From the IMG/VR virus record IMGVR_UViG_3300025641_000016, positions 1-42,984 of that record: DNA of 42,984 bases; one strand, written 5' to 3'. Each line of letters starts with the position of its first letter. Position 1 is the stretch's first letter. The DNA is from a virus. The position numbers were made by a program, and so were the translations under genes. A model generated the notes under the pieces. That model did not search any database. It saw nothing but the letters and a program-made list of their open reading frames with translations, and was not told the origin of the DNA. Shown piece after piece: positions 1 to 42,984 of the stretch.

Positions 1-87
1 TACACAGAAGCAGAAGTACAAGAAAATACTGGTAAAACCTACGGAGGTAGTGGATACAGTGATAAATTAAAAAAAGGAGATACAAAA

Positions 88-699
88 ATGAAACCAATCA
101 AAGAAAGTTTATTTAAAAAATTAATTAGAGAAGGATTAGGTGGTGTTGTAACATCAGGAAACCCAGATTCATTGGCAGCCCAATCAGGAAATATAATCAG
201 ACAAATGATGGCTGAAGACGAAGGACAACAACAAGCAGGTTCTCAATACCACAGTTCACTATATACTGAAGAAAACAAAGAAGATAAATTACCAATGGAT
301 GAAGCTCCAAAACCAGATTTTATGGATATCGATGGTGACGGGGATAAAGAAGAATCTATGAAAAAAGCAGGTAAAGATAAAAAAGCTAGAAAACCTAAAA
401 AAGAATCGATTGATACTAAATTAGCAGAAATAGGAAAAGAAGCTGAAAAAGTAAAAATGGAAGCTCAATTAGATTTCTTACATGACCATATTCAAGAAAA
501 AGTAGATAGAGTTAATTCAATTCAAGAAGATGAAAATTTAAGTGAATTGATTGATAAATCTAAAATGAAGCAAATGCAAAGAGAAATCAAAGATTTAGAA
601 AGAAAGAAAGCCAAAATGGAAAGAATCTATGAAAAATCTTGTGGTAAAGCTTACCAAAAAACAGAAATTGTAGACGAAATCCAATCTGAAGATGAATAA
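88..699 (+). CDS. Prohead core protein (gp67/gp68-like), possibly 5'-partial
   Basis: A 203-aa, highly charged Lys/Glu-rich protein with no membrane segment; the C-terminal half (about residues 100-185) looks like a helical coiled coil. It lies directly before the gp21 protease and gp22 scaffold, where T4 encodes small prohead core proteins gp67 and gp68, so an internal core role is inferred from position and composition. The ATG at 88 follows AAAAAAGGAGAT, one of very few Shine-Dalgarno-like sites here. However, the frame stays open to the left edge of the window, so the true start may lie outside it. The last 8 bases overlap the next gene. I recognise no catalytic motif. Confidence 0.65.
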   Translation: MKPIKESLFKKLIREGLGGVVTSGNPDSLAAQSGNIIRQMMAEDEGQQQAGSQYHSSLYTEENKEDKLPMDEAPKPDFMDIDGDGDKEESMKKAGKDKKARKPKKESIDTKLAEIGKEAEKVKMEAQLDFLHDHIQEKVDRVNSIQEDENLSELIDKSKMKQMQREIKDLERKKAKMERIYEKSCGKAYQKTEIVDEIQSEDE

Positions 700-1297
700 A
701 CAACTCCTAGTAGAAACCCACAATTTAAATTATAACCGTGTCCAATTAACTGAAAATGTTAATAAGGACAACGGTAATTTAATGGTTGAAGGAATATTAG
801 CTACGGCCGAAATAAAAAACGGTAATGGTCGATATTATTCTAAGGGTTTATGGGAACGTGAAATGGATAAGTATTCACAACTTATCAAAGAAAGACGAGC
901 AATGGGTGAATTAGACCACCCAGAAGCTACTGTTATAAATTTAAAAAACGTATCTCATATTATAAATGAATATTGGTGGGATGGAGATAAAGTAATGGGT
1001 AAAATAGAAATACTACCTACTCCATCAGGTCAAATTCTAAAAGAACTAGTTAAAAGTGGTGTTACCGTAGGTGTATCATCTCGTGGTATGGGTTCATTAG
1101 AAGACAAAGGTGGTGTAATGGAAGTACAAGATGACTTTGAATTACTATGTTGGGATTTTGTTTCAACACCCTCAAACCCTGATTCATTTATGCATACACT
1201 TAGAGAAGGAAAAGAAATTTCTGGGCCTAACTACACAAAAGTAAATAGTATAATACATGAAATCCTTTGTTCAAAAGGAGCATGCCCAATAACATAA
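692..1297 (+). CDS. 21: Prohead core protease, T4 gp21-like
   Basis: A 201-aa serine protease of the T4 gp21 family, which cleaves scaffold, core and capsid precursors inside the prohead before DNA packaging. Visible family marks are the N-G-R-Y-Y segment near residues 45-49, the catalytic histidine in GELDHP (His76) and the serine nucleophile in GVSSRG (Ser129/130), followed by the D-F-E-L-L-C-W-D-F stretch near 148-156. Length is close to T4 gp21 (212 aa). The ATG lies 8 bases inside the preceding gene, suggesting translational coupling. Scaffold and capsid genes follow, as in T4. A terminator-like hairpin lies 41 bases after the stop. Confidence 0.93.
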   Translation: MNKQLLVETHNLNYNRVQLTENVNKDNGNLMVEGILATAEIKNGNGRYYSKGLWEREMDKYSQLIKERRAMGELDHPEATVINLKNVSHIINEYWWDGDKVMGKIEILPTPSGQILKELVKSGVTVGVSSRGMGSLEDKGGVMEVQDDFELLCWDFVSTPSNPDSFMHTLREGKEISGPNYTKVNSIIHEILCSKGACPIT

Positions 1298-1337
1298 AGA
1301 GTATTTCTTCGGACGCTACCGACGGATTTAAAACATT

Positions 1338-1359
1338 AGACGCCTTTTTGGCGTCTTTT
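1338..1359 (+). terminator. Intrinsic terminator after the protease gene
   Basis: A 7-bp perfect stem, AGACGCC (1338-1344) with GGCGTCT (1350-1356), a five-T loop, and a T run continuing to 1359. It lies between the gp21-like and scaffold genes, so scaffold and capsid probably also have their own promoter. Confidence 0.75.
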
Positions 1360-1375
1360 GTATTTTTAAAAAATA

Positions 1376-1458
1376 TTCATATACGTATGAACATAATACA
1401 CCATCTCTTATATGGTGTCGAATAATAATTATTTCTATTACGATTCCTAATAATCGTA
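1376..1458 (+). promoter_or_regulatory. Cluster of three short inverted repeats upstream of scaffold
   Basis: Three perfect inverted repeats lie in the 188-base gap before the scaffold gene: TTCATA/TATGAA (1376-1391, loop TACG), ACACCAT/ATGGTGT (1398-1418, 7-base loop) and TACGATT/AATCGTA (1439-1458, 6-base loop). None is followed by a T run, so they are not ordinary terminators. A leader structure, operator sites or RNA-processing signals for the scaffold/capsid transcript are possible. The repeats are seen; the function is inferred. Confidence 0.4.
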
Positions 1459-1485
1459 TTTCACAAACTTAAATTTTGGGACATT

Positions 1486-2802
1486 ATGGCAAACAGAGAT
1501 TTGTTAAAAAGTGCTATTGCTGAAGCTAAATCTGTTAAAGAGACAGCTATCGCAAATGCCAAACTTGCTTTAGAAGAAGCTTTTACACCCCATCTAAAAT
1601 CTATGCTTTCTGCAAAGTTAGAAGAAATGGATAAAGATGATGAAGATGTAAAAGAAGAAGTAAATCAAGTTGAAGAAGCAGACGCTCCTAGTTTTGAGAG
1701 AAAAAATTCACCAGCTGGTGATTCTTTAAGGAACCTTACTCCACGTAAAGTGGGACAATCAACGGTTCAAGAAGATGAAGTAGAAGAGGAATTTAATCTT
1801 GATGAGCTATTAGCAGAATTAGAAAAAGACGAACTTGATGAAAACGCTCGTACAGACGCTGAAGAAGAAGGCTACAAGGACGGTATGAAGGACGAAAAAG
1901 AGGACTTGAAAGAGGACGAACGTACGGATGCTGAAGAAGAAGGCTACTTAGACGGAGAAAAAGACGAGAAAGAGGACGAAGAAGACAAAGACGAAGATGA
2001 AGAAATTGATCTTGAAGATATGTCAGAAGACGACCTTAAAGGATTTATCGAAGACGTTATTAAAGACATGGTCGCAGGTGGAGAAATTGAGCCAGGCGAT
2101 GAATTTGCAGAAGATGAAGTTGATGTTGAAGTTGAAGACGTTGAAAACGTTGAAGATGTAGATGTTGATATTGAACTAGACGAAGGCTACAGTAACAAAG
2201 ACGGAGATAAAGATGATTCCCCAACTGAGAAAAAATCTCAGAAAGGAAGATTTGCTAAAAACGGAGATGTTTCTGAAAACTTAGACGAAATGGGTGATGC
2301 TACAGTAGCAGCAGCCGCTAGTGGTCTAGATAACATTATTGATAATTTACGAAAATTATCTAAAGCTTCAGGACCAGCTGCTAAGAAAGCCTATGCCGCT
2401 TTACAGGCATTAGGTGCAGGAGCAGGAGCAGCAATGCGTAACGAAGAAGAAGAATTAGATGAAATTGATGCCCTTAAAGCTGAATTACAAGAAGTTAATC
2501 TTTTAAACGCTAAACTACTTTACACTAACAAAATTTTCAAAGCAAAAAACTTAACTGAAAGTAAAAAAGTTAAGGTATTAAAAGCATTTGACAAAGCAGA
2601 GGATGTAAGACAAGCAAAAACTATTTATGATACACTAGCAGAAGGATTAGTTAATAAACCAAACAACACTGTAGTAAGTGAATCAGTAAAAAGAGGTTTT
2701 TCTTCGAAAGCTACAGGTTTATCACCTAAAGCAACAAAACAACCTATTATTGAATCAAATGAGGTTTTTGACCGTATGCGTAAGCTAGCGGGATTAATCT
2801 AA
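1486..2802 (+). CDS. 22: Prohead scaffolding core protein, T4 gp22-like
   Basis: A 438-aa extremely acidic protein, the internal scaffold around which the T4-type prohead assembles and which gp21 then degrades. The N-terminus (1-55) is an Ala/Lys/Glu helix. Residues about 95-240 are almost pure Asp/Glu/Lys and hold a tandem duplication of 24 residues starting RTDAEEEGY. A Gly/Ala-rich patch (about 290-320) is followed by a coiled coil (about 325-395). The C-terminal FDRMRKLAGLI resembles the end of gp22 proteins. Several L-x-E or I-x-E tripeptides match the gp21 cleavage rule. It is longer than T4 gp22 (269 aa), mainly because of the acidic insert. It lies between protease and capsid genes, as in T4. 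Confidence 0.88.
   Translation: MANRDLLKSAIAEAKSVKETAIANAKLALEEAFTPHLKSMLSAKLEEMDKDDEDVKEEVNQVEEADAPSFERKNSPAGDSLRNLTPRKVGQSTVQEDEVEEEFNLDELLAELEKDELDENARTDAEEEGYKDGMKDEKEDLKEDERTDAEEEGYLDGEKDEKEDEEDKDEDEEIDLEDMSEDDLKGFIEDVIKDMVAGGEIEPGDEFAEDEVDVEVEDVENVEDVDVDIELDEGYSNKDGDKDDSPTEKKSQKGRFAKNGDVSENLDEMGDATVAAAASGLDNIIDNLRKLSKASGPAAKKAYAALQALGAGAGAAMRNEEEELDEIDALKAELQEVNLLNAKLLYTNKIFKAKNLTESKKVKVLKAFDKAEDVRQAKTIYDTLAEGLVNKPNNTVVSESVKRGFSSKATGLSPKATKQPIIESNEVFDRMRKLAGLI
1849..1992 (+). repeat. 72-base tandem duplication inside the scaffold gene
   Basis: Two adjacent 72-base units (1849-1920 and 1921-1992) encode 24-residue repeats that both begin RTDAEEEGY and continue with a D-G then DEKED. The copies differ at many third positions and a few residues, so the duplication is not brand new. 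It lengthens the acidic arm in frame. Confidence 0.75.
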
Positions 2803-2833
2803 AAACAATTATTAAAATTTAAAATTAAAAAAT

Positions 2834-4510
2834 ATGAGCTTAAATTCATTATTAGAAAGCGCAAACCCATACCAGTCTTTACAGTCTGATGCGGCTAGAT
2901 TATCTAGCAAATGGGAAAAAACAGGTCTTTTAGAAGGTCTAGGTGGTACCCACAAAAACAACATGGGTATGATCCTTGAAAATCAAGCAAAACAACTTGT
3001 AGTTGAAAACTCTAGCACCGGTGGTGGTGGAGGTACATTTGCTTCACAAACTGGAGTTAACAACGGTTCTCAATGGGCTGGAGTTGCTTTACCATTGGTA
3101 AGAAAAGTATTTGGTCAGATTGCAGCGAAAGAATTCGTTAGTGTTCAACCAATGAACTTACCTTCAGGTCTAGTATTTTTCCTAGATTTCCAATACGGAA
3201 GTGATAAAACACCTTTCGAAGCAGGAAAATCTTTATACGGAGAGACGTCAGCAAAAAATAAACCTTTTGGAAATGATACTGAAGGTGGATTATACGGAGC
3301 AGGTCGTTTCGGATACTCTATTAACAACACTTCTTCTATTGTATTAGAATCAGCATACACAGCATTTGATACAGCAACTTGGTCAGATATGGATTTCGAT
3401 TCTACTTACGAAGTAGCTGCTAAAGCTGATGAGTTTTATGCAATTGCAATTCCTACAGCATCTTTAGAATACATAGACAAAGAAGGTGTAGCTGCATTCC
3501 AACTATTTTCAGGATCTTTTACATATGCAGAAAAATCAGGTTCAGGAGCTGGAGATCAATTATCAGCATTTACTAAGTATGAAGGTGGTGCAAATGTTAC
3601 TTTTGTAGTAACTAAATCAGCATTCGCAGATAACCCAGCACAAACAGGATCAGTTACTGTAGTTTACCAACTACAACCACAAGATAATGCAAGAGGTGAT
3701 TTTGAAGACGGAAATTCAATTCCTAATTCTTTAAACAGCCCAGCTATTAATATTCCAGAAATCAATGTACAGATGAAATCATCTGCGATCATTGCTAAAA
3801 CTAGAAAATTGAAAGCAGTATGGACACCAGAATTTGCACAAGATTTAAATGCATACCACGCATTGGATGCAGAAGCTGAATTAACTTCTATCTTAAGTGA
3901 GTATATTTCATTAGAAATTGACTTAGAGATCTTAGGAATGTTGTTAGAAAACGCAGCAGCTGGAAACGAAGTATGGTCTGCAGTTAACAACAGATCTATT
4001 GTAGATAATGGTGCTGACGGTACTGTTACAGACTTAGCATTTTACAATTCTCAAGGACAATGGTTCCAAACATTAGGAACTAAAATCCAAAAGTTAAGTA
4101 ACATTATTCACCAGAAAACATTAAGAGGTGGTGCAAACTTCCTAGTATGTTCTCCATCAGTAGGAACTATCCTAGAATCAATTCCAGGATTTGCAGCTGA
4201 TACAGATGGTGATGCTTCTAAAGCATCTTACGCATTTGGTGTACAGAAAGTAGGTCAATTAAACGGACGTTACAAAGTTTATAAGAACCCATATATGACA
4301 ACTAACAAAGTCCTTTTAGGATTTAGAGGTTCTCAGTTCTTAGAAACTGGTGCAGTATTTGCTCCATACATTCCATTAATTATGACTCCATTAGTATACG
4401 ATCCAAATACCTTCACACCACGTAAAGGTCTATTGACTCGTTATGCTAAGAAAATGGTACGTCCAGAATTTTATGGTACTATCGATATCAATGGTTTAAA
4501 CACTCTATAA
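2834..4510 (+). CDS. 23: Major capsid protein precursor, T4 gp23-like
   Basis: A 558-aa homologue of T4 gp23 (521 aa), the hexamer-forming shell protein. The KLKAVWTPEFAQDLNAYHAL segment and the following DAEAELTSILSEYI (about residues 329-362) are characteristic of gp23, as is the C-terminal YAKKMVRPEFYG. The N-terminal about 60 residues form the expected removable arm. ILE at 47-49 fits the gp21 cleavage rule, though LLE at 32-34 is also possible. Residues about 140-300 contain a variable acidic stretch that may be a surface insertion. It starts 31 bases after the scaffold stop with an A-rich leader and no Shine-Dalgarno, and is followed by a strong terminator. Confidence 0.97.
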   Translation: MSLNSLLESANPYQSLQSDAARLSSKWEKTGLLEGLGGTHKNNMGMILENQAKQLVVENSSTGGGGGTFASQTGVNNGSQWAGVALPLVRKVFGQIAAKEFVSVQPMNLPSGLVFFLDFQYGSDKTPFEAGKSLYGETSAKNKPFGNDTEGGLYGAGRFGYSINNTSSIVLESAYTAFDTATWSDMDFDSTYEVAAKADEFYAIAIPTASLEYIDKEGVAAFQLFSGSFTYAEKSGSGAGDQLSAFTKYEGGANVTFVVTKSAFADNPAQTGSVTVVYQLQPQDNARGDFEDGNSIPNSLNSPAINIPEINVQMKSSAIIAKTRKLKAVWTPEFAQDLNAYHALDAEAELTSILSEYISLEIDLEILGMLLENAAAGNEVWSAVNNRSIVDNGADGTVTDLAFYNSQGQWFQTLGTKIQKLSNIIHQKTLRGGANFLVCSPSVGTILESIPGFAADTDGDASKASYAFGVQKVGQLNGRYKVYKNPYMTTNKVLLGFRGSQFLETGAVFAPYIPLIMTPLVYDPNTFTPRKGLLTRYAKKMVRPEFYGTIDINGLNTL

Positions 4511-4540
4511 TTAGAAGTTTAAATTAGATTTCAATAAATT

Positions 4541-4565
4541 AACCCGGCTTAGGCCGGGTTTTTTT
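4541..4565 (+). terminator. Strong intrinsic terminator after the capsid gene
   Basis: An 8-bp GC-rich perfect stem, AACCCGGC (4541-4548) with GCCGGGTT (4553-4560), loop TTAG, and a T run to 4565. It closes the prohead operon. Confidence 0.92.
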
Positions 4566-4804
4566 ATGTTTTTTAACGTGTATACTGTATACACAATAGC
4601 CCTAGGTATAACCCCAAACTTTTAAAATTTATAGTAAGTATATAACGACTAATTTCAAAGTAAAACTAATTAAAAAAATACATAAATCTATTAGGAATAC
4701 TCAATAAGTTTTACTATATTTATATTTATATGGGTATGCTTAATATTTATAACTAGTATTACCTTTTACTAAAATAAATTTATAATAAAAAATAATAAAC
4801 AAAC
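4566..4804 (+). promoter_or_regulatory. Noncoding gap with a 17-base palindrome and promoter-like motifs
   Basis: Between the capsid terminator and the next gene there is about 240 bases of AT-rich noncoding DNA. It holds a perfect odd palindrome, GTGTATAC-T-GTATACAC (4578-4594), the AATATTTATAA motif seen before other virion genes (4742-4752), and a related AATTTATAATAAAA (4777-4790) ending 14 bases before the next ATG. It probably holds the promoter for the tail gene block. The palindrome could bind a dimeric regulator. Confidence 0.5.
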
Positions 4805-4990
4805 ATGCCTAACTGGAAAAAAATTATAGTATCGGGTAGTAATGCTGAATTAAATATAGTACAAGCCAATGAATTCTCAGGTTCATTTTCAGGTTCCTTT
4901 CAAGGGGATGGCTCACAACTTACAGGTGTAAGTGGTGGTAGCGGTGTTTCAAACGAATTAGCAATAGCATACGCAATAGCATTAGGGTAA
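4805..4990 (+). CDS. Small fibre-like virion protein
   Basis: A 61-aa protein beginning MPNWKKIIVSGSNAEL and containing GSFSGSFQGDGSQLTGV. The G-S-F-x-G-D-G-x-x-L-T-G pattern recurs in tail fibre and appendage proteins of environmental phages, where such short segments form beta-helical turns. Here only a short stretch is present with a natural stop, so it is either a small fibre tip/adaptor or the remnant of a larger fibre. It lies 22 bases upstream of the 1352-aa virion protein and is probably cotranscribed with it. Function is inferred from composition only. Confidence 0.55.
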   Translation: MPNWKKIIVSGSNAELNIVQANEFSGSFSGSFQGDGSQLTGVSGGSGVSNELAIAYAIALG

Positions 4991-5012
4991 TAAAAATTTT
5001 AAAAAAAATTAT

Positions 5013-8000
5013 ATGTCAAAAAGATTAATTAAATCCTTCATATTTGATGCGGCAGCTGGAACTGTTTCATTTAGAGGTAAATTTCAATTAAAATCAGTTC
5101 TTTTAATTACAAACGTTACAAGCAATGTAATTATATATAACTTCTCAGATCCTACTAAGGGGGGTACTACATCATTTACCTCTCCTAGAACTACAATCAC
5201 ATTAGACTACGACACATCAGCTATGTCGGATAGTGATGATCTTCAAATCTTCTTAGATATTGAAGACACTACTATCACACCTGTTCAACCTATGCAAGAT
5301 GCAGTTGAGAGAATGAGAGTTTCAAATCCCCAAGCACTAATTGATACGGATTTCGAATATTCTCTACAACCAACAAAATGGGAAACTTTACAAACACAAA
5401 ATAATATACCTAGTGTATACCAAAAATCAAATGAACCTGCATTTACAGCCGATCAAATTGTTTCTATAACAACAGCTTCATTAGAAAGTACACCTACAGT
5501 AGGAGGAATCACATACGATACTAGTTTTGAAAGTTTATTTTTTAACACTGGAGATGTTGCTACAGGACGAGGTAATGATGGTGTAAGTACTGTTACTTTA
5601 GGAGTAAATAGAGGACAAAGCGAAATTACCGTTGTAGGATCAGGTTCAGCAGGTACCGGAACAACTGCACTTGTTCTACCTAGTGGATTAGCACAAAACG
5701 ATGTTATATTCTACTATGGTGCTGCCGATGGTGGTGTACCTAATATCCCAACAGGTTTTACAGACATAACATCCATAAACAACCAAGTTGATACTCGTCT
5801 AGCCTATTTAGTAATACCAGCAACTATCCCAACTCAAATTACAGGACTTAGTAACAGTGGTGATGAAGTTCACGGTTGTGTTATTTTAAGAAATGTAGAT
5901 ACAGCTGATGTAGTAAATATATTTGCAGTACAATCAGGAAATAACCAATACGCAAACCCACCAGCAATTACTACAGACGAAGCAGGGTGTGCTATTTTAA
6001 CTTTCGTTGGTATTGATGATGATGAATTTGCTGACGAAATGGTAGCATCAGTTAACTTCGATTTATTGATGAGCGCTAACTCAGGAGCAGGAAATCGCTC
6101 ATCCATGAATATTGCAATGTATCAACAACCTACAGCAGGGACAATAAATCCAGGTGTGCAGGGGTACCTTGATCCTACCTATGTTTCATCAAACATTACA
6201 ATACCATTTAGTGTTACAGTATTAGGTACAACCTTTACTAATGTAAACTTTAACCAAGCAGGGGTAATGTTCTTTAACACAGCTGCAGGTACTAATAGTA
6301 CTGTAAACTTAACTCAACCTAATTATGTTAATTCCCCTCACTTAAAGATTTTTGCCCAAGCTGCTAACGCTACTAAAATTGGGGTTATAACAACAGGAAC
6401 ATCTCCAAGTAGAAAACGTATTATAAAGTATGAAATCACAACAGATACAGCAGGCGCTTTTGATTACTCTAATGTAGTTTACATAGTATTTACAGAAGGT
6501 TCAAATGATATTGAGCTACACTATTACAAGAATGCTAATACCGGGACAGCTCAACTAAGTGACGGAACCGACCAAATAAACACCTGGGTACCTACTGCTA
6601 ACTCAACACCAGGTACATTTAATACTGGGTATATTACTAGAGATGCTTTTTCATTTAATCTTGAAACCGCTGTAAGACAGCTTATTAGGGTAGAGGTAGA
6701 TGTAGCACCTATAATACCATTTGCAGTAGGGGATCCTATTACAATAAAAGAAACTTTAGATCCTATCTATCTTGATACTTCAAGTATTATAGTTCAAGTA
6801 GGAGGTGGAGGTACTATATTTTATATACCTAACATCTCCCCAGTTAATTATGTAGGGGATCAATCAACAGATTTTACAATTATATACACCGGAGGTTTTT
6901 ACTACACAGCAGAAATCCCTTATACTAGAGTACAGTCTATCACAGGTACAAGACAAATTAGAATAACCTTTAGTACCCCTCCATCCTTATTTATAGGATC
7001 TACTATATTTGTTGTAGATTCATTATCAAGTGATGTCGATTGGATTGGTGCTTTTGTTATTAATAAAGTGTTAAGTTCAACAGAATATGAATACCTCGCA
7101 CTAAGGGATACTAATTACACTTCAACCACAACCCTTTCAGGAGATGCAACTAAAATTTACACAAGTAACCAAGGTGCTGCCCAACATAGATATTTTGACG
7201 GGGGTGTGCAGATTTCACCTGAAACTACAGCTCCTAATGCTAATATAATTCGTCAAACTAGATCATACTTTAGATACCAATCAGGTAAAAGTATCCAATT
7301 TAGTACTGGTGTGTTATTTAAACCTACATATGATATTGCTACTGTAAGTGTTAATACTAACGGGTATGACCCAACAGCTTTAGAACTTGCAGATACAGGT
7401 TCATATACTTTAACAATTGAAACCGAACAAGTAAATGGTTTTGGATTACCTGGAGATTATCGTGAAGGAGCTCAAATTGAATTAACTGGTTTTGAGGTAA
7501 CTACAGGTGCTAATTACAACACTACTGCCTCTGTTATACAAGTAAATTCTCCTAAAACTTTCCAAATAGAAATACCAGTAACTGGATCTGCCCCTATTAT
7601 AGACTTAACTCCCGGAGGGATTAAGCAGGTAGTAGTAAAAAAGTGGAATGATGCTACTGTTAGAACAGGAATGTTTGATGATCAAAATGGACTATTCTTA
7701 GAACATGATGGTCAAGATTTATATGCTGTAAGGAGAAACTCAACTCAACAACTACAAGGTCTTAATTCTATAGCAGATAATTCTACTACTCTAACTGGAA
7801 CTAACACTAACTTTAAATCACAACTTTCAGCTGGTGATTATATTGTAATTAAAGGAACTACATATTTAGTAACAGATATTGCAAGTGACACTTCCTTAAC
7901 CATAGCACCTGATTATAAAGGTCCTGCTGTTACTAACACAAAAATTGTTAGAGTAACAGATCTTAGTACAGCAAGTCAAGATTTTAGTATTGACCCTTTA

Positions 8001-9071
8001 GATGGTACTGGTCCTAGTGGTTATGTGTTTGACCCTAACAAAATGCAGATGGTATTTATCGATTACTCTTGGTACGGTGCCGGTAAGATTCGTTATGGTA
8101 TGAGAGGGTTAGATGGTGAAATTTTCTACTTCCATGACTATGTAAATAATAACAATAATACGGAAGCTTATATGAGATCAGGTAACTTACCAGGTCGATT
8201 TGAAATTTCAACTAAAGGTATAAACGGAAAAATTCAAGATGTTTTAACTTCTAGTGACCCTAAAGTATTAATACCAACTTTTAATGCAGATATGATGCCA
8301 ACTTCAGGTTCAATTGTAATTAAAGATGAATATATAGAATATTCAAAAGGTACAATAACAGGATCTAATACTTTTTTAAATTTAGATAATAGAAATGTTG
8401 GATTTTTAACAACAATCCCAGCATCATCTCCAGCATTAACATCTTTCCAGACTGTTAATCAAAACTTAGCACCTGTATTAAGTCATTGGGGTGTATCTGT
8501 TATAATGGATGGTAATTTTAATGAAGATAAATCATACCTTTTTGCTGCCCAAAATAACACAACAAAATCTATACCAGCAGGAGAAATACTTCCCCTACTT
8601 ACTATTAGATTAGCACCAAGTGTTGATTATGGTATTCCATCTTTCTTTGGAGTAAGGAATTTAATTAACCGTTCTTCTATTATTTTAAGAGAATTACAAA
8701 TTGTAACCGATGGATATGTTACTTTAGAATGTAGAATCAATGGTAATAATGTAATTTACAATGTTGATGCTAATTGGTTAGAAGTAGGTAATGGTAGTAT
8801 TTCCCAATATGTTGATCATGAACTTGATACTGGGAATAACCCAACAAATGATGGTGATTTAGTCGCTTCTTTCTTAACAGATGAAGGTATTAACAGATTA
8901 TCAGCAACTGCCTTTGATATTTCTGAAGTAAGAAACTTAGGTAATAGTGTATTAGGAGGACCAAATACCTTCCCTGACGGACCAGATGTACTTGTCGTTT
9001 CAGTAAAAAACTTAGGAGTTACACCATGTAACGCAGCTTGTTCTATATCATGGATTGAATCTCAAGGTTAA
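5013..9071 (+). CDS. Large virion structural protein, conserved in marine T4-like phages
   Basis: A 1352-aa protein with no signal peptide or membrane segment, rich in Thr, Asn, Gly and beta-strand patterns. The N-terminal part holds the NPQALIDTDFEYSLQPTKWE stretch (about 106-125). A later segment contains HRYFDGGVQISP, then YFRYQSGKSIQFSTG, and further on SGYVFDPNKMQMVFIDYSWY. I recall these from a large structural protein of cyanophage-type T4-like genomes, so a virion or appendage role is likely. Residues about 185-560 look like inserted modules: a Gly/Thr-rich domain, then a stretch resembling nidogen-type beta-sandwiches. Those inserts may mediate host or glycan binding. It is encoded between capsid and neck genes. 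The exact position in the particle is unknown. Confidence 0.8.
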   Translation: MSKRLIKSFIFDAAAGTVSFRGKFQLKSVLLITNVTSNVIIYNFSDPTKGGTTSFTSPRTTITLDYDTSAMSDSDDLQIFLDIEDTTITPVQPMQDAVERMRVSNPQALIDTDFEYSLQPTKWETLQTQNNIPSVYQKSNEPAFTADQIVSITTASLESTPTVGGITYDTSFESLFFNTGDVATGRGNDGVSTVTLGVNRGQSEITVVGSGSAGTGTTALVLPSGLAQNDVIFYYGAADGGVPNIPTGFTDITSINNQVDTRLAYLVIPATIPTQITGLSNSGDEVHGCVILRNVDTADVVNIFAVQSGNNQYANPPAITTDEAGCAILTFVGIDDDEFADEMVASVNFDLLMSANSGAGNRSSMNIAMYQQPTAGTINPGVQGYLDPTYVSSNITIPFSVTVLGTTFTNVNFNQAGVMFFNTAAGTNSTVNLTQPNYVNSPHLKIFAQAANATKIGVITTGTSPSRKRIIKYEITTDTAGAFDYSNVVYIVFTEGSNDIELHYYKNANTGTAQLSDGTDQINTWVPTANSTPGTFNTGYITRDAFSFNLETAVRQLIRVEVDVAPIIPFAVGDPITIKETLDPIYLDTSSIIVQVGGGGTIFYIPNISPVNYVGDQSTDFTIIYTGGFYYTAEIPYTRVQSITGTRQIRITFSTPPSLFIGSTIFVVDSLSSDVDWIGAFVINKVLSSTEYEYLALRDTNYTSTTTLSGDATKIYTSNQGAAQHRYFDGGVQISPETTAPNANIIRQTRSYFRYQSGKSIQFSTGVLFKPTYDIATVSVNTNGYDPTALELADTGSYTLTIETEQVNGFGLPGDYREGAQIELTGFEVTTGANYNTTASVIQVNSPKTFQIEIPVTGSAPIIDLTPGGIKQVVVKKWNDATVRTGMFDDQNGLFLEHDGQDLYAVRRNSTQQLQGLNSIADNSTTLTGTNTNFKSQLSAGDYIVIKGTTYLVTDIASDTSLTIAPDYKGPAVTNTKIVRVTDLSTASQDFSIDPLDGTGPSGYVFDPNKMQMVFIDYSWYGAGKIRYGMRGLDGEIFYFHDYVNNNNNTEAYMRSGNLPGRFEISTKGINGKIQDVLTSSDPKVLIPTFNADMMPTSGSIVIKDEYIEYSKGTITGSNTFLNLDNRNVGFLTTIPASSPALTSFQTVNQNLAPVLSHWGVSVIMDGNFNEDKSYLFAAQNNTTKSIPAGEILPLLTIRLAPSVDYGIPSFFGVRNLINRSSIILRELQIVTDGYVTLECRINGNNVIYNVDANWLEVGNGSISQYVDHELDTGNNPTNDGDLVASFLTDEGINRLSATAFDISEVRNLGNSVLGGPNTFPDGPDVLVVSVKNLGVTPCNAACSISWIESQG

Positions 9072-9088
9072 GATATAAATTTACTAAT

Positions 9089-9110
9089 CCCTTATTTATA
9101 ATAATAAGGG
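9089..9110 (+). promoter_or_regulatory. Perfect hairpin after the large structural gene
   Basis: CCCTTATT (9089-9096) pairs with AATAAGGG (9103-9110) around TATAAT. There is no T run, and the AATATTTATAA motif starts only 8 bases later, so it may be an operator or processing site rather than a terminator. Confidence 0.4.
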
Positions 9111-9117
9111 ATAGTTC

Positions 9118-9128
9118 AATATTTATAA
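9118..9128 (+). promoter_or_regulatory. AATATTTATAA motif, putative late promoter element
   Basis: AATATTTATAA ends 16 bases before the ATG at 9145 and is preceded by ATAGTTC. The same ATAGTTC-plus-motif arrangement recurs at 18400-18416. One of six exact copies, all upstream of virion genes. Confidence 0.5.
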
Positions 9129-9144
9129 TTAAAATATAAAATAT

Positions 9145-10323
9145 ATGAACATTCCAATATATGATGGTTGTCCTATATGGAACCCAGATGCAGTTCCTTT
9201 TGGGTTTTATAACAATCAGGAAGACTTTAAAGCCGACTCAGTTAAAGTAGCAAAATTTGTTGCTTCAAGGTTAGGTTATCCTATAGTGGATGTTGAACTC
9301 CAATCAGGGTCAATATTTACTGCTTTTGAAGAGGCCGTTACCACATATGGTAATGAATTATATGCATATAAAATAAGAGATAACCAATTATCTTTAGAAG
9401 GTTTACCAACAGGGTCTTCATTAAACCAAGCTTTATTATCACCTACATTTGAACCTATAGTTAGGTTAACAGAAATGTATGGATCAGAAGCAGGTTCGGG
9501 AGGTAATGTTCCTTATTATTCTGGTTCATTTGATTTAACATCAAGTATTCAAGATTATTCTTTTTCTACATTTATGACAGCTAGTGGATTTACTGGTTCT
9601 GAATATCAAAATGGTTTAGAAATAAAAAGAGTATTTTATGAACAAAGAGTACCTGCATCCGCTCAATATCTTGACCCTTATTCAGGGTGGGGTTTTGGAG
9701 GTTCACCTGCAGCCGGTATAGCTGGTTTAGGAGGATTTGGTGGTGGTACTGGGTATTTAACTATGCCCTTAAGTTATGATATGCAGGTAATTCAAGCTAT
9801 AGAAATGAACCAACAGGTTAGATGGAATCAATATAGTTTTGAAATTAGGAATGATAAATTAAGATTATTCCCTATCCCTAACTTTAGTAATTATTCCCTT
9901 GAAACAACTAACAAAGTATGGTTTGAATATATTTTAAGAGATGAAAGAATAGCCACTTCAGTACAACAAATGCCTGGTAATGTATCAAATGTTTCAAATG
10001 CCCCATTTGATAACCCTAATTATGATTTTATAAATTCAGTTGGTAGACAATGGATATTTGAATATACATTAGCCTTATCTAAAGAAATGTTAGGATATGT
10101 AAGAGGTAAATACGGAACAATTCCAATTCCTAATGCAGACGTTACATTAAACCAATCAGATTTAATTGCAGCAGCAACATCAGAAAAAACAGCATTAATA
10201 GAAAGATTAAGAGCATACTTTGATGAAACTTCAAGAATGGCTTCATTAGAAAGAAGAGCAAAAGAAGGAGATTCTAAAATGTTGGAACTACAGAAAGTTC
10301 CATACACAATTTATATAGCATAA
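9145..10323 (+). CDS. Neck/head-completion protein, gp13-like by position
   Basis: A 392-aa soluble protein encoded directly before the gp14-like and gp15-like genes, the slot held by neck protein gp13 in T4 (309 aa). The N-terminus begins MNIPIYDGCPIWNPDAVPFG. A Gly-rich stretch (about 185-205) interrupts an otherwise mixed alpha/beta sequence. The C-terminal 80 residues are helical and charged. I see no sequence motif that proves gp13 identity, so the name rests on gene order. It could also be another connector protein. The stop is followed after one base by the next start, implying cotranslation. Confidence 0.68.
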   Translation: MNIPIYDGCPIWNPDAVPFGFYNNQEDFKADSVKVAKFVASRLGYPIVDVELQSGSIFTAFEEAVTTYGNELYAYKIRDNQLSLEGLPTGSSLNQALLSPTFEPIVRLTEMYGSEAGSGGNVPYYSGSFDLTSSIQDYSFSTFMTASGFTGSEYQNGLEIKRVFYEQRVPASAQYLDPYSGWGFGGSPAAGIAGLGGFGGGTGYLTMPLSYDMQVIQAIEMNQQVRWNQYSFEIRNDKLRLFPIPNFSNYSLETTNKVWFEYILRDERIATSVQQMPGNVSNVSNAPFDNPNYDFINSVGRQWIFEYTLALSKEMLGYVRGKYGTIPIPNADVTLNQSDLIAAATSEKTALIERLRAYFDETSRMASLERRAKEGDSKMLELQKVPYTIYIA

Positions 10324-10324
10324 T

Positions 10325-10858
10325 ATGGCAATGTATACAACAGCACGCGATGTTTCTTTATTAAGACACCTTAATAGAGAATTAATGGGTAATATTATTA
10401 CCCAACAATGTGCTATATACCAATTTAAATTAGAAGAAACTAAAGTAAACTTATATGGTGAGGCGGCTGAAGAAAAATATTATGATGGTCCCTTCCTATT
10501 TAATGTTTTAATAAATAGAACAGACCAGAACTTCCCAGGTGGTAATTTTGAACTTATTACCCAAGAACAAACTATAGATTTTTTCTTCCTAAGGGATGAT
10601 TTAATTAAAGCTAATATTGTACCTGAGGTTGGTGACATAATTTTATATCAAGAAAGTTATTTTGGAGTCCAAGGCACAATTGCTAATCAATATTGGGGAG
10701 GTAAAAATCCTGCTTATCCTAATAACGACTATGATGGTACTCCAAACCCACTAAACCCAGGATTAGATAAATTTGGGGAAAGTGTTTCAATATTAGCCTC
10801 TACATATTATATCCCAGCAGATAAAGTTAATATTTCACCTTATAAAGAAAGATTTTAA
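10325..10858 (+). CDS. 14: Neck protein, T4 gp14-like
   Basis: A 177-aa homologue of the T4 neck protein gp14 (256 aa), which joins the filled head to the tail. The N-terminal RHLNRELMGNIITQQCAIYQ followed by KVNLYGEAAEEKYY (about 14-55) matches the family pattern of a helix followed by N-x-Y-G-E. The next segment with LINRTDQNF and an acidic beta-rich region fits the body of the domain. It is shorter than the T4 protein at the C-terminus. The stop overlaps the next start as TAATG, so translation of the downstream gene is probably coupled. Confidence 0.82.
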   Translation: MAMYTTARDVSLLRHLNRELMGNIITQQCAIYQFKLEETKVNLYGEAAEEKYYDGPFLFNVLINRTDQNFPGGNFELITQEQTIDFFFLRDDLIKANIVPEVGDIILYQESYFGVQGTIANQYWGGKNPAYPNNDYDGTPNPLNPGLDKFGESVSILASTYYIPADKVNISPYKERF

Positions 10859-11811
10859 TGGCTGCACCTAGAAAACCACAACCAAAGTCTCAATTGACTT
10901 TAAGTAACCAAAAAATAACCCCATTCCCTGGTATTGAGAATAGAGGAGGTCAGGACAATCCTAATAAGGTTGATGAGTTACGTAATACCCATTCAAATTA
11001 TCAAGAAACCGGAATCCCTTTTAACCGATCTACTAAGATGAGTTTTAAGGAGGATAATACTAAACAGTATTCTATTGGAATTAAAGATTTAGATGAATCT
11101 GTATTTTATTATTTTAAAAATGTTATAAAACCTTTTGTATATCAAAATGCTACTAGAAGGGATGTGCCAGTATTATATGGTGCTTCTGAAAGGTGGAACC
11201 AATATCAAAAAGACGGGTCATATAGAGATAAAAGTGGCGCTATAATGTTACCTATTATTGTAATTAAAAGAAATAGTATTTCAAAGGATAGGACAGTTGC
11301 TAATAAATTAGATGCTAATCAACCCAACTTATATGGTACGTGGTCTAAACAATTTAGCAAAAAGAATTTTTATAGTAACTTTTCCACTTTAAATAATAGA
11401 AAACCAGTAGAAAAATTTCATGTAGTAGCCCAACCAGATTATGTAACAATAGAATATAGTTGCCTAATTCAAACATATTATATGGAACAATTAAATAAAA
11501 TAATTGAAGCCTGTGAATATGCATCTGATGCTTATTGGGGTAATCCTGAAAGATTTCAATTTAGAGCATTTATAGACCAATTTACAACTGCTACTGAGTT
11601 AAACCAAGGGCAAGACAGATTAGTAAAAGGTGAATTTAACTTAAGATTACGAGGATACATAATTCCAGATACAATTCAAAAAGAATTAAACTCAACTAAA
11701 GTATATAACTCAAAAGCTAAAGTAACAATTACAACTGAAGCTGTTAGTAATTTAGAGGATACTACTACCCCAATTCAAAACCCTACTACAGATGGTCGCA
11801 GTAGAGTGTAA
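10858..11811 (+). CDS. 15: Tail completion and sheath stabiliser, T4 gp15-like
   Basis: A 317-aa protein matching the gp15 tail terminator family, which caps the tail tube and sheath and binds the neck. Family features are a VPVLYGASERW segment (about 102-112), an AIMLPIIVIKR strand (about 126-136), the central QPDYVTIEYSCLIQTYYMEQ and the C-terminal RGYIIPDT. T4 gp15 (272 aa) has the same order V-P-V/I-x-Y-A-S, then E-L-S-I-F-T-R-Y, then G-W-M-Y-P. The first 60 residues are basic, Pro/Gln-rich and probably disordered. The ATG shares its A with the stop of gp14 (TAATG). Confidence 0.82.
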   Translation: MAAPRKPQPKSQLTLSNQKITPFPGIENRGGQDNPNKVDELRNTHSNYQETGIPFNRSTKMSFKEDNTKQYSIGIKDLDESVFYYFKNVIKPFVYQNATRRDVPVLYGASERWNQYQKDGSYRDKSGAIMLPIIVIKRNSISKDRTVANKLDANQPNLYGTWSKQFSKKNFYSNFSTLNNRKPVEKFHVVAQPDYVTIEYSCLIQTYYMEQLNKIIEACEYASDAYWGNPERFQFRAFIDQFTTATELNQGQDRLVKGEFNLRLRGYIIPDTIQKELNSTKVYNSKAKVTITTEAVSNLEDTTTPIQNPTTDGRSRV

Positions 11812-11828
11812 TTTTAACACCCCTATTA

Positions 11829-11839
11829 TATATTTATCA
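11829..11839 (+). promoter_or_regulatory. TATATTTATCA, variant of the late motif
   Basis: TATATTTATCA followed by TAAATTAAAAC lies 18 bases before the ATG at 11858. It resembles the AATATTTATAA copies but differs at three positions, so the assignment is weak. Confidence 0.3.
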
Positions 11840-11857
11840 TAAATTAAAACATCCAAA

Positions 11858-12109
11858 ATGGAAAGCAAACAGTTATCAGACAAAGAGTTACAACTTTTAA
11901 AAGATTATCAAGAAAAAATTAATGTAATAATAGTAAGTTTAGGTAAAATAGATTTACAAATAGATGCTTACAAAAGAAGTAAAGAAAAATTATTAAAAGA
12001 GTACCAAGAATTAGAAGTAAATCAACTAAAAACAGCCCAAGAATTACAAGATAAATATGGGGAAGGTAATATTGATTTAACAGATGGAAAATTTACACCA
12101 ATAAGTTAA
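11858..12109 (+). CDS. Small coiled-coil protein before tail sheath
   Basis: An 83-aa Lys/Glu/Gln-rich protein. Residues about 5-65 form an almost continuous amphipathic helix with leucine/isoleucine heptads, ending in a short Gly/Asp tail. No cysteine, signal peptide or membrane segment. It sits between gp15 and the sheath, so a structural or assembly role is plausible, but I do not recognise the family. The ATG is preceded by AAAACATCCAAA, an A-rich leader without Shine-Dalgarno. Confidence 0.6.
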   Translation: MESKQLSDKELQLLKDYQEKINVIIVSLGKIDLQIDAYKRSKEKLLKEYQELEVNQLKTAQELQDKYGEGNIDLTDGKFTPIS

Positions 12110-12127
12110 TTTCTTGAAGAAATTTTT
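12108..12127 (+). terminator. Weak terminator-like palindrome before tail sheath
   Basis: AATTTCTT (12108-12115) and AAGAAATT (12117-12124) form a palindrome followed by T's to 12127. The stem is AT-rich and overlaps the stop of the preceding gene. The AATATTTATAA motif follows within one base, so it may insulate the sheath promoter. Confidence 0.35.
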
Positions 12128-12138
12128 AATATTTATAA
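12128..12138 (+). promoter_or_regulatory. AATATTTATAA motif upstream of tail sheath
   Basis: An exact copy of the recurrent motif, ending 27 bases before the sheath ATG. The intervening leader is A-rich and has no Shine-Dalgarno. Confidence 0.5.
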
Positions 12139-12165
12139 CAAAACAATCAATAACAAAACATAACA

Positions 12166-13929
12166 ATGGCAGAAACATTATCATCTCCAGGTGTATTAGC
12201 AAGAGAAAATGACTCATCCTTTATTGGTGCGCGTCCTTTAACTTTTGGTGCCGCTATCATAGGCCCAGCTGTAAAAGGTCCCGTTGGAATACCAACAGCT
12301 GTTGGATCATTTTCCCAATATGAAGCTATTTTCGGAGGGTCCGTAGAAAGTGGATCTCAGTATTACACATATTTAAACTCAATAGCAGCAAGAAATTACT
12401 TTTCCCAAGGAGGTCAATCTCTTTTAGTTACTAGAGTAGTAACAGGATCATTTACATCAGCAGTTACTTCAGGAAGTACAGCAGGTGCTAATAATTCAGG
12501 AATTGTTACTTTAGGGTTTGCGGATGCTAATGATGCTGGTTACCATGTATCAGCATTCCAATTATCAACTATTTCTGAAGGAACTATAATGAATAACTGG
12601 TCAGAAACAGATGCTGCTGGTGGTACTTTAAATGGTGGTACAGCTGATAACCTTAGATGGGAAATCGGATCTGTTAACACATCATCAGGTCAATTTTCAT
12701 TATTTATTAGACGAGGTAATGATACATCAAATCAAAGAGCTATATTAGAATCTTATAATAATTTATCAATGGATCCTACTGCTCCTAATTATGTAGCAAA
12801 GGCCATAGGTAATACTTTTCAAACAATAGAGCAAGATGGGACTGATTACTATGTTAAAACCAATGGTGATTATGTTAATAGAAGTGCTTACGTTTATGTA
12901 AGTGCCGTAAATACTCCAACCCCACAATATTTTGATAATAACGGAACTGTTAAACCAAACTTTACAGGTAGTATGCCTGCAGTAGGTTCAGGTTCATTTG
13001 CATCAGCCACTGGAAATAATTTTGAAAATGGTGATGCTTTATTTAATCAAAACATAACAGCTACAAATATACAAGGTATTAGCCCAGATGATTATACATC
13101 ATCAATTCAATTACTAAGTAATACTGATGATTACCAATTTAATGTAATCTCAGCTCCTGGATTAATAGGAACTTTACATACACAAACAGCACAATTAGTT
13201 TCCTTAGCACAAGGTAGAACAGATTGTATTTCAGTAATTGATTTAGTGCCATACAATAGTACTATCGGAACAGTAACAAATGAGGCAGCAGGATATGATA
13301 CGTCATATTCAGCTACATACTGGCCGTGGTTACAAACAATCGACACAGCCACTGGACAAACCGTTTGGGCACCAGCTTCAACGTATATTCCAGCAGTATA
13401 TGCATTTACTGATGCATCTTCAGACCCATGGTTCGCACCAGCAGGTTTAATTAGAGGAGCTTTAGGAAGTGTAATTAGAGCAGAAAGAAAATTAACAGCA
13501 GGTAATAGAGATACTTTATACGAAGCAAATGTTAACCCAATTGCAACATTCCCAGGAAGTGGAGTTGTAGTATTTGGACAGAAAACATTACAGAAAAGAG
13601 CAAGTGCTTTAGATCGTGTAAATGTACGTAGATTGCTAATTGCTCTTAAAGGATACATTACTCAAGTATCGGATAACTTAGTATTTGAACAAAATACAAT
13701 TGCTACAAGAAACAATTTCTTAGCACAAGTTAACCCATACTTAGAATCAGTACAACAAAGACAAGGTTTGTATGCTTTCCAAGTAGTAATGGATGAGACA
13801 AACAACACACCAGATGTTATTGATAGAAATGAGCTAGTAGGACAAATTTACCTACAACCAACTAAAACAGCAGAATTCGTAATTTTAGATTTCAATGTTT
13901 TACCAACTGGAGCAACATTTCCTGAATAA
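12166..13929 (+). CDS. 18: Contractile tail sheath protein, T4 gp18-like
   Basis: A 587-aa sheath subunit that surrounds the tail tube and contracts on infection. The N-terminal SSPGVLARENDSS and the following P-V-G-I-P-T-A-V-G-S-F with Y-E-A-I-F-G-G (about 41-58) are standard for sheath proteins. The C-terminal RRLLIALKGYI, the helix with LVFEQNTIATR and the final F-V-I-L-D-F-N-V strand form the conserved sheath core that carries the donor strand. Residues about 90-330 are the variable outer domains. Slightly shorter than T4 gp18 (659 aa). Tube gene follows in the usual sheath-tube order. Confidence 0.96.
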   Translation: MAETLSSPGVLARENDSSFIGARPLTFGAAIIGPAVKGPVGIPTAVGSFSQYEAIFGGSVESGSQYYTYLNSIAARNYFSQGGQSLLVTRVVTGSFTSAVTSGSTAGANNSGIVTLGFADANDAGYHVSAFQLSTISEGTIMNNWSETDAAGGTLNGGTADNLRWEIGSVNTSSGQFSLFIRRGNDTSNQRAILESYNNLSMDPTAPNYVAKAIGNTFQTIEQDGTDYYVKTNGDYVNRSAYVYVSAVNTPTPQYFDNNGTVKPNFTGSMPAVGSGSFASATGNNFENGDALFNQNITATNIQGISPDDYTSSIQLLSNTDDYQFNVISAPGLIGTLHTQTAQLVSLAQGRTDCISVIDLVPYNSTIGTVTNEAAGYDTSYSATYWPWLQTIDTATGQTVWAPASTYIPAVYAFTDASSDPWFAPAGLIRGALGSVIRAERKLTAGNRDTLYEANVNPIATFPGSGVVVFGQKTLQKRASALDRVNVRRLLIALKGYITQVSDNLVFEQNTIATRNNFLAQVNPYLESVQQRQGLYAFQVVMDETNNTPDVIDRNELVGQIYLQPTKTAEFVILDFNVLPTGATFPE

Positions 13930-13943
13930 AAACAAAATATATC

Positions 13944-13954
13944 AATATTTATAA
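13944..13954 (+). promoter_or_regulatory. AATATTTATAA motif upstream of tail tube
   Basis: An exact copy ending 17 bases before the tube ATG, followed by TAAAATAAAACAATAAA. The tube can thus be transcribed separately from the sheath. Confidence 0.5.
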
Positions 13955-13971
13955 TAAAATAAAACAATAAA

Positions 13972-14460
13972 ATGGCAGTATTAGACCCAAACGAAATATT
14001 TTATACAGCATTTGAGCCAAAACAGGCAAATAGATTTATCATGTATGTTGATGGAATCCCTTCATATCAAATTAAAGCTATGGGAGCTGTTTCATTATCC
14101 CAAGGATCAGTACCTTTAAACCATATAAACGTACAACGTTTTGTTAAAGGTAAAACAACTTGGAATACAATTCAAATGACGTTATTTGATCCAATTACTC
14201 CAAGTGGTGCACAAGCAGTAATGGAGTGGGTTAGACTACACCATGAATCAGTAACAGGTAGAGACGGGTATAGTGATTTCTATAAAAAAGATTTAACTAT
14301 GAACGTATTAGGACCTGTAGGTGATATCGTATCTGAATGGATTATCAAAGGAGCACTTATCACAGAAGCTACCTTTGGAGATTACAATTGGGATACAGAA
14401 AGTACTGCAGTTGAATTACAAATCACAGTTCAACCAGATTACTGTATATTGAACTTTTAA
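13972..14460 (+). CDS. 19: Tail tube protein, T4 gp19-like
   Basis: A 162-aa tube subunit, nearly the length of T4 gp19 (163 aa). The sequence runs from a short N-terminal arm through a R-F-I-M-Y-V-D-G-I-P-S-Y strand to a basic H-I-N-V-Q-R-F-V-K-G-K loop and a tryptophan-rich W-N-T-I-Q-M-T strand. It ends in V-E-L-Q-I-T-V-Q-P-D-Y-C, typical of phage tube folds. It forms the hexameric rings of the inner tail tube. It follows the sheath and is closed by a strong terminator. Confidence 0.95.
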   Translation: MAVLDPNEIFYTAFEPKQANRFIMYVDGIPSYQIKAMGAVSLSQGSVPLNHINVQRFVKGKTTWNTIQMTLFDPITPSGAQAVMEWVRLHHESVTGRDGYSDFYKKDLTMNVLGPVGDIVSEWIIKGALITEATFGDYNWDTESTAVELQITVQPDYCILNF

Positions 14461-14492
14461 AAATAATTTTTTTACCCTTCCTTTTGAAAATT

Positions 14493-14518
14493 GCTTGGCT
14501 TTGGCCAAGCTTTTTTTT
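14493..14518 (+). terminator. Strong intrinsic terminator after tail tube
   Basis: A 7-bp stem, GCTTGGC (14493-14499) with GCCAAGC (14504-14510), loop TTTG, followed by eight T's. It ends the sheath-tube unit. Confidence 0.92.
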
Positions 14519-14575
14519 ATATTACATAACAGTATTAAAAGGAATAGTTCTTTAAACATTTAAAAAGAACAAAAT

Positions 14576-14845
14576 ATGGAAAATTTAGAATTTATGTTAG
14601 GTGTCCTATCCACAGTAGGTGTATTCTTAGTAGGGTATGCTTCGATAGGGGTATTTAAGGTGAAAGCCAAAGTAAAAGATATTAACCAATCTGTAGATAA
14701 AGCTTATTTAGCTATGGATGAAATAAGCAAAGATCATTATAATAATGTGAATGACTTGCGATTAGATTGCCAAAATCAAATTGATGAACTATATAGACAT
14801 ATAGATTCAAGATTTGATAAGTTTGAAAATAGAATAAATAAATAA
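14576..14845 (+). CDS. Small membrane-anchored coiled-coil protein
   Basis: An 89-aa protein with one hydrophobic helix near the N-terminus (about residues 7-28) followed by a charged helical tail (about 30-89) with N-Q-S-V-D-K and D-E-I-S-K heptads. There is no lipobox or cleavage site, so it is probably an anchored protein with a cytoplasmic or periplasmic stalk. It lies between the tail tube terminator and the gp26-like gene. Function is not recognised; a spanin-like or superinfection role is possible but not supported by a motif. Confidence 0.6.
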   Translation: MENLEFMLGVLSTVGVFLVGYASIGVFKVKAKVKDINQSVDKAYLAMDEISKDHYNNVNDLRLDCQNQIDELYRHIDSRFDKFENRINK

Positions 14846-14918
14846 TAATAACCGTTTTAAGAACTTTCCTTTTTAATACTTATTAATGACAATAAAGTTA
14901 TAACTAAATAAAATTTAT

Positions 14919-15650
14919 ATGAGTGAATTTAAATTCCCAACCGAAGAGGTTGAATTGCCTTCTAAAGGCCTAATCTATCCAAAAGACCACCCTTTATCTA
15001 GTGGTAAAGTAGAAATTAAATATATGACAGCAAAGGAAGAAGATATCCTTTCTAATCAATCATTTATCCAAAAAGGTAATGTATTGGAAAAATTACTTAG
15101 ATCAGTTATAATAAATAAAGATATTAATGTAGATGATTTAATAGTTGGTGATAAAAATGCATTATTAATTGCTACTCGTATTTTAGGATATGGTAAAGAA
15201 TATGATATAGTAGTAAAGGGTCAAAATTATACTTTAGATATGTCATCTTTAGAAAATAAAGAATTTGATGAGTCTAAATTTGAAGCAGGTAAAAATGAAT
15301 TTAATTTTACAACCCCTTCTACTGGAACTGTTTTAACATACCAACTAGCTACAGGTAAATTAGAAAAACAAATAGACCGAGAGTTAGCAGGTCTTAAAAA
15401 AATTAATAAAGAAAATTCTACAGAGCTTACTACAAGACTAAAATATCTAATAACATCCGTGGATGGTAGTGAAGAAAAAAAAGATATTAGAGACTTTGTA
15501 GATAATATGTTTCTAGCACGGGATTCAAGAGCATTTAGAGACCACGTTGCAGCAACCCAACCAGATGTAAATTTATCATACATTTTGGATAATGGAGAGG
15601 AGGTGACCATTCCAATTGGTCTAAACTTTTTTTGGCCTGACTACAACTAA
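14919..15650 (+). CDS. 26: Baseplate hub/tail-assembly protein, T4 gp26-like
   Basis: A 243-aa protein with the N-terminal signature of the T4 gp26 family: EVELPSKGLIYP followed by the I-K-Y-M-T-A-K-E-E-D-I-L-S segment (about 11-46). It ends I-P-I-G-L-N-F-F-W-P-D-Y-N. In other tailed phages the pair of genes directly before the tape measure encodes the tail-assembly chaperone made in two forms by frameshifting. The position here, before a short second-frame ORF and the tape measure, matches that. The Phe-Phe codons form a seven-T run (15627-15633) where a +1 shift would enter the downstream frame. No Shine-Dalgarno; the ATG follows an A-rich leader. Confidence 0.82.
   Translation: MSEFKFPTEEVELPSKGLIYPKDHPLSSGKVEIKYMTAKEEDILSNQSFIQKGNVLEKLLRSVIINKDINVDDLIVGDKNALLIATRILGYGKEYDIVVKGQNYTLDMSSLENKEFDESKFEAGKNEFNFTTPSTGTVLTYQLATGKLEKQIDRELAGLKKINKENSTELTTRLKYLITSVDGSEEKKDIRDFVDNMFLARDSRAFRDHVAATQPDVNLSYILDNGEEVTIPIGLNFFWPDYN
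15627..15633 (+). promoter_or_regulatory. Putative +1 (or -2) programmed frameshift site, T7 run
   Basis: Seven T's read as TTT-TTT in the gp26-like frame, 15 bases before its stop (15648-15650). The second frame has an in-frame stop at 15622-15624, just upstream of the run, and is then open to 15933. A Phe-tRNA can re-pair perfectly on TTT after a +1 slip. The fused product would be about 337 aa (238 before the slip, 99 after). A homopolymer sequencing error is the alternative. Confidence 0.6.
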
Positions 15651-15741
15651 TGCCCCTGAGGTACGTTTAAATCTTTTTAGAATAATCCACCAATTAGTCT
15701 TCCATGGTAAAGGTGGATATGACTTTAATACCATATATAAT

Positions 15742-15933
15742 ATGCCTATATGGTTAAGGAAATTTACTTATTCTGAAATAAAAGATTTTAACAACGAGGA
15801 AAAGAAAGCCTATGAAAACAACTCCCCAGGGGGTAAAAATCAAAAAAATATGATTAATTCTGATGGTAAAATTAACACACCTGATTTTGCTTCAGCATCT
15901 AAACCCTATAAGGGTAAAACAAGTTATAATTAG
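15742..15933 (+). CDS. Second-frame tail-assembly chaperone segment (gp51-like position)
   Basis: From the first ATG this is a 63-aa protein starting MPIWLRKFTYSEIKDFNNEE. The same frame is open from 15625, and the upstream translation, including RLNLFRIIHQLVFHGKGGYD just before the ATG, looks like conserved protein: in T4-like phages I recall the V-F-x-G-x-G-G-Y and Y-N-M-P-I-W-L-R-R-F segments together. There is no ATG, GTG or TTG between 15625 and 15742. So the real product is probably a frameshift extension of the gp26-like protein rather than a free 63-aa protein. The C-terminal half is Lys/Asn/Gly-rich and likely disordered. The tape measure starts 24 bases later. Confidence 0.65.
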   Translation: MPIWLRKFTYSEIKDFNNEEKKAYENNSPGGKNQKNMINSDGKINTPDFASASKPYKGKTSYN

Positions 15934-15934
15934 T

Positions 15935-15945
15935 AATATTTATAA
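15935..15945 (+). promoter_or_regulatory. AATATTTATAA motif upstream of tape measure
   Basis: An exact copy beginning two bases after the preceding stop and ending 12 bases before the tape measure ATG. Confidence 0.48.
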
Positions 15946-15957
15946 TAAAATACCTAC

Positions 15958-18402
15958 ATGGCTGGCGAACAACAAGCAAGAAATGCACTTTCATTTAAAG
16001 AATTATTAGAGGAACAAAACCGTCTATTAAAAGAACAGGTACGGATAGAAAACGATCGCCTGAAAATTCAGAAAGATGAACTGGGCATCCAAAATGACAT
16101 TAGTAATGTTATTAAGGATCAAGCAAAAATACTTACTTTTCAAAAAGCTGAAAGATCTGCTATTTTAAGGTCTACTAATTCTATATCTAAATTACAAGAA
16201 TCACTTTCGGTAATGGATCGAAAGGAATTAGGTACTAAAAAAGCACTTAATAAACTAAAAGGTGACCAGTTAAAAGTTGAAAAAAATATAAGGTTACTCC
16301 AATTAACAAGGTCTGGGATTTTAAAAGACCAAACAGGCTTAACTAAAAAGCAAATTGAAGCTAACACAATTTTAGTAGGATCTATTGATGATCAAATTGA
16401 AGGTGCTTTAAAACTTAACCTAGCATTACAAGAAACACAAAATTTATCACAAGTATTATCTAATAATTTTGGTGTTAAAGCCTTTAGCAATTTATCTGAA
16501 GCTGTAAAATCAATACCGGGATTAACAGCATTCTCAGCACCCTTTGAGGCTGCCTCTGAAGCATCCTTAAAAACTTCTCAAGATATAGAAAATTCCCTAA
16601 AAACTGGGAAAGGTTTAACCAAAGATATGGTTAAAAGATTAGGCCTAGAAGATAAATTAAAATCTAAAAGTGGGGAAACATTATCGGGAACATCAGCTGC
16701 TGTTAAGTACAAGAAATTAGGAGCCCCTGATGGTAAGAAATTATTGGGTGTTATTGATAGAAAAGGGTTCATGTCAGCTATGTCTGGTATTAAATCACTA
16801 GGTAAATCCTTAACAACCGCCTTAGCCCCTGCAGCATTGCTTGCAGGCCTACTTAATGCCTTAATAGCATCAGATAAAGCAGCGGGGGATATGGCTAAGA
16901 GTATGAATATGACATACAAAGAAGCTCTTGGCACTCGAGATGAACTCCAACAAATGGCTAACTCTTCATTGGATAATTTTGTTACTTTAAAGGGGATGGA
17001 TGAAACCTACCAATCAATAAATAAAGCATTAGGTACTGGAGTAGATGTTAGTGAGGAAATGTTAACTCAATTTACCCAATTGAGGGAAAGAGCAGGGCTT
17101 ACTAATGAAGAATTACAAGGCATTGCAGCAATTTCATTAACTACCGGTAAATCCGTGAAAGATATTACAGGTGAATTTATGGCCCAGGCTAAATTATCTG
17201 CAATGCAAAATGGTGTTTTATTAAATGAAAAAGATTTAGTAAAAGATATAGGCAAAGTATCTGCAGCAACAACATTATCATTTGGGAAAAACCCAGTATT
17301 AATAGCTGAGGCTGTTGCAACAGCTAAGTCCTTGGGTATGGAATTATCTAAAGTAGACGCTATTGCAAGTAGTTTACTGGATTTTGAATCTTCTATTTCA
17401 AACGAATTAGAAGCAGAACTTTTACTAAATAAAGATTTAAATTTAGAAAAAGCAAGACAAGCAGCTTTAAACAATGATTTAGCTACAGTAGCCAAAGAAA
17501 TTTCAGAACAAGCTGGATCTTCTGCTGAATTTGGTGAAATGAATAGAATACAACAGGAAGCATTAGCTAAATCTGTTGGGATGTCTAGGGAAGATTTAGC
17601 ACAAACTTTATATGTACAAGAACAATTATTAGGGCTTACAGGGGAACAAGCAAAAGCAGAAGAAGCTGCAATAAATAAAAGAATAGCAGCGGTTGGTCTA
17701 GAACAAACACAAAAAGAATTAGCTGAAGGTAGTGTTCAAGATTTAATGGATCAGAATAGTCAAGCCGACAAACTAGCTGCTACTTTATCAAAATTAAACG
17801 AATTATTTGTAATGATAGCTTCACCTATTTTAGCAATAACCGAACATCTTATGCCTATACTAAAAGGTGTTGCGTGGTTAATAGGGGGTATAGGAAAGGT
17901 TGGCGATGGTTTTAAGAGAGCGGGTGAATGGGTAACAGAAATGACAAGTGGTTTAGGATTTTTAGGTAGTATATTACGTGGTATAGCTTACTTAGCAGTA
18001 TTAATATCATCTTACTTTGCATTCCAGGCATTGGCTTGGATACCAGTTGTAGGTCCTCTTTTAGGGGCGGCAGCAGCCGCAACTATTGTTACTGCAGGTT
18101 TTAGTGCTATTAATTCTTCTCCTAAAAAAGTAGGGGATGTGGATTCACCCGCAGATGGTAAAACCATAGTATCAACAAAAGAAGGAGGTATATTTGAAGC
18201 TTCCCCTAACGACGATTTAGTATTAGCCCCAGGAGCCTCTAAAAGGATGCAAAATGGTCAAACAACTCAAATAACCCAAACCGCAGTAGTTGCTGATAAT
18301 AGCAAGATAGAAAAATTATTAAGCGAAATGTTAACGGGTCAAACACAACTAATTAAGAAAACACCAGAAATGGCTCCTTTAGCTATGTACGAAGTACAAT
18401 AG
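15958..18402 (+). CDS. 29: Tail tape measure protein
   Basis: An 814-aa protein with the tape measure architecture. Residues about 1-160 are Lys/Glu/Gln-rich coiled coil. Hydrophobic helices follow near residues 280-300 (A-L-A-P-A-A-L-L-A-G-L-L). Helical repeats fill about 310-610, then a strongly hydrophobic region (about 620-720) that could cross the host membrane. The C-terminal tail contains S-P-A-D-G-K-T-I and S-P-N-D-D-L-V-L-A-P-G-A, similar to tape measure ends. It sets tail length and is ejected with DNA. It is longer than T4 gp29 (590 aa), suggesting a longer tail. It occupies the slot after the tail-assembly chaperone. Confidence 0.9.
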   Translation: MAGEQQARNALSFKELLEEQNRLLKEQVRIENDRLKIQKDELGIQNDISNVIKDQAKILTFQKAERSAILRSTNSISKLQESLSVMDRKELGTKKALNKLKGDQLKVEKNIRLLQLTRSGILKDQTGLTKKQIEANTILVGSIDDQIEGALKLNLALQETQNLSQVLSNNFGVKAFSNLSEAVKSIPGLTAFSAPFEAASEASLKTSQDIENSLKTGKGLTKDMVKRLGLEDKLKSKSGETLSGTSAAVKYKKLGAPDGKKLLGVIDRKGFMSAMSGIKSLGKSLTTALAPAALLAGLLNALIASDKAAGDMAKSMNMTYKEALGTRDELQQMANSSLDNFVTLKGMDETYQSINKALGTGVDVSEEMLTQFTQLRERAGLTNEELQGIAAISLTTGKSVKDITGEFMAQAKLSAMQNGVLLNEKDLVKDIGKVSAATTLSFGKNPVLIAEAVATAKSLGMELSKVDAIASSLLDFESSISNELEAELLLNKDLNLEKARQAALNNDLATVAKEISEQAGSSAEFGEMNRIQQEALAKSVGMSREDLAQTLYVQEQLLGLTGEQAKAEEAAINKRIAAVGLEQTQKELAEGSVQDLMDQNSQADKLAATLSKLNELFVMIASPILAITEHLMPILKGVAWLIGGIGKVGDGFKRAGEWVTEMTSGLGFLGSILRGIAYLAVLISSYFAFQALAWIPVVGPLLGAAAAATIVTAGFSAINSSPKKVGDVDSPADGKTIVSTKEGGIFEASPNDDLVLAPGASKRMQNGQTTQITQTAVVADNSKIEKLLSEMLTGQTQLIKKTPEMAPLAMYEVQ

Positions 18403-18405
18403 TTC

Positions 18406-18416
18406 AATATTTATAA
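18406..18416 (+). promoter_or_regulatory. AATATTTATAA motif after tape measure
   Basis: An exact copy beginning 4 bases after the tape measure stop and ending 15 bases before the ATG at 18432. It is preceded by ATAGTTC, as at 9111-9117. Confidence 0.5.
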
Positions 18417-18431
18417 TAAAACAATACAATT

Positions 18432-18668
18432 ATGAGTTTATTAAACAGATTAACATTAGCGGGTTCAGAATTAAGTGGGTTAAATGGTGCAACACCTTCT
18501 ATACCAAACTTTCAACAATCAACCTTACACAAAGACTATTCAACTAACGGTATTCCAGATGCTGCAAATGTAGCACCAGAAAATGGCGTTTTACCTTCTC
18601 CTTCTTTACTTGACCGTGGAAGTGCTTTAACAACTAAACAAAATTATTTACAACGTTTACCTCAATAG
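18432..18668 (+). CDS. Small Pro/Ser-rich virion-module protein
   Basis: A 78-aa protein with a short N-terminal helix (MSLLNRLTLAGSELSGL) and a long low-complexity Pro/Asn/Ser segment lacking hydrophobic helices. It lies between tape measure and a large baseplate-associated protein and ends 4 bases before the next start. The family is not recognised. Position suggests a minor tail or baseplate component. It has its own AATATTTATAA motif upstream. Confidence 0.6.
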   Translation: MSLLNRLTLAGSELSGLNGATPSIPNFQQSTLHKDYSTNGIPDAANVAPENGVLPSPSLLDRGSALTTKQNYLQRLPQ

Positions 18669-18672
18669 ATAG

Positions 18673-20880
18673 ATGGGCTTAGTTGATTTAACAACCAACC
18701 TAAGATCTCTTAGATATGGTAAGGACACAGTTGGTGGTGGAAACAGTAACCAACCCTATGTAAAAACAAAAATCCCTGAAAGTTTTTCCAAAGTAGGAAA
18801 AACAGGAGGACCAGATTTTTTATTACGTGGTGGGACATTACTACCTAAAATAGTAGTAAATGATGTTTCTAGACTAGCACAGATGTTTTTCGATTTTAAA
18901 TCACCAAACGGGCCCTTATTTATAGCAAAACAAAATGTCTTATCCTTAACAAATGTTAATTCAAGTAAAGGGTATGTACCTTATAAACAAGAAGAATCTA
19001 CATCAAGCGTTTTAAGTACTATAGGGGGTTTTATTAAGGATAACTTAGCTATGAACCAGGGTATTTATACACCTTTAGGTACTTTAGCTCAAGCTGCAGG
19101 AAATGGGATTGGTTTACATACAAATAAACAAGGATTAAACCCTTTTAAATTTAAAACCACACAGGGGAGCAAAGATGGTAATAGCCCTTTAGGTTTACCC
19201 ACTTATTTAAATACGATATACACAAATTCTACAGATGGAAACAAAAGTAGATTATTTGGTTTACTTGATAAGATTGATAAAAATACTCAGGGAATTAATA
19301 ATTTATATTCTTATTCTGGGGGACCAGGTGCTACTTTAGGTGTTGGTAAAACCAACATTGTAATGGTAGGTGACCAAAGAACTGGTATTAATAATGCTTT
19401 CAATTCTCAATTACAATTTAATAGTAGATTTAACTTAGGAAATTTTTCTTCATTTACACAACAAGTATCAACACCCTTACCACCACTATTCCAAAATCCC
19501 AATAAACCTGAAGTAGAATTATTTTCAAACCGTACTGTAAATTCTAAAACTATAAATTACATTCCAAGTATTTACAACCCAGGTTTAGAGAAAAATAAGA
19601 ATATAACTAATAAAGCAGGTGTATCCGATATAAAATTTGGTTATGGTGCTACTATTAAATACGTATCACTTTTAGACCCAGAAAGACAATCTACATATTT
19701 GGGGATGGATACACTATTTAATAATGGTGATGTTATAAGCCCTATATCATTTACTAGAAATGTATACAATCCAGGCACACTAACAACAAATGAGAATAAA
19801 CTAAGAAGTGGTACCGGTGATGGGATATCTAGACAAGTTTGGACACAAGAGGAAATAGAAACGGCAAAACCAACTAGTCAAGATTCATTATTTAATAAAC
19901 CTTCTTTTACTAGGATTATCACAGGCCCTTCAGGAAGCCCCGCAATACCAGCAACTTTAGATTATACTACAAAAAACATTGAAAGTAGAGTTAATTTAGG
20001 GGACCCAGGTAAAAAAGGAAATAGAAGTAGTTACACAATTGGTTTCCAAAACCCAGAAGTTGCAGGTTCAGCTCCAACAGTAAAAAGTAATTCATATTAT
20101 GATAAGGCATTAGATAAAGTTAATGCTTTACCTATATACAAATCAAGTTCTGTTACAGGTAATGATGTTAAAAATGATTTAGTAAAATTTAGAATTGGGG
20201 TAATATCAAATGAAAACCCTGAAAATAAAACATATATCCATTTTAGAGCACATATCGATAGTATGAGCGATAATTTTACTGCAGACTGGGGTAGTCAAAA
20301 ATATATGGGTAGAGGTGAAAAATTTTACAAATATCAAGGATTTGATAGAAACCTATCTTTATCTTGGACTGTAGCAGCCCAATCAAAACAGGAATTAATC
20401 CCTATGTATCAAAAGTTAAATTATTTAGCTTCTGTTACAGCACCTTCATATTCCGAAACAGGGTATATGGGTGGTAATTTAATATCATTAACAATTGGTG
20501 GTTATTTATATGAACAAGTAGGTATAATGACATCCCTAACTTTAGATGTCCCTACAGAATCCCCGTGGGAAATAGCCCTCCCAGATAGTTTAAACAACAC
20601 AACATCAGATGATGCCTCAGAGGTATCTTCAGACCCATCTGTTAAAGAATTACCTATGATAATTAAGGTTACAGGATTTAACTTTATACCTATTCACGAT
20701 TTTGTACCAAAGGTACAGAAAAATACATTTGATGGTGCTAAGTTAGAAAAGGGTGGAACATTCGTTGGAGAATACGGAAAGGAGCAGTATATTGCATTAG
20801 CAACACAAGGTGGTTTGAATAACTATAATGGGGGAGTAAGTGCAAAAGGAAATGAACATATTAACTACATTCCAAAATAA
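18673..20880 (+). CDS. Baseplate/tail-tube junction structural protein
   Basis: A 735-aa soluble protein. The first about 500 residues are Gly/Asn/Ser/Pro-rich with little predicted helix. The C-terminal part (about 500-650) contains a compact domain with Y-I-H-F-R-A-H-I-D-S-M-S-D, then K-Y-M-G-R-G-E-K-F-Y-K-Y-Q-G-F and later SLSWTVAAQSKQELIPMYQK and G-G-N-L-I-S-L-T-I-G-G-Y-L-Y. That beta-rich domain resembles the tube-like domains of baseplate tube initiators such as T4 gp48/gp54, and neighbours are tape measure and gp53, so this role is my inference. It is much larger than gp48 or gp54 because of the N-terminal extension. Confidence 0.68.
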   Translation: MGLVDLTTNLRSLRYGKDTVGGGNSNQPYVKTKIPESFSKVGKTGGPDFLLRGGTLLPKIVVNDVSRLAQMFFDFKSPNGPLFIAKQNVLSLTNVNSSKGYVPYKQEESTSSVLSTIGGFIKDNLAMNQGIYTPLGTLAQAAGNGIGLHTNKQGLNPFKFKTTQGSKDGNSPLGLPTYLNTIYTNSTDGNKSRLFGLLDKIDKNTQGINNLYSYSGGPGATLGVGKTNIVMVGDQRTGINNAFNSQLQFNSRFNLGNFSSFTQQVSTPLPPLFQNPNKPEVELFSNRTVNSKTINYIPSIYNPGLEKNKNITNKAGVSDIKFGYGATIKYVSLLDPERQSTYLGMDTLFNNGDVISPISFTRNVYNPGTLTTNENKLRSGTGDGISRQVWTQEEIETAKPTSQDSLFNKPSFTRIITGPSGSPAIPATLDYTTKNIESRVNLGDPGKKGNRSSYTIGFQNPEVAGSAPTVKSNSYYDKALDKVNALPIYKSSSVTGNDVKNDLVKFRIGVISNENPENKTYIHFRAHIDSMSDNFTADWGSQKYMGRGEKFYKYQGFDRNLSLSWTVAAQSKQELIPMYQKLNYLASVTAPSYSETGYMGGNLISLTIGGYLYEQVGIMTSLTLDVPTESPWEIALPDSLNNTTSDDASEVSSDPSVKELPMIIKVTGFNFIPIHDFVPKVQKNTFDGAKLEKGGTFVGEYGKEQYIALATQGGLNNYNGGVSAKGNEHINYIPK

Positions 20881-20888
20881 TAAAATAA

Positions 20889-21206
20889 ATGGGGAGATAC
20901 ACAAGAAATAGAGTATTATCAAAAGTCGACCCAAACGGGACTAGAGGCATAAGATATTACAGGGGTGTAAAATACCCTGAAATTGCTTTATCTCCTGATG
21001 ACATATATGTTTATGCTGAAGAAGGGGATAGATTTGATATTTTAGCTAATGAGTATTACAGTGATTCTTCCTTATGGTGGATTATTTCAACAGCTAATCC
21101 TTCATTCCCACAAGATACATATTATTTACCATTAGGAATACAAATTAGAATACCAACTAACATTGGTGCCATACAAAGTAGTTATAACAAATTAAATAGG
21201 TTTTAA
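20889..21206 (+). CDS. 53: Baseplate wedge protein, T4 gp53/LysM-like
   Basis: A 105-aa protein whose second half matches the LysM-like gp53 fold: Y-A-E-E-G-D-R-F-D-I-L-A-N-E-Y-Y, then S-L-W-W-I-I-S-T-A-N and L-P-L-G-I-Q-I-R-I-P (about 42-95). In LysM-type baseplate proteins the domain binds neighbouring wedge subunits rather than sugar. It is about half the length of T4 gp53 (196 aa). The stop is 2 bases before the giant hub gene, so the two are probably translationally coupled. Confidence 0.78.
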   Translation: MGRYTRNRVLSKVDPNGTRGIRYYRGVKYPEIALSPDDIYVYAEEGDRFDILANEYYSDSSLWWIISTANPSFPQDTYYLPLGIQIRIPTNIGAIQSSYNKLNRF

Positions 21207-21208
21207 GA

Positions 21209-24200
21209 ATGGGTATAATAGGAGAAAGCATTTCAGTTGATGTTAATGACCAAATCCAAATAAGACAAGACTTACAAGGAAAGCAAACTAGGACAAATAC
21301 TGATATTAATTTACTAAACAATGCAAATGCTTGGTTAAAACTTGCTTCCTCAGTAAGAGTTATAGGCCCAACAGAAAAGGAAGCATTGGCAATAAAAATT
21401 AATAATACTTTTGCTGGGGGTAAATACTCACAATTTAAACAATCTGTTCCTACTTACAATCCTACTACAGGAAAATATGAAGAGGAAGAATCAAACATCA
21501 GCGCAGGGGAACAAAGATTAAGAGACTTAGGGTTAGATAACACAAGTGAATTTACCGGAAACCAACTAGCAAAAAAAGCTGTTCTATTTAACACCCTTTC
21601 AGAATTAGATTCATCTGGTAATTCTTATATTTCTAGGTCTGGAGTATCTTTATCTGGGAATTTATGGAATAATAGTAGTTACGGTTTAGGATCAACAGAC
21701 TTTGGTATCGTACCTTCACCTGGACTTATTTCTGCTAAAATTAACTGTTTAAATAGGGGTTCAATCCGAGAAGCAACAGTAGAACTAAAAGCATATAACC
21801 TTTTTCAATTTGAATTAATAGAACTTTTATATTTAAGGCTAGGGTATACTATGCTATTAGAATGGGGGTGGGATAAGTTTTTAAATAATAAGGGCGTCTC
21901 ACAATCTATGGGTAATACCTTAACTGAAGATTTATGGTTTCAAGATATACCTACAGATAGTTATAGGGACATTATTAAAAAAATTGCAGAAAAAAGAGTT
22001 ACTTATTCTAATAATTATGATGGTTTTTTAGGAAAAGTAGTTAATTTTGATTGGAGTTTCCAACCCGATGGTACTTACAATATAACCCTAAAATTAATTA
22101 CAATAGGGGATGTTATTGAATCTTTAAAAGTAAACTTACCCACTGAATTAACAGTAATATCAAATATAAAAAAGTCAACTAATACTTCTAACACCCTCCA
22201 ATCAGAACTATCAAAACTTGATAGCCCTATAGTAACTAATGCTGGCTCTTCTACTTTATCACTTAATCTATACAAAGATATATCAGAAAGTACCGCTACT
22301 AAATGGACTGAAGACCAATCTAAATATTTTTCTTGGTTTTTAAATTTAGGGATTGATAAGGATTTTACATTACCTGAGAATAATGATGATATTGATGACA
22401 AACTCCAATATCCGCCTACTGGGGTTGATAGTAATAAATATACTTATTTTTTAACTTTTGAGGAATTATTAAATAAATTAAACGATTTATGTGTTCCTTC
22501 ACTAAACCAAAAGAAAGTACTATTATTTGATACTGGTGAATCTAATATATGTTCTGTTTTTCCTAACCAAATTTCCTTTAACCCTAAAATATGTTTAGTA
22601 AAACCTACATTTACTACTAATATTAATATCTCCTCAATAGAAGAAGAAAAGACAATACAAAATGGAGTTAAAAATTATTATAATTCTTTTGCTAAACTAA
22701 AGAATTTTGTAATTAATGAAGAGGGTAATATATCATATGGTAAAATTATGAATATTTACTTAAACTATGATTTTATCTCTAATACCCTACAGAAAAACAC
22801 TGGAAAGGATGGTGAAATAAGTATTTTTAAATTTTTAGAAGAGGTATGTAATAACATAAATTCTTCTTTAGGAGGCTTTAATAAACTTGAACCTATTTTA
22901 GTAGATGACAATATAATAAAAATCATAGACCAAAACCCAATTCCCGGAATAGAAAACTCTTCAGAATTTGGGTGCTTATTTAGTAAAACCAATACCCCTT
23001 TTGAAATATTTGGGTACAGTCCATCAGGATCTTTAACTTCTAATTTTGTAAGAGATTTTGGTTTTAAAACTAAAATAGGCCCCGAATTGGCTAGTATGAT
23101 TACTATTGGTGCTACATCAGAAAATAAATCTACTAAAAATTACGATGGTACCGCTTTTTCTAAATGGAACGATGGGTTACAAGATTCATACGCCATTGTT
23201 TATAATGACCCTAAAAAAGAAATAATTAACCCTCCAAAATTTGACCCCTTTACTGTAGCCCAAAGGGATTTAATGTATGATAAATTTGTAAATTCCACAG
23301 ATGATAACCATTATTGGTACGGTGGGTCAAGACCTTCTGTAACAACGGGGGGGCTTGGTTTAACCCAAGTTGAGGGCACTAAAGATGTTGATTGTCCTGT
23401 AACCTCACAGGAATATTCTGCTGTAACTTGGGAAGAATATACGATTGAAGCAGCAGAGGAGTATAGGAAACAAAATTTAGAAATTACAAGGGATAATCAA
23501 AAAGAAGAAAAACCTCAGGAACAAATTCAAAACTATTTAGGATGGTTATTGAAAGCCTTTGGGGGTAATATTGGTGGTGGTAAAAAAACTTCTGATTTAT
23601 ATTTTTATTTGAACGATAACTTTTATAAAATAGGAAAAGAGTTATTTAAAGGTTTTATTACAGGCCTTAATAATAACATATATAATATTGAAAAAAACCC
23701 TTCAAATACTATAGGTTTTATTCCAGCAGATTTAAGTTTAACAATTGATGGTTTAGCAGGGGTTAAAATATATAACGCTTTATCAATTAATCAAAGGTTT
23801 TTACCTAAACAATACCCAAAAGCACTAAAATTTCTAATTACAAAAGTAAATCATAACATATCTGACAACAATTGGGATACAGGGTTACATACAATATCTG
23901 TTCCTAATGTCATCCCCCCAAGCCCAGAATTTTTTACTACAGCATTAACTAATCTTTTAGAAGACCAAATATCAAAATTACAAATAAAACCATTTGAAGG
24001 CCCAACACCTAATGCTGATAGATTAAGAGATTGGCTAAATTTAGATAGTAATCCTAACTATTCAGAAAAAGGACAAGAAATATCAAATGGTGGAGATATA
24101 TCCAATTCTATGAGTAATGTTGCTATAAGTATCTTTACTGAAATTAGATCAAAATATCCGAATTATACAATACAAGTAACAGGTGGTAATGATATCCACC

Positions 24201-24421
24201 ATCAAGAAAAAGCTAAAAGTAGTACTCATACTAGGGGTGATGGTTTGGATTTTACAATATCCCCTGCTGGTAATCAAGAAATAGCAAATATAAGTGCATT
24301 ACTTAAAGCAAAATTTTTCCTAATCAACAGAACAAACACGTTCTATGATGGTGGTTTCATTAATGAATACACCTCCCCCTCTAATGGTGCTACTGGCGAC
24401 CATTTTCATATTTATATATAA
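21209..24421 (+). CDS. Giant baseplate hub protein with C-terminal M15-type peptidase
   Basis: A 1070-aa protein. The N-terminal half contains P-G-L-I-S-A-K-I-N-C-L-N-R-G-S-I-R-E-A-T and L-E-W-G-W-D-K-F, with hub-like beta-barrel patterns. The last 70 residues carry the zinc peptidase signature of the M15 family: His1007-x6-Asp1014 in THTRGDGLDF, and His1065-x-His1067 in GDHFHIY. M15 enzymes cleave D-Ala-D-Ala or related peptide links in peptidoglycan. It should be a tail-tip lysin that opens the cell wall during injection, the role filled by the gp5 lysozyme in T4. It sits between gp53 and another baseplate-module gene. Hub assignment is inferred; the peptidase motif is seen. Confidence 0.78.
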   Translation: MGIIGESISVDVNDQIQIRQDLQGKQTRTNTDINLLNNANAWLKLASSVRVIGPTEKEALAIKINNTFAGGKYSQFKQSVPTYNPTTGKYEEEESNISAGEQRLRDLGLDNTSEFTGNQLAKKAVLFNTLSELDSSGNSYISRSGVSLSGNLWNNSSYGLGSTDFGIVPSPGLISAKINCLNRGSIREATVELKAYNLFQFELIELLYLRLGYTMLLEWGWDKFLNNKGVSQSMGNTLTEDLWFQDIPTDSYRDIIKKIAEKRVTYSNNYDGFLGKVVNFDWSFQPDGTYNITLKLITIGDVIESLKVNLPTELTVISNIKKSTNTSNTLQSELSKLDSPIVTNAGSSTLSLNLYKDISESTATKWTEDQSKYFSWFLNLGIDKDFTLPENNDDIDDKLQYPPTGVDSNKYTYFLTFEELLNKLNDLCVPSLNQKKVLLFDTGESNICSVFPNQISFNPKICLVKPTFTTNINISSIEEEKTIQNGVKNYYNSFAKLKNFVINEEGNISYGKIMNIYLNYDFISNTLQKNTGKDGEISIFKFLEEVCNNINSSLGGFNKLEPILVDDNIIKIIDQNPIPGIENSSEFGCLFSKTNTPFEIFGYSPSGSLTSNFVRDFGFKTKIGPELASMITIGATSENKSTKNYDGTAFSKWNDGLQDSYAIVYNDPKKEIINPPKFDPFTVAQRDLMYDKFVNSTDDNHYWYGGSRPSVTTGGLGLTQVEGTKDVDCPVTSQEYSAVTWEEYTIEAAEEYRKQNLEITRDNQKEEKPQEQIQNYLGWLLKAFGGNIGGGKKTSDLYFYLNDNFYKIGKELFKGFITGLNNNIYNIEKNPSNTIGFIPADLSLTIDGLAGVKIYNALSINQRFLPKQYPKALKFLITKVNHNISDNNWDTGLHTISVPNVIPPSPEFFTTALTNLLEDQISKLQIKPFEGPTPNADRLRDWLNLDSNPNYSEKGQEISNGGDISNSMSNVAISIFTEIRSKYPNYTIQVTGGNDIHHQEKAKSSTHTRGDGLDFTISPAGNQEIANISALLKAKFFLINRTNTFYDGGFINEYTSPSNGATGDHFHIYI

Positions 24422-24435
24422 CTAATAAAACAACT

Positions 24436-25317
24436 ATGTATTTTCCAAAGTCACAAATAACAACCAACCTTTCTACTAACGGGAAAGAATTTAAAATTAT
24501 CGGAAGCGATAGATTTTATATTGGTTTTTATTTCTCTACATCTGATGGAAAATACTACACAGGCAAAACACCCCAAGATGGGGATAATTTACTTTTATCC
24601 AAAGATGAGAGTAGAGATGGTAATGAGGAATCACCAACTACTTTTAATGATAACATAACTCCAATCTCCACAGAAAAATTAAATTCCTTAAACAATCGTT
24701 CAACTTTACCTCCTTTTTTAAAATTAAAGAATCCCATCTCCCCCATACCACCTAAGGGAAATATAGTTTTCCCAACTGAAGGAGAATATGAGACTGGAGA
24801 ATATCAAAGATATTTTTTAAAACACAATGTTAATAATAATTATTTAGAAGTTAACCAAACCACCTATAATAATTTCTTTAATCAAAATCCAATTGTACCA
24901 TTTCAGTTATATACTACTATTAAAATAGATTGGATATTAGTAGGCAAACCAATAGAGGTTTATGATATTAACCGAAATATAGCTCTACTATATGAAAAGG
25001 AAAATAATATTAGAGGGTTTTCTAATTTCTTTAAAGGTAGGTATTTAAAATATTTCCGTCCTTTAAAAAACGAATACTATTCTACTAAAGGTAATGAATT
25101 AAAAACCCAAGATACTAATAAAAATTATGTTGGTTATTATCACGTTTTCCCAACTAGGGGGGTAATTATGGAAGGTAAATTTCATACATCTTCACCACAT
25201 CAAGTATTAATCCCATCTATAGGTGAAGAGATTATTGAACAAAATGTATTATCAAATGCTAGGGGGGAAGTAGGAACATCAATAAGAAAAAACATTGCAA
25301 GGGGGAGTGGATACTAG
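24436..25317 (+). CDS. Baseplate-module structural protein with paired YxG/TGK motif
   Basis: A 293-aa soluble protein. An N-terminal F-Y-I-G-F-Y-F with K-Y-Y-T-G-K (about 27-43) is echoed near the C-terminus by Y-V-G-Y-Y-H-V and G-V-I-M-E-G-K-F-H. The same kind of motif occurs in virion proteins of environmental T4-like phages as I recall. The middle has a Pro-rich linker (about 93-110). It follows the hub gene by 14 bases and ends the late block; the next gene belongs to replication. Function unknown, virion role inferred from position. Confidence 0.65.
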   Translation: MYFPKSQITTNLSTNGKEFKIIGSDRFYIGFYFSTSDGKYYTGKTPQDGDNLLLSKDESRDGNEESPTTFNDNITPISTEKLNSLNNRSTLPPFLKLKNPISPIPPKGNIVFPTEGEYETGEYQRYFLKHNVNNNYLEVNQTTYNNFFNQNPIVPFQLYTTIKIDWILVGKPIEVYDINRNIALLYEKENNIRGFSNFFKGRYLKYFRPLKNEYYSTKGNELKTQDTNKNYVGYYHVFPTRGVIMEGKFHTSSPHQVLIPSIGEEIIEQNVLSNARGEVGTSIRKNIARGSGY

Positions 25318-25325
25318 ATAAATCA

Positions 25326-25335
25326 TTCGTATATT
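25326..25335 (+). promoter_or_regulatory. TTCGTATATT motif, putative early/middle promoter
   Basis: TTCGTATATT lies just after the late block and ends 18 bases before the polymerase ATG. It recurs before the SSB gene, before the gene at 38026 and (as GTCGTATATT) before the gene at 38306. It differs from the motif preceding virion genes. Confidence 0.5.
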
Positions 25336-25353
25336 GCAATAAAATGGTTATAA

Positions 25354-26628
25354 ATGTATTGGTTAGTAGAAGACGAAGAGCAATTAAATGTTTTAATAAA
25401 TAGTGGTTATAAAGAGGCTTTCATTGAAATAATCCCATATAATGATACTATTCACCCGGCACAAAATCTCACGAGTTTAGTGTATGTTAGACCAACTAAC
25501 GCATCTAAAGGTTTTATGGTATGCATAACGCATAGTGAAACTTTAAATGCATTAAATACGCGTATAGACGAATTACTAGAAAAGTTTGAAGTGTTGTATT
25601 GTAGGGATAAAAAGGAAGTATTACATTATTTTCCAAATTATTACAAAGTTCTCTATGACATAAACCCACCACCTACTACGTATATACGACCTACAACAAT
25701 AACCCATGAATTATATTATAGGCAACATAAGGATAACCCGGAGTTAAACCTAATTATACCGATTGTTAAACACTATGAATTGTGTGAGACCATTTTTGAG
25801 GATCTAAAAGCGAATATTAACAAAGAAAAAACAAAATATGATGAATTCTATAACAATAAAGTATCCTTGGTATTCAACTCTATCGAACGAATGGGAATAC
25901 GAATACACAATGAAACCTTCGAAGAATATTTCCACCCCGTTAATGGTGAATACGTCTTCACTCAGTTCAACTTAAAAACAACAACAACAAGACCATCAAA
26001 TAAATTTAAAAATGTAAACTATGCCGCACTTAATAAAGAAAATGGATGTAGAAAAAGTTTTATACCACGTAATAATAGGTTTATGGAAGTTGACATTAGC
26101 GCTTACCATCCTAGCTTGGCTGCTCGCCTCATTGGTTATGATTTTGCCGATATTGATATCCACGCTCATTTTGCTTCCCTATATAAGGTGGATTACAAAA
26201 AATCGAAAGAACTTACCTTCAAACAACTCTATGGGGGTGTATTTAAAAATTATAGACACCTGGAATTCTTTCAAGGAATTGAGAAATACGTAGGAGAACT
26301 ATGGGGTAAATTTGAAAGTGAAGGTGAAATAACTTGCCCCATTTCTAATTTTGTGTATAAAAAAGAGAACCTGGGTGAAATGAATCCACAAAAACTCTTT
26401 AATTACTTGCTACAAAATTTGGAGACGTCAATGAATGTTCGTATATTATGGGATATATGTAGTATGTTAGTTGATAAAAAAACTAAATTGGTACTATATA
26501 CTTATGATTCGTTTTTATTTGATTTAAGTGAGGAGGATGAATCTATAGAGAAGGAGATTAATATTATTTTTGAGAAATATAAACTAAACATAAAAACAAT
26601 AGAAGGTTATGACTATGATTTTAAATAG
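25354..26628 (+). CDS. Compact family A DNA polymerase
   Basis: A 424-aa protein with the polymerase palm and fingers of family A (Pol I type). Motif A is F-M-E-V-D-I-S-A-Y-H-P-S with catalytic Asp247. The O-helix equivalent K-E-L-T-F-K-Q-L-Y-G-G keeps the K-x3-F-x3-Y spacing. The helix N-Y-L-L-Q-N-L-E-T-S matches the N-x-x-x-Q motif, and motif C is Y-T-Y-D-S-F with Asp385. Glutamates usual in motifs A and C appear replaced by His252 and Ser386. The N-terminal about 200 residues lack visible 3'-5' exonuclease motifs, so proofreading may be absent or separate. T4 itself uses a family B polymerase. It begins the replication block. Confidence 0.78.
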   Translation: MYWLVEDEEQLNVLINSGYKEAFIEIIPYNDTIHPAQNLTSLVYVRPTNASKGFMVCITHSETLNALNTRIDELLEKFEVLYCRDKKEVLHYFPNYYKVLYDINPPPTTYIRPTTITHELYYRQHKDNPELNLIIPIVKHYELCETIFEDLKANINKEKTKYDEFYNNKVSLVFNSIERMGIRIHNETFEEYFHPVNGEYVFTQFNLKTTTTRPSNKFKNVNYAALNKENGCRKSFIPRNNRFMEVDISAYHPSLAARLIGYDFADIDIHAHFASLYKVDYKKSKELTFKQLYGGVFKNYRHLEFFQGIEKYVGELWGKFESEGEITCPISNFVYKKENLGEMNPQKLFNYLLQNLETSMNVRILWDICSMLVDKKTKLVLYTYDSFLFDLSEEDESIEKEINIIFEKYKLNIKTIEGYDYDFK

Positions 26629-27076
26629 AAGTCCGAATACGTATAATATGAATTATGATGTTACAACATCATTACAAAATATTAAAGATTTGGATAATAA
26701 ATTGTTCTGTACATTTACAGACTTAGAGAGCTTAGATGGACTTATAGAGGAAATTAGAGCAAAATACACAATAATATATAACAAAATGTTTGTCCTCGAG
26801 ATTGTGGGGAAAGATGAATATGTTATTACTTACAATGTAGACCAAGGAAATGTTTTCTCAATTCCTGAAAATACTATTTTAGTACATAGAAAAAAGGAGT
26901 CTAATACTCTTTATACTATAAATGCCCTAAATGAATTAATTAAAGGATTAAATGGGGGTGTTGTAGATACTAAATTCAGAGTTGATTGGCAACATTACAG
27001 AAATTGTATATTACTTACTCAACATAATTCATTAAACCAATTAAATACAAAAATTTACAAAATACTTGACGTATAA
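26609..27076 (+). CDS. Conserved-looking protein downstream of polymerase
   Basis: A 155-aa soluble protein overlapping the polymerase end by 20 bases. ATGs occur at 26609, 26615 and 26648; AGAAGG lies well spaced before 26615, so the true start may be 6 bases later. The protein has an alternating strand pattern with E-Y-V-I-T-Y-N-V-D-Q-G-N, then a basic T-I-L-V-H-R-K-K followed by N-T-L-Y-T-I-N-A-L-N-E-L-I. Its C-terminal L-L-T-Q-H-N-S-L-N-Q-L-N-T-K-I resembles C-I-T-H-S-E-T-L-N-A-L-N-T-R-I in the polymerase N-terminus, hinting at a shared domain. Function unknown; a replication accessory role is inferred from position. Confidence 0.6.
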   Translation: MTMILNRSPNTYNMNYDVTTSLQNIKDLDNKLFCTFTDLESLDGLIEEIRAKYTIIYNKMFVLEIVGKDEYVITYNVDQGNVFSIPENTILVHRKKESNTLYTINALNELIKGLNGGVVDTKFRVDWQHYRNCILLTQHNSLNQLNTKIYKILDV

Positions 27077-27096
27077 CTTGGATACCCAAAATACGA

Positions 27097-27106
27097 TTCG
27101 TATATT
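27097..27106 (+). promoter_or_regulatory. TTCGTATATT motif upstream of SSB
   Basis: Exact copy in the 71-base gap before the SSB gene, lying within ATACGA-T-TCGTAT, an odd palindrome (27091-27103). An A-rich TATAATTAAAAATAAG leader follows before the ATG at 27148. Confidence 0.5.
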
Positions 27107-27147
27107 ACGTTACATATAAACAGTTATAATTAAAAATAAGTTACATT

Positions 27148-27981
27148 ATGGATTTAAATGAATTAAAATCGAAGCTAGAAGGGCTTCAATCAAAAAACAC
27201 AAGTGGTCCTAAGACCGATTACTCAACTATTTACTGGCGACCAACAGTAGGGAAACAACAGATTAGAATTGTACCCTCAAAGTACAACCCATCAAACCCC
27301 TTTTCTGAATTAAAGATTTACTACGGTATTACTAATAAAGTGATGCTTTCACCTCTTAACTATGGTGAAAAAGATCCTATTGCTCTATTTGCTGCTAAGC
27401 TTAGAGAAGAGTATACTAAGGAAAATTACGTTATGGCTAAGAAATTAGACCCTAAAACACGTTATTTTGTTCCTGTAGTAGTACGTGGAGAAGAAGATAA
27501 AGGTACAAGATTGTGGCAATTTGGTAAACAAGTATATGAAGAATTACTTGCACTTGCTATTGACGATGAAATTGGAGATTATACCGATATTGTAAATGGT
27601 AGAGATCTTACAGTAGAAACAGTAGGACCAGAATCTACTGGTACCCCTTACAATAAATCATCAGTACGTGTTAGATTAAAAACATCAGCTTTGAGTGAAG
27701 ATGCTTCCCAAGTAGAAACTTGGACTAATGAGCAACCAAACCCAAATGAGGGATTATTTAAGAAATTCACATTTGATGAAATTAAAACAGCTTTAGAAAA
27801 ATGGTTATCACCAGAAGTAGAAGATAATGATGCTTCTGAACCTGTACCTGTAGCAACTGGTGCAGCAAATCCTAACTTTAGTTTAGATACTAGTAATGTC
27901 AAGAAGAATAAAGCAGATGCTTTCGATTCTATGTTTGAAAAAGAAGAAAATGAGGTAAAACATGATGATCTTCCTTTCTAA
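27148..27981 (+). CDS. 32: Single-stranded DNA-binding protein, gp32-like
   Basis: A 277-aa protein that coats single-stranded DNA during replication and recombination. The N-terminal basic region leads to an OB-fold-like body with T-I-Y-W-R-P-T-V-G-K-Q-Q-I-R-I-V-P-S (about 28-45), the pattern of gp32-type SSBs. The very C-terminus is acidic and ends DDLPF, like the partner-binding tip of bacterial SSBs. It contains no cysteine, so the zinc finger of T4 gp32 is missing. It is followed after 2 bases by UvsX, its recombination partner. Confidence 0.85.
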   Translation: MDLNELKSKLEGLQSKNTSGPKTDYSTIYWRPTVGKQQIRIVPSKYNPSNPFSELKIYYGITNKVMLSPLNYGEKDPIALFAAKLREEYTKENYVMAKKLDPKTRYFVPVVVRGEEDKGTRLWQFGKQVYEELLALAIDDEIGDYTDIVNGRDLTVETVGPESTGTPYNKSSVRVRLKTSALSEDASQVETWTNEQPNPNEGLFKKFTFDEIKTALEKWLSPEVEDNDASEPVPVATGAANPNFSLDTSNVKKNKADAFDSMFEKEENEVKHDDLPF

Positions 27982-27983
27982 AT

Positions 27984-29060
27984 ATGGCCAAAAAAATATC
28001 CAAGTCTCTCTCGGCAGCAGTGTCTGCCGAGATTAAGAGCAAATTTGACCTTAATAAATTTAAAGCCTCTAAAGGTTTAGACAAAAACGTCAAATTTAAG
28101 GAACAAAAATGGATACCATTATCTCCTGCTTTCCAAGAAATTGCTGGAATACCTGGTATACCAATGGGGCATATTTCATTACTTAGAGGACATTCCGATA
28201 CAGGTAAAACTACAGCACTATTAGAAGCAGCAGTTTCAGCACAAAAGATGGGTGTATTACCTGTTTTTATTATTACTGAGATGAAGTGGAATTGGGAACA
28301 TGCAGCCCAAATGGGACTAGAAGTTAACCTTATTAAAGATAAAGATACAGGAGAAATTCTTGACTACGATGGTAATTTTATTTATGTTGATAGAGAAACA
28401 GTACACACTATTGAAGATGTAGCTGCCTTTATTATGGATTTACAAAATGAACAGAAAAAAGGTAATTTACCTTATGATTTAGCGTTCTTTTGGGATTCAA
28501 TAGGTTCTATTCCTTGTGCAATGTCAGTTGAAAAACTGAAAAATAACAATGAATGGAATGCTGGAGCGATGTCAACACAATTTGGTAACACAGTAAACCA
28601 AAGTATTGTAATGTCTCGTAAGGAATCGGCTCCATATATCAATACCTTATGTTGTATTAATAAAGTTTGGACTGCTAAAGCAGAATCACCTATGGGTCAA
28701 CCAAAGATGATGAACAAAGGTGGGATGGCTATGTGGTATGACGCAACACTTGTAGTTACATTTGGTAATATATCAAATGCTGGAACATCTAAAATTAAAG
28801 CAATTAAGGGTGGTAAGCAAGTTGAATGGGGTAAACGTACAAATTTACAAATTGATAAGAATCACGTTAATGGTATTCAGTCAAGAGGTAAAATCGTTAT
28901 GACAAACCATGGGTTTATCCAAGATACAGATAAGGATAAAAATAACTATAAAAAAGAACATTCAGGTGAATGGTCTAAAATCTTAGGAGGGGGAACTTTC
29001 GAAATAGTAGAAGATCAAGAAGATGTAACTCCCGTTCTTTTCGACGAACAGGACGTTTAA
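27984..29060 (+). CDS. uvsX: UvsX/RecA-like recombinase
   Basis: A 358-aa ATP-dependent strand-exchange protein. The Walker A motif is GHSDTGKT (69-76) and the Walker B strand is L-A-F-F-W-D-S (Asp171). The K-W-N-W-E-H segment near 101-106 and the glycine/serine-rich M-S-T-Q-F-G-N-T-V-N-Q-S region fit UvsX rather than bacterial RecA. Length is close to T4 UvsX (391 aa). It forms filaments on DNA for recombination-dependent replication and repair. It lies between SSB and the flap exonuclease in one operon with 2-9 base gaps. Confidence 0.92.
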   Translation: MAKKISKSLSAAVSAEIKSKFDLNKFKASKGLDKNVKFKEQKWIPLSPAFQEIAGIPGIPMGHISLLRGHSDTGKTTALLEAAVSAQKMGVLPVFIITEMKWNWEHAAQMGLEVNLIKDKDTGEILDYDGNFIYVDRETVHTIEDVAAFIMDLQNEQKKGNLPYDLAFFWDSIGSIPCAMSVEKLKNNNEWNAGAMSTQFGNTVNQSIVMSRKESAPYINTLCCINKVWTAKAESPMGQPKMMNKGGMAMWYDATLVVTFGNISNAGTSKIKAIKGGKQVEWGKRTNLQIDKNHVNGIQSRGKIVMTNHGFIQDTDKDKNNYKKEHSGEWSKILGGGTFEIVEDQEDVTPVLFDEQDV

Positions 29061-29069
29061 ATTAAAATC

Positions 29070-30110
29070 ATGAAACAAAAAGAGTTATTTAAACTCTTGG
29101 ATACTGTCCAAGAGCAAGGGGAAGATACTCCTCTAAAAAGACACGACAGAGTATTAATCTTAGATGGTTTAAATTTATTTTTTAGAAATTTTGCTATGAT
29201 GAATATGGTTAATCCTGATGGAGTTCATATTGGTGGGCTAGGAGGATTCTTTCGCTCTTTGGGTGCTATGATTAGACAAACAAATCCAACATCTGTTTAT
29301 GTAGTATTCGACGGGGCAGGTTCAACAGTAAATCGTAAGAACCTGCTCTCCGAGTACAAGGGAACAAGAAATTTATCTAGGATTACTAATTGGGAAGCAT
29401 TTGATAATATTGAGGAAGAACATGACTCAAAAATTGATCAAATTGTTCGTATTATACAGTACCTTAAACTATTACCGGTAAAGACCACTATATTAGACAA
29501 GGTCGAAGCGGATGATATTATTGCGGTGTTAGCTGAAAAACTAGTAGAAAAACATAATTCAACCTGTTTTATAGTATCTAGTGATAAGGATTTCTTACAA
29601 CTAGTAACTGATAAAATTATTGTATACAGACCAATGGAGAAAGAATATTATACTCCACAGGTAGTAGAACAAAAGTTTGGTTTATTACCTTCAAACTTTA
29701 TTTTATATAAAACATTACTAGGTGATAGCTCAGATAATGTTAAAGGTATTAAAGGGTTAGGTGAAAAGGGTATATTTAAAAAATTCCCTGAATTAAAAAC
29801 CCATAAATTAACCTTAGATGACATTTTTGACATCTGTGCTAGGAAATTTAAAGACCATGTCGTATATTCACGGATAATTCAAGATCAAGCTCGAATTGAA
29901 ACAAATTATAAAGTTATGGATTTAAGTATACCTTTGATTGATGATAGAGGGAAGGAACACGTTGATAATTTAATCAGTGAAGAACCACCAGAATTACAAT
30001 CAGATTTATTTATGCAGCTTTACAATGAAGATCAATTAGGAGGAATGATAAGGAATTTGGAATATTGGATATCTGATATTTTTTCACAATTTAAAGGTTA
30101 TAAAAATTAA
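29070..30110 (+). CDS. rnh: 5'-3' exonuclease / RNase H-like flap nuclease
   Basis: A 346-aa nuclease of the T4 RNase H / Pol I 5'-exonuclease family that removes RNA primers and flaps. Metal-binding acids appear in order: LILDGLN (Asp32), VFDGAG (Asp81), EADD (Glu146, Asp148, Asp149), SSDKDF (Asp172, Asp174) and GDSSDN (Asp219, Asp222). The helix-hairpin-helix G-I-K-G-L-G-E-K-G (226-234) binds DNA. Length is near T4 RNase H (305 aa). The stop overlaps the helicase start as TAATG. Since the polymerase here lacks its own 5' nuclease domain, this protein probably supplies it. Confidence 0.92.
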   Translation: MKQKELFKLLDTVQEQGEDTPLKRHDRVLILDGLNLFFRNFAMMNMVNPDGVHIGGLGGFFRSLGAMIRQTNPTSVYVVFDGAGSTVNRKNLLSEYKGTRNLSRITNWEAFDNIEEEHDSKIDQIVRIIQYLKLLPVKTTILDKVEADDIIAVLAEKLVEKHNSTCFIVSSDKDFLQLVTDKIIVYRPMEKEYYTPQVVEQKFGLLPSNFILYKTLLGDSSDNVKGIKGLGEKGIFKKFPELKTHKLTLDDIFDICARKFKDHVVYSRIIQDQARIETNYKVMDLSIPLIDDRGKEHVDNLISEEPPELQSDLFMQLYNEDQLGGMIRNLEYWISDIFSQFKGYKN

Positions 30111-31507
30111 TGACATTAAGAACACTCCAGCAATACGGCCACGACTTTCAAGTTAAAGTTTTATCATCATTATTAACCCATAAAGAGTTTTTAGTTAATA
30201 TCCATGATATTATATCTGAAGAATATTTTGAAAATAGCGCACATAAGTGGGCTATAAAAGAAATTTTAAGGTATTATGATAAGTATCATACTACCCCTTC
30301 AATGGATACTTTAAAAGTAGAGTTGCAAAAGTTAGATAATGAAGTATTACAAATAGCTTGTAAGGAACAATTAAAAATCGCTTATGTTTCATCTGATGAT
30401 GATTTAGAATATGTAAAAGAAGAATTTACAAATTTTTGTAAAAACCAACAATTAAAAAGAGCATTAATGACTTCTGTTGATTTATTAAAAGCAGGGGATT
30501 TTGATGGGATTAGATCATTAGTAGATAATGCTTTAAAAGCCGGGAATGATAAAAACGTAGGACATGAATATGTTAAAGATATTGAAGAAAGGTATAGAGA
30601 AAGTTCAAGAAGTGTTATTCCAACCCCCTGGGATAAAATCAATAGTTTACTCCAAGGTGGATTGGGAAATGGAGATTTTGGTCTTATATTTGGCAATCCA
30701 GGAGGTGGTAAATCTTGGGCGTTAGTATCTTTAGGAGGTATAGCAGTAAGAATGGGATATAATGTTATGCATTATACATTAGAGCTAGGGGAAGAATATG
30801 TGGGTAAAAGATATGATGCCTTTTTTACTAATATAGATGTTAGGGAATTAGATGCTAATAAAGAAAAAGTTGAAGAACTTGTTCCCCAACTCCCAGGTAA
30901 ATTAATTATTAAAGAATATCCAACAGGTAGAGCAACAATCTCTACTATAGAATCACATATTTCTAAATGTACTGGTATGGGGTTCAAACCTGATTTAGTA
31001 ATTATAGATTATGTTGATTTACTTTCATCAAGAAAAACAAATCGTGAACGTAAAGATGAAATTGATGATATTTATCAAAGTACTAAAGGTTTAGCTAAGC
31101 AACTAGATATTCCTATTTGGTCAGTGTCCCAAGTAAATAGAGCAGGGGCTAAAGATGATGTAATTGAAGGGGATAAAGCTGCCGGGTCATATGATAAATT
31201 AATGATTACTGATTTCTGTATGTCTCTTTCACGTAAAAAAGAAGATAAAGTTAATAACACAGCACGAATACACATTATGAAAAACCGTTATGGTATGGAT
31301 GGACTTACGTATTCTGCAAAAGCAGATACTTCTAGAGGTCATTTTGAAGTCCATGGGGAATATAATGCAAATATAGAAGAAGAAAGTACTTGGGCTCCAA
31401 GCACAAAGTCTAACAGTTACGATGATGTTGAATCACAACATAAAAAAATAATGCATTCTAAACTTAATGAAGTAAAGGATGAAGTATTTGGTTTTGATAA
31501 AGTATAA
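30110..31507 (+). CDS. 41: Replicative DNA helicase, DnaB/T4 gp41-like
   Basis: A 465-aa hexameric helicase that unwinds the fork. Residues about 1-145 are the helical N-terminal domain. The RecA-type motor follows, with Walker A GNPGGGKS (195-202), H-Y-T-L-E-L-G-E (about 225-232), Walker B V-I-I-D-Y-V-D-L-L and the S-Q-V-N-R-A sensor segment, then K-N-R-Y-G near the C-terminus. Length matches T4 gp41 (475 aa). No primase gene is visible in the window. It shares the TAATG overlap with the exonuclease gene and is followed by RNR genes. Confidence 0.93.
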   Translation: MTLRTLQQYGHDFQVKVLSSLLTHKEFLVNIHDIISEEYFENSAHKWAIKEILRYYDKYHTTPSMDTLKVELQKLDNEVLQIACKEQLKIAYVSSDDDLEYVKEEFTNFCKNQQLKRALMTSVDLLKAGDFDGIRSLVDNALKAGNDKNVGHEYVKDIEERYRESSRSVIPTPWDKINSLLQGGLGNGDFGLIFGNPGGGKSWALVSLGGIAVRMGYNVMHYTLELGEEYVGKRYDAFFTNIDVRELDANKEKVEELVPQLPGKLIIKEYPTGRATISTIESHISKCTGMGFKPDLVIIDYVDLLSSRKTNRERKDEIDDIYQSTKGLAKQLDIPIWSVSQVNRAGAKDDVIEGDKAAGSYDKLMITDFCMSLSRKKEDKVNNTARIHIMKNRYGMDGLTYSAKADTSRGHFEVHGEYNANIEEESTWAPSTKSNSYDDVESQHKKIMHSKLNEVKDEVFGFDKV

Positions 31508-31526
31508 ACAATATAAACAAACATAA

Positions 31527-32513
31527 ATGGCAAAAAGAGACATTACAGAAGAGCGCATAGTATATAAACCTTTTGAATATCAAGAAGCATCTGATTATTG
31601 GTTAAAACAACATCAAGCACATTGGTTACATACAGAAGTACCTATGATGTCAGATGTTAATGATTGGAAACAAAATTTAACTGAATCCGAAAAAAATATT
31701 ATTGGTACTATCTTAAAAGGATTTGCTCAAACTGAAACTGTTGTAAATGATTATTGGACTAATTTAGTAACAAGCTGGTTTAGAAAACCTGAAATAATTA
31801 AAATGGCTGTTACGTTTGGTGCCTTTGAAACCATTCATGCTGAAGCTTATTCTTTATTAAATGAAGAATTAGGATTAGATAATTTTTCTGAGTTTCTAGA
31901 AGATGAAGCAACAATGGCTAAAATTGAGGCATTAACTAAGGTAAGGGATTCACATGATGGTACTCCAAATTGGCATGAAAGAGCTAAATCATTAGCTATA
32001 TTTTCTGCATTTACAGAAGGTGTTAATTTATTCTCTTCATTTGCTGTTTTATTATCCTTTAAACTAGACAATAAACTCAAAGGTGTAGGTCAAATAGTTG
32101 AGTGGAGTATTAGAGACGAATCATTACATTCAGAAGCAGGATGTTGGTTATTTAGAACATTAATGAGTGAAAAACCTGAATTTAATACCCCAGAATTAAA
32201 AGCAGATATTGAAGAAGCAGCTTTATTATCATTAAAATTAGAATTAGATTTTATAGATAAAGTTTATGAAGTGGGTGATTTAAAAGGATGCCCAAAGTAT
32301 GACTTGGTATCATTTATTAAACATAGAGTAAATACTAAAATGGGTGATTTAGGGTATGGACCAATTGTTAATGGTATAGATAAAGATGCAGTAAAAAGAA
32401 TGAAATGGTTTGATAGCTTATCAGGTGGAAAACAACATACAGATTTCTTCGCAAACCGAGTAACAAATTATAGTAAAGGAGTTCAAAATTGGGACGCAAA
32501 TAGTTTATTTTAA
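31527..32513 (+). CDS. nrdB: Ribonucleotide reductase class I small subunit
   Basis: A 328-aa NrdB that holds the di-iron/tyrosyl radical cofactor for dNTP synthesis. Visible ligands are Glu70 (A-Q-T-E), Glu101 and His104 (F-E-T-I-H), Glu164 (F-T-E-G), Glu198 and His201 (R-D-E-S-L-H). Tyr108 in HAEAY lies where the radical tyrosine of E. coli NrdB (Tyr122) lies. The set therefore looks complete, although the first ligand is Glu rather than Asp. The C-terminal tail that docks on NrdA is present. It precedes nrdA, the reverse of the T4 order. Confidence 0.94.
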   Translation: MAKRDITEERIVYKPFEYQEASDYWLKQHQAHWLHTEVPMMSDVNDWKQNLTESEKNIIGTILKGFAQTETVVNDYWTNLVTSWFRKPEIIKMAVTFGAFETIHAEAYSLLNEELGLDNFSEFLEDEATMAKIEALTKVRDSHDGTPNWHERAKSLAIFSAFTEGVNLFSSFAVLLSFKLDNKLKGVGQIVEWSIRDESLHSEAGCWLFRTLMSEKPEFNTPELKADIEEAALLSLKLELDFIDKVYEVGDLKGCPKYDLVSFIKHRVNTKMGDLGYGPIVNGIDKDAVKRMKWFDSLSGGKQHTDFFANRVTNYSKGVQNWDANSLF

Positions 32514-32516
32514 AAT

Positions 32517-34232
32517 ATGGAAAACAACGCACTACAAGTAGATTATAGTAATTGGGAAGCTGGAAAACAATACCCAGAGTGGATGGATGAAATTTCATTA
32601 GCAACTATTTCTAAAGGTTATTTATTACCTAATGAAACAGTAAAAACAGCTTATAGGAGAGTATCTAATGCTGCTGCTATGAGACTTAAAAAACCAGAAC
32701 TAGCAAATAAATTCTTCAAAATAATGTGGAATGGTTGGTTAGGATTAGCATCACCTGTTTTATCAAATATGGGGACTGATAGAGGTTTACCTATTTCGTG
32801 TTTTGGTGTTGATACACCTGATTCAATACGTGGAATAGGTTTAACTAACGCGGAACTAATGAAGTTAACAGCATCCGGTGGTGGTGTAGGTATTTCGTTA
32901 TCTCGCATTAGAGAACGTGGAGAAAGTATTACAGGAAATGGTAAAAGCGAAGGTGTAGTGCCCTGGGCTAAAATATTTGATTCATCTATTATTGCAACTA
33001 ACCAAGGAAATGTTAGAAGAGGGGCAGCATCTGTTAATTTAGATATTGAACACGGAGATATTGATGAGTTTTTACAAATTCGTAGACCTAAAGGTGACCC
33101 TAACAGACAATGTCTTAATTTACATCAATGTGTTGTTGTAGGTGATTCATTTATGAGAAAATTAGAGGCTAGAGACCCAGAAGCAATGAATAAATGGGCT
33201 ACTGTTTTAAAATCTAGAATGGAAACAGGTGAACCTTATATTATGTATAAGGACAATGTTAATAAAGATAACCCAATTGCTTATAGGTTAAACAATTTAG
33301 AAGTATCTATGACAAACATTTGTTCTGAAATTACATTGTTTACAGATGAAGAACATTCATTTATTTGTTGTTTATCTTCTATGAATTTAGCAAAATATGA
33401 TGAATGGAAAGATACAGATGCTGTAGAATTAGCTACTTGGTTTTTAGATGGTGTAATGCAAGAATTTATAGATAAATCAGCAGGAAAAAGTTCATTACAG
33501 AGAACATATAACCACGCTCGTAAAGGACGTGCTTTAGGTTTAGGTGTAATGGGTTGGCATTCATTTTTACAACAAAAAGGATTACCTTTTAATTCCATTG
33601 CATCAACTGCTCATACTAAAAATATATTTTCAGATATTAGAGGTAAAGCAGAAAGGGCATCAATGGATTTAGCTCAAGAATATGGTGAACCACTATGGTG
33701 TAGAGGAACAGGTATGAGAAATACTCACTTGTTAGCGATAGCACCAACAGTATCAAATTCAGTAATTGTAGGTGGTATTTCAGCAGGTATTGAACCTTTA
33801 CCAGCAAACATTTACACATTTAATGGCGCTAAAGGAACATTTATCCGTAAAAATAAAGAATTACAGAAAATTTTAATTGAAAAAGGAGAAGATAAAGATA
33901 AATGGTGGGATATAATGTTAGAACAGGATGGTTCAGCACAAGGTCTACCAGATAATGTTTTAACTCCTGAAGAAAAAGAATTATTTTTAACATTCCCTGA
34001 AATTAACCAATTAGAATTGGTTAGACAAGCAGCAATTAGACAACGTTACATTGATCAAACACAATCATTAAATTTATCTTTTGATGTTAATGATTCACCA
34101 AAATGGATTAATCAAGTACATTTAGAGGGGTGGAAATTAGGTATTAAAACTTTTTATTATTTAAGAACTGATAGTGTTATTAAAGGAGATTTAGGATCAA
34201 GAATGGCAGATTGTGTAGCTTGTGATGGTTAA
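32517..34232 (+). CDS. nrdA: Ribonucleotide reductase class I large subunit
   Basis: A 571-aa NrdA. Catalytic residues are in place: Cys95 (S-C-F-G-V), Asn267/Cys269/Glu271 (T-N-I-C-S-E) for radical chemistry, Cys284 as the second redox cysteine, Tyr547-Tyr548 (F-Y-Y-L) for radical transfer, and a C-terminal C-V-A-C pair (566, 569) for re-reduction. The N-terminal ATP-cone of E. coli NrdA (761 aa) is absent, so allosteric shut-off by dATP is probably lost, useful for a phage needing much dNTP. It starts 3 bases after nrdB. No glutaredoxin or thioredoxin gene is visible in the window. Confidence 0.94.
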   Translation: MENNALQVDYSNWEAGKQYPEWMDEISLATISKGYLLPNETVKTAYRRVSNAAAMRLKKPELANKFFKIMWNGWLGLASPVLSNMGTDRGLPISCFGVDTPDSIRGIGLTNAELMKLTASGGGVGISLSRIRERGESITGNGKSEGVVPWAKIFDSSIIATNQGNVRRGAASVNLDIEHGDIDEFLQIRRPKGDPNRQCLNLHQCVVVGDSFMRKLEARDPEAMNKWATVLKSRMETGEPYIMYKDNVNKDNPIAYRLNNLEVSMTNICSEITLFTDEEHSFICCLSSMNLAKYDEWKDTDAVELATWFLDGVMQEFIDKSAGKSSLQRTYNHARKGRALGLGVMGWHSFLQQKGLPFNSIASTAHTKNIFSDIRGKAERASMDLAQEYGEPLWCRGTGMRNTHLLAIAPTVSNSVIVGGISAGIEPLPANIYTFNGAKGTFIRKNKELQKILIEKGEDKDKWWDIMLEQDGSAQGLPDNVLTPEEKELFLTFPEINQLELVRQAAIRQRYIDQTQSLNLSFDVNDSPKWINQVHLEGWKLGIKTFYYLRTDSVIKGDLGSRMADCVACDG

Positions 34233-34277
34233 CGAGATGTCATATATGTATAATCACATTAATTAAAATTTAATAAA

Positions 34278-34529
34278 ATGGCTAGAAAAACACAATCAAA
34301 AAAACACGTAAAACCACCAGTAAAAATTAGTTGGTTTAGAAAAACTTTCAACGCAGTTAAGAGTTGGGTTGTAGGAAATGGAATTGAAGGATTTTTAGGG
34401 TTAGTAGCAGGTCTACTTCTTTGGTCTTTTGGGTTTAAGATTTATGCAGGGATCGCTTTTGGGGTATTTGCTACAAAGAATTGGGAATTGTTAAAAAAAT
34501 GGTTTTCCAACTTAAAAGAAAAAATATAG
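34278..34529 (+). CDS. Small membrane protein, holin-like
   Basis: An 83-aa protein with a strongly basic N-terminus (about 1-29), two adjacent hydrophobic segments (about 36-52 and 54-66) separated by a short turn, and a basic C-terminal tail. This size and layout resemble class II holins, but no specific family is recognised. It follows nrdA with an AT-rich leader and is closed by a strong terminator. A host membrane-modifying protein is an alternative. Confidence 0.6.
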   Translation: MARKTQSKKHVKPPVKISWFRKTFNAVKSWVVGNGIEGFLGLVAGLLLWSFGFKIYAGIAFGVFATKNWELLKKWFSNLKEKI

Positions 34530-34561
34530 TTTTTAAAAAAATAATGAAAGAGAAATTAAAG

Positions 34562-34586
34562 AGGGGTGCATTAGCACCCCTTTTTT
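34562..34586 (+). terminator. Strong intrinsic terminator closing the replication block
   Basis: An 8-bp stem, AGGGGTGC (34562-34569) with GCACCCCT (34574-34581), loop ATTA, followed by T's to 34586. Confidence 0.92.
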
Positions 34587-34602
34587 ACATAGTTATAATT
34601 AA

Positions 34603-34655
34603 ATATGGTTATTAAAAGATGTAATGAAATAGATATTAAATAATCATAACCATAT
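34603..34655 (+). promoter_or_regulatory. Inverted repeat overlapping the next start codon
   Basis: ATATGGTTAT (34603-34612) is the exact reverse complement of ATAACCATAT (34646-34655). The right arm covers the first two bases of the ATG at 34654. If transcription starts upstream, mRNA pairing would hide the start, suggesting translational control. TATAATTAAA at 34594-34603 may contribute a promoter. Confidence 0.4.
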
Positions 34656-35262
34656 GATGGAAATAATTGGTGCATTTTTAACAGGGGTAGTAGGACCTGT
34701 ACTTTACTTAATAATACAAAAGTATTTACTTAAGGAAAAACATAAAAAAAGAGATGTAGTTAAAGAAAATATTACAAGTGTTTCTTTAATTAGTAACGAA
34801 CTCGAAGAAATAAGAGAAGAGTTTAAAGGAGATAGGGTTTGGATTGCTCAATTCCATAATGGTGGTAATTTTTACCCAACAGGCAAATCAATACAAAAAT
34901 TCTCAATATTTTATGAAGTAACAAAAGCAGGTGTTTCTTCAATTGCACATACCTTTAACAATATACCTTGTTCACTTTATCCTAAAACCTTTGAACATAT
35001 GATGGGAGGTAAAGGAATCTTTATCAATGATTATAAAGATCCAAAGGTTGCAACTTATGGTTTAAAAGGAGCAGCAGAATCTGTTGGTACAAAATCTACA
35101 TATATAATACCTTTATTTACATTAGATGAAAAATATATTGGAAATATAGGAGTTGATTTTGTTAGTAAGAAAAAACGATTAACCAAAGATGAGTGGGAAC
35201 ACTTACAAATAAGAGCTGGTAGAATTGCAGGTTACATATCAAACCATTTATTTAACTCTTAA
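34654..35262 (+). CDS. Membrane-anchored GAF-like sensor domain protein
   Basis: A 202-aa protein with one N-terminal membrane helix (about 4-24), a short charged linker, and a soluble domain (about 45-200). The domain contains D-R-V-W-I-A-Q-F-H-N-G-G-N-F, then S-T-Y-I-I-P-L-F and Y-I-G-N-I-G-V-D-F, a GAF-like strand order. The family is seen in several phages as I recall, but no ligand or enzyme activity is known to me. The start codon could be either of two adjacent ATGs (34654 or 34657). It heads a run of small membrane protein genes. Confidence 0.65.
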   Translation: MMEIIGAFLTGVVGPVLYLIIQKYLLKEKHKKRDVVKENITSVSLISNELEEIREEFKGDRVWIAQFHNGGNFYPTGKSIQKFSIFYEVTKAGVSSIAHTFNNIPCSLYPKTFEHMMGGKGIFINDYKDPKVATYGLKGAAESVGTKSTYIIPLFTLDEKYIGNIGVDFVSKKKRLTKDEWEHLQIRAGRIAGYISNHLFNS

Positions 35263-35276
35263 TAAAGCAACTAGAT

Positions 35277-35609
35277 ATGACTGAGAAAAAACAAGAAATA
35301 ACTATAGATGAAGGAGCTAAAGTTACATTAGATATTAAAGTACTTGTAGGTATAATTATGGGGATAATATCAATCGCTGGAATATGGTTTACATTAACTG
35401 CTCGTATAGCGAAATTAGAACTAGACCTACTCCGTACAGAAGATCAAGTAGAATTTAACACAGAGTTCAGGATAAAATGGCCACGAGGGGAAATGGGATC
35501 CTTACCTGATGATATAAAGCAGGATTTAAAACTAGATTACTTACTTCAAGACGTCAAATTGTTAGAGACGTTAGTTAAACAATTAGAAATAGAAAACGCT
35601 AGTAAATAG
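35277..35609 (+). CDS. Single-pass membrane protein
   Basis: A 110-aa protein with a soluble N-terminus (1-20), one membrane helix (about 21-42, V-L-V-G-I-I-M-G-I-I-S-I-A-G) and a charged, mostly helical C-terminal part. Spanin-like topology is possible, but no lipobox or proline-rich spanin segment is seen. It follows the GAF-like gene by 14 bases and precedes a holin-like gene. Confidence 0.6.
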   Translation: MTEKKQEITIDEGAKVTLDIKVLVGIIMGIISIAGIWFTLTARIAKLELDLLRTEDQVEFNTEFRIKWPRGEMGSLPDDIKQDLKLDYLLQDVKLLETLVKQLEIENASK

Positions 35610-35663
35610 CATATAAATGTTACAGAATGTATAATAAAGCAAGTTTCACCAAAAAGTTACCTT

Positions 35664-35918
35664 ATGTTAAATAAATTAAAACAAAAATGGATGGCATTTA
35701 GAGATATTTTTAAAGATAGCAACGATATAAATGAAAAAACTGTAGTAGGTTTTGCTTCATTTGCTATTATGAGTATATTCGCAATTGTAGATTTAGTAAC
35801 AGGATACTTAGGTAAAGATTTAGTAATTAATGAATTTATATATGATTCGTTTTTATTTATTACCCTAGGTAGTTTTGGAATTGCTGAATTAGGTAGTATA
35901 TTTAAAAAAAGACAGTAA
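35664..35918 (+). CDS. Holin-like two-helix membrane protein
   Basis: An 84-aa protein with a basic N-terminus, two hydrophobic helices (about 27-48 and 57-76) joined by a short polar turn, and a basic C-terminus (K-K-R-Q). The length, two helices and charged ends fit a class II holin. It ends one base before a DUF5675 protein, so the two may act together, possibly in lysis. Another small membrane protein at 34278 is a rival holin candidate. Confidence 0.6.
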   Translation: MLNKLKQKWMAFRDIFKDSNDINEKTVVGFASFAIMSIFAIVDLVTGYLGKDLVINEFIYDSFLFITLGSFGIAELGSIFKKRQ

Positions 35919-35919
35919 T

Positions 35920-36384
35920 ATGAAATTAGAGGTTTTAAGATTTAGTTCAGATAGTGATTCTACATTAGGAGCATTATTTGATGTTACAGATAAACGTAAG
36001 TTTTTATGTTTTACTTTAGAAGATGAATTTCGTGAAGTTAAAATAAGTGGTGAAACAAGAATACCAGCTGGTACATACAATGTAACTCTTCGTACAGAAG
36101 GAGGATTCAACCAAAGATATGATGATAAATTTGGTACTGATTTTAATAAAGGTATGCTTTGGGTTAGAGATGTCCCTGGATTTGAATATATTTTAATCCA
36201 TATAGGAAATACTGATGATAATACAGAAGGATGCCTTTTAGTAGGAGATTCCCAAAATCAAAATATTACAGAAAATGGGTTTTTAGGTTCTTCCACGGAT
36301 GCTTATAGAAGAATTTACCCACCTATAGCAGATGTTTTAGTAAATGGAGGTCAAGTTACTATAACTTACAAGGATTACGCATAA
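35920..36384 (+). CDS. DUF5675 family protein
   Basis: A 154-aa soluble protein matching DUF5675. Characteristic segments are the C-F-T-L-E-D-E-F-R (about 30-38), R-I-P-A-G-T-Y-N-V (about 47-55), a central I-L-I-H-I-G-N and G-C-L-L-V-G near 95-110, and a C-terminal Y-R-R-I-Y-P-P. The family's activity is not known to me, although the G-C and I-H-x-G-N layout recalls L,D-transpeptidase-like folds. It follows the holin-like gene by one base. A wall-acting role is inferred only. Confidence 0.75.
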   Translation: MKLEVLRFSSDSDSTLGALFDVTDKRKFLCFTLEDEFREVKISGETRIPAGTYNVTLRTEGGFNQRYDDKFGTDFNKGMLWVRDVPGFEYILIHIGNTDDNTEGCLLVGDSQNQNITENGFLGSSTDAYRRIYPPIADVLVNGGQVTITYKDYA

Positions 36385-36424
36385 TTATTTGGCTTATAGA
36401 TAAATTTTTCTTATATTTATCACC

Positions 36425-36772
36425 ATGTATACATATAACGCAAAATTAGATCGAGTTGTCGATGGGGATACCATTGACGCTTTAGTAGACTTAGGATTTA
36501 ATACTTGGAAAAAAGTAAGAATTCGAATGATGGGTATAGACGCCCCAGAATCAAGAACTAGAGATTTAGAAGAAAAAAAATTAGGACTAGCCGCTAAAGC
36601 TAGACTTAATGAATTAATAGAAAGTAATGACTTTTTATTTACCTTAAAATCTCATGGTGTGGGTAAATTCGGAAGATGTCTAGGTGAAATTTTTATAGAA
36701 GAAGAAATTAGTATTAATCAAACTTTAATAAATGAAGGACACGCAACACAATACAATGGGGGTACTAGGTAA
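36425..36772 (+). CDS. Thermonuclease-fold (SNase) protein
   Basis: A 115-aa protein with the staphylococcal nuclease OB fold. Key residues are in place: V-D-G-D-T (Asp13-Asp15), R-I-R-M-M-G-I-D-A-P-E (Arg34, Asp39, Glu42) and G-K-F-G-R (Arg84). The fold cleaves DNA or RNA at the 5' side of phosphodiester bonds with calcium. No signal peptide, so it probably acts in the cell, perhaps on host DNA. It is slightly shorter than the usual 130-150 aa domain. It overlaps the next frame at the 3' end. Confidence 0.85.
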   Translation: MYTYNAKLDRVVDGDTIDALVDLGFNTWKKVRIRMMGIDAPESRTRDLEEKKLGLAAKARLNELIESNDFLFTLKSHGVGKFGRCLGEIFIEEEISINQTLINEGHATQYNGGTR

Positions 36773-37928
36773 AATTAAAAAAGGAATGTTTCCTTTTCTT
36801 ATTGCTTTTTCTGCTCTATCAGTTAGCGCTTCAGCTGCATTTTATTCAGTTAGTGGTTTAAGTAAATTATTTGCGGGAGCAAGCTTAGAAGTTATTGTAA
36901 TGGCTGGGTCATTAGAATTCGCTAAACTAGTTACAGCTTCACTTTTGTACCAATATTGGGGTACAATCAATAAAACTTTACGAACTTACCTTTCTATTGC
37001 TACTATAATATTAGTATTAATTACTAGTATGGGTATTTATGGTTTTTTAAGTGCAGCTTATCAAGAAACATACTCCAAATTATCAGCAGTTGAAAACCAA
37101 AAAGGTTTTATCCAAAAGAAAATTGATTTTTACCAAAATGATGTAACACGATATGATGAGGAAATTGAAAGAATCTCTAGCAATATTAGTACTTTATCTA
37201 ATGCAAAAGCTTCATCCATCCAAGTACGAGACACCTCGGTATCTGGGGGCGTTAGAACAACAATCTCCACTACTGAACTTAGAATGGCGCAGAGTAGGAT
37301 TAATATTGAGGAAACTAATAGAAAAAATGCACAAGAAAAAAGAATAGTTGCATCGGATAGTCTCCAGAAATTTCAATTACAAGTACTGGAACTTGATAAT
37401 AATACCGAGGTAGCTGGTGAGTTAGGACCACTGCAGTATCTATCGAGTTTGACGGGTTATCCAATGGGTAAAATTATAAATGTGTTATTACTTATTATAA
37501 TATTTGTGTTTGATCCTTTAGCAATATCTTTAGTAGTAGCTGCTAACTTTGCTTTTGATAAGGCATACCCTAAAAAGAAATACAAAGAAAACCTATATGG
37601 GGAATTTGAAGAGGATGATGGTTGGGATGAGTTTATTAACGAGGAGACTTATGATGCTGAAGAATATTTAGATGATATACCTACTCCTGAGCCTAATCAA
37701 TCCCTTAAGGATGCAAAAGAAAATTTTGATTGGGAGGCAGCAGAAAAGAGAATGGATATTATAGGTCAAAATGGAAATGATGGGGAACACTATAATGCAG
37801 AAGCAGATAAAATAGAAGTAGACCCAACTTATAAATTAGTTCGAAGGGATGGAAAAGAAGAAGATTTAAAAAACTATATAAGTAAATTTCTCCCGAAATC
37901 TGGAGATAGTACTACAAAAACTTATTAA
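36732..37928 (+). CDS. Four-helix membrane protein with coiled-coil loop
   Basis: A 398-aa protein. Membrane helices lie near 20-40, 50-73, 86-109 and 246-274. A long charged helical loop (about 112-235) sits between helices three and four, presumably outside the membrane or forming a stalk. The C-terminal about 120 residues are acidic and soluble. Start is uncertain: ATGs at 36732 (41 bases inside the nuclease gene), 36756 and 36786 are all possible, and none has a strong ribosome site. The family is not recognised, although coiled-coil membrane proteins of this layout occur in other phages. Function unknown. Confidence 0.7.
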   Translation: MKDTQHNTMGVLGKIKKGMFPFLIAFSALSVSASAAFYSVSGLSKLFAGASLEVIVMAGSLEFAKLVTASLLYQYWGTINKTLRTYLSIATIILVLITSMGIYGFLSAAYQETYSKLSAVENQKGFIQKKIDFYQNDVTRYDEEIERISSNISTLSNAKASSIQVRDTSVSGGVRTTISTTELRMAQSRINIEETNRKNAQEKRIVASDSLQKFQLQVLELDNNTEVAGELGPLQYLSSLTGYPMGKIINVLLLIIIFVFDPLAISLVVAANFAFDKAYPKKKYKENLYGEFEEDDGWDEFINEETYDAEEYLDDIPTPEPNQSLKDAKENFDWEAAEKRMDIIGQNGNDGEHYNAEADKIEVDPTYKLVRRDGKEEDLKNYISKFLPKSGDSTTKTY

Positions 37929-37965
37929 AAGTAATGCGTATAAGGCTTGGCTACCCTGGGTAGGG

Positions 37966-37975
37966 TTCGTATATT
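37966..37975 (+). promoter_or_regulatory. TTCGTATATT motif before the accessory block
   Basis: Exact copy in the 97-base gap after the membrane protein gene. CTACC/GGTAG inverted repeat (37951-37963) sits just before it, and the leader TTAATTAAAAATAAAGGTT precedes the ATG at 38026. Confidence 0.5.
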
Positions 37976-38025
37976 CACATATAAGTGGGATATGAAGTTT
38001 CATTCATTAATTAAAAATAAAGGTT

Positions 38026-38244
38026 ATGATAGTAGATTTAAATAAAGAAATGGCATGGGTAACTTTCATGCACGATGGTTGGGAAACTAAATGGCATCCA
38101 GTAACATCAATGGGTGGTCATCATTTTGAATTCGATAGTGAAGGTACTATGGATTTTTGTAGAAAACATTTCGGTAATGTAAATTTTGGTATTGCACGTA
38201 CTAGCCAGATGTTAATGAAAAACTCAGAAAGAGATAACTTATAA
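38026..38244 (+). CDS. Small hypothetical protein
   Basis: A 72-aa soluble protein rich in Met, His, Trp and Phe, with F-M-H-D-G-W-E-T-K-W-H and G-G-H-H-F-E-F-D in the first half. No metal-binding family is recognised. It sits alone between two TTCGTATATT motifs and starts after AAAGGTT. It may be an early gene acting on the host, but nothing in the sequence proves this. Confidence 0.55.
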   Translation: MIVDLNKEMAWVTFMHDGWETKWHPVTSMGGHHFEFDSEGTMDFCRKHFGNVNFGIARTSQMLMKNSERDNL

Positions 38245-38253
38245 AAAATTAGG

Positions 38254-38278
38254 CTCCCTGAAAAGGGAGTCGTATATT
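38254..38278 (+). promoter_or_regulatory. Hairpin plus TCGTATATT motif
   Basis: CTCCCT (38254-38259) pairs with AGGGAG (38264-38269) around GAAA, and TCGTATATT follows immediately (38270-38278). TATAATTAAAAACAATAAAGG then leads to the ATG at 38306. No T run, so it is more likely promoter-associated than a terminator. Confidence 0.48.
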
Positions 38279-38305
38279 TAGGTATAATTAAAAACAATAA
38301 AGGTT

Positions 38306-38587
38306 ATGAAATATAATAATGTTGAACCCCCACAAAAACCAACACCCCCTCAAGCTAAAATTATAGAAAAACCTATAATTGAACCAACACCACTAGAAAG
38401 CAAATTTGAACAAGATGTTTTTTGGAAGGAAGGTTCTGATATAGGGGATCAAGTAATTGTTCCTTTTAGATCTTTTGAGTTAAATAAAATTATGAGGGAT
38501 CATATAGAAGGTGGTAAAATCCCCTTGGAGGTTATTGGGTTTAAATTTAAAGGAAATGAAGTTGAAATAATATGCAACAGAGGATAA
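38306..38587 (+). CDS. Small hypothetical protein with Pro-rich N-terminus
   Basis: A 93-aa protein. The first 30 residues are proline and lysine rich (E-P-P-Q-K-P-T-P-P), probably disordered, followed by a compact part with W-K-E-G-S-D-I-G-D and G-F-K-F-K-G-N-E-V-E. I do not recognise the family. The stop overlaps the next likely start as TAATG. Confidence 0.55.
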   Translation: MKYNNVEPPQKPTPPQAKIIEKPIIEPTPLESKFEQDVFWKEGSDIGDQVIVPFRSFELNKIMRDHIEGGKIPLEVIGFKFKGNEVEIICNRG

Positions 38588-39105
38588 TGCATAGCCCATA
38601 TAGCCCAGTAACATCGAGAGAACAATTAGAAAAAAAATTCTCTAAATTACGTAAACTAAACTACAACGCTTTTAGGTGGTGGAGAATGTATGATAATCCA
38701 AATAAACCTTTGTGTAACCGATCATTATTTCGTGATCGTATATTAAATGGTGATTTTGATTATTCACATTACAAATATCAAGCAGATTGGTGTGAACATG
38801 AAATGAATGATATTGCTGAAGAATGTGGGGAGGATATAGGAAAATATGTTGAAAAAACATCTTTATTACGTTCTCGTAGAAAACGTTTACTTGAAGATTT
38901 TGAAAAAGACGAAAATGGTAAACTAGAAATGTTAATAAAAGCATTTACTGTCCATTTTAGATGTAATGAAGAACAAGTTTATGAAGAAATTGAAAAATGT
39001 AGTGGAGAACTGATAGATCTTTATTATATTATAGAAGATAAGTATAGAATAGTCCATATTCCCTACCCTTTAAAGCGTAGAGGACGACCTAAAAAAGTTA
39101 TATAA
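38587..39105 (+). CDS. Hypothetical protein with C-terminal AT-hook-like motif
   Basis: From ATG 38587 this is a 172-aa basic, helical protein; an earlier ATG at 38572 adds five residues, but 38587 forms the TAATG overlap used elsewhere in this genome. The C-terminus carries R-R-G-R-P-K-K, a typical AT-hook that binds the minor groove of AT-rich DNA. Residues about 70-170 are charged helices including R-S-R-R-K-R-L-L. A DNA-binding role is likely, but the family is unknown. It precedes a metallophosphoesterase gene by 0 bases. Confidence 0.6.
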   Translation: MHSPYSPVTSREQLEKKFSKLRKLNYNAFRWWRMYDNPNKPLCNRSLFRDRILNGDFDYSHYKYQADWCEHEMNDIAEECGEDIGKYVEKTSLLRSRRKRLLEDFEKDENGKLEMLIKAFTVHFRCNEEQVYEEIEKCSGELIDLYYIIEDKYRIVHIPYPLKRRGRPKKVI

Positions 39106-39783
39106 ATGAAAATTTGGCACATTAGTGATACCCATGGATATCATGAATTACTACAAATACCAGAAGGTATTGATATGGTTATTCATAGTGGAGATTGTAG
39201 TAACCCAAGAGACCCTTATAACAATGAACCTGAAGTAAGAGGATTTATTGATTGGTTTAGCAGTTTAGACATAAAATATAAAGTATATGTTGCTGGTAAC
39301 CATGATACTTCAATTGAAAAGAAGTTAGTAACTAAAGTAGATTTTAATGATCACGGTATTGTATATTTAGAAAACGAAACTTATGAAATAGAAGGTATTA
39401 AGATCTTTGGATCCCCACATACTCCTCAATTTGGTCAGTGGGCTTTTATGAAAGCTAGAAATAAGTTAGATAGAATTTGGGGAAGAGCAATCCCAGATGA
39501 TGCTAATATTGTTATTTGTCATGGTCCACCACGAGGGGTGTTAGATTTATCTTATGATAGATATAATGTTTTAGAATTTTGTGGTGATAAGTCACTAATG
39601 AACCGGATAAAAGAAGTAGAACCTATATTGGTATTATTTGGTCATATCCACAACAACAAAGAAATAGTAAATACAGGTACTAGAAAGGTATATGGTTTAG
39701 ATACTATATTCTCAAACGGTTCTGTGGTTACTGATGGAAAATTTGGTAAATTAACAAGTCAAGGAAATATATTTAAAATATGA
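39106..39783 (+). CDS. Calcineurin-like metallophosphoesterase
   Basis: A 225-aa phosphoesterase with the full metal-binding set: D-T-H near residue 8, I-H-S-G-D (Asp30), A-G-N-H-D, the V-I-C-H-G-P-P-R-G segment and F-G-H-I-H. No signal peptide. Substrate is unclear: such enzymes hydrolyse cyclic nucleotides, phosphoproteins or nucleic acid ends. Phage members may counter host signalling or repair DNA ends. It overlaps the next gene by 4 bases (ATGA). Confidence 0.85.
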   Translation: MKIWHISDTHGYHELLQIPEGIDMVIHSGDCSNPRDPYNNEPEVRGFIDWFSSLDIKYKVYVAGNHDTSIEKKLVTKVDFNDHGIVYLENETYEIEGIKIFGSPHTPQFGQWAFMKARNKLDRIWGRAIPDDANIVICHGPPRGVLDLSYDRYNVLEFCGDKSLMNRIKEVEPILVLFGHIHNNKEIVNTGTRKVYGLDTIFSNGSVVTDGKFGKLTSQGNIFKI

Positions 39784-40583
39784 AAGTATCACATGAAGTA
39801 CCTAGATGTTTACTAAAGGCATCACAAGTTTTTAATGATTATGATTATTGTTTACCTCATCTATTAGATATAGACGAGGATTACAAAAATTTCTTCTATA
39901 AACAAAAAGCTGAAGGACGTTATGTTATAATGGATAATTCACTTCATGAATTAGGAGAAGCATATGATTATGATAGGTTAAAATATTGGGTTAACGAATT
40001 AGAACCTGATGAATTTATGGTACCTGATGTTTGGATGGATTGTCATAAAACCGCAGCACAAGCCAAATATTGGTTACAATTTGAATTCCCCGAAAAAACT
40101 AAGAAGATAGCAGTAATCCAAGGTAAGGACAAAAACGACGCCTATTTATGTGCTGGGTTATTAAGAGAATTAGGTTACGATAAATTATGTGTATCTTACG
40201 GTGCTACTTGGTATAATGATTTCTTCCCACATAATAATGGAGATATGGGGAAAGCATTAGGTAGAGTACGATTTGTACAAGGCTTATTAAAATTAGACCA
40301 TTTAAAAGATGTTAAATTTCATTTACTAGGTTGCTCAATACCACAAGAATTTGGGTGGTATGATAATGGGTTCCCATCAAGAATAGAATCAATTGATACT
40401 TCAAACCCAGTAATGGCAGCCTTAGATGGAACCAGATATAATAGCAATGGTATGAATTACAAACCAAATGCTAATATGAATGATTTTTTTGATATTAAAT
40501 ATGAAGATATAAATTACTTCGATGTACTTTATAATACAACTAAATTTAGAGAAATCAATAATTTAAAAACCAAACAGTTATGA
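39780..40583 (+). CDS. dpdA: DpdA-like 7-deazaguanine transglycosylase (TGT fold)
   Basis: A 267-aa protein resembling the catalytic barrel of tRNA-guanine transglycosylase. I-M-D-N-S-L-H-E-L-G-E (about 50-60, Asp52) matches the first TGT active-site loop, M-V-P-D-V-W-M-D lies near 80-87, L-L-G-C-S-I-P-Q-E-F (182-191) parallels the substrate pocket, and R-I-E-S-I-D-T-S (Asp206) aligns with the TGT nucleophile region. The C-terminal zinc domain of bacterial TGT is absent. Phage homologues (DpdA) exchange guanine for 7-deazaguanines in DNA, which protects against restriction. QueC lies 1.4 kb downstream, which supports this role. I infer DNA rather than tRNA as substrate. Confidence 0.75.
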   Translation: MKVSHEVPRCLLKASQVFNDYDYCLPHLLDIDEDYKNFFYKQKAEGRYVIMDNSLHELGEAYDYDRLKYWVNELEPDEFMVPDVWMDCHKTAAQAKYWLQFEFPEKTKKIAVIQGKDKNDAYLCAGLLRELGYDKLCVSYGATWYNDFFPHNNGDMGKALGRVRFVQGLLKLDHLKDVKFHLLGCSIPQEFGWYDNGFPSRIESIDTSNPVMAALDGTRYNSNGMNYKPNANMNDFFDIKYEDINYFDVLYNTTKFREINNLKTKQL

Positions 40584-40792
40584 TGTCACTTTTCGATTAT
40601 CAAGGTCACGCAGATAAAGACGGAACAGGATTAAGATTAAATGCTTACGCACAATTAAAAAAACAACCCTTTAAACAAAGATACGTTGAAAATTCTGTTT
40701 ATAAAGGAAATGTATTTTTATATACTAAAGACTTTTTAGATGAATTTTTTGAAATCCAAGAAATTTTTAATAATGAATTTGTAGTAGAATAA
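40580..40792 (+). CDS. Small hypothetical protein after dpdA-like gene
   Basis: A 70-aa protein whose ATG overlaps the stop of the dpdA-like gene (ATGA), suggesting coupled translation. It has no membrane segment; the C-terminal half is rich in Phe, Asn and Glu. The family is not recognised. It may be an accessory to the modification enzyme, based only on coupling. It ends one base before the next gene. Confidence 0.55.
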   Translation: MMSLFDYQGHADKDGTGLRLNAYAQLKKQPFKQRYVENSVYKGNVFLYTKDFLDEFFEIQEIFNNEFVVE

Positions 40793-40793
40793 T

Positions 40794-41375
40794 ATGGCAA
40801 ATATTTGTAGAACAGAAATTAAAATGCAAGCTTCAAAAGAAGCAATCCAAGACTTTGTAAACCGATGGGAAAATTGTGTAGACGGAAGATACCCAAATAC
40901 TGAAAACGACAAACCACACATCGCAGATGAATTTGGAGCAGATGCAGAATTGTTTATTGATAAAGTTGGCTCTAAATGGGTAAGCTTTTACGAGGGGTAT
41001 GATTATGGTATATCTGAACACGATGATACAGAAGGTAGCAGCGAGGTAGTTTTTGAATTAGAATCAGCTTCTTACCCACCATCAGATATGATTTTGGAGA
41101 TATATAGACAATTAGCTGAATTTGATAAAGATGAAGATAAAGAAGTTAGGGTGTTTGGTTCATATTGGGATGAGGCTTATAATCCAATAGGTGTTTTTGA
41201 AGTTTATTATGGACAAATAATTGAGGAAGAACATTATGACCTAGATAAAGAGGAATGGGAAGAAATGGTTGAGGAAGAAGATGAAGACTATGATAGAAAC
41301 TTTTGGGAAGAGGTAGTAGGCCCTACATTTACCCTACTTCAAGAGAGATTAGATAAAGTAATGAAAGAAATATAA
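40794..41375 (+). CDS. Acidic hypothetical protein, Api92/YubB-like N-terminus
   Basis: A 193-aa strongly acidic protein. The start M-A-N-I-C-R-T-E-I-K-M with D-F-V-N-R-W resembles the N-terminus of Api92-type ferredoxin-like proteins found in phages and plasmids. A run of Glu/Asp (about 140-165) follows. No catalytic residues are recognised. Strong negative charge suggests a DNA-mimic or regulator, but that is a guess. The stop overlaps the cupin start as TAATG. Confidence 0.6.
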   Translation: MANICRTEIKMQASKEAIQDFVNRWENCVDGRYPNTENDKPHIADEFGADAELFIDKVGSKWVSFYEGYDYGISEHDDTEGSSEVVFELESASYPPSDMILEIYRQLAEFDKDEDKEVRVFGSYWDEAYNPIGVFEVYYGQIIEEEHYDLDKEEWEEMVEEEDEDYDRNFWEEVVGPTFTLLQERLDKVMKEI

Positions 41376-41716
41376 TGGAAATAGAAAGTAGACCTTGGGG
41401 TATGTATGAAGTATTATTAGATGCTCCTGAATGTAAGGTAAAAAGAATAACAGTAGCACCTGGTCAAAGGTTATCATATCAATATCACCACAAAAGAAAA
41501 GAAATTTGGACTGTGGTTAAAGGTAATTTAACAATTATTTTAGATGGTGAAAAAGTATTTAGAGGACCTGGGCAATCAATAAAAATTGGTTTAGGAGATA
41601 AACATAGAGCTTGGAATGAAACAGGTGGAGTAGTACAATTTATAGAAGTACAAACAGGAACATATTTTGGTGAAGACGATATTGTCCGAATCGAAGATGA
41701 TTATAAAAGAGAATAA
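41375..41716 (+). CDS. Cupin, mannose-6-phosphate isomerase type II-like
   Basis: A 113-aa single-domain cupin similar to the C-terminal sugar isomerase domain of ManC/type II PMI. Features are the N-terminal E-S-R-P-W-G-M-Y, the metal-binding stretch Y-H-H-K-R-K-E-I-W, a second His in K-H-R-A-W-N, and the C-terminal E-V-Q-T-G-T-Y-F-G-E-D-D-I. It would interconvert hexose phosphates, perhaps for surface glycan or DNA glycosyl donors. Domain is intact, but the nucleotidyltransferase partner is not in the window. It shares a TAATG with the preceding gene and ends one base before the next. Confidence 0.85.
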   Translation: MEIESRPWGMYEVLLDAPECKVKRITVAPGQRLSYQYHHKRKEIWTVVKGNLTIILDGEKVFRGPGQSIKIGLGDKHRAWNETGGVVQFIEVQTGTYFGEDDIVRIEDDYKRE

Positions 41717-41717
41717 T

Positions 41718-41984
41718 ATGGCATTAAAAAAACAATCAATTAGAAAAAATATGCATGTATTTGCAGATGGTGAACCTATATCTAAAGAAGATTTAATAAA
41801 GGTAAGTGAAAGCTGGTCTGAATCACAAGAATCTATGTTTAGAAAATGTCTAAAACAAGGGGTATACAAATTTAAAATTAAAGGAGTTTCATACCAAGTA
41901 AACCTAGATGAAAGAAATGATGTAGATTCAAAAGGTGATAAACCGGCACCCATAGTACAAATCCCAGGGGAAAGAACATTTTAA
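41718..41984 (+). CDS. Small hypothetical protein before QueC
   Basis: An 88-aa basic protein starting MALKKQSIRKN. An upstream ATG in the same frame (41667) lies inside the cupin gene and adds only low-quality sequence, so 41718 is preferred. Central W-S-E-S-Q-E-S-M-F-R and the K-F-K-I-K-G strand suggest a small alpha/beta protein. The C-terminus is Pro-rich. Family not recognised. Confidence 0.6.
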   Translation: MALKKQSIRKNMHVFADGEPISKEDLIKVSESWSESQESMFRKCLKQGVYKFKIKGVSYQVNLDERNDVDSKGDKPAPIVQIPGERTF

Positions 41985-42043
41985 ATATTAAATAAGCGTT
42001 AGCCTATACGTAAAATACCTGGCAAAAATTAAATAAATAAATT

Positions 42044-42886
42044 ATGGCAAAACATTGCGTAGTATCCTTATCAGGAGGGATGGATTCCTCAACATTACTA
42101 TTAAGAGCATTAAAAGAATATGATACGGTAACAGGTATTTCATTTGATTATGGTCAAAAACATCGAGTAGAATTAGAAAGAGCTCAACAGTTAGTAGATT
42201 ATGTAAATGGTAATCCTGTGAGAGTATTTAACCCAGACCAAACTGGGGGTAGATTTGTAGAATTATATTCTGAAGTAAATTACCGTCAAATCAAATTAGA
42301 TGGTTTATCAGATTTACTAGATTCAGCATTAGTTGAAGGTGGTGATGATGTTCCAGAGGGACATTACGAGAATGATAACATGAAAGAAACAGTTGTACCT
42401 AATAGAAATAAAATATTTGCTTCTATAACTCAAGCTGTAGCATTATCAGTAGCAAATAGAACAGGAGAAACTTGTGATATTGCTTTAGGAATACATGCTG
42501 GTGATCATGCTGTTTATCCTGATTGTAGACAAGAATTTAGAGATGCAGATGATAAAGCATTTCGTGAAGGAAATTGGGATGCTGACCAAGTAGGTTATTT
42601 TACACCTTACTTATTAGGTGATAAATTTACAATATTACAAGATGGAGAAAAATTGGTTGAGGAACTAGGCTTATCATTTGATGAAGTATATAAAAGAACT
42701 AATACTTCCTACAAACCTTACCCAAGTGGTAACAGCGATTACAAATCAGCATCATCAGTTGAACGTATTGAGGCATTTATTAAACTTGGTCGTAAAGATC
42801 CTGTAGTCTATGAAGATGAAACAGGGGTTGTAAGTTATGAAGTAGCGAAAGCTCATGTTGAAAAAGTACTTGCTGAATACGTATAG
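42044..42886 (+). CDS. queC: QueC-like 7-cyano-7-deazaguanine synthase
   Basis: A 280-aa ATP-pyrophosphatase of the QueC family, which converts 7-carboxy-7-deazaguanine to preQ0. Supporting marks are the P-loop S-G-G-M-D-S-S (9-15), F-D-Y-G-Q-K-H near 34-40, V-P-N-R-N near 117-121, and Y-P-D-C-R near 157-161. The C-terminal region corresponding to the zinc-binding C-x6-C-G-x-C-x-x-C segment reads S-Y-K-P-Y-P-S-G-N-S-D-Y and has no cysteine at all. Either zinc is not needed in this subfamily or the substrate or product differs. With the DpdA-like gene it suggests phage DNA hypermodification. It is preceded by a 59-base AT-rich gap. Confidence 0.88.
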   Translation: MAKHCVVSLSGGMDSSTLLLRALKEYDTVTGISFDYGQKHRVELERAQQLVDYVNGNPVRVFNPDQTGGRFVELYSEVNYRQIKLDGLSDLLDSALVEGGDDVPEGHYENDNMKETVVPNRNKIFASITQAVALSVANRTGETCDIALGIHAGDHAVYPDCRQEFRDADDKAFREGNWDADQVGYFTPYLLGDKFTILQDGEKLVEELGLSFDEVYKRTNTSYKPYPSGNSDYKSASSVERIEAFIKLGRKDPVVYEDETGVVSYEVAKAHVEKVLAEYV

Positions 42887-42913
42887 TAATATATAAATTA
42901 ATTAATTAAAGTA

Positions 42914-42984
42914 ATGACAACAAATCAACAATCAAACAACGGACAAACCCAAGTCAACCAAGTTCGGGGTTCGTTTAACAACAA
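42914..42984 (+). CDS. 3'-truncated CDS with Asn/Gln-rich N-terminus
   Basis: From ATG 42914 the frame is open to the window end and encodes at least 23 residues, beginning M-T-T-N-Q-Q-S-N-N-G-Q and continuing V-R-G-S-F. It follows QueC by 27 bases of AT-rich DNA. The product is unknown because the window ends. A further 7-deazaguanine pathway gene could lie here or downstream, but the visible part does not show it. Confidence 0.5.
   Translation, partial: MTTNQQSNNGQTQVNQVRGSFNN

Follow-up and report, generated by a model that had tools for sequence, protein, structure and literature searches.

The end of the window (the whole stretch of marine viral DNA analysed here, 42,984 nucleotides, IMG/VR record IMGVR_UViG_3300025641_000016) most probably carries the promoter-proximal part of a phage guanine-replacement operon, in which FolE, QueD, QueE and QueC would make preQ0 and a transglycosylase would insert it into DNA. 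An earlier note had proposed 7-deazaguanine DNA modification from a DpdA-like gene and a QueC-like gene, and this proposal is supported by fold, motifs, homologs and operon context, including full-length transglycosylase homologs in phage immuto, the CP220-group Campylobacter phages, Youna2 and BSTP8 (in the last two, each beside queD, queE and folE). Fold, family, motifs and operon were computed; we infer the DNA substrate, the installed base, the extent of replacement, the protection and the guanine salvage. The genes concerned are as follows.

38572-39105, + strand: conserved partner gene; helical protein of 177 aa, carrying a WWRMY motif and, at the C-terminus, an AT-hook-like tail (RRGRPKK)
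39106-39783, + strand: metallophosphoesterase (PF00149, E = 4.7e-13), translationally coupled to dpdA here
39780-40583, + strand: dpdA; 267 aa, predicted DpdA3-like DNA-guanine transglycosylase without zinc site
40580-40792, + strand: 70-aa ORF, ATGA overlap with the dpdA stop
40794-41375, + strand: acidic 193-aa protein, sporadic in relatives
41375-41716, + strand: cupin (PF01050, E = 1.3e-27), resembling the mannose-6-phosphate isomerase C-terminal domain
41718-41984, + strand: small ORF from the ATG at 41718 (listed from TTG 41667), matching no family
42044-42886, + strand: queC-like; 280 aa, presumed 7-cyano-7-deazaguanine synthase that lacks the cysteines for zinc binding
42914-42984, + strand: start of an ORF truncated at the window end; 23 of 23 aa match the ORF that follows queC in the relative L010

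The dpdA gene overlaps both neighbours by ATGA (39780-39783 and 40580-40583) and lies 1.46 kb from queC, the gene that had been placed 1.4 kb downstream. No tRNA genes were found in the window, and scans for promoters and terminators gave counts near chance.

A small transglycosylase of the TGT/DpdA superfamily

The AF2 model of the 39780-40583 product (pLDDT 96, pTM 0.92) has as its top Foldseek match the DpdA structure 7ui4 (E = 6.6e-6), with mammalian TGT subunits next; in VIA-align the best 50 listed PDB entries are TGT or DpdA throughout (Z 16.1 to 16.6), with 228 to 233 (about 232) of the 267 residues aligned. Sequence identity to the solved DpdA and TGT proteins is just 12-15%, none of the Pfam and NCBIfam models matches the product, and the unnamed family phrog_19058 does (E = 3e-43). 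In the full-profile search 7ui4 was the sole natural protein with E < 0.01; the rest were designed TIM barrels, which we rejected as relatives because their profile scores reflect helix-strand repeats. With the C-terminal profile, 'HLLGCSIPQEF...ESIDTSNP' pairs with 'HLLGIARPESF...SIDSTTP' of 7ui4 (E = 0.0044).

Nine residues (D52, N53, D83, R162, H181, L183, G184, D206 and N252) are invariant in an alignment of 55 homologs that includes those of phages immuto, CP220, CC_R7, Youna2, BSTP8 and MA9V-3. The nucleophile D206 aligns directly with the SID motif of 7ui4; outside that region the roles are taken from motif order relative to TGT, by which D52 would be the putative general base and D83, Q114 and H181-G184 the substrate-loop residues. 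D52, D83, Q114 and HLLG are conserved, so that the protein has the catalytic aspartates (nucleophile and general acid/base) and substrate loops characteristic of the superfamily. The C-terminal zinc site of TGT proper (three Cys and one His) is absent, with no Cys beyond residue 206. Judged from the model and its structural comparison, assignment of this product to the TGT/DpdA superfamily is right, and the earlier description of it as TGT-type and lacking the zinc domain holds.

Homologs of this dpdA number at least about 580, from environmental and largely marine phage contigs, as against about 26 cultured-phage records in the collection searched, which makes this presumed guanine-replacing enzyme class a common one in environmental phages. 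The name DpdA3 was reportedly coined by Cui et al. in 2023 for phages, including Campylobacter phages, in which guanine is completely replaced; formyl and methyl branches in phages are said to be described in the same work. The window protein, homologous over its full length to the Campylobacter-phage enzyme, is a candidate member of this subfamily.

Precursor genes and a QueC-like enzyme without the zinc motif

Searches of the window for queD, queE and folE found none, so that the earlier count of two visible pathway genes stands. The window ends about 100 bp past queC, inside an ORF that in the close relative L010 is followed by a thioredoxin, queD, queE, folE and a Gpt-like phosphoribosyltransferase. 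In the 59 distinct loci whose downstream sequence extends for 5 kb or more, QueC is present in 57, QueD in 55 and QueE in 55 (queD and queE together in 55), and long records have QueD in 20 of 20, FolE in 18 of 20 and a single QueC each. The transglycosylase is thus encoded with preQ0 genes, QueC in the window and QueD, QueE and FolE at the same place in relatives. From this gene order, the missing genes very probably lie just beyond the window. Because relatives encode the precursor genes themselves, we rejected host supply as the default reading: of the two precursor sources previously suggested, genes outside the window are favoured by the relatives and the L010 match, and host supply is unlikely to be needed.

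The QueC-like product matches PF06508 (E = 2.9e-36; 125 bits, where the cut-off is 22), which upholds its earlier identification, though at 121 bits it falls below the 150-bit cut-off of the NCBIfam equivalog TIGR00364. It keeps SGGxDS, YxQxHxxE, VPxRN and YPDC, and the zinc motif C(x)8CxxCxxC is absent, the region being without any Cys; this loss was overlooked by the earlier note. Beside this dpdA clade, 85 of 90 distinct QueC proteins are zinc-less (two are zinc-type and three truncated), and a search with the QueC alignment gave 70 of 70 distinct relatives zinc-less with the other catalytic motifs kept; in three loci (L025, L026 and L103) a zinc-type QueC occupies the same operon place. 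A QueC tree joins all the window-type and immuto zinc-less proteins in one clade (99/99), from which the protein of Sphingomonas phage MMDA13 is excluded; long branches meet in this tree, so that it gives no more than a hint of how often zinc was lost. The family-defining zinc site of QueC is lost here with the other catalytic motifs retained, which we regard as new, and such an enzyme would offer a direct test of the zinc requirement in the two-step amide-to-nitrile chemistry.

YPDC and YxQxHxxE are needed for preQ0 formation by E. coli QueC (PMC13329287), and the intact substrate motifs of the window protein, with the pairing of its counterpart and QueF in immuto, suggest that it turns CDG into preQ0. 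QueF was not found in any long relative record searched, including those of 158-170 kb; it could be encoded where each record lacks sequence, or its role could fall to a non-homologous enzyme. Because queF is absent from these long relatives, dPreQ0 is the likeliest product, with dADG second; products of the dPreQ1 type were rejected for the window's own group on the same absence, which fragmentary records could mimic by missing QueF.

Were the zinc-less QueC to perform only the first half-reaction, from CDG to ADG, the same operon would install dADG. The lost zinc motif points that way, as do the Campylobacter phages, the nearest characterised group with a homologous transglycosylase, for which dADG was reported (PMC6884629). 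We nevertheless consider this outcome unlikely, because immuto pairs a 75% identical zinc-less QueC, the sole QueC match reported in its record, with a QueF nitrile reductase (PF14819, E = 2e-33) that requires the nitrile preQ0, and this pairing recurs in several metagenomic relatives. In CP220 and CC_R7, moreover, QueC has its zinc cysteines but altered YPDC and YxQxHxxE motifs, so that dADG accompanies other changes.

Two further alternatives are very improbable. The TGT fold, together with the proposal that phages with preQ0 genes and no DpdA raise host Q (PMC6884629), would fit a transglycosylase acting on host or phage tRNA for more queuosine-type modification, but the C-terminal zinc-site cysteines are missing, DpdA, not TGT, is the solved protein nearest in sequence, homologs occur in phages for which DNA modification has been annotated or reported, the window has no tRNA genes and no QueF was found in the long relative records searched. 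It is equally hard to credit that the QueC-like protein is a QatC/Cap9-like enzyme that modifies proteins, or a nucleotide ligase from a different branch: repurposing of QueC relatives is known (PMC13329287) and would suit the absent zinc motif and sub-equivalog score, but the canonical small-molecule motifs are all kept, queC lies between dpdA and queD, queE and folE in most relatives, long records have a single QueC, and zinc-type QueC takes the same place in the three loci named above.

Neighbouring genes and proposed mechanism

Of 101 loci, 88 have the 38572-39105 gene upstream of dpdA at a distance of no more than about 1.5 kb, and in 54 the two are directly adjacent; with this gene as bait, dpdA adjoins it in 31 of 32 loci, in two of which dpdA begins at or just inside its end. 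A GRP tail is present in 72 of 89 homologs. The AF2 model (pLDDT 89) gave no structure match above Z 4.9 and none convincing among viral models, and homologs in cultured phages were not found. We attach no meaning to a weak match with a small terminase (Z 3.7), and an Hsp90 match of the alignment was traced to one member, L165, which is chimeric or mis-read and which we took out. Conservation of an AT-hook-like gene with this dpdA is a new association.

The metallophosphoesterase, the acidic protein and the cupin are sporadic. In a count that is not deduplicated, the metallophosphoesterase is found in 14 of 162 loci, the acidic protein in 15 of 162 and the cupin in 13 of 162. In another count, over 81 loci, the acidic protein is found in 9, the cupin in 6 and a homolog of the 70-aa ORF, which follows dpdA in some relatives, in 28; the 41718 small ORF has homologs elsewhere in 28 loci. 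So few relatives have the phosphoesterase, the cupin, the acidic protein or the small coupled ORF that we rejected them as general accessory factors, the role suggested earlier for the last three.

In the guanine-replacement pathway that we favour, FolE, QueD and QueE, whose genes would lie a short way past the window end, would convert GTP to 7-carboxy-7-deazaguanine and the QueC-like enzyme would convert this to preQ0. The transglycosylase would then exchange guanines already in phage DNA for the 7-deaza base; as in TGT, D206 would be the nucleophile and D52 the general acid/base. The resulting DNA would be uncuttable by many restriction enzymes, and the operon's Gpt-like phosphoribosyltransferase may salvage the guanine that is released. 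A more speculative extension, which we put forward as possible though rather doubtful, is that in this large clade of marine T4-like phages the zinc-free QueC hands its base directly to the small transglycosylase, the AT-hook protein brings the transglycosylase to DNA or activates it there, and the phosphoribosyltransferase recycles guanine; replacement could then extend to most or all guanines. The AT-hook-like neighbour and the phosphoribosyltransferase suggest a route by which a phage could exchange bases genome-wide.

Comparison with known systems

Among the closest known systems is that of Flavobacterium phage vB_FspM_immuto_2-6A, whose annotated DpdA (YP_010114477) is 37% identical over its full length and is accompanied by a full preQ0 pathway. 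Besides its zinc-less QueC, immuto has homologs of the QueD, QueE and FolE of the window's relatives (60-84% identical); a T4-like capsid is also related (57%). In immuto QueF and a formyltransferase adjoin dpdA, queC is distant and the AT-hook-like upstream gene is missing. In the window type queC and dpdA lie near each other, the AT-hook-like gene is present upstream, and the long relative records searched have no queF.

In the Campylobacter phage CP220 group (Firehammervirus) the transglycosylase, YP_009169190, a 'hypothetical protein', is 40% identical over 98% of its length and has the same invariant residues; queC, queD and the transglycosylase gene are far apart there, and QueC differs as described above. 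These phages were reported to be highly dADG-modified with DpdA unrecognised in them (PMC6884629), and the homology links the environmental enzymes to a group once thought to modify its DNA without DpdA. The bacterial DNA preQ0 insertase DpdA (PDB 7ui4) shares the TIM-barrel TGT fold and the HLLG...SID nucleophile motif, but at about 14% identity and with 436 residues against 267 in the window protein.

Canonical QueC (E. coli b0444, PF06508, TIGR00364) shares with the window protein SGGxDS, YxQxHxxE, VPxRN, YPDC and a tyrosine that directly follows the first zinc position. All four zinc cysteines are replaced in the window protein (TSY...SDYKSASS against TCY...CGHCAAC), which also has a longer insert and C-terminal tail. 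The kind of system encoded here is already known; it is the loss of the zinc site in its QueC that sets it apart.

Identity of the transglycosylase

The two open reading frames for which an earlier note had proposed 7-deazaguanine DNA modification, one DpdA-like and one QueC-like, are present where it placed them. They and three neighbors discussed here are as follows.

39780-40583, plus strand: 267-residue DpdA-like transglycosylase (dpdA)
42044-42886, plus strand: 280-residue QueC-like protein
38572-39105, plus strand: 177-residue partner gene product
36732-37928: 398-residue protein without a Pfam family, conserved in most relatives, in Flavobacterium phage vB_FspM_immuto_2-6A (immuto; 55%) and in some jumbo phages
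41375-41716: single-domain cupin, similar to the C-terminal part of mannose-6-phosphate isomerase and encoded on its own; cupins of this type occur at other locations too in relatives

The dpdA product has no match in Pfam or NCBIfam and matches the unnamed family phrog_19058 (E 3e-43). Its AF2 model, built from an alignment of 70 relatives, has a mean pLDDT of 96; Foldseek ranks 7ui4, the DNA preQ0 insertase DpdA, first and mouse TGT next, and the best 50 VIA-align entries are TGT and DpdA only (Z 16.1-16.6). At the sequence level, the nucleophile motif of 7ui4 is matched by the C-terminal profile of the product (E 0.0044). Residues D52, N53, D83, R162, H181, L183, G184, D206 and N252 are invariant in the 55 homologs compared, and no cysteine lies downstream of D206, so the TGT zinc site is absent. 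Fold, VIA-align and profile match thus uphold the proposed placement in the TGT superfamily, and the enzyme is almost certainly of the DpdA kind.

A profile scan found at least 584 relatives in IMG/VR; genome contigs gave only 10, nearly all of them from metagenome-assembled bins and possibly mis-binned phage. Such enzymes were reportedly named DpdA3 by Cui et al. in 2023 and linked with complete guanine replacement. The 26 matches among cultured phages (immuto phages, CP220-group Campylobacter phages, CC_R7, Youna2, BSTP-type Bacillus phages and MA9V-3) are mostly labeled hypothetical, the immuto copy being annotated as DNA guanine transglycosylase. The transglycosylase gene adjoins queD, queE and folE in Youna2 and BSTP8, and queC lies directly upstream of it in CC_R7. 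Campylobacter phages carry dADG in their DNA without a recognized DpdA (Hutinet et al. 2019, PMC6884629); judged by sequence, their homolog is a candidate enzyme for it, as in CP220 (hypothetical protein YP_009169190, L083:9676-10452).

Precursor genes and the upstream partner

The window's group comprises 108 distinct loci (112 distinct dpdA minus four distant). Where at least 5 kb follow downstream (n = 59), QueC is found in 57 loci and QueD and QueE in 55 each; FolE is found in 29 of 35 loci with at least 7.5 kb. QueD occurs in 20/20 long records, and of an overlapping set of 20, 18 have FolE and each has just one QueC; QueF was found in none of the long records searched, including those of 158-170 kb. 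The window ends 98 bases past queC, and over 23 residues its last, cut ORF is identical to the ORF after queC in the related locus L010; the genes that come next there encode thioredoxin, QueD, QueE, FolE and a Gpt-like phosphoribosyltransferase. The relatives' operon and this identity therefore indicate that the window phage itself very probably carries the preQ0 precursor genes; of the two sources earlier proposed, genes outside the window are favored and host supply is unlikely to be needed. The Gpt-like purine phosphoribosyltransferase (L010:12379-12858, L082:26932-27327) is an operon member in many relatives of both layouts described below, and may recycle guanine expelled by base exchange.

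Of 101 loci, 88 have a homolog of the partner gene no more than about 1.5 kb upstream of dpdA. In the converse search, which started from the partner, 32 loci had room downstream and 31 of these have dpdA next: a script scored 29, and in the other two, L201 and L207, dpdA starts at the match end or slightly inside it. Only at L228:3785-4282 was dpdA undetectable. The partner product has a helical structure and a conserved WWR motif, and 72 of 89 such proteins bear a GRP tail; our guess is a DNA-binding helper. Immuto has no detectable partner homolog yet keeps the 36732 neighbor, so the link to dpdA goes somewhat beyond shared synteny.

Immuto is also closest in capsid protein (57%); the phage collection searched held no close nucleotide relative of the window. 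Other window genes include tail sheath, UvsX-like recombinase, replicative helicase and ribonucleotide reductase. Gene starts are preceded by A/T-rich stretches, with no clear Shine-Dalgarno, as would fit a Bacteroidota host.

QueC variant, gene layouts and expected product

The window protein has other residues (TSY...SDYKSASS) at all four positions where canonical QueC carries its zinc cysteines, but keeps SGGxDS, YxQxHxxE, VPxRN, YPDC and the tyrosine adjoining the first zinc position; Escherichia coli QueC mutants at the equivalent Tyr35, Arg99, Tyr131 and Tyr189 are inactive (PMC13329287). With a QueC alignment as bait, the zinc-less form appears in 70/70 distinct loci, and those of the window's group make one clade (support 99/99, in a tree with long-branch caveats). 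Immuto pairs a zinc-less QueC with a true QueF, which uses preQ0; by this analogy, the zinc-less form probably makes preQ0.

A zinc-type QueC, with YWDT in place of YPDC, occupies the same operon position in L025 (7462-8199), L026 and L103 (two contigs). The QueC of Sphingomonas phage MMDA13 (L092:3004-3789), with a QueF-like gene nearby, also lacks the zinc cysteines, possibly through a separate loss.

DNA modification by the window's system is very likely, and we lean toward dPreQ0 as the main base. The immuto-type layout has queC apart from queD-queE-PRT-folE-dpdA-formyltransferase-thymidylate kinase-queF; the window-type layout runs 38572-like gene, dpdA, queC, queD, queE, folE and PRT, with queF absent. 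Because the layouts differ, their products are expected to differ: a preQ1 derivative for the immuto type, and preQ0 or ADG for the window type. We judge the locus to be a DpdA-type guanine-exchange system whose QueC and gene set represent a real variant.
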